DNA from: Bacillota bacterium
GTDB taxonomy: Bacteria > Bacillota > Desulfotomaculia > Desulfotomaculales > Ammonificaceae
NCBI GenBank assembly: GCA_020063185.1
Contig: JAGUUY010000051.1
Location: forward strand, 1-40,217
Length of the DNA: 40,217 nt
Reading direction: 5' to 3'
Part shown: positions 1 to 40,217 of the stretch, piece by piece
How the letters are laid out: the number at the start of each line of letters is the position of its first letter
Numbering within the stretch: the stretch's first letter is position 1
Translations under genes and position numbers: made by a program
Notes under the pieces: model-generated
Told to the model about the DNA's origin: nothing
Seen by the model: only the letters and a program-made list of their open reading frames with translations
Databases searched by the model: none

Positions 1-72
1 TATCAACTGCTTGTCCGTTGCTGCAAGGACGGTGAGGTCTCTCTTCTTTTCGAAAATCTTTACTTCCTTCAA
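1..72 (-). CDS. Possible N-terminus of a CDS truncated by the left window edge (TTG start; MKEVKIFEKKRDLTVLAATDKQLI...)
   Basis: Open minus-strand frame from a TTG at 72-70 to the window edge with a weak upstream purine stretch; no recognised family. Confidence 0.25.
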   Translation of the reverse strand, partial: MKEVKIFEKKRDLTVLAATDKQLI

Positions 73-261
73 AATCCTACAGTAACTTTACACTAACATC
101 TGTCGCGACATCTCAGCTTGCCCTCTGCTAAGAAAAGGTACACCTTGCGCAAAACCCACCTTTACACTCAGATAATATTTAAAGAATCGTATCCGGTACC
201 CAAAAACCGGCTGCCACCCCCGATACTGAAGCCTTAAGCCGGAGAAAAAGATATACCAATA

Positions 262-326
262 TGTGGATAATTTGAGGGCTATTTTAAATAAAAACCTGTG
301 GATAGTGTGGATAAAACTGTGTATAA
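262..326 (+). promoter_or_regulatory. Cluster of four DnaA-box-like 9-mers
   Basis: TGTGGATAA 262-270, TGTGGATAG 297-305, TGTGGATAA 306-314, TGTGTATAA 318-326; reverse complement of the TTATNCACA consensus (three exact, one with a single mismatch), all in the same orientation next to an AT-rich stretch. Confidence 0.6.
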
Positions 327-393
327 CTTGCGTTCTAAGGGGTTCGGCTGTGGAAATACGCCGAATATATCTCGCGGCTTGTCGAATGTGTAG

Positions 394-1116
394 CTATTTC
401 GGCAAGGTTCGCCCCGAAGCGAGCACTAGTCCCAAAACCTGTTCCGCACCCCCTTCAAGAAGCGCCTCGACCGCCGCGGACATGGTACTGCCCGTTGTAA
501 AAACATCGTCTACCAGAACCAACGCCTTTCCCACAATGGAGCCGTCCGCCAGGGAAAACATCCCCCTTATGTTTTCCCGCCTGGCCAGTCTGTGGAGTTG
601 CGCTTGCGGGGGTCTGTCGGATACTCTCACAAGCGCTTGTTTAAGCTCAAGTCCACACGCTTCCGCTACAACCCCGGCCAGCAGTTCTGCCTGGTTGAAA
701 CCGCGCTCTCGAAGCCGGCCGGTGCTCAGAGGAACCGGAACAACGATGGTCGCGCCGCGGTACGCCCCTTCGCGCCGTAACACCTCGGCCATTAACCCGC
801 CCAGAAAATCAGCCGATACCTGCTTGCCGCCAAATTTCAGGCGGTGGACCGCTGATCTCAGGACGCCTTCATAAGGGGCCGCTGCGCGAACAAGGTCAAA
901 AGGCCATTTTCTTGACCCGCACTCCAGACATAACCCCGTACCCGGCGCGCTGAAAAACCGCCCGCAAATCCGGCAGTACGGCTCTTGTGCGACCCGTTGG
1001 AGAAAAAAGCGGCACCGCTCACAAAGCGCGGCTTCAACCCCACGAAAACACAGCGGGCAACCGCGTATCGGCAAGATAAGGTCTATAAACCCCCGGTAAA
1101 GCGACCGTATATTCAT
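394..1116 (-). CDS. comF: ComF family phosphoribosyltransferase-like protein
   Basis: N-terminal Cys pairs (CPLC, CERC, CRIC, CLEC) and a PRPP-binding motif VLVDDVFTTGSTM. Confidence 0.9.
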   Translation of the reverse strand: MNIRSLYRGFIDLILPIRGCPLCFRGVEAALCERCRFFLQRVAQEPYCRICGRFFSAPGTGLCLECGSRKWPFDLVRAAAPYEGVLRSAVHRLKFGGKQVSADFLGGLMAEVLRREGAYRGATIVVPVPLSTGRLRERGFNQAELLAGVVAEACGLELKQALVRVSDRPPQAQLHRLARRENIRGMFSLADGSIVGKALVLVDDVFTTGSTMSAAVEALLEGGAEQVLGLVLASGRTLPK

Positions 1117-1192
1117 TAAATACGCCCTGTTTCCAAGATTATTTTATTTTTCTTATGATGAGCGTCAACCCCACGACTGCTTCAACGAAAGG

Positions 1193-2899
1193 TTAACGAA
1201 AATAGGATATATTTCGAACACCCGCCGCCGCAACCACGGTGTTTCCCCCTGCAGCTTTGGCCGCATCCAGTGCGCGCTCAGCTTTTCGGAGGACGTCTGT
1301 AAGCGTCGCTCCATCAGACGGAAAAACGGCCAGTCCCACACTTATTTTTAGTTTAAGCGGTTCAATCACGCCTTCGACACCGAAAATATGACGCTCCACC
1401 GCCTCGCGCAAATGCAGCGCCGTTTCTCTGCCTACTTTTTCGGCCGCCCCGGGGAGTATTACCGCAAACTCATCGCCCCCAAACCTGGCCAGCAGGTTGT
1501 ACCCCCCGACCGCGTTTTTCAGCACCCGCGCCACTTCACGCAGGGCTGCATCGCCGACCAGTGGTCCAAAGGTTTCATTAAACTGTTTGAAATAATCGAT
1601 ATCGGCCAGAATGACGGACAACGGCTCATCTTGGTCCAGCGCCCGTTCGCATTCAGCCTGCAGGCGAAGCAGGAAATAACGGCGGTTAAACAACCCTGTT
1701 ATTGTGTCGGTACGGGCCAGGCTTTCGATTTGAGCGAGGAGACGTGTATTTTTAATGGCAATTGCCGCCTGACCGGCGATAATGATCAAAATCGACAGAT
1801 GCCGTTCGTCAAAAGCATAGGGCCGCCTCTCGCCGAGAAGGAAGACACCGAAAGCCTCGCCTTCGGCGATAAGCGGAATGGCAATCAGGGCGCGTTCGGC
1901 GATGATAAAACTCGGCTCGTTTTTGAACCGGGGTTGCTGACGAGTATCGTACACTATTTCGGGCTCCCCGCTCTCCGCGATCCAACCGATAAACCCTTCG
2001 CCTTTTCCGATCACGCTTTCTTTAACGGTCTTGGCAAAAGGTCCCCTGACCGCCGCGGGTAAAAAAGCCTGGCGTACATCCGACCAGATGTATATGACTC
2101 CTGTACGGAACGATATTACTTGCTTGACTGACCCAAGAATGAAATCCAAAGTATGTTCCAAAGACAGATTTTCGCTGAGCCGGCGCGCGACATGATAAAG
2201 GGCGTAAAGTTCACGGTTGGTAAGGGTAAGGTTAACGTACAGACGCAGCACGAACTGCAGGACGAGCACAGGCACAAATAACAGGACAGCGGCCGTGAAG
2301 GCCATCTCCTGCCAGAGAAAGAGCATGACATAACCAAGAGGCAGGCCGAAGAAATAGGTGATCGCATCCCACTTCAAGGCTTCGGGCCAGTGTACCAGTG
2401 GGTGGTAGCGCCGCCGCGGCAACAGGTATAAGTAAACCAGCGCATGGTTAGCCAGAAAGTAAGCGGCTGTAAAGGCCAAGACCGGTGGAAGGTTGGCCGG
2501 GGCGGCTTTCTCTATCATTGATCCCCCCAGCCGGAGGTAGACGAAATGCGCCAACCAAAAAGCCAAAACACACTGGGCGGCGTTAAAAAGGGTGGTTCGC
2601 CAGGGATCGCCGCGCCCAAAAAGGCGCTGGCCGAGCATGGTCGTTATCCCGCCCGTCCAGACCACCGCCGGCAGACCATGGGTAAAGAAAATAGCGATCG
2701 CAACCGCCCAACCCGCGGACAGCCGGCCCTGGGGTAAAGACACGGCAAGGCCTTCCGCGGCGAGCCAGAGGGAGGCCATTACCAGTAACTCAAGGCTGAC
2801 ATCCAAGTCCAGGCCACCCGCTGTAGCCGCTAAAATAAGCAAGGCGATTACAATTACACACCAGGTGAAAAGGATATACAAAACGCCCTTTGGACGCAC
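1193..2899 (-). CDS. Membrane-anchored GAF-GGDEF diguanylate cyclase
   Basis: N-terminal TM helices, GAF-like middle region, FGGDEF active-site motif. Confidence 0.88.
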   Translation of the reverse strand: MRPKGVLYILFTWCVIVIALLILAATAGGLDLDVSLELLVMASLWLAAEGLAVSLPQGRLSAGWAVAIAIFFTHGLPAVVWTGGITTMLGQRLFGRGDPWRTTLFNAAQCVLAFWLAHFVYLRLGGSMIEKAAPANLPPVLAFTAAYFLANHALVYLYLLPRRRYHPLVHWPEALKWDAITYFFGLPLGYVMLFLWQEMAFTAAVLLFVPVLVLQFVLRLYVNLTLTNRELYALYHVARRLSENLSLEHTLDFILGSVKQVISFRTGVIYIWSDVRQAFLPAAVRGPFAKTVKESVIGKGEGFIGWIAESGEPEIVYDTRQQPRFKNEPSFIIAERALIAIPLIAEGEAFGVFLLGERRPYAFDERHLSILIIIAGQAAIAIKNTRLLAQIESLARTDTITGLFNRRYFLLRLQAECERALDQDEPLSVILADIDYFKQFNETFGPLVGDAALREVARVLKNAVGGYNLLARFGGDEFAVILPGAAEKVGRETALHLREAVERHIFGVEGVIEPLKLKISVGLAVFPSDGATLTDVLRKAERALDAAKAAGGNTVVAAAGVRNISYFR

Positions 2900-2948
2900 C
2901 TTATCCCTCCAAGGTAAAATTCGACAGCTGTCATCCCCGCCCCTGCCG

Positions 2949-2980
2949 AAAAAATAAAATAGCCGGCATAAAGTGCGGCT
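2949..2980 (-). terminator. Rho-independent terminator downstream of metK
   Basis: Minus strand AGCCGCA-loop-TGCCGGCT (one bulge) followed by TATTTTATTTTTT. Confidence 0.65.
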
Positions 2981-3077
2981 TTTTGGAAGTCAACCGAGCG
3001 GTTATAGTTGAAGGTTTAAACAGCGCGGGCGTATTCTGTTATCTTTAAGCCTTTGCCTTCGGACAGCGAATAATTTT

Positions 3078-4259
3078 TTAGGTACCGTTCCTTAAAACTT
3101 CTGCTTTATCAGTTCGTTCCCACGGAAGATCCAGATCCGGCCTGCCAAAATGCCCGTAGACCGCAGTCTGTTTATAAATCGGCCGGCACAGGTCAAACCC
3201 GGCAATGATCGCCGCCGGCCGCAGGTCAAAGTTGCCGGCCACTAAATCCCCCAGCTTTTCTGCCGATACCTTCCCGGTCCCGAAGGTGTCAACGGACACC
3301 GACAGCGGCCGGGCCACACCGATAGCGTAAGCGATCTGAACCTCACACCGGTCGGCTAAACCAGCCGCAACTATATTTTTAGCTACGTAACGCGCGGCGT
3401 AACTCCCGGAGCGGTCAACCTTTGTTGGATCTTTACCGGAGAAACAACCACCGCCGTGACGGGCCATACCGCCATAGGTGTCCACGATGATTTTACGGCC
3501 TGTGAGACCGGTATCACCTTGAGGACCCCCGATGACGAAGCGGCCGGTGGGATTCACCAAAAAACGGGTTTCCCCGTCCATTAAATGCGCGGGGATAACT
3601 TGGCGGACCACTTTTGTTAGGAGATCCTCTCTGATCGCCGGCGGTTCGATGTCGGGGTGGTGCTGGGCGGATACCAACACAGTCCGGACCCGGACGGGTT
3701 GATCATGCTCGTATTCCACCGTTACCTGGGTCTTACCGTCCGGGCGAAGATACGGAATTTCCCCCGTTCTCCTCGCCGAAGCCAAACGGCGTGCGAGTCT
3801 GTGGGCTAAAACAATGGGGAGCGGCATGAGTTCCGGTGTCTCATTGGTCGCGTAACCGAACATTAAACCCTGATCGCCGGCGCCGACAGCGCTGTAAGGG
3901 TCCCGCTCCAATCCGGAACGGGTTTCCAGCGCATCCCCCACCCCCAAGGCTATGTCCGGCGATTGCTCTTGAATGCTTGTTATCACGGCGCAGGTTTCAC
4001 TGTCAAAACCGAATTTGGCGCGGGTATAACCTATGTCCTTGATTGTCTCGCGGACGATCGTCGGTATGTCTACGTAACATTTGGTCGTTACTTCTCCCGC
4101 CACAAAAGCGAGTCCCGTAGTGACCAGTGTTTCCAAAGCCACCCGCGCTTCGGGGTCTTGGGCCAGCATCGCGTCAAGGATTGAATCGGAAATCTGGTCG
4201 GCGACTTTATCGGGATGTCCCTCGGTAACAGATTCAGAAGTAAAAAGTCGTTTGGGCAT
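3078..4259 (-). CDS. metK: S-adenosylmethionine synthetase
   Basis: MetK N-terminus [25 protein letters not shown] and [22 protein letters not shown]. Confidence 0.97.
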
Positions 4260-4356
4260 ATACTCTCTCCTAAAACTTTAAACTTAGATATTCATCGTCG
4301 TTCCATATTGATTTCTATAGGTAGGAGGGTAATTCTTGCTCAAAAATTACGTTTAA

Positions 4357-4385
4357 ATTTTAGCAAGGCCCGCGAAACCTGTCAA
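4357..4385 (-). promoter_or_regulatory. Sigma-A-type promoter upstream of metK
   Basis: Minus strand TTGACA (4385-4380), 17-nt spacer, TAAAAT (4362-4357). Confidence 0.7.
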
Positions 4386-4465
4386 CAAGCGCCGGTGCGG
4401 CGGTGGGAGACGGTGTTTTCTTGCGAGGATTAAGTAAGGCTGCCCGGGTGTATCGTCCGGACTTT

Positions 4466-4738
4466 TTAACGCCCTTGAGAGTATAGAATACCGTCGGCTG
4501 CCGCCTGTTCTCCGACTTCGACCAGTACCGCGTGAACGCCGACGATTTTTATCTGTTCCCATGGCACAACCACATCGCGGCCGGCGCTGAAAAGCCCGAA
4601 AAGCTTCTTACCGTTGCGAAGCACAAGCGCCCTGACCCTACCCCTGCCGTCGATGTGCATGTCTTTAACCGGACCTAAACGCCGGCCGTCAAGAACGTTG
4701 ATGAAGTCACGCCTGGCCAGTTCGGAAACCTTGAACAA
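4466..4738 (-). CDS. PRC-barrel domain protein, YlmC/YmxH sporulation family
   Basis: MFKVSELARRDFINVLDGRRLGPVKDMHIDGRGRVRALVL...PWEQIKIVGVHAVLVE. Confidence 0.85.
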   Translation of the reverse strand: MFKVSELARRDFINVLDGRRLGPVKDMHIDGRGRVRALVLRNGKKLFGLFSAGRDVVVPWEQIKIVGVHAVLVEVGEQAAADGILYSQGR

Positions 4739-4800
4739 ACCCTTTCACCTCCTGCTTTCCCCGCCCATGGTATGCAAGCGGAAGCAAAAAGGTCACGCTT

Positions 4801-6231
4801 TCAACAACCGAGCTGCAGTTCCCGGCAGACAGATTCCTGAACGGCGGTCGCCCGTTCGTGCGTCGCCGCTTCGGTATAAATGCGAAATACGGGTTCCGTG
4901 CCTGAAGCCCGTACCAGCACCCAGTCACCGTTGGCGAGTTCTATTTTCAAGCCATCGATTTTGTTTATCGACCGGACTTTTTCACCGGCAATTACTTGGG
5001 GCTTTATATCTTTCAGCCGCTGTAAAATACGATTTTTCTCCACCGGCATGGTCCGGCGGTCTACCCGTCGGCTCACCACCCGGCCAAAGCGTACAAAAAT
5101 CTCCTGAAGTGTATTTTTGAGCGGTTTTCCGCTCACGGCAACGATTTCACAGGCCAGAAGACCCGCCAGGATCCCATCTTTTTCGGGAACATGTCCCTTA
5201 ATAGACAGGCCGCCGCTTTCTTCTCCACCGCAGATACAGCCGGCCTCCCTGAGGCGCTCGCCGATGTACTTAAACCCTACGGGTGTTTCATGGATTTGTA
5301 GCCCGTAGACCCCGGCGATCCGGTCGACCAGGTGCGTAGTGGCCACCGTACGGGCAATCGGGCCGCGCCAACCACGGTGCTCGAGCAAATGATAACATGT
5401 CAGGGCCAACATCTGGTTTGGCGAGATGTAGCTTCCGTCGGTGTCTATAATTCCCAAACGGTCGGCGTCACCGTCCAAAGCAAGTCCAAGGTGAGCGCCG
5501 GTTGCCGCAACGACCTCCTTCAACCTGTGAAGCCGGGCTTCCGCCGGGTCCGGAAGCCCCCCGCCGAAGAGCGGATCCCGGTAATTGTTTATGCTTGTTA
5601 CCGCCACGCCCAAACGGGCAAGAATGTTGTCAAGATAGCCGATGCCGGCGCCGTGCATCGGATCGACAACAATTGTCAGTCCCGCCCGGCCGATCTCGTC
5701 ACGCTCAATAAGTCCTGAAACATGCGCGCAATAGTCTTCCCGGATATCAAGTTCCGCGAGCGGCGCCGGCGTCCCGTCAGGCGTAGCGGGGGGCTCGGCG
5801 AGGAATGCTTCAATCTTACGTGTTACGTCGGGAAGCGCAGGGCCGGCATACTCCGGTATGAACTTTATCCCGCAGTATTCAGGCGGGTTGTGGCTCGCCG
5901 TCAACACCACGGCGCCGCCCGTATTAAGCCGCTTAATGGCATAAGCAGCTGCCGGCGTAGGTAGAGAGCACCCGGGGAAATAAACCGTTATACCCCAACG
6001 CTGTAATACCGCCGCCGCCGCCGCCGCGAACTTGTCCGCGAGAAACCGGTTGTCGTATGCGGCAACTACTCCCCGGTCCGCTAGCCCTTTGGCTTTCAGG
6101 TACGCAGCAATGGCCCCTGTCACTAACTCCAGGTTCGCAAACGTGAAATCTCGGGCGATCACCCCACGCCAGCCGTCGGTGCCGAATTTAATGTCCGCCA
6201 AAGAGTTCCCTCCCCAAGATTTTGTATGCAT
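4801..6231 (-). CDS. Phosphoglucomutase/phosphomannomutase family protein
   Basis: FGTDGWRG, TASHNPPEY, DGDADRLGIID, GGEESGGLSIKGH and RASGTEPVFRIY motifs; a TTG start near 6201 is more likely than the ORF start. Confidence 0.93.
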   Translation of the reverse strand: MHTKSWGGNSLADIKFGTDGWRGVIARDFTFANLELVTGAIAAYLKAKGLADRGVVAAYDNRFLADKFAAAAAAVLQRWGITVYFPGCSLPTPAAAYAIKRLNTGGAVVLTASHNPPEYCGIKFIPEYAGPALPDVTRKIEAFLAEPPATPDGTPAPLAELDIREDYCAHVSGLIERDEIGRAGLTIVVDPMHGAGIGYLDNILARLGVAVTSINNYRDPLFGGGLPDPAEARLHRLKEVVAATGAHLGLALDGDADRLGIIDTDGSYISPNQMLALTCYHLLEHRGWRGPIARTVATTHLVDRIAGVYGLQIHETPVGFKYIGERLREAGCICGGEESGGLSIKGHVPEKDGILAGLLACEIVAVSGKPLKNTLQEIFVRFGRVVSRRVDRRTMPVEKNRILQRLKDIKPQVIAGEKVRSINKIDGLKIELANGDWVLVRASGTEPVFRIYTEAATHERATAVQESVCRELQLGC

Positions 6232-6415
6232 CCGAGTTTATATTACGCTTTTGCGAGCAAGAAGGCACGCTTCTTAAAACCGTGGAACAGCATTCCTAGA
6301 ACTACCGTGCAGTGTTTCAACAACGTCACCTAATATCCTGCATAACCCTGAGCCGGCATTCTCTGATCGAACATACCCGTCTTTCCCCCTCAAGCCTCAC
6401 GGTAGTTAGGTCTGA

Positions 6416-7216
6416 CTATTGTCCGGTTTGTTCGGGAGGTTTGTCTGTAACATCCGTAAGGTGGTCCATGGTGTCATGTTTCGTATCGACGTAAAGTTCG
6501 CCGTTCGAACTAAGGCTGGCATAAAGTATTTCTTGGAGTGAAAAAACCCCGTGTTTTTCCAGTTCTCTAAACAGCCATTCTTCGGTCAGATGGTTCTGCT
6601 GCAAGTTTTGCTGAATAATAACCCCGTCGACGATTAGTTCGGAAGGCACTCCTTCGTAATTAGTAGGAACACCGATATCTCCGGGTGTAAGGGGGCGCTT
6701 TTGCGATTTCGGGAGCACACTTAGTTCGCCGTTGGGCTCGGCGATGGCGAATTCGACGTCGGCGATATCGAAGTAACCTTTCTCCCTCAGTTGCATCGTC
6801 AGGTCGTCTACGTTATAACGCATCCGGCGCATATTCCGTTCCAAGATCTTGCCGTTATGCACCACAACAGTAGGTTCGTCACCAAAGAATTTCCGGGCGG
6901 GGCGGTACTTTAGGCCCGCGTACTGCACCATTACGGTAAGCCCCGTAAAAACCGCCAGCCCGGTAACATAGTACCACGGATTTAAGTCGACTTCCGTGAC
7001 CAGGTTCGCCGCGATAGAACCGATGACGATACCGTTAACAAAGTCTGAAATCGTAAGCTGGCCTATCTGCGACTTGCCGATCATCCGGGTAATGAAGACA
7101 ATCCCGGCAAACGCTCCCATAGCCCGAATGACAATTTCCAAAAAAGGATTCATCCCACACCTCGGCCCCGACAAGTAACACTTATAAAGTTTACAGTCGC
7201 CCGAGGGGTTATGCAC
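6416..7216 (-). CDS. DUF421 (YetF-type) membrane protein
   Basis: TM N-terminus, ...GKSQIGQLTISDFVNGIVIGSIAANLV..., PTVVVHNGKILERNMRRMRYNVDDLTMQLREKGYFDIADVEFAI. Confidence 0.9.
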   Translation of the reverse strand: MHNPSGDCKLYKCYLSGPRCGMNPFLEIVIRAMGAFAGIVFITRMIGKSQIGQLTISDFVNGIVIGSIAANLVTEVDLNPWYYVTGLAVFTGLTVMVQYAGLKYRPARKFFGDEPTVVVHNGKILERNMRRMRYNVDDLTMQLREKGYFDIADVEFAIAEPNGELSVLPKSQKRPLTPGDIGVPTNYEGVPSELIVDGVIIQQNLQQNHLTEEWLFRELEKHGVFSLQEILYASLSSNGELYVDTKHDTMDHLTDVTDKPPEQTGQ

Positions 7217-7284
7217 CGGCGGTACGGACCGACAGTCGGCTGTGTTTCAGGAATGAGAGAGTTAAACCATGAACGTTGAACTTG

Positions 7285-8208
7285 TTACCGGCCGGGGGTA
7301 TCATCCGGGGCATATAATGTTTGTTTGAGGCCTTCTGCTAAGCTGTAACGAGCCGCCCACGAGAGGGCCGCCCGTGCTTTTGCAGGATCTAATACACTGT
7401 GGCGGATATCGCCTGGTCGCGGCGGCCGGTAACGGGGTTTTGTTTGCTGCCCGCTTACTTTTTGCAGGGCTTCAAGCAGTTCTGTTACGCTGGTACCTTT
7501 GCCGGTACCGATATTGAGCGCCTCTTCGCCGGCGCTTTTCAAAGCGGCCAGAAAAGCTGAGACCACGTCCTGCACGTAGATGAAATCGCGGGTTTGTCCG
7601 CCGTCCCCGAATATTTCCGGTGGAGCGCCCTCTCTCAACCTGCGTCGGAAAACAGCCACCACTCCGCCCTCTCCCGCGGCATCTTGGCGCGGCCCGTAAA
7701 CGTTGGCGAGCCGGAGGGCGACCCATTCCATGTCATAAAGGCGCCGGTAAACGGCGAGGTACATCTCGGCGGCATACTTGGAGGCGCCGTAAGGAGTTAT
7801 CGGCTGCAACGGATGAGCCTCGTCGACCGGCAGATAAACAGGGTCGCCGTAAACGGCGGCGGATGAGCTGTATACAACGCGACGCACACCGGCATGTCTT
7901 GAGGCTTCGAGCAGGTTTAGCGTCCCGTTGATATTTACCGAAGCATCAAAGCCGGGCTGGACCAGGGAAAGTGGCGCAACAGCCTGTGCGGCTAAATGGG
8001 CTACAACTTCCGGCTTCTCGAAGTTCAGTATATCGCCTATTTCGGGGGTTGTGATATCCACCTCATAAAATACTGCTGCGGTGGGGACGTTCTCCCGGAA
8101 GCCGGTGCTTAAGTTATCTATGACGGCCACCCGGGCGCCTGCCTCGAGCAGCGCCTCTACAACGTGCGATCCGATAAACCCTGCCCCACCGGTAACCAGA
8201 ATACGCAT
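7285..8208 (-). CDS. NAD-dependent epimerase, UDP-glucose 4-epimerase-like
   Basis: GGAGFIGSHVVEALL, YGASKYAAE, DFIYVQDVV; start overlaps the galU stop (TAATG). Confidence 0.92.
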   Translation of the reverse strand: MRILVTGGAGFIGSHVVEALLEAGARVAVIDNLSTGFRENVPTAAVFYEVDITTPEIGDILNFEKPEVVAHLAAQAVAPLSLVQPGFDASVNINGTLNLLEASRHAGVRRVVYSSSAAVYGDPVYLPVDEAHPLQPITPYGASKYAAEMYLAVYRRLYDMEWVALRLANVYGPRQDAAGEGGVVAVFRRRLREGAPPEIFGDGGQTRDFIYVQDVVSAFLAALKSAGEEALNIGTGKGTSVTELLEALQKVSGQQTKPRYRPPRPGDIRHSVLDPAKARAALSWAARYSLAEGLKQTLYAPDDTPGR

Positions 8209-9080
8209 TATTCCCGACCCGCCAACAGGTCTTTCAGGTATTCGAGGAATGGAGGGCCCAGGTCATCGCGTTCCAATGCCAACTCCACCGTTGCCTTGAG
8301 GTAACCTATTTTGTCTCCGGCGTCATAACGCCTGCCGGTAAAAGCATACCCGAAAACCTTCTCCTCCCTGGCCAGTATTTTTAGGGCGTCTGTGAGCTGA
8401 ACTTCTCCGCCCGCGCCCGGACTGGTTTGTTCCAGGATGCCGAAGACCCGGGGGGTGAGAATGTACCGGCCGGTTACGCCCCACAGAGACGGCGCCTCTT
8501 TGGGTTCCGGCTTCTCGACAAGATCCTCCACGGCAAAAACGCGGGGCCGTATCTCTTGCCCGCTGATGATTCCGTACTTGGAAACTTCGGCGAGCGGCAC
8601 CTTTTGGACGGCGATCACCGTGGACTTAACCGCCTCGAAAACCTCCAGCATTTGTACTAAGCATGATTTATCCCCTTTGACAATGTCATCTCCCAATAGG
8701 ACGGCGAACGGCTCTTCGCCGATAAAACTGCGGGCGCATAATACCGCGTGCCCCAACCCTCTCGGTTCGCGCTGCCGCACATAGTGAATGTTGGCCATCG
8801 TGGCGATCCGCCTGATTTCGGCGAGCCATTCCTCTTTGTCCTTGGCCCGCAGGTAGTATTCGAGTTCCAGGCAGCGGTCGAAATGGTCCTCGATGGCGCG
8901 TTTTCCGCGGCCGGTGATGATCAGGATGTCTTCAATCCCGGAAGCAACGACTTCTTCTACGATGTACTGTATAATCGGCCTATCGATAAGAGGCAGCATC
9001 TCTTTCGGCTGCGCTTTTGTGGCGGGGAGAAACCGGGTCCCCAGTCCTGCCGCGGGAATCACAGCTTTTTTAACCCTCAC
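8208..9080 (-). CDS. galU: UTP--glucose-1-phosphate uridylyltransferase
   Basis: VKKAVIPAAGLGTRFLPATKAQPKEMLPLIDRPIIQYIVEE; GTG start at 9080 has a GGGGAGG RBS, so the longer ORF (to 9128) is probably not the real start. Confidence 0.95.
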   Translation of the reverse strand: MRVKKAVIPAAGLGTRFLPATKAQPKEMLPLIDRPIIQYIVEEVVASGIEDILIITGRGKRAIEDHFDRCLELEYYLRAKDKEEWLAEIRRIATMANIHYVRQREPRGLGHAVLCARSFIGEEPFAVLLGDDIVKGDKSCLVQMLEVFEAVKSTVIAVQKVPLAEVSKYGIISGQEIRPRVFAVEDLVEKPEPKEAPSLWGVTGRYILTPRVFGILEQTSPGAGGEVQLTDALKILAREEKVFGYAFTGRRYDAGDKIGYLKATVELALERDDLGPPFLEYLKDLLAGRE

Positions 9081-9144
9081 ATTATCCTCCCCTAACCCGG
9101 ACAAGCCGGAACCTAAATAGTTCACCACAGAGGCACATCATCAA

Positions 9145-9213
9145 GTCCAATGTCCTATGTCCTGCGTCCTAAGTCCAGAAACATGGGCTGGGGACTTTCG
9201 ACTGAGGACTTAA
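9145..9213. repeat. Period-7 arrays: GTCC at 9145/9152/9159/9166/9173 and GACT at 9193/9200/9207
   Basis: Counted directly: invariant 4-mer every 7 bp with variable 3-mers. Confidence 0.85.
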
Positions 9214-9281
9214 TGTATGTATCTCCGTGGTTAATTGTTCTTACCATTTCTTGCAGATTTTTGCGTCAAAGGTCCTGCAAT

Positions 9282-10364
9282 TCAAAAACCGGCGCCTTGA
9301 CCCTTGGCTTTTTCCTCCGCACTGAAAAACCGCCTGCGCCAGCGGAAACCGATAACGCCGAATCTTTTGGCAAGAATAAGCAAACAAGCGGCTACGACAA
9401 AAAGAAGCAGTACAGCCTGTGTGGTGGTAAGGCGGGTGAGAATGACCGCGCTAAGTCCCAAAACGGCGCTGATACCGTAAACCACAAGCACTGCAGCACG
9501 GTGAGTCAAGCCGATGGCCAGCAACCGGTGGTGAAGGTGCTCACGGTCGGCGCGAAAAATCCGCCGGCCGTTCTTGTAACGCCGCAAGACCGCAAAAAAG
9601 GTGTCGAACAGCGGAATGCCGAGGATAATCGCCGGCGTCATGAGTGTAACAGCAGTGGCTGTTTTCGCTACCCCTATCACGGCGCCGCACGCCAGAACGA
9701 AACCGATGAGCATTGCCCCGCAATCGCCGAGAAAAACGCGGGCGGGAAAGAAGTTGTGTGGGAGAAAAGCGAAAAGGACGGCGCCTAAAACAAGAGCCGG
9801 AAGGACACCGTTGTGATCACCGACCATGGCAGCCAACGTTGCCAGGGTGAAGGCCGCAATGCAGCCCACCCCCGCCGCCAGGCCGTCGAGTCCGTCGATG
9901 AGATTAACCGCATTGGTGACCGCAACAATCCAAAAAATTGTCAGCGGGATACCCCAAAAACCCAGGTGTAACAAATACCCTTCCTTTAGCGGGTGAGTGA
10001 TAAAGGGAATATCAACACCAAACGGTATAACCACCGCTGCCGCTATAACTTGGCCGAGGAGCTTCAACCTCGGGCTCAGGCCCCGGATGTCATCAAGAAC
10101 ACCGATACCGAATATTAGCGTTCCCCCGGCCAGCAAGCCCATGTACTCCGGCGTCAAACCTTCAAATACGGCCACTACAATAAACCCGGCCACCAAACCA
10201 AGATAGACGGACAAACCGCCGAGCCGCGGCATAGGCCGGGTATGTACTTTCCGTGGGTCGGGTTCGTCGATGGCGCCGACCTGCCGCGCCAACCGCACCG
10301 CCAGCGGTACAGCAGCCAGCGTAACCAGTACGGCAACCGCCGGGGCTAGAAATAAAAGACTCAA
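9282..10364 (-). CDS. MraY/WecA/TagO-type undecaprenyl-phosphate glycosyl-1-phosphate transferase
   Basis: Multi-TM; DEPDPRKVHTRPMPRLGG, NAVNLIDGLDGLAAG, FLGDCGAMLIGF, DREHLHHRLLAIG. Confidence 0.93.
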   Translation of the reverse strand: MSLLFLAPAVAVLVTLAAVPLAVRLARQVGAIDEPDPRKVHTRPMPRLGGLSVYLGLVAGFIVVAVFEGLTPEYMGLLAGGTLIFGIGVLDDIRGLSPRLKLLGQVIAAAVVIPFGVDIPFITHPLKEGYLLHLGFWGIPLTIFWIVAVTNAVNLIDGLDGLAAGVGCIAAFTLATLAAMVGDHNGVLPALVLGAVLFAFLPHNFFPARVFLGDCGAMLIGFVLACGAVIGVAKTATAVTLMTPAIILGIPLFDTFFAVLRRYKNGRRIFRADREHLHHRLLAIGLTHRAAVLVVYGISAVLGLSAVILTRLTTTQAVLLLFVVAACLLILAKRFGVIGFRWRRRFFSAEEKAKGQGAGF

Positions 10365-10406
10365 ACTCTTCGCTCCCCGATAAAAAGCTAATAAGATGGA
10401 CCTCTG

Positions 10407-10469
10407 GGGTCCGTTCTACGTTCTACGTTCTACGTTAAAACTAATACTGCATGGAATCCGGGTCCGTTT
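10407..10469. repeat. GGGTCC-GTTCTAC x3-GTTAAAA-19 nt-GGGTCC module
   Basis: GTTCTAC at 10413, 10420, 10427; GGGTCCGTTY at 10407 and 10460. Confidence 0.8.
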
Positions 10470-10547
10470 AAGGTTAAGAATTCACAAGCCAGAAGTCATC
10501 ATCCAGAATCTAAATCTAGAAAATATCAAGGACTTGAAACGTGGCCC

Positions 10548-10575
10548 GTGACTCGTGACTCGCGACTCGTGACTC
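10548..10575. repeat. Period-7 array GTGACTC/GTGACTC/GCGACTC/GTGACTC
   Basis: Four consecutive heptamers ending 2 bp from the fabZ stop codon. Confidence 0.88.
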
Positions 10576-10577
10576 CG

Positions 10578-11024
10578 TCACGCCGGTGCGGGCGACGGTT
10601 TTTCGCCGGCGGCGAAAGTCATCTCCGCTTCGGCAACCAGTTCTTCGCCGACCCACGCCTTACACACGGCCTTACCGACCTTGGACCTCAGCTTGGTGAT
10701 CTCTACGTCCAGCTTCAGAGTATCACCGGGTACCACCGGCTTGCGGAAACGCGCCTCACTTACGCCGGCGAAAAGCGGCACCTTGCCCTTAAAACTTTCT
10801 AAACTAAGCACTGCCGCCGCCGCCACCTGCGCCATGGCTTCCAAGATTAAAACCCCGGGCATCACCGGGTAGTCAGGGAAATGACCTGGGAAGAAAAATT
10901 CATTGACGGTCACGTTTTTAATCCCGGTGGCCCGCCGTCCGGGTTCCAGCTCCAGAATGCGGTCCACGAGCAGGAATGGGTAACGGTGCGGCAAAAGGGT
11001 TTTTATTTCTTTAATACCCAGCAA
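10578..11024 (-). CDS. fabZ: 3-hydroxyacyl-[acyl-carrier-protein] dehydratase
   Basis: [39 protein letters not shown]. Confidence 0.96.
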
Positions 11025-11248
11025 CGGCCTTTACTCCTCTGAAAATAGTACTTCTTTCGATGGGCGCTACGATGAGCTTCGCATTACTTCGTCAGGCTCA
11101 CCGACCGGGTCCTCACGTATTTCCATATACGCTCCTGCCCGTCCGGCTGCGCCTTCCTTGTACTGCTCGCTCCTCGCCGCGTTCCGCCCTTGTTACGTTA
11201 CTGCTTCTAAGTAGCCAGCTTTAAGGGTCCTCATTTTCATTCGACGTG

Positions 11249-11267
11249 GTGCCGCCTAAGGCGGCAC
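11249..11267 (-). terminator. GC-rich hairpin just downstream of the LCP gene (terminator-like, no clear U tract)
   Basis: Perfect 8-bp stem GTGCCGCC-TAA-GGCGGCAC 5 bp past the stop codon. Confidence 0.45.
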
Positions 11268-11271
11268 TCCT

Positions 11272-12507
11272 TTAAACAGGGTTGTACACCTCGTCTGCTC
11301 CGGTCGGCGGTGGCGCTTCTGGTTCTGCGGGTAAAGGCGCCTCCCTTGGCGGTAATTCCACTTGACTATCCCCCGGCAAAGGCTGCCCATCGGCCCCCGG
11401 CTGTATGCGCGGTGTATTATTTCCCGGCACGATCTCCAGGTCAATCAGCGGCGGCGGGGTTACCGAAATATCCACAGCCAACCCGTTATTTTCGCCGGCA
11501 ACCGTACTGTAGCTGTCGTATACGACTGTGACGGGTGGAGTCTCGTCTGCCGCAATTTGCACCACCACTCCGGCCGGCGCGTCCTTCATGACTTGTTCGA
11601 CCGCTTCTCCCTTCAACAGCGCGGCCACAACTTGTCTCGCTTCGCCGGGTTCAACATGCCAGTACGGGCCCTCAAAATAACCGGGCAGGGTACTGTTCGC
11701 CACTTCCACATCTTCGAATTTCTGCGCCATCCGGGCCAGAACGAGCATTTCTTTCAGGGGTAGATTGGTATAAATACACTCCTTGATCTTTGGCGCAAGC
11801 AGCGGCGCCTTAACAATGTTCCGCGGTTTCAACATCTCTTCCACAACCGCGCGTAAAAACTTTTGCTGCCGGTCAACCCGGTTGATATCGCCCAGGGGAT
11901 CGCCCCGGTAGCGAACGTACATCAGCGCTTTCTCCCCGTCGAGGTGGTGCAGCCCCTTTTTCAGATTGATGGAATATCGGCCGCCTCTTTCGGGATCGTA
12001 ATGGTACATGTTCTTGTCCACGTCGATAATTATGCCCCCGAGGGCGTCAACAAGCTTGATAAAACCCTCATAATTGGCCACCACGTAATAATCGATGGGC
12101 TGATCGATAAGGCGGGAAACCGTCTTGACGGAGAGTTCCGGCCCGCCGTATGCCATTGCCGCATTAACCCGGTCGCGGCCGTAACCCGGAATATCTACCA
12201 TGGTGTCGCGTGGTATGGACAGGAAGACCAGTCTCTTGCTTTGGGTATCGGCGCTTACAAAAATGACGGAATCGCTCCGCGCTCGTTCGTCTTCATAACG
12301 GGCATCGGAGCCGAGGAGCAGAAAATTAAACCGCTTGTCGCCGGCGGCAATCGCGTGCCTGGGATCGTCGTCTTGTGAGCCCTGTTTATGGAGGAGGAAC
12401 CCGGCCGCTCCGTAACCGATGGAGGCCAACAGGCATAGCATCAGGCCGATCGCTAAAACCGGCCGGGTCTTAACCCAATTTTTGATTCCTCTGGTTTTTT
12501 GGGTCAC
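11272..12507 (-). CDS. LytR-CpsA-Psr (LCP) family cell-wall polymer ligase
   Basis: Single N-terminal TM, FNFLLLGSDAR, RSDSVIFVSAD, FLSIPRDTMVDIPGYGRDRVNAAMAYGGPEL, DINRVDRQQKFLRA. Confidence 0.94.
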   Translation of the reverse strand: MTQKTRGIKNWVKTRPVLAIGLMLCLLASIGYGAAGFLLHKQGSQDDDPRHAIAAGDKRFNFLLLGSDARYEDERARSDSVIFVSADTQSKRLVFLSIPRDTMVDIPGYGRDRVNAAMAYGGPELSVKTVSRLIDQPIDYYVVANYEGFIKLVDALGGIIIDVDKNMYHYDPERGGRYSINLKKGLHHLDGEKALMYVRYRGDPLGDINRVDRQQKFLRAVVEEMLKPRNIVKAPLLAPKIKECIYTNLPLKEMLVLARMAQKFEDVEVANSTLPGYFEGPYWHVEPGEARQVVAALLKGEAVEQVMKDAPAGVVVQIAADETPPVTVVYDSYSTVAGENNGLAVDISVTPPPLIDLEIVPGNNTPRIQPGADGQPLPGDSQVELPPREAPLPAEPEAPPPTGADEVYNPV

Positions 12508-12529
12508 TGTTTTTCCCCCGTCGACTACA

Positions 12530-12558
12530 TTGACGGCCTCTCTGGTTTGCTTTACATT
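12530..12558 (+). promoter_or_regulatory. Candidate promoter for the DUF4330 gene
   Basis: TTGACG-17 nt-TACATT ahead of the AAAGGAGG RBS. Confidence 0.4.
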
Positions 12559-12593
12559 ATATAAGGATGAAAGGCACCAAAGGAGGCCGTTGA

Positions 12594-13097
12594 ATGCGTT
12601 TCCTTGACGAAAAAGGTAAAATACTGGGTTTAATCAATGTCATCGACGCCGTTATCTTACTGATAATCCTGATGCTTGCCGGGGGAGCGGCCTACAAGTT
12701 TCTCCGCCCGGCGGCGGTGACACCGCCGACCGGCATCGAGTTTACCGTCCGCGTACCCGGCTTACCCCCGGAATCGGCAACGGCGGTTAAGGTCGGCGAC
12801 CGTATGGTAGCCGGCGCCGGCTACATCGGGTTAACCGTGAAAGATGTGGCCGTGGAACCCGCGTTAACAACGGAAACCGATGCCGCCGGCCAAAAGGTAT
12901 TGGCCCGGGACCCGTATTTTAAAGACCTTTTCGTTACCCTGGAGGGACAGGTCCCCATCCCCACAGCCCAGATTAAAATCAGCACTCAGGAAGTCCGCGT
13001 CGGGCGTGATTATTTTGTTAAGTCACTAACCTATGAGTTCAAAGGTACTATCACTAAAGTAACATTAAATCCCCGGACGGACAAGACCGGGCGGTAA
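12594..13097 (+). CDS. DUF4330 family membrane-anchored protein
   Basis: MRFLDEKGKILGLINVIDAVILLIILMLAGGAAYKF plus extracellular part; strong AAAGGAGG RBS. Confidence 0.8.
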   Translation: MRFLDEKGKILGLINVIDAVILLIILMLAGGAAYKFLRPAAVTPPTGIEFTVRVPGLPPESATAVKVGDRMVAGAGYIGLTVKDVAVEPALTTETDAAGQKVLARDPYFKDLFVTLEGQVPIPTAQIKISTQEVRVGRDYFVKSLTYEFKGTITKVTLNPRTDKTGR

Positions 13098-13139
13098 ATT
13101 TTTTACGTTTTCCCCGGTTTTAGGAATTTTTTGTCGTAG

Positions 13140-14450
13140 TTAAATAGATACGATCCGCAGGCCGGCCGGTACGGTTTCCATACTGCCAAAAACGTTCTTC
13201 GTATCTACAACAAACGGCGCGGACGGGTCAAGGAACCGTGTTAAAACCTCTATGTTTTTCGTCTCAAACCCCTGTTGCCGCGCCAAAACCACCATACCGT
13301 GCGCGCCATCGAGCGCCTGTTCCAGGGACCCGACCTGAAACGGATATAAATCCGGAACCAGCGGGTCAAAAGCCCGTACCGCCAATCCGGCCTCCTGGAG
13401 GTGCGCCACTACCTTGAGCGCCGGGCTCTCTCGGCTGTCGCTGGAAAAATCCTTCATCGCCAGGCCTAATACCGCGACCCGTGCTGCGGCGGGCGGCACG
13501 GGTAAAAGTTTGATCACCATGTCGGCGACCCGGCGGGGCATCGTATCGTTCACCCGGCGGGCGGCCGCCATTAATTGGAGATCTATGCCGGCTTCCCGCG
13601 CCACCGGGGCAAGGTAACGAAACGCGTTCGGCAGACAGTAACCTCCCACCCCTGGTCCGGGCTGCAGGAGTTTTACCCTTTTATGCGAGTTGGCGAGCCG
13701 GACCACCTCGAAAGTGTTTATTCCCATGGCGCCGGTTAAGGCGCTCAATTCGTTGACCAGGGCGATACTAACATCACGGGAAATATTTTCGACGAGTTTA
13801 GCCGCCTCCGCCACCTCGAAAGAAGACGCCGGCAGCGTCTCGGCACGGGTGATGATCTGTAAAAGGGAAGCGGCTTCATTTCTGCTGATTTCGTCGACAC
13901 CGCTCACGATCACGGGCATGGTCACGAATTCTTCAAACGCGCGCCCTTCAGCAATCCTTTCGGGGGCGTAACCCAGGTAAAAGTCCCGCCCGGCGGTAAG
14001 CCCGCTTTCTTCAAGCAGCGGCTTCACTAGGCGGCGCATCATTCCGGGCACCAGCGTGCTGCGGACCAGGACCAGGTCGCCGGGCTTGAGTCCCGTCGTG
14101 ATAGTTCTAAGGCAATCGGTCAGCGGTCTGGTGTCCGGCTCTCCTTCTACTACGGGCAAACCCACCGTAACCACGATGTCCCGGGCTCGGCTCAAGGCCT
14201 CTTCGGGATCTGTTGTCGCCTTGAAAGACCCCCGCGCCAACTCCTGCCGCAAAATTTCCTGGATCGGAAACCCGCGGTACTGCTCATGATGATGGGTGAC
14301 GCCGTTGTTGATCTCCTGGACCAGTCCGGCGTCCACATCAACACCGACCACCCGGCAGTTCGCAAGGGTAAAACACAGAGCGAGCGGCAGCCCTACAAAA
14401 CCAAGGCCGAAAACGGCTACCTCGTTATAGTAATCCTCCGCCAAGAACAT
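13140..14450 (-). CDS. Nucleotide-sugar (UDP-hexose/UDP-ManNAc type) dehydrogenase
   Basis: Rossmann VFGLGFVGLPLAL, AEAAKLVENISRDVSIALVNEL, GPGVGGYCLPNAF (catalytic Cys). Confidence 0.92.
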   Translation of the reverse strand: MFLAEDYYNEVAVFGLGFVGLPLALCFTLANCRVVGVDVDAGLVQEINNGVTHHHEQYRGFPIQEILRQELARGSFKATTDPEEALSRARDIVVTVGLPVVEGEPDTRPLTDCLRTITTGLKPGDLVLVRSTLVPGMMRRLVKPLLEESGLTAGRDFYLGYAPERIAEGRAFEEFVTMPVIVSGVDEISRNEAASLLQIITRAETLPASSFEVAEAAKLVENISRDVSIALVNELSALTGAMGINTFEVVRLANSHKRVKLLQPGPGVGGYCLPNAFRYLAPVAREAGIDLQLMAAARRVNDTMPRRVADMVIKLLPVPPAAARVAVLGLAMKDFSSDSRESPALKVVAHLQEAGLAVRAFDPLVPDLYPFQVGSLEQALDGAHGMVVLARQQGFETKNIEVLTRFLDPSAPFVVDTKNVFGSMETVPAGLRIVSI

Positions 14451-14596
14451 CTACTCCCTTAAAAAGTTCTATATTATGGCCCTTTAAGGTCAACGCCTCC
14501 TTGATCCCAACTTCTATCTCTATCCTGATAATATTTCAACAGTTGGACGTTGGGTTATGTAGTGCCGCCCCAAGCGTCAAATCAAGGCCGTTGCCG

Positions 14597-15775
14597 TCAG
14601 GACAGTTCTTTCTCCTTTAATACGGACACTATTTTATCCTCGATAAAGGCGACACGTGCGTCCCAGGAATGCTCCCCGGCCCGCGCCAGCCTCTTTCTCT
14701 GCGCCTCCGAATTTTCACCGGCGAGCGCTTGCTCCACCGCCGCCACAAATCGCGGCGGGTCCTGGGCAATAGCCACGACGTCCGCGAACTCCTCCACCGC
14801 GGGCATGGCCGTGCTGACCACCGGCCGGCCCGAAGCCAGATACTCGTAAAATTTTAAGGGACTGACGTTAGCCGTCAGCGCGCTTGGGCGAAAGAGGTTG
14901 AGACAAACTTCGCACCCCTTCAGATAATTCGGCAGTACCTCCTTCGGTTTCCTGCCCAAGAAGAACACGTTCGGCATTTTGTCGAGACCGTGGAGGGCGA
15001 CCCCAGGCGCAACCGGACCGATGAGAATAATCGACCATTCGGGCCGTTCCCGCGCCACGCCCGCCAGGAGTTCGGTATCGACCCATTCCTGAATCACGCC
15101 CACGAAGCACAACCGAGGGCGCGGAAGCCGCTCGAGTTCTTCCGGAACAGGAGTCTCGGGGTCGCACGCCTTGTTAAAATGAGCTATATCCGCCGCGTTC
15201 GGGAGGCAGTAAATCCTCCGGGTGTGACCCTTGCGCCGCTGGTAAAGCCCCGGCGCAGTAACGAAAGTTATGTCGGCCATGCACAGCAGCTCCGTCTCAA
15301 GTTTCCAGACCGTCTTTCCCCTCACCAACCCCTTGTAAGCCCCGTGTTCGTCCACGCAGTCGTATATAAGCAAAGCGTGCTTGATCAGCCGGGCGACAGT
15401 GGCGGTACCCGGCAGGTAGGTCCAGAGGATCGGGCGTTTAATCTTGAGCCTGCGGACAGCCAGGTTCACCCAGGCGGCAAGCCAGTACTGATTTAGCTTC
15501 CCAACCCAGGAATAAACGTTTCCGAAGGGCAGCACAAAAGGCGGTTGAAAGACATAAATATTCGGCTGCGGCCGGCTGACCCATTTGCCCCACGGACGCC
15601 ATTTCCCACAGAAAGAAGGGTCCCTGAGCGGTGAAACCAGTGTTCCCGGCGGTTCCACATAAAGTACCCGGTTGGAAGGATGAAGTCTTGAAAGCACCTG
15701 CTGTTTGCGCGTCCAGATCGGGTCCCAATCCGCCGATGAAAGACATACTATATCCCGGTTCCTGAGTTCAACCAT
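14597..15775 (-). CDS. Glycosyltransferase (GT1/GT4-like)
   Basis: C-terminal glycosyltransferase features SPLKFYEYLASGRPVVSTAMPAVEEF; internal ATG at 15775 preceded by GAGG fits the start better. Confidence 0.88.
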   Translation of the reverse strand: MVELRNRDIVCLSSADWDPIWTRKQQVLSRLHPSNRVLYVEPPGTLVSPLRDPSFCGKWRPWGKWVSRPQPNIYVFQPPFVLPFGNVYSWVGKLNQYWLAAWVNLAVRRLKIKRPILWTYLPGTATVARLIKHALLIYDCVDEHGAYKGLVRGKTVWKLETELLCMADITFVTAPGLYQRRKGHTRRIYCLPNAADIAHFNKACDPETPVPEELERLPRPRLCFVGVIQEWVDTELLAGVARERPEWSIILIGPVAPGVALHGLDKMPNVFFLGRKPKEVLPNYLKGCEVCLNLFRPSALTANVSPLKFYEYLASGRPVVSTAMPAVEEFADVVAIAQDPPRFVAAVEQALAGENSEAQRKRLARAGEHSWDARVAFIEDKIVSVLKEKELS

Positions 15776-15808
15776 CTTTACCTCAATAATCGGTAATCCA
15801 AACATTTT

Positions 15809-16090
15809 TACCACAGAGACACGAGAACACGGAGAAGCGCAAAAAGCGGAGACATTAGAAACATTTTACAGTATCTATTTAGGGTCAGAATTCAGTATTC
15901 AGAAGTCAGAATAGAAGAAAATATCCGGAACGTCTTTTGGTAGAAAATCTATCGATACTACCAAGTATCGCTTTTCATCTTAGAAATCCAAGGCAGGTTT
16001 ACATTTTGGCTAACCCGTCTCTATTCTGGATTCCGGCTACTGACTTCTGGATTCTTTTCTCTGTGACCTCTGTGACTCTGTGGTTGAGAT
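15809..16090. repeat. Intergenic region bounded by inverted CACAGAG-type and CAGAAT-type repeats
   Basis: ACCACAGAGACAC near 15811 and inverted GTGACTCTGTGGT near 16073; TCAG every 7 bp at 15885/15892/15899/15906 and inverted heptamers TGGATTC/CGGCTAC/TGACTTC/TGGATTC 16027-16054. Confidence 0.75.
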
Positions 16091-17196
16091 CCTAATACCT
16101 CCCGGTAAACCGCAACCGTTGCCGCCGCCATCCTGCCGGCGGGAAATTCCCGCCTGACGAAATCCCGTCCGCGTGCGGCCATTTCCTTCGCGGCAGCACG
16201 GTCTTCCAGTACCAGGCAGACCGCCCGGGCAAGCGCCGCGGCATCCGCCGGCGGAACGAGGAAGCCGGTCTCGCCGTCCCGTACAACCTCTAAAAGCCCA
16301 CCCACTCTGGTTGCTACAACAGGCGTCTCGTGCAAAAACGCCTCAAGGACCACCAGCCCAAACCCCTCTGCCAGCGACGGGAGTACGAGCGCCGCAAATT
16401 CCGGGTAGTAAAGCATTACCTCCTTGCGGAAACCCGTAAATATCACCCTGCCCTCGAGTCCAAGCGTTCTTGTCTGCCTTTCCAGTTCCGGTCGTTCGGG
16501 ACCGGAGCCGATTATGAGAAAACGTGTTTCGGGGTACCGTTTTAAAACCTCTGCCGCGGCCGCGATAAAATAGCGGTGTCCTTTGACCAGGTGAAGCCGG
16601 CCCACCGTTGCGATAAGAGGCACGCCTTCAGGCAGTCCTAAACTCTCCCGTAGGTCTATATCCGGCTTGCTTTGTTCTATGTCAAGGCTTATCCCGTTGT
16701 GCACAACCGATATTTTCTTCCTGGAAACACCTTTTTTCTCGAGGTCGGCGGCAATAAAATCCGAAACCGCAATAAACCGCGTGGTAAACCTGCTTGTCAA
16801 CCGCTCACTCAAGGCGTTAACCACCCTGGTGACCGGATGGGGATAATCTTGGGACAGGAAGCTGTGCACCGTGGTACACACCGGTAGTCCGATCCCCCGC
16901 GACGCCAGGCGTCCCAAGAGGTTCGCCCTCACGCCGTGTGTATGAACAATGTCGTATCCCGATAGAATCTCCCTTAGCCGCCACGCTACCCCAAGATCCA
17001 GCTTGTTACGCATCGGCATAACCGTCACCCTCATCCCTGCCTCTTGGGCTATCGGAGAAAACGGGGCCGTGAAAAGGCACGCCGCGTCCAGCTGTGCATC
17101 CCGCGGGTTGATGGATTTAAACAGGGTCAAAATATGCCGCTCCGCACCGCCGAATTCGCCGCCCCCGATGACGTGAAGTACTCTCATACGCCGCAA
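16021..17196 (-). CDS. Glycosyltransferase family 4
   Basis: GGGEFGGAERHILTL, VHNGISL, EGFGLVVLEAFLHETPVVATRVGGLLEVVRDGETGFLVPPAD; TTG start near 17196 with upstream GGAGG; C-terminal ~20 aa are repeat-derived. Confidence 0.92.
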   Translation of the reverse strand: MRRMRVLHVIGGGEFGGAERHILTLFKSINPRDAQLDAACLFTAPFSPIAQEAGMRVTVMPMRNKLDLGVAWRLREILSGYDIVHTHGVRANLLGRLASRGIGLPVCTTVHSFLSQDYPHPVTRVVNALSERLTSRFTTRFIAVSDFIAADLEKKGVSRKKISVVHNGISLDIEQSKPDIDLRESLGLPEGVPLIATVGRLHLVKGHRYFIAAAAEVLKRYPETRFLIIGSGPERPELERQTRTLGLEGRVIFTGFRKEVMLYYPEFAALVLPSLAEGFGLVVLEAFLHETPVVATRVGGLLEVVRDGETGFLVPPADAAALARAVCLVLEDRAAAKEMAARGRDFVRREFPAGRMAAATVAVYREVLGSQPQSHRGHREKNPEVSSRNPE

Positions 17197-17303
17197 ACCG
17201 CCTGTCCTCCTATAGCTGGAGGTTGGCATCAATCACCGTATGGTGTCGACAACCCACAAGCTTTATAATAACACTGAACAAAACTCTACTGGAGGTTTTA
17301 TTT

Positions 17304-18785
17304 CTGCCAGGTTTGTCAGAAATAACAAAAACCAGTCTTTCTTGCCGGCTTATCCAGCTAATCCGGGAAGCATGGGCACACAGCCTCTTTGCCGGCTGGC
17401 TGCGCAGGGAACCCTTCTGGGTGACCGGTACTTCCATGGTTATCCACACATTCCGGGAGCGGGTACTGCCCCCGTGGCTGCGGCCGACAGAGCCGGCAGG
17501 CGGGAGAACAGGGATTTCAGCCGGAAGCAGTCTGCCGGCCGTCGCCAACGGCGCCTGGTTATGCTTGCTGCCGCTCTGCGCTTACCCTCTAATCGATTAC
17601 GTCCTGCGGCTTGGAAAACCCGCGGGGGGCCTTGCCGGCACGTGGGACGATCTTTTTCTGCTTCTTTGCCTGACCGTCGTCGCCATACGCGTTTATGTCA
17701 GGGGGCTTTCGGCCTACCGTACCACCGACCTGCACCTGCCGCTTTTCGTCTACTTCGGCATGTTTTTGTTTTTGTTTTTTCTCCGCTCACCTGAAACCAA
17801 GGTTGGTATCGAAGGACTCCGGGTTTATCTTGAATACGCCCTGTGGTTCTTTGTCGGCTTAAACATCCCCGACAACAAACGCCAGGTTAAAACGTTCACC
17901 ACGTGCCTCATTTTGGTATGCGTAATTCTTGCCTTTCACGGCATCGCTCAGTACGTCGCCCGCGTCCCCATCCCCGCCAACTGGGTCGACCAGGCCGAAG
18001 CAGGAGTCCGCTCCCGCGCTTTTTCCGTGGTGGGCAGCCCGAACATCCTGGGCAGCCTGCTCGCCCTGGTCCTCCCGCTGAGTATTGCCGGCTTTTTGAA
18101 TTCCGGAACGTGGCGCCCGCGTATCGGTTATGCGGCAGCCACGCTGGCGCTCGGACTTTGCCTGTTTCTCACCTTTTCACGCGGCGCCTGGCTTGCAGCC
18201 TTTGCCGGCCTGGCGCTGTTCGCTTTGCTCAGCAATCCGAGGATGCTCTGGGCCGTGGCCGGCGTCGTTGTTGCCGCGCCGCTTGTTTCGCCGAGCATCG
18301 CGGGCCGGGTTCTCTATATGTTTTCCTCCGGCTACATTGTGTCCAGCGAACGTTCCGGCAGGATTGCCCGCTGGCAGGCAGCCATCGAGAAGGTCTCTCA
18401 GCACCCCTGGGTGGGTGAAGGCTTCGGCCGGTTTGGGGGGGCCGTTGCCACCCGCGCCATCCCCGGCAGCTTCTACGTCGATAATTTCTATTTGAAGACC
18501 GCCGCTGAAAGCGGCGTGCCCGGCCTTGCGGTCCTTATTTGGGTGCTCGTCTCGGCCTGGCGGGCAGGTTATCGCGTTTTTACCCTGCTGGCCCAACGCG
18601 CTGAAAAGACATTGGCCGCCGCGTTTTTAAGCGGGCTCACCGCCGTTTTAATCCACAACGTCGTGGAAAACATTTTTGAGGCCCCGCTCATGAGCACTTT
18701 CTTTTGGTTATTACTTGGTCTTCTGCTGGCAATGCCTCTCCTCGGTGAAAGTAACGAAAAATCAACCCGCAGTCCGGTTTCTTAA
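17304..18785 (+). CDS. O-antigen ligase/polymerase-like multi-TM protein
   Basis: Multi-TM protein; AFSVVGSPNILGSLLALVLPLSIA, LTFSRGAWLAAFAGL, HPWVGEGFGRFGG; start uncertain (in-frame CTG at 17304 has the best RBS spacing). Confidence 0.85.
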   Translation: MPGLSEITKTSLSCRLIQLIREAWAHSLFAGWLRREPFWVTGTSMVIHTFRERVLPPWLRPTEPAGGRTGISAGSSLPAVANGAWLCLLPLCAYPLIDYVLRLGKPAGGLAGTWDDLFLLLCLTVVAIRVYVRGLSAYRTTDLHLPLFVYFGMFLFLFFLRSPETKVGIEGLRVYLEYALWFFVGLNIPDNKRQVKTFTTCLILVCVILAFHGIAQYVARVPIPANWVDQAEAGVRSRAFSVVGSPNILGSLLALVLPLSIAGFLNSGTWRPRIGYAAATLALGLCLFLTFSRGAWLAAFAGLALFALLSNPRMLWAVAGVVVAAPLVSPSIAGRVLYMFSSGYIVSSERSGRIARWQAAIEKVSQHPWVGEGFGRFGGAVATRAIPGSFYVDNFYLKTAAESGVPGLAVLIWVLVSAWRAGYRVFTLLAQRAEKTLAAAFLSGLTAVLIHNVVENIFEAPLMSTFFWLLLGLLLAMPLLGESNEKSTRSPVS

Positions 18786-18854
18786 ATCCTTGGCGGCCGC
18801 CGGCGCCGACTATAACAGCGCGGGCCGACCTTATCCCGCAACTGATCCTGAAAC

Positions 18855-20033
18855 TCAGTGCCGGCCCCTATCCGGCTTGTACAAGAGGTCAACGACTAAA
18901 TCCGCATTTGCTTCGGCGCGTTCCTTAAGGCTGCGAACCCGCTCCTCAACTCGTGCGCGCGTGGCGCCGAGATTCTTCAGAAATTCCTGCGTGGTACGGT
19001 TTAAAACCACTTCGTTCACCTCGGCCAGGGGAATGGACGGCAAGCCGACCTGGTCCATAAACCGCCCTACTTTAGGATCATATACCAACCCGACAGCGGG
19101 TACGCCGAACAGGGCAGCGAAGATTAAAAAGTGCAGCCGCATTCCCATCCCGAAATCCAGGTGGGCCATCACAGCCATCAAATCGCGAAACCCCCTGATA
19201 TTTTCCAGAATTACCGCCGGTTGCCGCATGGTTTCCCGGACCTGACGGAGGACTTGGAGGTCGCTTGTCTGAAGAGGTATCAGTACCACTTGCCATCCCT
19301 GGGACCTTAATTGATCCGCAGTCCGCGCCACCGCGGCTACAGACGCCCACAGGCGCGGCCACGGTCTTAACGAAAGACCGAGCAGCGGACCGCGCCCCCC
19401 CGCGGCGTATGCTTCGCCGTTTCGCCCGCCGGCCTCGATACCGGTTACCGGCGTGCCGGCCGGCGGCCCTGTGTCTACGCCGGCGGCGGTAAGAAGTGCG
19501 CGTCCACGTTCCCGGTCGGCGGCTTCCACTTCGAGCCCCAGGACCGGATCGGTGGTCACAAACGCCCGCCGTATAACACCAAGGGTCCTCAACTCTTCCA
19601 GGGAGCCTTCGTCGCGGAGGGTAATGACGTCCGCCCGGTTCATCACCCGCCGGACCAGTTCCCTGCTGATACGGCGTTTTAAAGGTCCTATGCCTTGACC
19701 GTAAAGGCAAATTTTCCTGCCCAGCAGCCGGGCCATAATGATTATGCCGCCGTAGTAAAAGACGCTGCGAGGGCTGGTCACATCCTGAAACAAGCTCCCG
19801 CCGCCGCTTAAAAGAAGGTCTGCCCTTTTAAGTTCCCGCCAGATTAACCTGATGTCCCTGCGGGGGATGGCTTCCACCCCGAAATCCCGTGCCGTGTCCT
19901 CCGGCCGCTGGGATAAAACCGCTATTTCGAGTGCGGGTATCCTTTTCTTGAGCTGGGTGACGATGGCGAAAAGCATCGCTTCGTCGCCGCAATTGCCGAA
20001 GCCGTAATAACCGGAGATGACTATCCTGGGCAA
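18855..20033 (-). CDS. csaB: Polysaccharide pyruvyl transferase CsaB-like
   Basis: MPRIVISGYYGFGNCGDEAMLFAIV, LLSGGGSLFQDVTSPRSVFYYGGII, GMRLHFLIFAALFGVPAVGLVYDPKV. Confidence 0.93.
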   Translation of the reverse strand: MPRIVISGYYGFGNCGDEAMLFAIVTQLKKRIPALEIAVLSQRPEDTARDFGVEAIPRRDIRLIWRELKRADLLLSGGGSLFQDVTSPRSVFYYGGIIIMARLLGRKICLYGQGIGPLKRRISRELVRRVMNRADVITLRDEGSLEELRTLGVIRRAFVTTDPVLGLEVEAADRERGRALLTAAGVDTGPPAGTPVTGIEAGGRNGEAYAAGGRGPLLGLSLRPWPRLWASVAAVARTADQLRSQGWQVVLIPLQTSDLQVLRQVRETMRQPAVILENIRGFRDLMAVMAHLDFGMGMRLHFLIFAALFGVPAVGLVYDPKVGRFMDQVGLPSIPLAEVNEVVLNRTTQEFLKNLGATRARVEERVRSLKERAEANADLVVDLLYKPDRGRH

Positions 20034-20048
20034 TTTTTTCCCCTCACT

Positions 20049-20780
20049 TTAACGGCCGAAGAGCCTTACCCGGATAACAAAAAGGGCGAACAGGGGCAAG
20101 ACCAGCATCCTCCGCCAGCGCCACGGCTCTCGTAATAGCCTTCCCAACCATTCAAGCCCTAGACGCCGCATCCAAACGGGCGCCCGTTTTACGCGTCCGG
20201 CAACCACGTCAAAGCTGCCGCCTACACCTATGGCCACCAACGGGGCTAAGGTTTGGCGGTTTGCATGTATCCATCGTTCTTGCCGCGGGGCCCCTAGTCC
20301 GACAAAAAGAAGCTGCGGTGCTGCAGATTTGACCTTGGCGATCACCGCCGGTTCCTCTTCCGGTGAAAAATAACCATGGTGCGCGCCGACAATTCTTAAG
20401 CCCGGAAGGTCCTGCAAAAGGCGGGTTGCCGCACCTTCGGCGACACCCGGTCTACCCCCCAGCAAAAACACCCGCCATCCTTCAAAAACAGCCCGGCGGC
20501 AGATATGCAACATAAGATCGATTCCGGTTACTCTTTCGGGGACCCGAAGGCCGCTCAGCCGCAATGCCCACTGAAGGCCTATGCCGTCGACCGTAACCAG
20601 GGCCGCTTGCTCCAAAATCCGCCCCAGGTCTCGCTCGGTCTGGGCACGGTACAGGTATTCCGGGTTTAAAGTAACAACCTGGTGCATTCCTCCATGGGCG
20701 ATCAGTGCCGCAACCCGGACCGTTGCTTCCTGCGTAGTCACTGGGTCGATGTCGAACCCTAAGAACTTAAGACGATCCAT
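20049..20780 (-). CDS. WecG/TagA/CpsF family glycosyltransferase
   Basis: VTLNPEYLYRAQ, VTVDGIGLQWALRLSG, VFLLGGRPGVAEGAA, FVGLGAPRQERWIHANR, GVGGSFDVVAGRVKRAPVWMRRLGLEWLGRLLREPWRWRRM. Confidence 0.96.
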   Translation of the reverse strand: MDRLKFLGFDIDPVTTQEATVRVAALIAHGGMHQVVTLNPEYLYRAQTERDLGRILEQAALVTVDGIGLQWALRLSGLRVPERVTGIDLMLHICRRAVFEGWRVFLLGGRPGVAEGAATRLLQDLPGLRIVGAHHGYFSPEEEPAVIAKVKSAAPQLLFVGLGAPRQERWIHANRQTLAPLVAIGVGGSFDVVAGRVKRAPVWMRRLGLEWLGRLLREPWRWRRMLVLPLFALFVIRVRLFGR

Positions 20781-20796
20781 GAGCCTTAAATTTCGC

Positions 20797-20828
20797 TAAA
20801 AAAGCCGACTCTCCTCTCATAGCCGGCT
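20797..20828 (-). terminator. Terminator of the MarR-efflux operon
   Basis: Minus strand AGCCGGCT-loop-AGTCGGCT followed by TTTTTT. Confidence 0.65.
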
Positions 20829-20880
20829 AAAACTTATTTCCAGTACGTAACGTCCCACCAGTAGAATTCAAAATACTTCC

Positions 20881-22512
20881 TTAGCGGTCCTGTTCCGTTG
20901 CACCCACCGGATTAATCGAACCGACACCCCGCCGATCAGCCATGAAGCGTTCCTCCTCGCGCTTGCGCGCCGCTTCGATTCTGCCGCGTGTGAGGCCTAA
21001 AACAAGCGGGATAGCCGCCAGCGCCAGCACGGCGGCTATTATGAAGGCATCTCCAACCGCCAGTACCGCAGCCTGCTTGTGTACCATCCCGGCAAGCAGA
21101 CCGGGTGTCGCCCCATCGGCGGCAGCCGGTCCTATCACTGCGGACACACCCGCCACAACTTGGTTATAATGATAGGATCCAAGCGGTTCCAAAAGCCCTA
21201 CCGCTTCCGAAAGACGTTCCGTGTGGAACGCCGTTCGGTCAACGAGAACATAAGTCACCAGCGCAATACCGAAAGAAGCCGCCACCTGCCGCACCACGTT
21301 CATCATCGCCGAAGCCTGCGCGACCATGGGTCCCGGGACGGTATTCATACCGGCCGTCATCAGCGGCATCATCGAAAACCCTAAACCGACACTACGCAAA
21401 CTCAACAATACCTGCAGGTCGCGCACCGGTATATCCGCCGTAATGTTATGGAGGACATAAGTCATGACGCCCACTAAAGCCAACCCGCAAGAAGCCAAGA
21501 TCGCCGCGCCCAGTTTGTCGAACAGCTTTCCGGCTAAAGGCATGAGGGCTCCGGCGACCAGGGCTGCGGGCATGAGGATCAGACCCGTCTGCAGCGGCGA
21601 GTGTCCCTGAACACTTTGCGTAAACATCGGAACGATAAATATCCCGGTAAAAAGAGCGATCGCAGCCATACTTGAAGCCGCGAGGCTGAGAAGATATGTT
21701 GTATTCCGCAGCAGCCGAACATCCATAACCGGCTGGGGAACATGCAGCTCCCAAAAAAAGAAAAGTACAAAACCAAAAAAACCTACAACCAAAAAGGTTA
21801 CCGTGCTTTGCGCCGACCAACCCCAACTCTGCCCTTTGCTCAGCGCAAACAGAATTGCAAAACAAGCGCCGCTTATCAGAACAAGACCGATGTAGTCCAA
21901 CTTGAGCGCGCTAAGCCGAGGAGTCTCTTTCAAAAAAGCCAGTCCAAGCAAGACCGTAAAAAGACCAACCGGGAGGTTGATGTAAAAAATCAGCCGCCAG
22001 GAGAAATTGTCGACTAGATAACCGCCGAGCGTCGGTCCAATGGTCGGGGCAACCATCATGGTCAAGCCCCAAACACCCAAAGCCATCCCGATCTTTTCTT
22101 TAGGCCAGATCCGGTAAATATACGCCATGCTGATTGGGATCACCATCCCGCCCCCGATGGCTTGAAATCCCCGCGCCACAATGATCGAATCAGCGCTCCA
22201 GGACATACCGCATAGCATCGACGTGATCGTAAATAACACCAAGGAACCTAAGTAAATCGTTTTGTAGCCGAACCGGTCCGCGAGGTACCCCGATGCCGGG
22301 ATAACCATTCCCCCTACCAGCAGGTAAATGGTCAGCACCCATTGAATATGGTCGGTGGAGACGTTAAAAATGTTCATCATCCGGGGAAGGGCGACGTTGA
22401 CGATGCTGCCGTCCAAAACGCCCATGAACGTACCCAGGATTAGGACAAAAAGCGCTCCCCACGGAAGGCGGCCTGTTGGGTTATGCCCCTTTTCTGCTGA
22501 CTGGTGCGACAT
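20881..22512 (-). CDS. DHA2-family (EmrB/QacA) MFS drug efflux permease
   Basis: 14-TM-like; GTFMGVLDGSIVNVALPRMM, GYLADRFGYKTIYLGSLVLF. Confidence 0.94.
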   Translation of the reverse strand: MSHQSAEKGHNPTGRLPWGALFVLILGTFMGVLDGSIVNVALPRMMNIFNVSTDHIQWVLTIYLLVGGMVIPASGYLADRFGYKTIYLGSLVLFTITSMLCGMSWSADSIIVARGFQAIGGGMVIPISMAYIYRIWPKEKIGMALGVWGLTMMVAPTIGPTLGGYLVDNFSWRLIFYINLPVGLFTVLLGLAFLKETPRLSALKLDYIGLVLISGACFAILFALSKGQSWGWSAQSTVTFLVVGFFGFVLFFFWELHVPQPVMDVRLLRNTTYLLSLAASSMAAIALFTGIFIVPMFTQSVQGHSPLQTGLILMPAALVAGALMPLAGKLFDKLGAAILASCGLALVGVMTYVLHNITADIPVRDLQVLLSLRSVGLGFSMMPLMTAGMNTVPGPMVAQASAMMNVVRQVAASFGIALVTYVLVDRTAFHTERLSEAVGLLEPLGSYHYNQVVAGVSAVIGPAAADGATPGLLAGMVHKQAAVLAVGDAFIIAAVLALAAIPLVLGLTRGRIEAARKREEERFMADRRGVGSINPVGATEQDR

Positions 22513-22558
22513 TTCACCCTACCTCGAGTCGAATTCTTCGCCGGCCTCCAAAAATCGT

Positions 22559-23221
22559 TTACTCCCGCAGGTGAATACGCACCACCGCGCTCTGACCGAT
22601 CCTGAACGGCGCGCCGTCCGCGTTTTCAATGTGCACCTTTACCGGCACCCGTTGAGAGACCTTTACGAAACTGCCGCTTGTGGTCCGCGTGGGGAGGAGT
22701 GAAAATGTAGCCGCTACTGCGTCCGTAACCTCGCTGACCCGGCCTTCGAACTCTCGTTCGGGAATTCCGTCTACGGTGAAACTGACCCGCTGCCCCAGTT
22801 CAACTCTGGCTATTTTCTTCTCCTCAACGTTCACGGTTAGGTATACGTCACGTAAATCCACCAGCATCACCACCGGCTGGCCCGGCGCCACCACCTCGCC
22901 GGGACGGCTGAGCACCTTCAGCACCACCCCTGTTATAGGGGCCTTAACGAGGGTAAGATCGATGTTTCCTCCCGATGGAAGAGAGGGGTCGTCAACCCGG
23001 GCAATAATATCCCCGGCAGTGACACCGCGCCCTTCCAAGGCGCGCATCTCCAAAAGCCTGCCGCCTACTTGCGGGCCGGCTTTAAAAATTACCCCGTCAA
23101 GGTAAGCGTCCTCCGTACGGATGTAGTTGGCGTTGTTATACCAGTAGTAAAAAGTTAAAGCGGCTACGGTAACACACATCAGGACTAAAATCCCCAGGAA
23201 AACCCTTTTAGGCCCAGCCAT
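22559..23221 (-). CDS. HlyD/EmrA-type membrane fusion protein, short form
   Basis: N-terminal TM, YIRTEDAYLDGVIFKAGPQVGGRLLEM, VKAPITGVVLKVLSRPGEVVAPGQPVVMLVDL. Confidence 0.88.
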   Translation of the reverse strand: MAGPKRVFLGILVLMCVTVAALTFYYWYNNANYIRTEDAYLDGVIFKAGPQVGGRLLEMRALEGRGVTAGDIIARVDDPSLPSGGNIDLTLVKAPITGVVLKVLSRPGEVVAPGQPVVMLVDLRDVYLTVNVEEKKIARVELGQRVSFTVDGIPEREFEGRVSEVTDAVAATFSLLPTRTTSGSFVKVSQRVPVKVHIENADGAPFRIGQSAVVRIHLRE

Positions 23222-23303
23222 CTTTTTCTTCTGCCTCCACCTTTATTGGCGTGTACCTTCCTTGCCGATAAATTCGGCAGCGGGTTGGCTTACCCCGCCC
23301 ATA

Positions 23304-24632
23304 TCAACGTTGTTGGGCCGGGTCAAGCCGTATGTACTGATCCGTCACTTTTAGTCGCGTACCGCTTCGAATCTTATCCAGGCCGGAGACCACTACCTGA
23401 TCACCGGGGTCAAGCCCTTCCTTGATGATCGTATAACGCCCGTCGGACGGGCCTGTTTTGACTTTGCGCAGTACCGCCTTGTTTTCCAGGACGACGAATA
23501 CCGACATGGTCCCGTCCTCGGTAACGATAGCGCCGCAGGGGACCAGAAGATCTTCCGCCGCAATATTAAGGTCGGTCTCCGCAAACATGCCGGGTTTTAA
23601 TAAATGACCGGGGTTGGGGACGCAGACCTGTACACCGTAAGTCTTTGTACGCGGGTCCACCGCCGGACTGATCGTGCGGATTTGTCCCACAAAAGGCCCG
23701 GCCCCAAGTGCGGGAACCGTCACTTTTACCTCCTGCCCGGTCTTTAACTCGTTGACTTGCTGCTCCGATACCCCGCACTCGATTAGAACCTCGTCAATAT
23801 TAACAATGGTTACGGCCGGTGCCGCCGTAAAGGTCAACTCTCCGGGATCGACGTTCCGCGCGGAAACAATACCGTCTATGGGCGCAGTAAGAACCGTGTT
23901 TGCGGCGTTGGCCCGGGCTACCGCGAGGGCTGCCCGGGCCTGGTTAAGCTGTGCCGGTGCGACACGGTCTCTCTGGTCCACCGCCTGGTTGAGAGACGCC
24001 TCCGCTATTCTAAGCGCCCCGGAGGCGGTAACGTACGGCTGCTCGAACCGCGCTTCAAAATCCGCCTGGGCAATGGCTTCTTCGCGAAGCAACAGCTCCC
24101 CTCGTTCATAATTGGCCTTGGCCAAGTCAAAACTTTCCCGTGCCTGATCCAGTCCCGCCCTGGCCTTTTGTACCCCGAGATCCGCCTGCGCCGACCCGGC
24201 TTCCGCAACTCCTACCGCCGCTTCCGCCTGACTGAGCGCCGCCTCGATTTCCGGGGCGTCAAGGATAAGTACTATCTGACCTGCCTTGACTTCCTGGCCG
24301 ACCTCAACCGTTATTACTCCAACCCTTCCGGGGATTTTGGGCGACAGATTTACCTCTTCACTGGCTGCAACCTTCCCCGTAAGCAGGTTTCCGTAGCTGA
24401 GTCTCCCCGATTCAACCTTGGCCGCCGTTACGGGGATCCCAGCTTGGCCGACAGCCGGATTGCTGTTGCCGGCGCACCCTGCCGCTGCTACCGGGATGAG
24501 CAGGACCAGCAGCGCTAAAATACCGCCGCGCAACGGGCTCCATGACCATTTTTGCACTATGGGCGGCAGGGTTCCCGGGGAAGACGAGCCAACGCGCTTT
24601 ACGTTTTCCTTACCGAACCCGCGTGGTTTCAT
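23304..24632 (-). CDS. RND-type efflux periplasmic adaptor (HlyD family), putative lipoprotein
   Basis: Lipobox-like VAAAGC, coiled-coil hairpin, LTAPIDGIVSARNVDPGE, two lipoyl halves. Confidence 0.9.
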   Translation of the reverse strand: MKPRGFGKENVKRVGSSSPGTLPPIVQKWSWSPLRGGILALLVLLIPVAAAGCAGNSNPAVGQAGIPVTAAKVESGRLSYGNLLTGKVAASEEVNLSPKIPGRVGVITVEVGQEVKAGQIVLILDAPEIEAALSQAEAAVGVAEAGSAQADLGVQKARAGLDQARESFDLAKANYERGELLLREEAIAQADFEARFEQPYVTASGALRIAEASLNQAVDQRDRVAPAQLNQARAALAVARANAANTVLTAPIDGIVSARNVDPGELTFTAAPAVTIVNIDEVLIECGVSEQQVNELKTGQEVKVTVPALGAGPFVGQIRTISPAVDPRTKTYGVQVCVPNPGHLLKPGMFAETDLNIAAEDLLVPCGAIVTEDGTMSVFVVLENKAVLRKVKTGPSDGRYTIIKEGLDPGDQVVVSGLDKIRSGTRLKVTDQYIRLDPAQQR

Positions 24633-24650
24633 TTCAGATTCTCCCTCTTG

Positions 24651-25145
24651 CTACTCCTCTTCCTGGAGCTTCTCCAGGACGGTATTCATAATCCGGTCCA
24701 ACGTCCGAATCTCCTCCAGCGAGAACCCCGAAAAATAACGCCGGAACATTTCTTTTCGGGCCGCCTCCGCACACACCAGAACTTCTCTCGCCCTGGGGGT
24801 CAATTCCAGCCAGACCACACGGCGGTCCCTTTGGTCGCGGTAACGCACGACCAGTTGCGAACGGACCAGTTTGTTTGCCAGCACCGTAACCGCCGCCAGC
24901 GTGACCCCAAGCTCGGCCGCCACCTCGGAAACCGTCTTCTTGTTACTTTCACCGAGGGCACGTAAAAAATAGAAAGGCGCTCCGCCTACCGCCGCCGAAA
25001 GAGGAAGCGCGGCGTTGCGCGGGACCCCCGCTTTTGCCTTTGCAGGAATCCGGCCCTGGTCCGGAACAAAGGTTTTGCGCAGCCGGCGGGCGAAAAGGCG
25101 CATTACCTCTTCTACCTTGGCCAGACACGTATCAAGGTTTTCCAT
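24651..25145 (-). CDS. MarR family transcriptional regulator
   Basis: wHTH VSEVAAELGVTLAAVTVLANKLVRSQLVVRYRDQRDRRVVWLELTPRARE. Confidence 0.92.
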   Translation of the reverse strand: MENLDTCLAKVEEVMRLFARRLRKTFVPDQGRIPAKAKAGVPRNAALPLSAAVGGAPFYFLRALGESNKKTVSEVAAELGVTLAAVTVLANKLVRSQLVVRYRDQRDRRVVWLELTPRAREVLVCAEAARKEMFRRYFSGFSLEEIRTLDRIMNTVLEKLQEEE

Positions 25146-25166
25146 GCGTCACCCGTCAATAAAACT

Positions 25167-25194
25167 TTAACTAGTTAAGTATATTCATGAATAT
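25167..25194. promoter_or_regulatory. Two adjacent perfect palindromes upstream of marR (candidate operators)
   Basis: TTAACTAGTTAA 25167-25178 and ATATTCATGAATAT 25181-25194. Confidence 0.6.
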
Positions 25195-25244
25195 ATATTC
25201 CTGCTTATGGCGCGTCAAGTACCATTTCGCGTTATAACCGCCAA

Positions 25245-25271
25245 TCCAGCACTCAGAAATTGAGTGCTGGA
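25245..25271. repeat. Perfect 11-bp inverted repeat sharing the arms of the TIR elements
   Basis: TCCAGCACTCA-GAAAT-TGAGTGCTGGA. Confidence 0.8.
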
Positions 25272-25302
25272 CAAGAACGCCAGGAATATTTTTTCTTAAA
25301 CA

Positions 25303-25331
25303 TAAAAAAAGCCCTGTTTAAGCAGGGCTTT
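25303..25331 (-). terminator. Rho-independent terminator downstream of ctaB
   Basis: AAAGCCCTG-TTTAAG-CAGGGCTTT with T-rich tract on the minus strand. Confidence 0.8.
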
Positions 25332-25365
25332 CGGTTTAGGGAGCGTTTCTTACATTGAAAATCTT

Positions 25366-26274
25366 TTACCGCATCCAGGCGTCAATAAGCATACTAAAGA
25401 ACAGAATAAAAAGATATGGACTGGAAAATTTAAAGAGACGCCAGGCATTAGCCTGTGTGGGACGGCGGTAAATCAAGACGCTCAAGAAAACCGCCCCGGC
25501 GCCTAAAATCAAGGCTGTACCCCAGTACACCGGGCCCCAAACCCCGCAGTACCCGATCCAGAGCGATAACGCCACCATTAGAAGGACCGTTAAAATAAGG
25601 CAGTGCAAAGCCTTTCTTATATCCGTCACGACGGGCAGCATCGGTACCTGCACGCGGGCGTACTCCTCGCGGTAAAAAATAGCCAGGCTCCAGATATGGT
25701 TTGGAATCCAGAGTACCACCAACCCGGCGATTAAAACCGGCAGCAGTTCAAGCCTCCCGGTCACCGCCGTCCAGCCGAAAAGCGCGGGCAGCCCGCCTGA
25801 AAAACCGCCAAGAATAATGTTCCATGCACTTTTACGTTTTAGCCATAAACTGTAAATACCAACGTAACCTAACATGCCGCCGCACAAGCATATGCAAGCC
25901 ACCGGGTTCAGTGACCAGCCAAGCAATATCGCCGCCGCAAAGAGCAACAAACCCCAGTACAGCGCTCTTGCCGGCGGGTTGATACGCCCGGAGGGAATCG
26001 GCCGCCGACAGGTTCGAAGCATAGCCGCGTCCAGATCACGGTCAACGTAACAACTGACGGCGTTGGCGCCGGCGCAGGCAAGGGTTACCGCGGTAAGCGC
26101 CACCGTAAACAACTCCCAGGAAAAAGCGCCCGCGTTCGCCACCGCCAGGGGGACCACCGCCGTGAAGACTAATAAAAAGACCGAGCGCGGCTTGGTTACT
26201 TCTATATATGCCTTAACACTTTCCCAACGGCTCAGCGCCCTCTCCTGGGCTACCGATGCCATTCCTTGCGTCAA
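25366..26274 (-). CDS. ctaB: Protoheme IX farnesyltransferase (heme O synthase)
   Basis: UbiA-type prenyltransferase; YIEVTKPRSVFLLVFTAV, NAVSCYVDRDLDAAMLRTCRRPIPSG, WIPNHIWSLAIFYREEYARVQVPMLPVV. Confidence 0.93.
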   Translation of the reverse strand: MTQGMASVAQERALSRWESVKAYIEVTKPRSVFLLVFTAVVPLAVANAGAFSWELFTVALTAVTLACAGANAVSCYVDRDLDAAMLRTCRRPIPSGRINPPARALYWGLLLFAAAILLGWSLNPVACICLCGGMLGYVGIYSLWLKRKSAWNIILGGFSGGLPALFGWTAVTGRLELLPVLIAGLVVLWIPNHIWSLAIFYREEYARVQVPMLPVVTDIRKALHCLILTVLLMVALSLWIGYCGVWGPVYWGTALILGAGAVFLSVLIYRRPTQANAWRLFKFSSPYLFILFFSMLIDAWMR

Positions 26275-26332
26275 AACACCTCATCCTCCCTCTGAAAACA
26301 GTTCGAAGTCAGGCTCAAAAGGATTGACTTCG

Positions 26333-26388
26333 GGGTCGGTTCGAAGTTCTAAGTTGACCTTAAATTGATGAACCATCAGGGTCTGTTC
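26333..26388. repeat. GGGTCG-GTTCGAA-GTTCTAA-GTTGACC-19 nt-GGGTCT module
   Basis: GGGTCNGTTC at 26333 and 26379; GTT every 7 bp at 26339/26346/26353. Confidence 0.75.
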
Positions 26389-26571
26389 AACGTTGATGAT
26401 AACACCGAACAGCCAAGGTCGGCTTCAAATCAGTCAGCCACCGTTTACACCTGTTACCCGTCCGGGATGCAAAACATCCAAAATCCAGCCAACCAAGAGC
26501 GCCCTGCCTGTTTTTTGTTTTTCATTATAACGGGCGACTCGTCCCACCGCAATACCAAGCTGCCCGGTCAA

Positions 26572-26602
26572 GAAAAAACCTGCCTGGGCGGACCATGCAG
26601 GT
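26572..26602 (-). terminator. Rho-independent terminator downstream of ypeB
   Basis: Minus strand ACCTGC...GCAGGT followed by TTTTTT. Confidence 0.7.
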
Positions 26603-26629
26603 CAGTAAGATACGAAAACCGTTTCGTTG

Positions 26630-27994
26630 TTACATGGCGAGCGTCCCCGCGCCGGTACGCTCCAGCTTCAGTATTCTGGCTTCCTCGCCGTTGTCGGCGT
26701 CGATGTATACCAGAAAGATATTGGGGCCGACGGTGCTGCGGAATTCGTACGTCAATTGTTCTCGCCCGCCATCCGTCGGGATCAGCGCTAAACGGCCGCT
26801 CTGTACTGTTAGATGGGGATTGAGAAACGAACGCGCCTGTTCAAGGGTAAGCCGTGGTTTGAATGTTTCCCGCTGGTGATGAGACATAAAATAATCCACA
26901 GCGTCCAACCCGATTACCTGACCGTTATCAAGCGCCACGTTCACCTTCACCATATCCGGGTAAATAACCGCCCCCTGCTCCTGCCCCACGAAGGTGTAAG
27001 TGGCTACGCCGTTTTGATTGATACTGTGACTAAGGCGCATACCCCCCAAATTTATGCGCGCAAGATACTCCGCGGCTCGTTTTTCGGCCGCCGCCATATC
27101 CATGGTAGGAGTTTCGATATTTCGCCCCATGATCATCAGTAACGGATGCCCGCCTTTCTTGCTGATCAGGCACGTTACCGCCTCGTCGGCCCCGGCCCTG
27201 CGGCCCGCAATTTTAACCTGATAAGCGGGAATCTGGCCGTTAACGTTACCTCCGATACTTGCGGCATAGTTGGTTCCGCGGCTCCGGTCAACGATGGCGA
27301 GCGCACGTTCCCGCGCTTTCTCCGGAGAGGCTGCAGCACCTGTCAGTCCCACTGGCGTCCGCCGTTCCATGTGGTCCGAAAAAGGCCCGTCGTAAATCAA
27401 GGTGGGAAAGACCTGCATCTCCCGGTTTAGCGCGCGGAAGTCCACCCCTGGCTGCGGCGGGCCTGTCTGGGCGGCCCCCCGCATACCGGCCACCGCGCGC
27501 GTAATCCCCCAGTAGCGGGGTCCATTCGCGTCAACCTGCGCTTGAACCTGACGCAGTTCCCTGTTTAACGCCACCGCCTGGTTGTAGAGGTCCTTTTCCC
27601 TTTCCCAGTATTCCTCCGTAACCGCTGAACCGGTACCTGCGCGGCGGACGAGGGTGTTCGAGTAGTCCGCAACCTGTGACAGGAATTTAGCGGTCCGTCC
27701 CGTAAGCTGTGTGGGAATAGGCAGTTGGCCCAGATTGGATTGCGCCATCATGGCCTGCTGCCATATCGAGGCGAAAATGGCACTGGACTGTTCGCGCCCA
27801 CCCACCGCCAGACCCTTCCCAAGCAAGACTTCCAAATTTTGCGTTTCGGTGATGAGGTCGTAAAACGCACGTTGATAGCGATTATTGAGCTCAAGTTCCA
27901 GACCACGGCGCATCTGTTGCTGGTTATAACCCCAGGCCGCGAAGGCCACCGCGACCAGTGCCGTCAAGAAAAGAGCAAGTGTCCCGAAGCGCAT
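26630..27994 (-). CDS. ypeB: Germination protein YpeB
   Basis: Single N-terminal TM, characteristic YpeB/PepSY-like C-terminal repeats (AAEYLARINLGGMRLSHSINQNGVATYTFVGQEQGAVIYPDMVKVNVALDNGQVIGLDAVDYFMSHH); adjacent to sleB. Confidence 0.93.
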   Translation of the reverse strand: MRFGTLALFLTALVAVAFAAWGYNQQQMRRGLELELNNRYQRAFYDLITETQNLEVLLGKGLAVGGREQSSAIFASIWQQAMMAQSNLGQLPIPTQLTGRTAKFLSQVADYSNTLVRRAGTGSAVTEEYWEREKDLYNQAVALNRELRQVQAQVDANGPRYWGITRAVAGMRGAAQTGPPQPGVDFRALNREMQVFPTLIYDGPFSDHMERRTPVGLTGAAASPEKARERALAIVDRSRGTNYAASIGGNVNGQIPAYQVKIAGRRAGADEAVTCLISKKGGHPLLMIMGRNIETPTMDMAAAEKRAAEYLARINLGGMRLSHSINQNGVATYTFVGQEQGAVIYPDMVKVNVALDNGQVIGLDAVDYFMSHHQRETFKPRLTLEQARSFLNPHLTVQSGRLALIPTDGGREQLTYEFRSTVGPNIFLVYIDADNGEEARILKLERTGAGTLAM

Positions 27995-28030
27995 CTTTTC
28001 CCCCTCCATTTTACACCCTTAGCTTGAATG

Positions 28031-28723
28031 TTACCGTGCAAAGACGTGTTGACCGATTTGGGTTACGATTTGACGGGACCATATCCAGGCGGACACGGGC
28101 TTATAAGGGTTCCAGAAGAAGAGCGCGCCGCCCGAAGGGTCCCACCCGGAAAGCGCCGCTTCCGCGGCTCTTACGGCCTCCGTGGAAAGCTCCCTCCAGA
28201 TCTGCCCGTTCGCCACCGACTCGAACGCTCCCGGTTGAAAAATAACTCCGGCGACCGAGTGCGGGAAAGAAGCGCTCCGAACCCTGTTAAGGATTACCGC
28301 CCCGACGGCTACTTTTCCCACAAACGGCTCGTTCGCCGCCTCCCCCATTATGGTCCGCGCCAGCAGGGTTACGGAATCCCGGTTGTCGGCGGCCCCTCGG
28401 GAAACCGCGGGAGCGGCCGGTGGGGCAGCGGCCGGCAAACCCAAAGCCGCCCACGTCTGCGGGCCTACCAGGCCGTCGACCACAAGACCGTTTTTCCATT
28501 GGAAGGACCGTACCGCCTGGGAGGTCTCACTCCCGAAGTACCCGTTGATAGGACCGTTATAGTACCCCCACGAAGCAAGTCGTTGCTGGACCTGGGTTAC
28601 ATCCCAGCCGCTGGTGCCCCAGTACAAAACCCGGTTTTGGGCCTGAGCCCATGACCCCAGCGTAAGAATCACAATTAAAAGCAGTAGAGACAGAACCAAC
28701 GACCCGACTCGCCGTGAACGCAT
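28031..28723 (-). CDS. sleB: Spore cortex-lytic enzyme SleB
   Basis: Signal/TM, PG_binding_1 domain (DVTQVQQRLASWGYYNGPINGYFGSETSQAVRSFQ), Hydrolase_2 domain (LLARTIMGEAANEPFVGKVAVGAVILNRV); ATG at 28723 after GGAGG. Confidence 0.96.
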   Translation of the reverse strand: MRSRRVGSLVLSLLLLIVILTLGSWAQAQNRVLYWGTSGWDVTQVQQRLASWGYYNGPINGYFGSETSQAVRSFQWKNGLVVDGLVGPQTWAALGLPAAAPPAAPAVSRGAADNRDSVTLLARTIMGEAANEPFVGKVAVGAVILNRVRSASFPHSVAGVIFQPGAFESVANGQIWRELSTEAVRAAEAALSGWDPSGGALFFWNPYKPVSAWIWSRQIVTQIGQHVFAR

Positions 28724-28861
28724 CGAAAGAGGACCTCCTTCCACAGACTTCTGTTTACTCTTCGGTGCTTGGAGCAGTTCTCTCAAACCACAGTGTTAAA
28801 AAAAACACCACGGTAACTGAGCTTAGTTTTACCGAATGTGACAGGAATATAAAACGGTAGG

Positions 28862-28899
28862 AAAAAAATTAAAGGCGGTTCCTTTAGGAATTCCGCCTT
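28862..28899 (-). terminator. Rho-independent terminator downstream of nfi
   Basis: Minus strand AAGGCGG...CCGCCTT followed by TAATTTTTTT. Confidence 0.7.
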
Positions 28900-28995
28900 G
28901 GTCACTTAATTCATATGGGAAGCCCATACGTTACTATCATCTGATGGCCGGAGGCGGGCAGTATATCGTCCCGCGACACAGGTGTTTCGGCCCGC

Positions 28996-29688
28996 CTACG
29001 GAACCATGCCTTCACCGCGCCGGAGGGCCGTGCAGAGATTATGCGCGGCGCGCGTCGGTTCCGGAATTCTGAATTTTTGACTCAGGGCGAGTGCCAACCT
29101 GGTGGCTTCAGCAATGCCGACCAGATGCCCGGGTGAAACAAAAACGGGTTTTACGCCTGTTCGTGTACGTACCACGGTACCGACGGGTTCGCCGCGGTAA
29201 AACAGAGTCGAGTATCCGCCGCGCACCGGCGGCGGCGATTCGTAATCGCCAACGAGAAGGCTTTTGGCGATGCCGATTGACGGACGATCGAACAACACCC
29301 CTAAATGACTGGCAATACCAAGGCCGCGTGGGTGAGCGATTCCCTGGCCGTCAAATACCAGCAGGTCCGGTTCAGTTTGGATTTTTTCGAGCGCTTGCAC
29401 CAATACAGGGCTTTCCCGGAATGACAAAAGACCCGGGACGTACGGGAATGTGGCGGGTAAAACCGCGGTTCCCGTCTCCACAACGTTGAACTTCGGTAGT
29501 TCCAGCACTACCACTGCCGCGTGAAGAACTCCCTTCTCCTTATCAAAAGATACATCAAGGCCGGCTGCCAAGCGCACCGCTTCCGGCGCCGGCCCCCCGG
29601 CCACGATTACCTTTTCCCGCAGTTCTTCCTGCAGCCGGCGGGCGGCGGCGGGTTGCAAATCCCACGACGCGGCCGTCACCGGTCGCAA
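28996..29688 (-). CDS. nfi: Endonuclease V (deoxyinosine 3'-endonuclease)
   Basis: AAGLDVSFDKEKGVLHAAVVVL, YVPGLLSFRESPVLVQALEKI, DLLVFDGQGIAHPRGLGIASHLGVLFDRPSIGIAKSLLVG. Confidence 0.95.
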   Translation of the reverse strand: MRPVTAASWDLQPAAARRLQEELREKVIVAGGPAPEAVRLAAGLDVSFDKEKGVLHAAVVVLELPKFNVVETGTAVLPATFPYVPGLLSFRESPVLVQALEKIQTEPDLLVFDGQGIAHPRGLGIASHLGVLFDRPSIGIAKSLLVGDYESPPPVRGGYSTLFYRGEPVGTVVRTRTGVKPVFVSPGHLVGIAEATRLALALSQKFRIPEPTRAAHNLCTALRRGEGMVP

Positions 29689-30002
29689 ACGCCCACCTCA
29701 CTTGCCACCCAGTCCATGAAAGCGGAATTACCGCCCGTTACCGGCATAACTAAAACCGCGGGCACGGTGTAGCTGTGAAGCGCCCGCACGGCTTCTATTA
29801 AGTCCGGTACTTTAGCGTTTACCGTCTTCGCGATCAACACTGTTTCGTCGGCCTGTTCCAGTCGCCCTTCCCACTGAAAAAAAGATTCCACCCCGGAAAA
29901 AACGTTGGTACAGGCTGCAAGGCGCTTTTGTACCAGTTGCCGGCCGATACGCCGGGCTTCGTCCCGGTCCGCACAGGTTATATAGATCAGCACCGCCTCC
30001 AT
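29676..30002 (-). CDS. cutA: CutA1 divalent ion tolerance protein
   Basis: VLIYITCADRDEARRIGRQLVQKRLAACTNVFSGVESFFQWEGRLEQADETVLIAKT; overlaps the nfi start. Confidence 0.94.
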   Translation of the reverse strand: MEAVLIYITCADRDEARRIGRQLVQKRLAACTNVFSGVESFFQWEGRLEQADETVLIAKTVNAKVPDLIEAVRALHSYTVPAVLVMPVTGGNSAFMDWVASEVGVCDR

Positions 30003-30037
30003 CCCGTCACTCCTTCAAAAAAAACGTTCAACGTGCA

Positions 30038-30170
30038 AGCTAATACTGATGGCCCAGCACTCAGCGTAGTACTCGAACTTCGAAAGAGACACTTTCTTTA
30101 GCCTAAATGAAATGGTATTCTTTAAACCTCAAAGACTGTACTGAGTGCTGGGTGGGATCCGTTCAACGTT
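30038..30170. repeat. TIR element copy A (MITE-like), core 30053-30152
   Basis: Perfect 12-bp terminal inverted repeat CCCAGCACTCAG/CTGAGTGCTGGG; closely similar to 38437-38562. Confidence 0.85.
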
Positions 30171-30174
30171 AACT

Positions 30175-30199
30175 TAAAAAAATTTGGCTCCGCCAAATT
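30175..30199 (-). terminator. Terminator downstream of the CobB/DsrN-like gene
   Basis: Minus strand AATTTGGC-GGA-GCCAAATT followed by TTTTT. Confidence 0.75.
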
Positions 30200-30212
30200 C
30201 AAACAAATATCT

Positions 30213-30241
30213 AACCTCCAACCTCTCACCTCTCACCTCTC
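30213..30241. repeat. Period-7 array (ACCTC every 7 bp at 30214/30221/30228/30235) overlapping a stop codon
   Basis: AACCTCC AACCTCT CACCTCT CACCTCT; TGA stop at 30228-30226. Confidence 0.85.
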
Positions 30242-31635
30242 GTGTGCCGGTATCCCAATGCCTTTGTCACCAGCGCAGGCGCCCATTCCGGCACGGCGAG
30301 CGCATGGAGGTGGCAGTAAGACGCCAGCGTGTTTTTATAATAAACCCCGTCCACCGACCCGTCTATGCCGTAGCCACGCTTCACGGTGAAACCGTAGTTC
30401 AACCCGTCGGGCAGGTTAAGTACCGTTGAATGATGGAACTCATGGGCCCGGATTTCCCTATCGGCAAGAAAGTAAGGGTTACCGGCGAGGGCGTACAGGC
30501 GCATATAACCGTGGCCGCGTGGTTCGGTGCCCATGTTGATATCAAAAGGAAACACCCCGGCCATCCGGCTTTTCCTGTCCTTGTATGTCAGAGTCCCCGC
30601 GAGATACATCAGTCCCCCGCATTCCGCGTAAACGGGCAGTCCTTCCTCAATTCCGGCCCTTACCGCATCGCGCAAAGGCGCATTGGCCTCTAACTCAGCG
30701 GCGAAAACCTCGGGGAAACCGCCGCCGATGTAGAGCGCATCCACCTCCGGGAGTGGGTCTTTGAGGGAGTCGATAAAAATCAACCTCGCACCGGACTCCT
30801 CCAGCGCTTCCAGATTTTCCGGGTAATAAAAACTGAAAGCGCGGTCGCGAAACACCCCGATCCAGACTTGTCCCTTTTCGACCACCAACTGCGTACCGGC
30901 GCTCGCCGAAAGGGTAAGCGCCCGCGCCGAGCGTGCGATGTCCATCACGGCCTCAATGTCTATATACTTCTCCGCGCCGATGCGCGCCGCTTCAGCCGCC
31001 TTTAACAGTTCATCATCTTCCCCGACGGGTACCAGGCCGAGGTGACGGTCAGGAATTTCCCACGCCCTGTTTTTAGGTAGTGCACCCACTACAGGAAGAC
31101 CGCAGTAATACTCCACCGCAGCCCGGAGTATTCCCTCATGCCGCGGGCGCGCGACGTTGTTAAGGATTACGCCCCGGATGTCCACTTCCGGATCAAAGTT
31201 TTGAAAGCCAAGTACGATCGCGGCAATACTTCTTGTCATCCGTACCGCGTTGACCACAAGAATAACCGGGCTCGCCAGGGCTTTTGCTATCTCAGCCGTA
31301 CTGCCGCTGCCGGCAAGGTCAACCCCGTCAAATAGACCCATTGCCCCTTCAATAACGGCAACCCCGGCGCCGACTGTACCCCTTGACAGACTCCGGCGCA
31401 ACGTTTCTTTACCCATGAAAAAGGCGTCCAGATTCCGGCATGGACGGCCTGCCACCCGGCTGAGCCAGCCGGGATCGATGAAATCCGGGCCTTTCTTGAA
31501 CGGCTGTACGGTCAGCCCACGGGCGGAAAGCGCCGCTACCAAGCCGAGGGTTACGGTCGTCTTGCCGGACCGACCCTGCGGCGCGGCAATAACCATCCGC
31601 GGGATGTTAAAAACAGTGTCCAAAGAGTAATCCAC
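30226..31635 (-). CDS. Cobyrinate a,c-diamide synthase family protein (CbiA/CobB); possible DsrN siroheme amidase
   Basis: MVIAAPQGRSGKTTVTLGLVAAL, GSGSTAEIAKAL, class I glutamine amidotransferase VDALYIGGGFPEVFAAELEAN and YAECGGLMYLAGT. Confidence 0.93.
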   Translation of the reverse strand: MDYSLDTVFNIPRMVIAAPQGRSGKTTVTLGLVAALSARGLTVQPFKKGPDFIDPGWLSRVAGRPCRNLDAFFMGKETLRRSLSRGTVGAGVAVIEGAMGLFDGVDLAGSGSTAEIAKALASPVILVVNAVRMTRSIAAIVLGFQNFDPEVDIRGVILNNVARPRHEGILRAAVEYYCGLPVVGALPKNRAWEIPDRHLGLVPVGEDDELLKAAEAARIGAEKYIDIEAVMDIARSARALTLSASAGTQLVVEKGQVWIGVFRDRAFSFYYPENLEALEESGARLIFIDSLKDPLPEVDALYIGGGFPEVFAAELEANAPLRDAVRAGIEEGLPVYAECGGLMYLAGTLTYKDRKSRMAGVFPFDINMGTEPRGHGYMRLYALAGNPYFLADREIRAHEFHHSTVLNLPDGLNYGFTVKRGYGIDGSVDGVYYKNTLASYCHLHALAVPEWAPALVTKALGYRHTRGER

Positions 31636-31666
31636 ACCCCTGTAAAGTAACCGTAATAATTGTTAT

Positions 31667-31704
31667 AAAAACCCCTTAACCCGGGAAATCTCCCCGGGTT
31701 AAGG
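31667..31704 (-). terminator. Strong Rho-independent terminator downstream of dsrC
   Basis: Perfect 12-bp stem CCTTAACCCGGG/CCCGGGTTAAGG, followed on the minus strand by a T-rich tract. Confidence 0.8.
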
Positions 31705-31729
31705 ATAATCTAACCGAAAAATACCTTCT

Positions 31730-32047
31730 TTACACGCAGCCCGTGGGTTTCGGTAGCCCTGCTATTTTACATGCGCCCTTAGCCGGACCCGTCGGGAAGA
31801 GCTCGTAAATTTGTTTTAACGTGAAGCCGGAGTTTTTGCAAAGCATCCGGATCATCGGCGCGACGCCCGTCCGCAGGTAGTACTCACGAATGTAACGCAC
31901 GACCTTCCAGTGGTCCTCTGTGAGCTCATTGACCTCTTCCAGCGGCGCTATTCCTTTTGCGAGTTCCTCATCCCAAATCTCCGGGTCCTGGATGAACCCG
32001 TCTTCGTCAACCTCAACCTGTTTCCCTGCAATGGTGATCATTGCCAT
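31730..32047 (-). CDS. dsrC: DsrC (dissimilatory sulfite reductase system sulfur-carrier protein)
   Basis: DEDGFIQDPEIWDEELAKGIA...LTEDHWKVVRYIREYYLRTGVAPMIRMLCKNSGFTLKQIYELFPTGPAKGACKIAGLPKPTGCV; both C-terminal cysteines present. Confidence 0.95.
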   Translation of the reverse strand: MAMITIAGKQVEVDEDGFIQDPEIWDEELAKGIAPLEEVNELTEDHWKVVRYIREYYLRTGVAPMIRMLCKNSGFTLKQIYELFPTGPAKGACKIAGLPKPTGCV

Positions 32048-32166
32048 TCTTCAAAACACCTCCGTAAAAATGTGATTGTTATCCCCCAAGAAAGTCCTCT
32101 CCGCCATAAAACCTACCCACTCTTAAAAGCAAATCCGGTAGGCGCCGCCTTCGACTCATCACCCCC

Positions 32167-33606
32167 CTAAATCTGTCTGTGTCCCTTGAATACCAACGCT
32201 GCTCCTACAAAGTCAATCAGGCCGTTAATCGGGATGTCCAGGTGGTGGTATTCGTGCAGTATGCCGTAAAACTGAGCCTTACAAATCGAGCAAGGGGCAC
32301 AGAGGATGTCCGCTTCCGTGGCTTTAATCTGCGCCACCTTTTTCAAGGAAAACTTGCCCCGGAGCTCGAACATTTCCGGATCGTCGTAAAGAACCGCCGA
32401 ACCGCCGCCGCAGCAGAAGTTCTTTTCCCCGTTGGGCGTCATCTCCCTGACCTCCGGTACCGATGCGTAAAGGTTAACGCGGAGGTTTTGGATCAGGTTG
32501 CAGGCCCGGCAGTAATTACAGGGGTCGTGCAGCGTAACGGACTGTCCCACCGGTACCAGACGGTTGTCCCGCGGGTTTAGTTTAAGTTTCCCGAGCTTGA
32601 CGTATGCCGCTACTTCGTCGTGGACGTGAACGATAGGAACCCTTTTGTGGTAATCGTAGCCCGCGCCGGCAATTGCGTAGTCGGTCAATGACGGGGTGTA
32701 CATCTTCCACGCCCGCCAGCCGTGGCCGCATTCGCCGAAGACGATTTTCTTGATGCCGAGTTCGGCCACCGTTCGCCACAACCGTTCCACCAACTCGCGC
32801 TGGACTGAATGCTGCTCCGTCAAGAGGCCGAAGTTCCCAGCCTCCGTCATATGCGAGGAGATAGTCCAGTTGGCGCCCACATATTCGAAAAACTGACAAG
32901 CGCCCTTCAACGTCTCGGGGTTCAGCAGGTAGTCGGCCGACGAAGGAACGTACAGGATGTCCGAGTTCGGCTTATCAACGGGAAACTCCATGCGCAAGCC
33001 CCGTTCCTCCTCGATCTCATCGGAAAGGAAGTCATGGGTTTCGATCAAGGCCTGTTTGGTCATGTTCCCCTGGTTCCCGCGTTCATAGACGGCGGCTGAC
33101 GCCGCGCCCTGCAGGTCAGGGACCATACCTATTCCCCACAAAATTTCCCGGCCGGCCATGGTGACTTCACAGGTGTCGATCCCGAAGGGGCATACGTGCC
33201 CGCACCTGCGGCATTCCGTGCACTGGTAGTAATAGCTGTACCACTTTTCTAAGGTATCCATGGTAATTTCTTCGGCGCCGACCAGGTTTCCAAAAAGACG
33301 TCCCTGAACGGTAAAATACCGCTTATAGACCTTCCGCATCAGGTCCGCCCGCCCCGCCGGGATGTTGTTCGGGTCTTTCGTCCCTAAATATGCGTGGCAT
33401 TCGTTGGCGCACACGCCGCATTTGACACACGACTCCATGGCCATCACCAGGGAACGGCGGTCTTTGCGGTAATAATCCAGCCATTTGAGCGCCTCCGCCG
33501 GCTTGTGCTCGTCGGGAACCTCCCGCACGTAAAGTCGCTTAAGCACTCTGGCAGACGCTCTTGCCGGTTGACTCAGTTCTTGGCCTTTTACGATTTTCTT
33601 AGGCAC
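32167..33606 (-). CDS. dsrK: DsrK-like HdrD-family (Fe-S) subunit
   Basis: Two 4Fe-4S motifs (CVKCGVCANEC, CTECRRCGHVCPFG), CCG domain (HDPCNYCRACN...NFCCGGGSAV...CAPCSICKAQ); between dsrC and dsrM. Confidence 0.92.
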   Translation of the reverse strand: MPKKIVKGQELSQPARASARVLKRLYVREVPDEHKPAEALKWLDYYRKDRRSLVMAMESCVKCGVCANECHAYLGTKDPNNIPAGRADLMRKVYKRYFTVQGRLFGNLVGAEEITMDTLEKWYSYYYQCTECRRCGHVCPFGIDTCEVTMAGREILWGIGMVPDLQGAASAAVYERGNQGNMTKQALIETHDFLSDEIEEERGLRMEFPVDKPNSDILYVPSSADYLLNPETLKGACQFFEYVGANWTISSHMTEAGNFGLLTEQHSVQRELVERLWRTVAELGIKKIVFGECGHGWRAWKMYTPSLTDYAIAGAGYDYHKRVPIVHVHDEVAAYVKLGKLKLNPRDNRLVPVGQSVTLHDPCNYCRACNLIQNLRVNLYASVPEVREMTPNGEKNFCCGGGSAVLYDDPEMFELRGKFSLKKVAQIKATEADILCAPCSICKAQFYGILHEYHHLDIPINGLIDFVGAALVFKGHRQI

Positions 33607-33623
33607 CTTGGCTCACCTCCCTC

Positions 33624-34415
33624 CTATAACTTCAACTTCACGCCGGGCATGCCCATGGGCGGTTCCGGGTACGGGCGGTTGTAAATCCAGCGGTTCCAGA
33701 GTATGCCGAAGGGGTGCATTAGTTTAGAGAAGGGGAAAATAATCAACATAATCTGTACCGCCAGGAAATGAACGAAGAAATACCAGTTCATAAGGCCGGT
33801 CTCATGAATAACCGGCATCGGCCCCGGGTGAAAAAGTATCAGCCCCAGCATGAAATCCCGGGCGGCCAGATATTCGACCGCCACCGCGTGGAAGAGCCGC
33901 ATATAGTCGCCGACACCGACAATGACGATAAGCAGCAACAAATGCAGGTAATCGCTCGGTGCGGATATAACCCGCACCTTTTCCACCGCGAAACGCCGGT
34001 AAAGAAGGTAAAGCAGGGCCACTAAGAAAATGAGGCCGAAAGTGGTTCCGAGAGCGTTGGAAGCCGCCTCGCTCTGGGCTTCCGTGACTATCCAAGGCAG
34101 CAAGAGGTGGAACTGACTGCCAAGCGTCGCGATACCCAAAACATGTCCCCCGAATATCGATACCAGCGCCACGTGCATCGGCCATGCCCCGACCCACAAC
34201 GGCTTATCAAACTTAAAGATGTTCCAGAAACTAACGATCTGCCAGAGGATCCAGGCAACCGCCGCGCCCCAGGAAGAAGGAAAGGGCGCAAGCGTAATGT
34301 TATGCACGATCCGGCCGATCATCCAGCGCCAGATACGCCACGTTATCCCCCCGAGTAAGATCGCGACTGTTACATAGGGAAGGATTTTTCCGACAAAAAG
34401 CTCCAACCACAGCAC
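33624..34415 (-). CDS. dsrM: DsrM-like NarI-type cytochrome b membrane subunit
   Basis: Multi-TM with NarI-like His positions (WPMHVALVSIFGGHVLGI); adjacent to dsrK. Confidence 0.88.
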   Translation of the reverse strand: MLWLELFVGKILPYVTVAILLGGITWRIWRWMIGRIVHNITLAPFPSSWGAAVAWILWQIVSFWNIFKFDKPLWVGAWPMHVALVSIFGGHVLGIATLGSQFHLLLPWIVTEAQSEAASNALGTTFGLIFLVALLYLLYRRFAVEKVRVISAPSDYLHLLLLIVIVGVGDYMRLFHAVAVEYLAARDFMLGLILFHPGPMPVIHETGLMNWYFFVHFLAVQIMLIIFPFSKLMHPFGILWNRWIYNRPYPEPPMGMPGVKLKL

Positions 34416-34464
34416 CTCCTTTTAACGATTTCCCAACCGACCATCACCGGGCATTGAAAAGAAC

Positions 34465-34650
34465 CTATACCTCCTGAATGGTAATCGCACCGGTCGGGCA
34501 AACGGTGACACAGGTTTCGCAGCCGAGGCAGGCCGTCTCATCCGTCACTCTGACCCGCCCGTCCTCCAGCACAAGGATCCCGGCCGGGCAAGCCTCCACA
34601 CATTCGCCGCAACCCTCACATTTCTCATCATCACGCGAAACTATCCACAT
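34465..34650 (-). CDS. 2x[4Fe-4S] ferredoxin
   Basis: CEGCGECVEACP and CLGCETCVTVCP. Confidence 0.93.
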   Translation of the reverse strand: MWIVSRDDEKCEGCGECVEACPAGILVLEDGRVRVTDETACLGCETCVTVCPTGAITIQEV

Positions 34651-34816
34651 ATACCAAAAAACCTCCCGCTGCTATAAAAAACCAGCGAACCAAGTTTCCT
34701 AAAATAGCACCTCCTTCTGGCAATTTACTGCACAAACAGAAAATGGTGTGTGCCTCACAAGATTAAGGGGGCAACCCTACCGGCAATCCCTTTTCTCCGG
34801 CTTTGGACCGATAGCC

Positions 34817-35002
34817 CTACCTTTCTTCGATGGTAATGGCGCCGTTCGGACAGACGGAGACGCAGGTTTCACAACCTTCGCAAGCCGTCTCGTCGGTGAT
34901 TTTTACTTTCCCGTCTTCCATAACCAGAATTCCGGCCGGACAAGTTTCAACGCACTCGCCGCACGCGTCACACTTCTCTTCGTCACGGGTAACTACGAAC
35001 AT
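34817..35002 (-). CDS. 2x[4Fe-4S] ferredoxin (paralog)
   Basis: CDACGECVETCP and CEGCETCVSVCP; ~74% identical to the neighbouring ferredoxin by eye. Confidence 0.93.
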   Translation of the reverse strand: MFVVTRDEEKCDACGECVETCPAGILVMEDGKVKITDETACEGCETCVSVCPNGAITIEER

Positions 35003-35348
35003 TTCTAAACCTCCTTTAAAGACTGATTTTCTTATTTAAGAGCTTGAAATAAACACCCTAAGATAATTGTTCTTCAGAGCAACACGCCGTTTTAACGAAA
35101 TCTCCTAACCAGGTCCCTGAAAAATTGAGTACCCTTCAAATGCGCCCGCCGGGTAAAACCAATCCGAACCCACCCCATCTGCCGGTGCCTGACCAGGCTA
35201 CGCATATCTTTGGTACCTCTACCCGCCCTTTGGAAGAGGCAATCGGAAATACGTTTGAAATGATCTGGTTCACGGACCCGGGGGAAACTGGCGCGTGTAA
35301 CGTTCCACCTCCCCTACATCTTAAAACCTTTTTTAAAGCAGTTAACTA

Positions 35349-35390
35349 AAACAAAAAAATATGCCCAGCGGTGCATTTTCAACACCGTGA
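35349..35390 (-). terminator. Possible terminator downstream of murA
   Basis: Minus strand CGGTG-loop-CACCG then CTGGGCATATTTTTTTG. Confidence 0.4.
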
Positions 35391-35450
35391 CGCTTAACAG
35401 GTTAATTATTTGGACAATTTTCCTCGCGTCGCATGAAAATCCCTTTGCTA

Positions 35451-36785
35451 TTATTCGAGGCGTGTCGTAATATTCCTTCTCTCAATGTCACTTTTTTCTC
35501 CAAAAGGCAAGCCGGAACCAACACTGTTACTACGTTCGATATCCGCGCCCAAACCGATAAGTCTTTGTTCAAAATCCTTATAACCGCGGTCAATAAGATC
35601 GGCGCCGCTTACCTCCGTTTCACCCTCGGCGAGCAACCCCGCGACCACCAGGCCCGCACCCGCTCGCAGATCCGTCGCCCGTACCTGGGCGCCGAACAGC
35701 CGGGACACCCCCTCGATAATCGCCACCCGGCCCTCAACCTTAATCCGCGCTCCCATGCGGCGATACTCTTGCGCTACCTGGAAGCGGCTTTCGTAAATAT
35801 TCTCTACAATCACACTGGTCCCCGGCGTGACGCTTAGCAAGGCCATAAGCTGCGATTGCATATCGGTCGGGAAACCCGGATAAGGCATTGTCTTAACGTT
35901 AACGGGGTGTAACGGCTCATCTCTGCTTTCCACCAGGAGGGTTTCTTCGCCCTCAATAATCTCCGCCCCCGCCTCCCGCAGTTTGGCCGTTAGCGGTTGG
36001 ATATGCCGCGGAATGACCCCTTCAATCTCCACTTTTCCCCCGGTGGCTACGGCAGCCGTTATGAAAGTACCCGCCTCGATCCGGTCCGGAATAACGCTGT
36101 ATTGGACGCTGCGGCCAAGTTCTTTCACGCCCTCGATGCGGATCACATCGGTACCGGCGCCAAAAATCCGGGCGCCCAGCCCGTTGAGGAAATTTGCCAG
36201 GTCTACAACTTCAGGTTCCTTAGCCGCGTTTTCGATCAGGGTCTGTCCCTCCGCAAGGCAAGCAGCCATCATAATGTTTTCCGTGGCGCCTACGCTCGGA
36301 AAATCAAGGTATACCTGGGCTCCTTTCAAGCGCGAAGCCCGAGCGAAAACATAACCCTTATCCAGACTTAACGTCGCCCCCATTGCGCTCAGCCCCTTAA
36401 AATGCAAGTCCATCGGCCTTGCCCCGATGTTACATCCGCCGGGCAGGGGAATACGTACGTCGCCGCATCGCGCAAGCATCGGGCCAAGAAGAAGGTTGGA
36501 AGCCCGCAGTTTTTTTACCAGTTCATAAGGAGCTTCCCGCATATTAATCGCGGGCACACTTATGGCAAGCGTGTCTGCTTTTCGCCAGGCAACCCGCACA
36601 CCAAGATGGGTGATTACCTGGATGATATGCCTGACGTCGCTTATGTCAGGGACATTATCAATAACCACGTTGTCTTTGGCCAGAATCACACCACAAAGCA
36701 TGGCTAAAGCGGCGTTTTTTGCGCCGTTTATCCGTACCCGTCCCTTAAGCGGCCGGCCGCCGTGAACAATTATTTTGGGGAACAA
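35451..36785 (-). CDS. murA: UDP-N-acetylglucosamine 1-carboxyvinyltransferase
   Basis: IIVHGGRPLKGRVRINGAKNAALAML, RASNLLLGPMLAR, PLPGGCNIGARPMDLH (catalytic Cys), PTDMQSQLMALL. Confidence 0.96.
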   Translation of the reverse strand: MFPKIIVHGGRPLKGRVRINGAKNAALAMLCGVILAKDNVVIDNVPDISDVRHIIQVITHLGVRVAWRKADTLAISVPAINMREAPYELVKKLRASNLLLGPMLARCGDVRIPLPGGCNIGARPMDLHFKGLSAMGATLSLDKGYVFARASRLKGAQVYLDFPSVGATENIMMAACLAEGQTLIENAAKEPEVVDLANFLNGLGARIFGAGTDVIRIEGVKELGRSVQYSVIPDRIEAGTFITAAVATGGKVEIEGVIPRHIQPLTAKLREAGAEIIEGEETLLVESRDEPLHPVNVKTMPYPGFPTDMQSQLMALLSVTPGTSVIVENIYESRFQVAQEYRRMGARIKVEGRVAIIEGVSRLFGAQVRATDLRAGAGLVVAGLLAEGETEVSGADLIDRGYKDFEQRLIGLGADIERSNSVGSGLPFGEKSDIERRNITTRLE

Positions 36786-36889
36786 ATATTTTCCTCCGTT
36801 CGGTTAAAATACGCCGGGACCATTTTTTTCTGGCATAAACCTCTTTCTCCGGATTCGGACTTAACAATAAATGTTTCCGTCACTCTACC

Positions 36890-37753
36890 TTAGTCCACCC
36901 ATTGCAGCCAATTCGCCTCGAACTCGTCCATACCGAAACCAAGATGCCTCTTCAACGCCTGGTTGAACGAAAACCCTTCCGCCAGATCTGAAAGCATGGC
37001 GGACATAAGTCCTCCGCCGCCTTGCTGGTTAAGGTACCGCACCATTAAAAGGGATTGGTAATACGCCGTTTGCTGGTCCGGTAAGGAATCAAAGTTTTCG
37101 AGCGCCGTAAAGGAATACCACCCTAGAATGCTCTCCGGAGGTTCAAAAGTGAATCCGGTCAACCGCTGCTCGATTTCTTGCGCCAGGCCTTCCGTCAGCC
37201 ACCGCGGATAATTGCTGCGGGTTTGGTAATCGACCATCAGGTGGGCCGCTTCATGGACGATCGGCCCGGTCCTGAAAAAAATCTCCTCAATATCCGCGTC
37301 GGTTTCAAGGATCCATGCTTTAGGGCTTAAGACCCGGATTGTCCCGGCCCAGTAAACCCCCATCGTGCCTTCATCAGCAGGCCAGCCGAAAAACCTGTTT
37401 AACTCGCGCTGTTCCCGGTAGACGATCACCGGCACCCGTCTCGTCAACTCGATCCCGAACTCTGTCGCGACGCGCGGCAAAAACCGCTCCGCCGCCGCCT
37501 GGACAATTTTCGCCGCCTCTTCCTCGCCTCCCGGATAATAGACGATAGAGTACCTGCCGTAAAGCCTTTCCGAACCGACATGCTGAACGGAAACCAGACC
37601 TCTATTAATCTCCCGCAGGAACCAAACGATATGCATTCTGGCAAAAGAGGGAACTCTTAACAGGAAAAACCCGACAATGATAATTGATAACACTAGAAGG
37701 CTCTTCGGCCGGAACCATGTTAGGTGGCGCCTCGGTATTGTGTTTAATGCCAA
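36890..37753 (-). CDS. Peptidase MA-like metallopeptidase, membrane-anchored
   Basis: N-terminal TM, GPIVHEAAHLMVDYQTRSNYPRWLTEGLAQEIE (HExxH-like). Confidence 0.82.
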   Translation of the reverse strand: MALNTIPRRHLTWFRPKSLLVLSIIIVGFFLLRVPSFARMHIVWFLREINRGLVSVQHVGSERLYGRYSIVYYPGGEEEAAKIVQAAAERFLPRVATEFGIELTRRVPVIVYREQRELNRFFGWPADEGTMGVYWAGTIRVLSPKAWILETDADIEEIFFRTGPIVHEAAHLMVDYQTRSNYPRWLTEGLAQEIEQRLTGFTFEPPESILGWYSFTALENFDSLPDQQTAYYQSLLMVRYLNQQGGGGLMSAMLSDLAEGFSFNQALKRHLGFGMDEFEANWLQWVD

Positions 37754-37834
37754 ATCAGGCCCTTCCCTTCTCGTTAATTAATTATAAGAAAGGCTGACTG
37801 GCATTAATAGTGGTAATTATGAGAAAAGGTTTCG

Positions 37835-38416
37835 CTAATCTTGTTTTACCGGCTGACTCTCCCCTTCGCGCGACCAATCCCGTATCAATTCCTGGGCCTC
37901 TTCCACCTCCCGGCCGGTCTTGGCAAGCGAGACGAAACGCCTGAGGTCCGCGACCGCACCGGCATAGTCCTCATTGCCGTAAGCTCGGATAAGTCCGCGA
38001 TAGTACAGCGCCTTCTGGTGGTCCGGCGCTTTTTCCAAGATGGCTTCCACCTGCAACAGCGCTTCCGGATAATTGTCCGCCATGAAATACTGTTCAACAA
38101 GACCCAATCGTGCCGCCGCATTTTCCGGCGCCACGTTCAGAACTTTTTGATAGGCCTGGATCGCGTTATTCACATCGCCGCTTTCCGCACAGCGTCCGGC
38201 TATGGAAAGAAGGGTGGCGATGTCTTTTTGCTTTTCGGCCTTTTCCAGTTGGAAGGTTACAGGATCATCCCGGTTCTCCGTCTTTTCCCGTACGGGTTCG
38301 TCCGGCAGGGATGTCCAAATTACGGACGAGCCCACAAGTCCGATGCCCAGCGTAACGACCAGCACCCAAAAAACCGCCTTGATAAACTTCTTTCTGGTTT
38401 TAAACGAAAGAAACAA
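37835..38416 (-). CDS. Membrane-anchored tetratricopeptide repeat protein
   Basis: N-terminal TM and TPR-like repeats (GDVNNAIQAYQKVLNVAPENAAARLGL..., NYPEALLQVEAILEKAPDHQKALYYRGLI). Confidence 0.85.
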   Translation of the reverse strand: MFLSFKTRKKFIKAVFWVLVVTLGIGLVGSSVIWTSLPDEPVREKTENRDDPVTFQLEKAEKQKDIATLLSIAGRCAESGDVNNAIQAYQKVLNVAPENAAARLGLVEQYFMADNYPEALLQVEAILEKAPDHQKALYYRGLIRAYGNEDYAGAVADLRRFVSLAKTGREVEEAQELIRDWSREGESQPVKQD

Positions 38417-38436
38417 CCTTCATACCTCCAGGTATT

Positions 38437-38562
38437 AGCTGATACTGATGGCCCAGCACTCAGCGTAGCTTTTGAACTTCGAAGGAGAGACCTTCATTAG
38501 CCTAATGAAATGGTAGCCTTTAAACCTCAAGCACTATACTGAGTGCTGGGTGGGGTCCGTTC
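38437..38562. repeat. TIR element copy B (MITE-like), core 38452-38550
   Basis: Same 12-bp terminal inverted repeats as copy A and closely similar interior. Confidence 0.85.
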
Positions 38563-38608
38563 TAAGTTCTAAGTCAAGCTCAGACGGATACACCTTTAGG
38601 GTCTGTTC
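38553..38608. repeat. GGGTCC-GTTCTAA-GTTCTAA-GTCAAGC-19 nt-GGGTCT module
   Basis: GGGTCNGTTC at 38553 and 38599. Confidence 0.75.
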
Positions 38609-38662
38609 ACGGTTTGGGGTTCCTTAACTTCGAACCGACCCTTTCTTCATTTAGCATTAGCT

Positions 38663-38743
38663 GAACTGTGAACTTCGAACTGACCCGTAATTCGCGCCGC
38701 ATTGGCTTGAACTTCGACTCTCGACTTTCGACTCGTGACTTAT
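38663..38743. repeat. Two period-7 arrays: GAACT at 38663/38670/38677 and GA(A/C)CT-type at 38709/38716/38723/38730/38737
   Basis: Counted directly from sequence. Confidence 0.8.
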
Positions 38744-38844
38744 TTTCAAGACAGAAGCCTGAATTCAGAACAGTAGAACAAGAACCAGGATAACCGTAAT
38801 AAGTATACCATAACACGGAGCTACCGGAGCCCGCGCCGTAAATA

Positions 38845-38867
38845 AAAAATCTGGCTATACAGCCAGA
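38845..38867 (-). terminator. Rho-independent terminator downstream of the M23 gene
   Basis: TCTGGCT-ATAC-AGCCAGA followed on the minus strand by TTTTTTATT. Confidence 0.75.
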
Positions 38868-38896
38868 CGTTTTTAACACTTTTATTAATCAGCCGG

Positions 38897-40217
38897 CTAA
38901 AGGTAATTTAACGGGTTGCGCGGTGCGCCGTTTACCAGCACCTCGAAATGCAGGTGCGGCCCGGTCGAGTTTCCGGTCGAACCCACCCGGCCGATATTCT
39001 GACCGCGCCCCACAACCTCACCGATACCGACATTGATGCTGGAAAGGTGCGCGTACCGGGTAACCACACCGTCGCCGTGGTCTATTTCAACCGTACGCCC
39101 ATACCCTCCGTTCCACCCCGCCCGCACGACCGTACCCGCGCCGGCGCTGCCCACGACGGTACCGTGCCCGGCGCCGATGTCCAACCCGGTGTGCATCCGA
39201 CCCCAGCGCATACCGTAGCCGGAAAGGATGGGGCCGGAGATCGGCCAGCCGAGATTGGCCCGTCCCTGGCCGCGGGAGGCCAGAAGGTACTGGCTTCCAC
39301 GCCGCTCGATTTGCTTTTCGGGCGCGTTCACTTGACGTGTGCTAAGCAATTCGCGGTTTATTTCCACGCCGTTATGCACCGTTACACGATATGTTATTTC
39401 CTTCGTGCCCGGTTTGCCGGCCTTAACGACTTTCACCTGCCCGCTGCGCAGGCTGCTGTCATATTGCACTTCGCGGGGAAAAGGAATCGGCTCCTCTTTC
39501 ATGGTTTCAAAAACCTGGACAACCGTTAAAACCGGCTTTTCCCTGCGGAGCGCGATAATCTGTCCGATCGCAAGCCGGTCGGGATTCAACAACGGATTGG
39601 CCGCAATAATGTCCTCCAGGGTGACTTGTTCCGCGGCCGCGATGTCCCACAACGTGTCCCCGTCTTTAACCGTATAGCGCCAATTTTCCTCTATCCCTTT
39701 GCGGACGGCGGTTAAAGCCTCCTCCATACCGGTAATACGGTCCACAGGGACCTTTTTTACCACCACGTCAACCTTTCCGTCGAAAGATAACGGCGCATCG
39801 GGGTTTACGGTGTACATCCGCCGGACGGAATCAAGAAAAGCGTGCGCGGTTGCTTTGTTTTTGAAATAAAACCGTTCTTCGCCGTCGACACGCACCACGG
39901 CGGCCGACGTGTATAGATGTAGGGCGTTTATCAGCCTGCGCTCCAATTCCCCCGCGGTCAACAGCCTGTCATGGACGCCCCTTACACTCCGGTAGGCAAT
40001 GTTCTCCTGTAGGGTAACGGCCTGCCCCAGGGTGTCTTCTTGCGCACGCTGTATCTTTCCGACTACCTCTTCGGCGACGCCCCGTTTTGCGACGATACCC
40101 ACGGGCGTTTCGTTGACCGTTACCATGCACCGGGTAGTGGCGGACAACAACACGATCAGGCAAAAAACAACAGCAGCTCCCACCACGCAAAGCTGCTCTT
40201 TAAACTCACGCGACCAA
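38897..40217 (-). CDS. M23 peptidoglycan endopeptidase with LysM and G5 domains (N-terminus probably beyond the window)
   Basis: LysM YTVKDGDTLWDIAAAEQVTLEDIIAANPLLNPDRLAIGQII, G5-like, M23 HTGLDIGAGHGTVV...VEIDHGDGVVTRYAHLS...GPHLHFEVLVNG; frame stays open to the right edge. Confidence 0.93.
   Translation of the reverse strand, partial: WSREFKEQLCVVGAAVVFCLIVLLSATTRCMVTVNETPVGIVAKRGVAEEVVGKIQRAQEDTLGQAVTLQENIAYRSVRGVHDRLLTAGELERRLINALHLYTSAAVVRVDGEERFYFKNKATAHAFLDSVRRMYTVNPDAPLSFDGKVDVVVKKVPVDRITGMEEALTAVRKGIEENWRYTVKDGDTLWDIAAAEQVTLEDIIAANPLLNPDRLAIGQIIALRREKPVLTVVQVFETMKEEPIPFPREVQYDSSLRSGQVKVVKAGKPGTKEITYRVTVHNGVEINRELLSTRQVNAPEKQIERRGSQYLLASRGQGRANLGWPISGPILSGYGMRWGRMHTGLDIGAGHGTVVGSAGAGTVVRAGWNGGYGRTVEIDHGDGVVTRYAHLSSINVGIGEVVGRGQNIGRVGSTGNSTGPHLHFEVLVNGAPRNPLNYL

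Follow-up and report, generated by a model that had tools for sequence, protein, structure and literature searches.

Tiny mobile hairpins, the double-hairpin elements, are found in the rRNA variable regions and spacers of Allomyces mitochondria, and we know of no in-frame protein insertions by mitochondrial hairpin elements of this type. The Rickettsia palindromic elements (RPE; Ogata 2000/2002), which have counterparts in Wolbachia, are palindromes of about 100-150 bp with a 12-bp terminal pairing (PMC2229807), and they occur in RNase P RNA as well as in frame in proteins (PMC2229807, PMC10969869). It has not been clear where the intervening sequences and extra arms of rRNA, RNase P RNA and riboswitches come from. 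Here, we analysed a stretch of 40,217 nucleotides from a Bacillota bacterium (the window), which carries two related copies, A and B, of a small palindromic sequence. These copies probably belong to E, a superfamily of palindromic mobile elements that are non-autonomous and combine fixed 12-bp ends with freely diverging interiors.

The core of copy A, a member of the long class, was delimited by sequence check and BLAST to 100 bp on the forward strand (30053 to 30152). It is bounded by a left terminal inverted repeat, CCCAGCACTCAG (30053 to 30064), and by a right one on the reverse strand (30141 to 30152), which reads CTGAGTGCTGGG on the forward strand. Copy B has a core of 99 bp on the forward strand (38452 to 38550). 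An earlier note on this DNA had given the core coordinates, the ends and the internal hairpin letters of both copies, and these match letter for letter; the absence of an ORF or transposase that it reported for A is borne out and extends to B. Copy A is flanked by cobB/cbiA-type and cutA-type genes, both on one strand, and copy B by the genes for a TPR protein and an M23-type peptidase; at these two sites the element is most likely a neutral intergenic load. An additional short-class copy of 27 bp, absent from the earlier note, is located on the forward strand at 25245 to 25271, in the gap between the genes for a MarR-type regulator and heme o synthase, and has the organization TCCAGCACTCAG-AAA-TTGAGTGCTGGA (TCCAGCACTCAGAAATTGAGTGCTGGA).

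Similarity between A and B reaches past the 12-bp ends by about 15 bp on each side, with 87-88% identity between 30038-30170 and 38437-38568, which greatly exceeds what chance would give. The flanks of both copies are part of an interspersed intergenic repeat of about 45 bp, which is also present uninterrupted in the same genome. On the forward strand, the left flank of A, AGCTAATACTGATGG (30038 to 30052), lies outside the core and forms one half of such a unit, and the right flank, TGGGATCCGTTCAACGTT (30153 to 30170), the other half; the flanks of B occupy 38437 to 38451 on the left and 38551 to 38568 on the right (TGGGGTCCGTTCTAAGTT), also on the forward strand. The repeat, with the consensus GGGTCnGTTC..AAGTT..AGCTnAnACnGATnGACCTTTG, is abundant and arranged in arrays, and its units are seen in the window at 10386-10470, 26326-26394 and 38577-38690. 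One uninterrupted target unit, AGCTAATAAGATGGACCTCTGGGGTCCGTTC (10386 to 10416, forward strand), represents the empty form and contains a small hairpin, GGACC..GGTCC, and a second, AGCTCAGACGGATACACCTTTAGGGTCTGTTC, is placed just downstream of copy B (38577 to 38608, forward strand). At four loci (L011, L013, L017 and L018) the core is inverted relative to the same flanks, and at two others (L019 and L020) it is present without these flanks; the element is the core, with the flank excluded.

The earlier note had considered that A and B might be the only copies. Nine BLAST matches in the same genome correspond to about seven related copies, one match (L009) being the reverse-strand self-match of B and two others (L006 and L008) a single copy split over two contig ends. 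These two ends (contig C183 end and contig C132 start of G000) overlap within that copy and probably join, the assembly breaking there. For the 12-mer CCNRGCACTCAG, we counted 7+9 occurrences in this genome and 25+27 in the relative G005, against 1 and 0, respectively, for its reversed control pattern. Using a covariance model and end patterns to find relatives, the element was detected in five of the eight genomes of the window's assigned family. Of the 113 genomes of the order, 19 contain the pattern CCCAGCACTCA-N65..85-TGAGTGCTGGG; a single genome holds up to 56 copies, whereas the reversed controls gave none, and an even draw from the phylum gave 17 carriers among 399 genomes. Hosts are thus Ammonifex-like and Desulfofundulus-like Bacillota, other families of the phylum and two Patescibacteria; a contig scan identified as carriers Peptococcaceae GB_MAG19_121, Ammonifex sp. 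SURF_55, Thermoanaerobacteraceae Yes71-27, Desulfofundulus thermosubterraneus DSM 16057, a Desulfovirgula sp. and the two Patescibacteria genomes. One of the latter, Parcubacteria CG2_30_36_38, has two copies with one interior and a diverged third. Searches with the long pattern and with copy A found no viral, phage or plasmid carriage, Rfam has no family for the element itself, and no relevant paper naming the end sequence in a bacterial context was found among open-access full texts.

The ends of the superfamily read CCCAGCACTCA followed by G, A or C. Their 12 outermost base pairs form a stem that hardly varies in sequence, and pairing drops at position 13. Among 127 non-redundant copies, stem positions 1-11 show 19 two-sided changes, compared to a shuffle mean of 1.8 and a maximum of 7, and position 12 alone shows 52 (shuffle mean 12, maximum 20). 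The same covariation holds in 67 copies that the exact-end pattern did not retrieve. Folding energy is low (z from -2.4 to -4.8). Beside the stem, a purine at -1 and a pyrimidine at +1 are found in about 90% of long copies, and no constant tetranucleotide tag was seen. The idea that the stem extends outward into the flanks in general was rejected, as pairing there is lower than in shuffled sequences; a direct flank-pairing test likewise gave no general excess of pairing between the two flanks. One 52-bp copy (L007, 1514-1565) has lost much of its interior but kept both ends, and its arms carry a matched A-to-G and T-to-C change.

The situation differs for the internal hairpin, which reads GAAAG-AGACA-CTTTC in copy A (30082 to 30096, forward strand) and GAAGG-AGAGA-CCTTC in copy B (38481-38495). 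The earlier note had taken the A-T to G-C difference between them as a compensatory change that argues for selection on a folded structure, and proposed looking for covariation in other copies. In an alignment of 15 copies from five genomes, the hairpin is paired in 77.3% of cells, which equals the mean obtained by shuffling the 3' letters (77.3%; 314 of 500 shuffles as high), so that its pairing is not conserved in other copies. Within the same alignment the A-U form is private to copy A, so that the paired change is isolated, an unpaired A/C intermediate is seen in two copies (L003 and L004), and RNAalifold gave no net covariation bonus in the interior. By the refutation criterion of the earlier note itself, this part of its reading fails. 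Constrained pairing applies to the terminal 12-bp stem, where two-sided changes far exceed the shuffles, and not to the hairpin in which it had been proposed.

The covariation of the stem could reflect selection or a hairpin-templated correction, and the data do not separate the two. That the matched changes are mutational, one arm serving as template for quasi-palindrome correction of the other, is a tentative explanation, compatible with a mobile element. It agrees with the perfect arms of many independent copies, including palindromes of 47 nt in the G101 rnpB gene and of 40 bp in G061 (C34), and with the confinement of covariation to the contiguous outer stem. Alone, however, templated correction does not explain why the arm sequence is constant across genera.

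Mobility of E was assessed by comparison with G002, a genome of the same genus, in which the gene order around A and B is kept at 82-88% identity. Site A in G002 is an 84-bp spacer with no copy. Copy B is absent at its orthologous site, although homologous DNA of its left flank is found beside the empty site: G002 reads ACTGATGG-ACCTTTA-GGGTCCGTTC and the window ACTGATGG-E-TG-GGGTCCGTTC, in surroundings 82% identical, with the junction 3' of the site reading GGGTCC in both. The element plus 2 bp thus stands where G002 has 7 bp at the tip of a small hairpin. Given one comparison, copy B may instead have been lost in G002, but the intact target unit of G002 matches empty units elsewhere in the window. 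Where comparison is possible, the native stretch replaced amounts to 7 bp at site B and about 10-25 nt in genes. This apparent replacement of native bases is read from one close empty site (82%) and from alignments to other genera, and in the protein alignments ordinary loop drift could mimic it.

Several copies reside inside RNA genes. Rfam matches place the element in the RNase P RNA of Desulfofundulus, Desulfovirgula and other families, and it is also found in 23S rRNA (G012 and G074) and in a cobalamin riboswitch (G009). The 28-bp form is present inside a SAM riboswitch of G004, and in G005, G015 and G029 it lies in or next to domains of group II introns. In aligned rnpB genes, P12 arms with element ends occur in many genomes and are shortened in G015 and G101, others having a plain short P12; the arm may represent one ancient insertion, vertically inherited within the order. 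Both 23S copies are hairpin insertions in variable rRNA helices, which we take to be helices 63 and 98 in E. coli numbering. Since the interior of the G012 23S copy resembles those of the rnpB copies of G112 and G105 better than any of 300 shuffles, the 23S and rnpB copies belong to one family. At every element site whose structure is known, the location is a hairpin arm. In other genomes (L201, L198, L212 and L225), the rnpB P12 holds a different palindromic repeat (GAGAGGTGAGAGGTT...), similar to CTCACCTCTCACC at 30215-30240 of the window, so that more than one family of repeats, unrelated to each other, seems to enter P12. We also observed that the 5S rRNA match of G074 (L132, 1848-2037) covers about 190 nt, so that this gene, which adjoins the element-bearing 23S gene, seems expanded.

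Protein genes carry mainly the 28-bp form, namely CobN (G001), MutS and CobQ (G002), an amidase (G005) and a helix-turn-helix ORF (G002). These coding copies always share one frame, P-S/G-T-Q/H-x-x-E-C-W/R. The insert is absent from relatives, or represented by a decayed-looking version in the MutS of G004. CobN has become longer by 5 residues net, CobQ by 6, the helix-turn-helix ORF by 3 and MutS by 1; as the insert encodes 9-10 residues, native bases appear to have been lost. MutS of G001 contains a 103-bp long form, in frame and in the same loop as the 28-bp form. From a weak protein resemblance of its interior came the idea that coding copies enclose native sequence between two written ends; as the element's interior is missing from the empty form of site B, the idea was dropped as a general rule. 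Otherwise, long forms are intergenic, 85 of 89 being outside any long open frame. An open reading frame through them is not enriched in the frame of the end peptide, frame 0 being open 26 times versus 29 for shuffled interiors. Their recurring peptide is limited to the end peptide.

Lengths, taken from lists of single ends and therefore without length selection, fall into discrete classes of about 28, 47 and 97-101 bp, with almost nothing between. G061 has copies of 29, 40, 46-47 (10 times), 97-103 (22 times) and 152 bp, and G005 of 27-29 (9 times) and 97-100 bp (12 times), with none in between. The 126 long copies form 46 interior clusters, whose interiors are unrelated and yet share one length of about 97 bp. 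Fixed ends and a fixed length with unrelated interiors point to some recognition machinery.

An ordinary MITE, derived by deletion from a DDE transposon and mobilised in trans by a transposase recognizing the 12-bp ends, is an unlikely source of these copies. The earlier note's wording, MITE-like with 12-bp TIRs, correctly describes how large the copies are, how they end and how they are dispersed, and the lack of an ORF and the empty orthologous site are also consistent with such an origin. However, none of the 101 long copies shows a target-site duplication of 4-9 bp; 10-bp duplications were seen in two of them, one in repeat-rich flanks. No transposase-sized segment separates convergent exact ends in the f1 family lists and G061, and all pairs in the two tabulated genomes measure 27-152 bp, except one 17-kb pairing of two single ends. 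In addition, the 46 interior clusters have one length, and a transposase complex would find little space on the 28-bp forms. No autonomous partner with the same ends was found in the exact-end lists of the eight family genomes and G061, and the analysis yielded no enzyme that mobilises E.

Even less probable is a REP/REPIN-like element moved by a Y1 transposase (HUH, RAYT/IS200-type) acting on folded single-stranded DNA. The copies are short and palindromic, the targets are hairpins that are not duplicated, and in Desulfofundulus (G029 and G055; L177, L180, L182 and L183) copies of the element and recurring linkers take turns, forming BIME-like mosaic arrays. Nevertheless, Y1 is missing from G005 and from G008 and G047, two element-rich genomes that are 99% complete, and is common in genomes without the element, and the stem has no constant tag beside it. 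At two further loci (L179 from 11805 and L184 from 8759), tandem 11-bp TGAGTGCTGGG repeats directly follow the right end of a copy. Least probable of all is a selected structured RNA or protein-binding hairpin, immobile as DNA, with covariation reflecting its function: the stem covariation, the retention of the rnpB P12 arm over many families and the low folding energy are in line with it, but the interiors are unrelated between clusters, the named interior hairpin lacks covariation, sister genomes differ in presence or absence, and the core varies in orientation and occurs in frame in coding sequences.

The mobile superfamily E is thus the preferred reading. Its copies are dispersed, with fixed ends that evolve in pairs, an empty orthologous site and no target duplication; they are observed in both orientations within an interspersed repeat, in variable RNA arms and in frame in conserved proteins. 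In the mechanism that we propose, the element would replace the tip of a pre-existing small hairpin, hairpin-tip targeting being shown at sites of known structure and only there. Most likely, it would enter as single-stranded DNA folded into a hairpin, or through a template switch from one palindrome to another, and mobilisation would involve an enzyme acting in trans and not encoded by E. RNA hosts could tolerate the element because, closed by its stem, it forms an additional arm complete in itself, and protein hosts because one frame of the ends is open (P-S/G-T-Q/H ... E-C-W/R). A bolder possibility, which we consider doubtful, is a class of transposase-independent mobile hairpins that spread by exchanging the tips of hairpins already present, through replicative template switching or single-stranded hairpin capture. 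If true, rRNA intervening sequences, the varying arms of RNase P RNA and riboswitches, and in-frame protein insertions would all come from one source, in more than one phylum. Identical ends link the RNA-gene insertions to a dispersed repeat and to the in-frame inserts of CobN, MutS and CobQ, and cultured Desulfofundulus species, which hold tens of copies, make the question testable.

Comparison with known systems places E closest to several families of small hairpins. Like MITEs, it is small, TIR-bounded, non-coding and dispersed, but it differs by the lack of target duplication and of a partner transposon in our searches. It shares with REPIN/RAYT (PMC3116915, PMC3733652) short palindromes, conserved ends, less conserved middles and mosaic clusters, whereas Y1 association and the GTAG/CGTC tag are absent and one terminal stem replaces two REP hairpins. 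The Allomyces double-hairpin elements and the repetitive hairpin-forming elements of sponges (PMC2800124) are also tiny mobile hairpins of rRNA variable regions and spacers, but organellar ones. The 23S intervening sequences (PMC4990558) and the 5S expansions, including those of Desulfotomaculum (PMC7812874), are paired-end rRNA hairpins of related bacteria and may be related phenomena; unlike them, E has the same ends in rnpB, riboswitches, introns, proteins and intergenic DNA, which points to a mobile source. E lives in the manner of RPE, with which it has in common the size of about 100-150 bp, the 12-bp terminal pairing and the intergenic, in-frame and RNase P RNA copies. It differs in having three discrete sizes, including the 28-bp form, in its additional sites (23S rRNA, riboswitches and a group II intron) and in ends that are conserved over several families outside the Rickettsiales, while its long copies are not kept open as an ORF. 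Compared by description, E is set apart from RPE by host phylum, ends, size classes and the absence of a maintained ORF.
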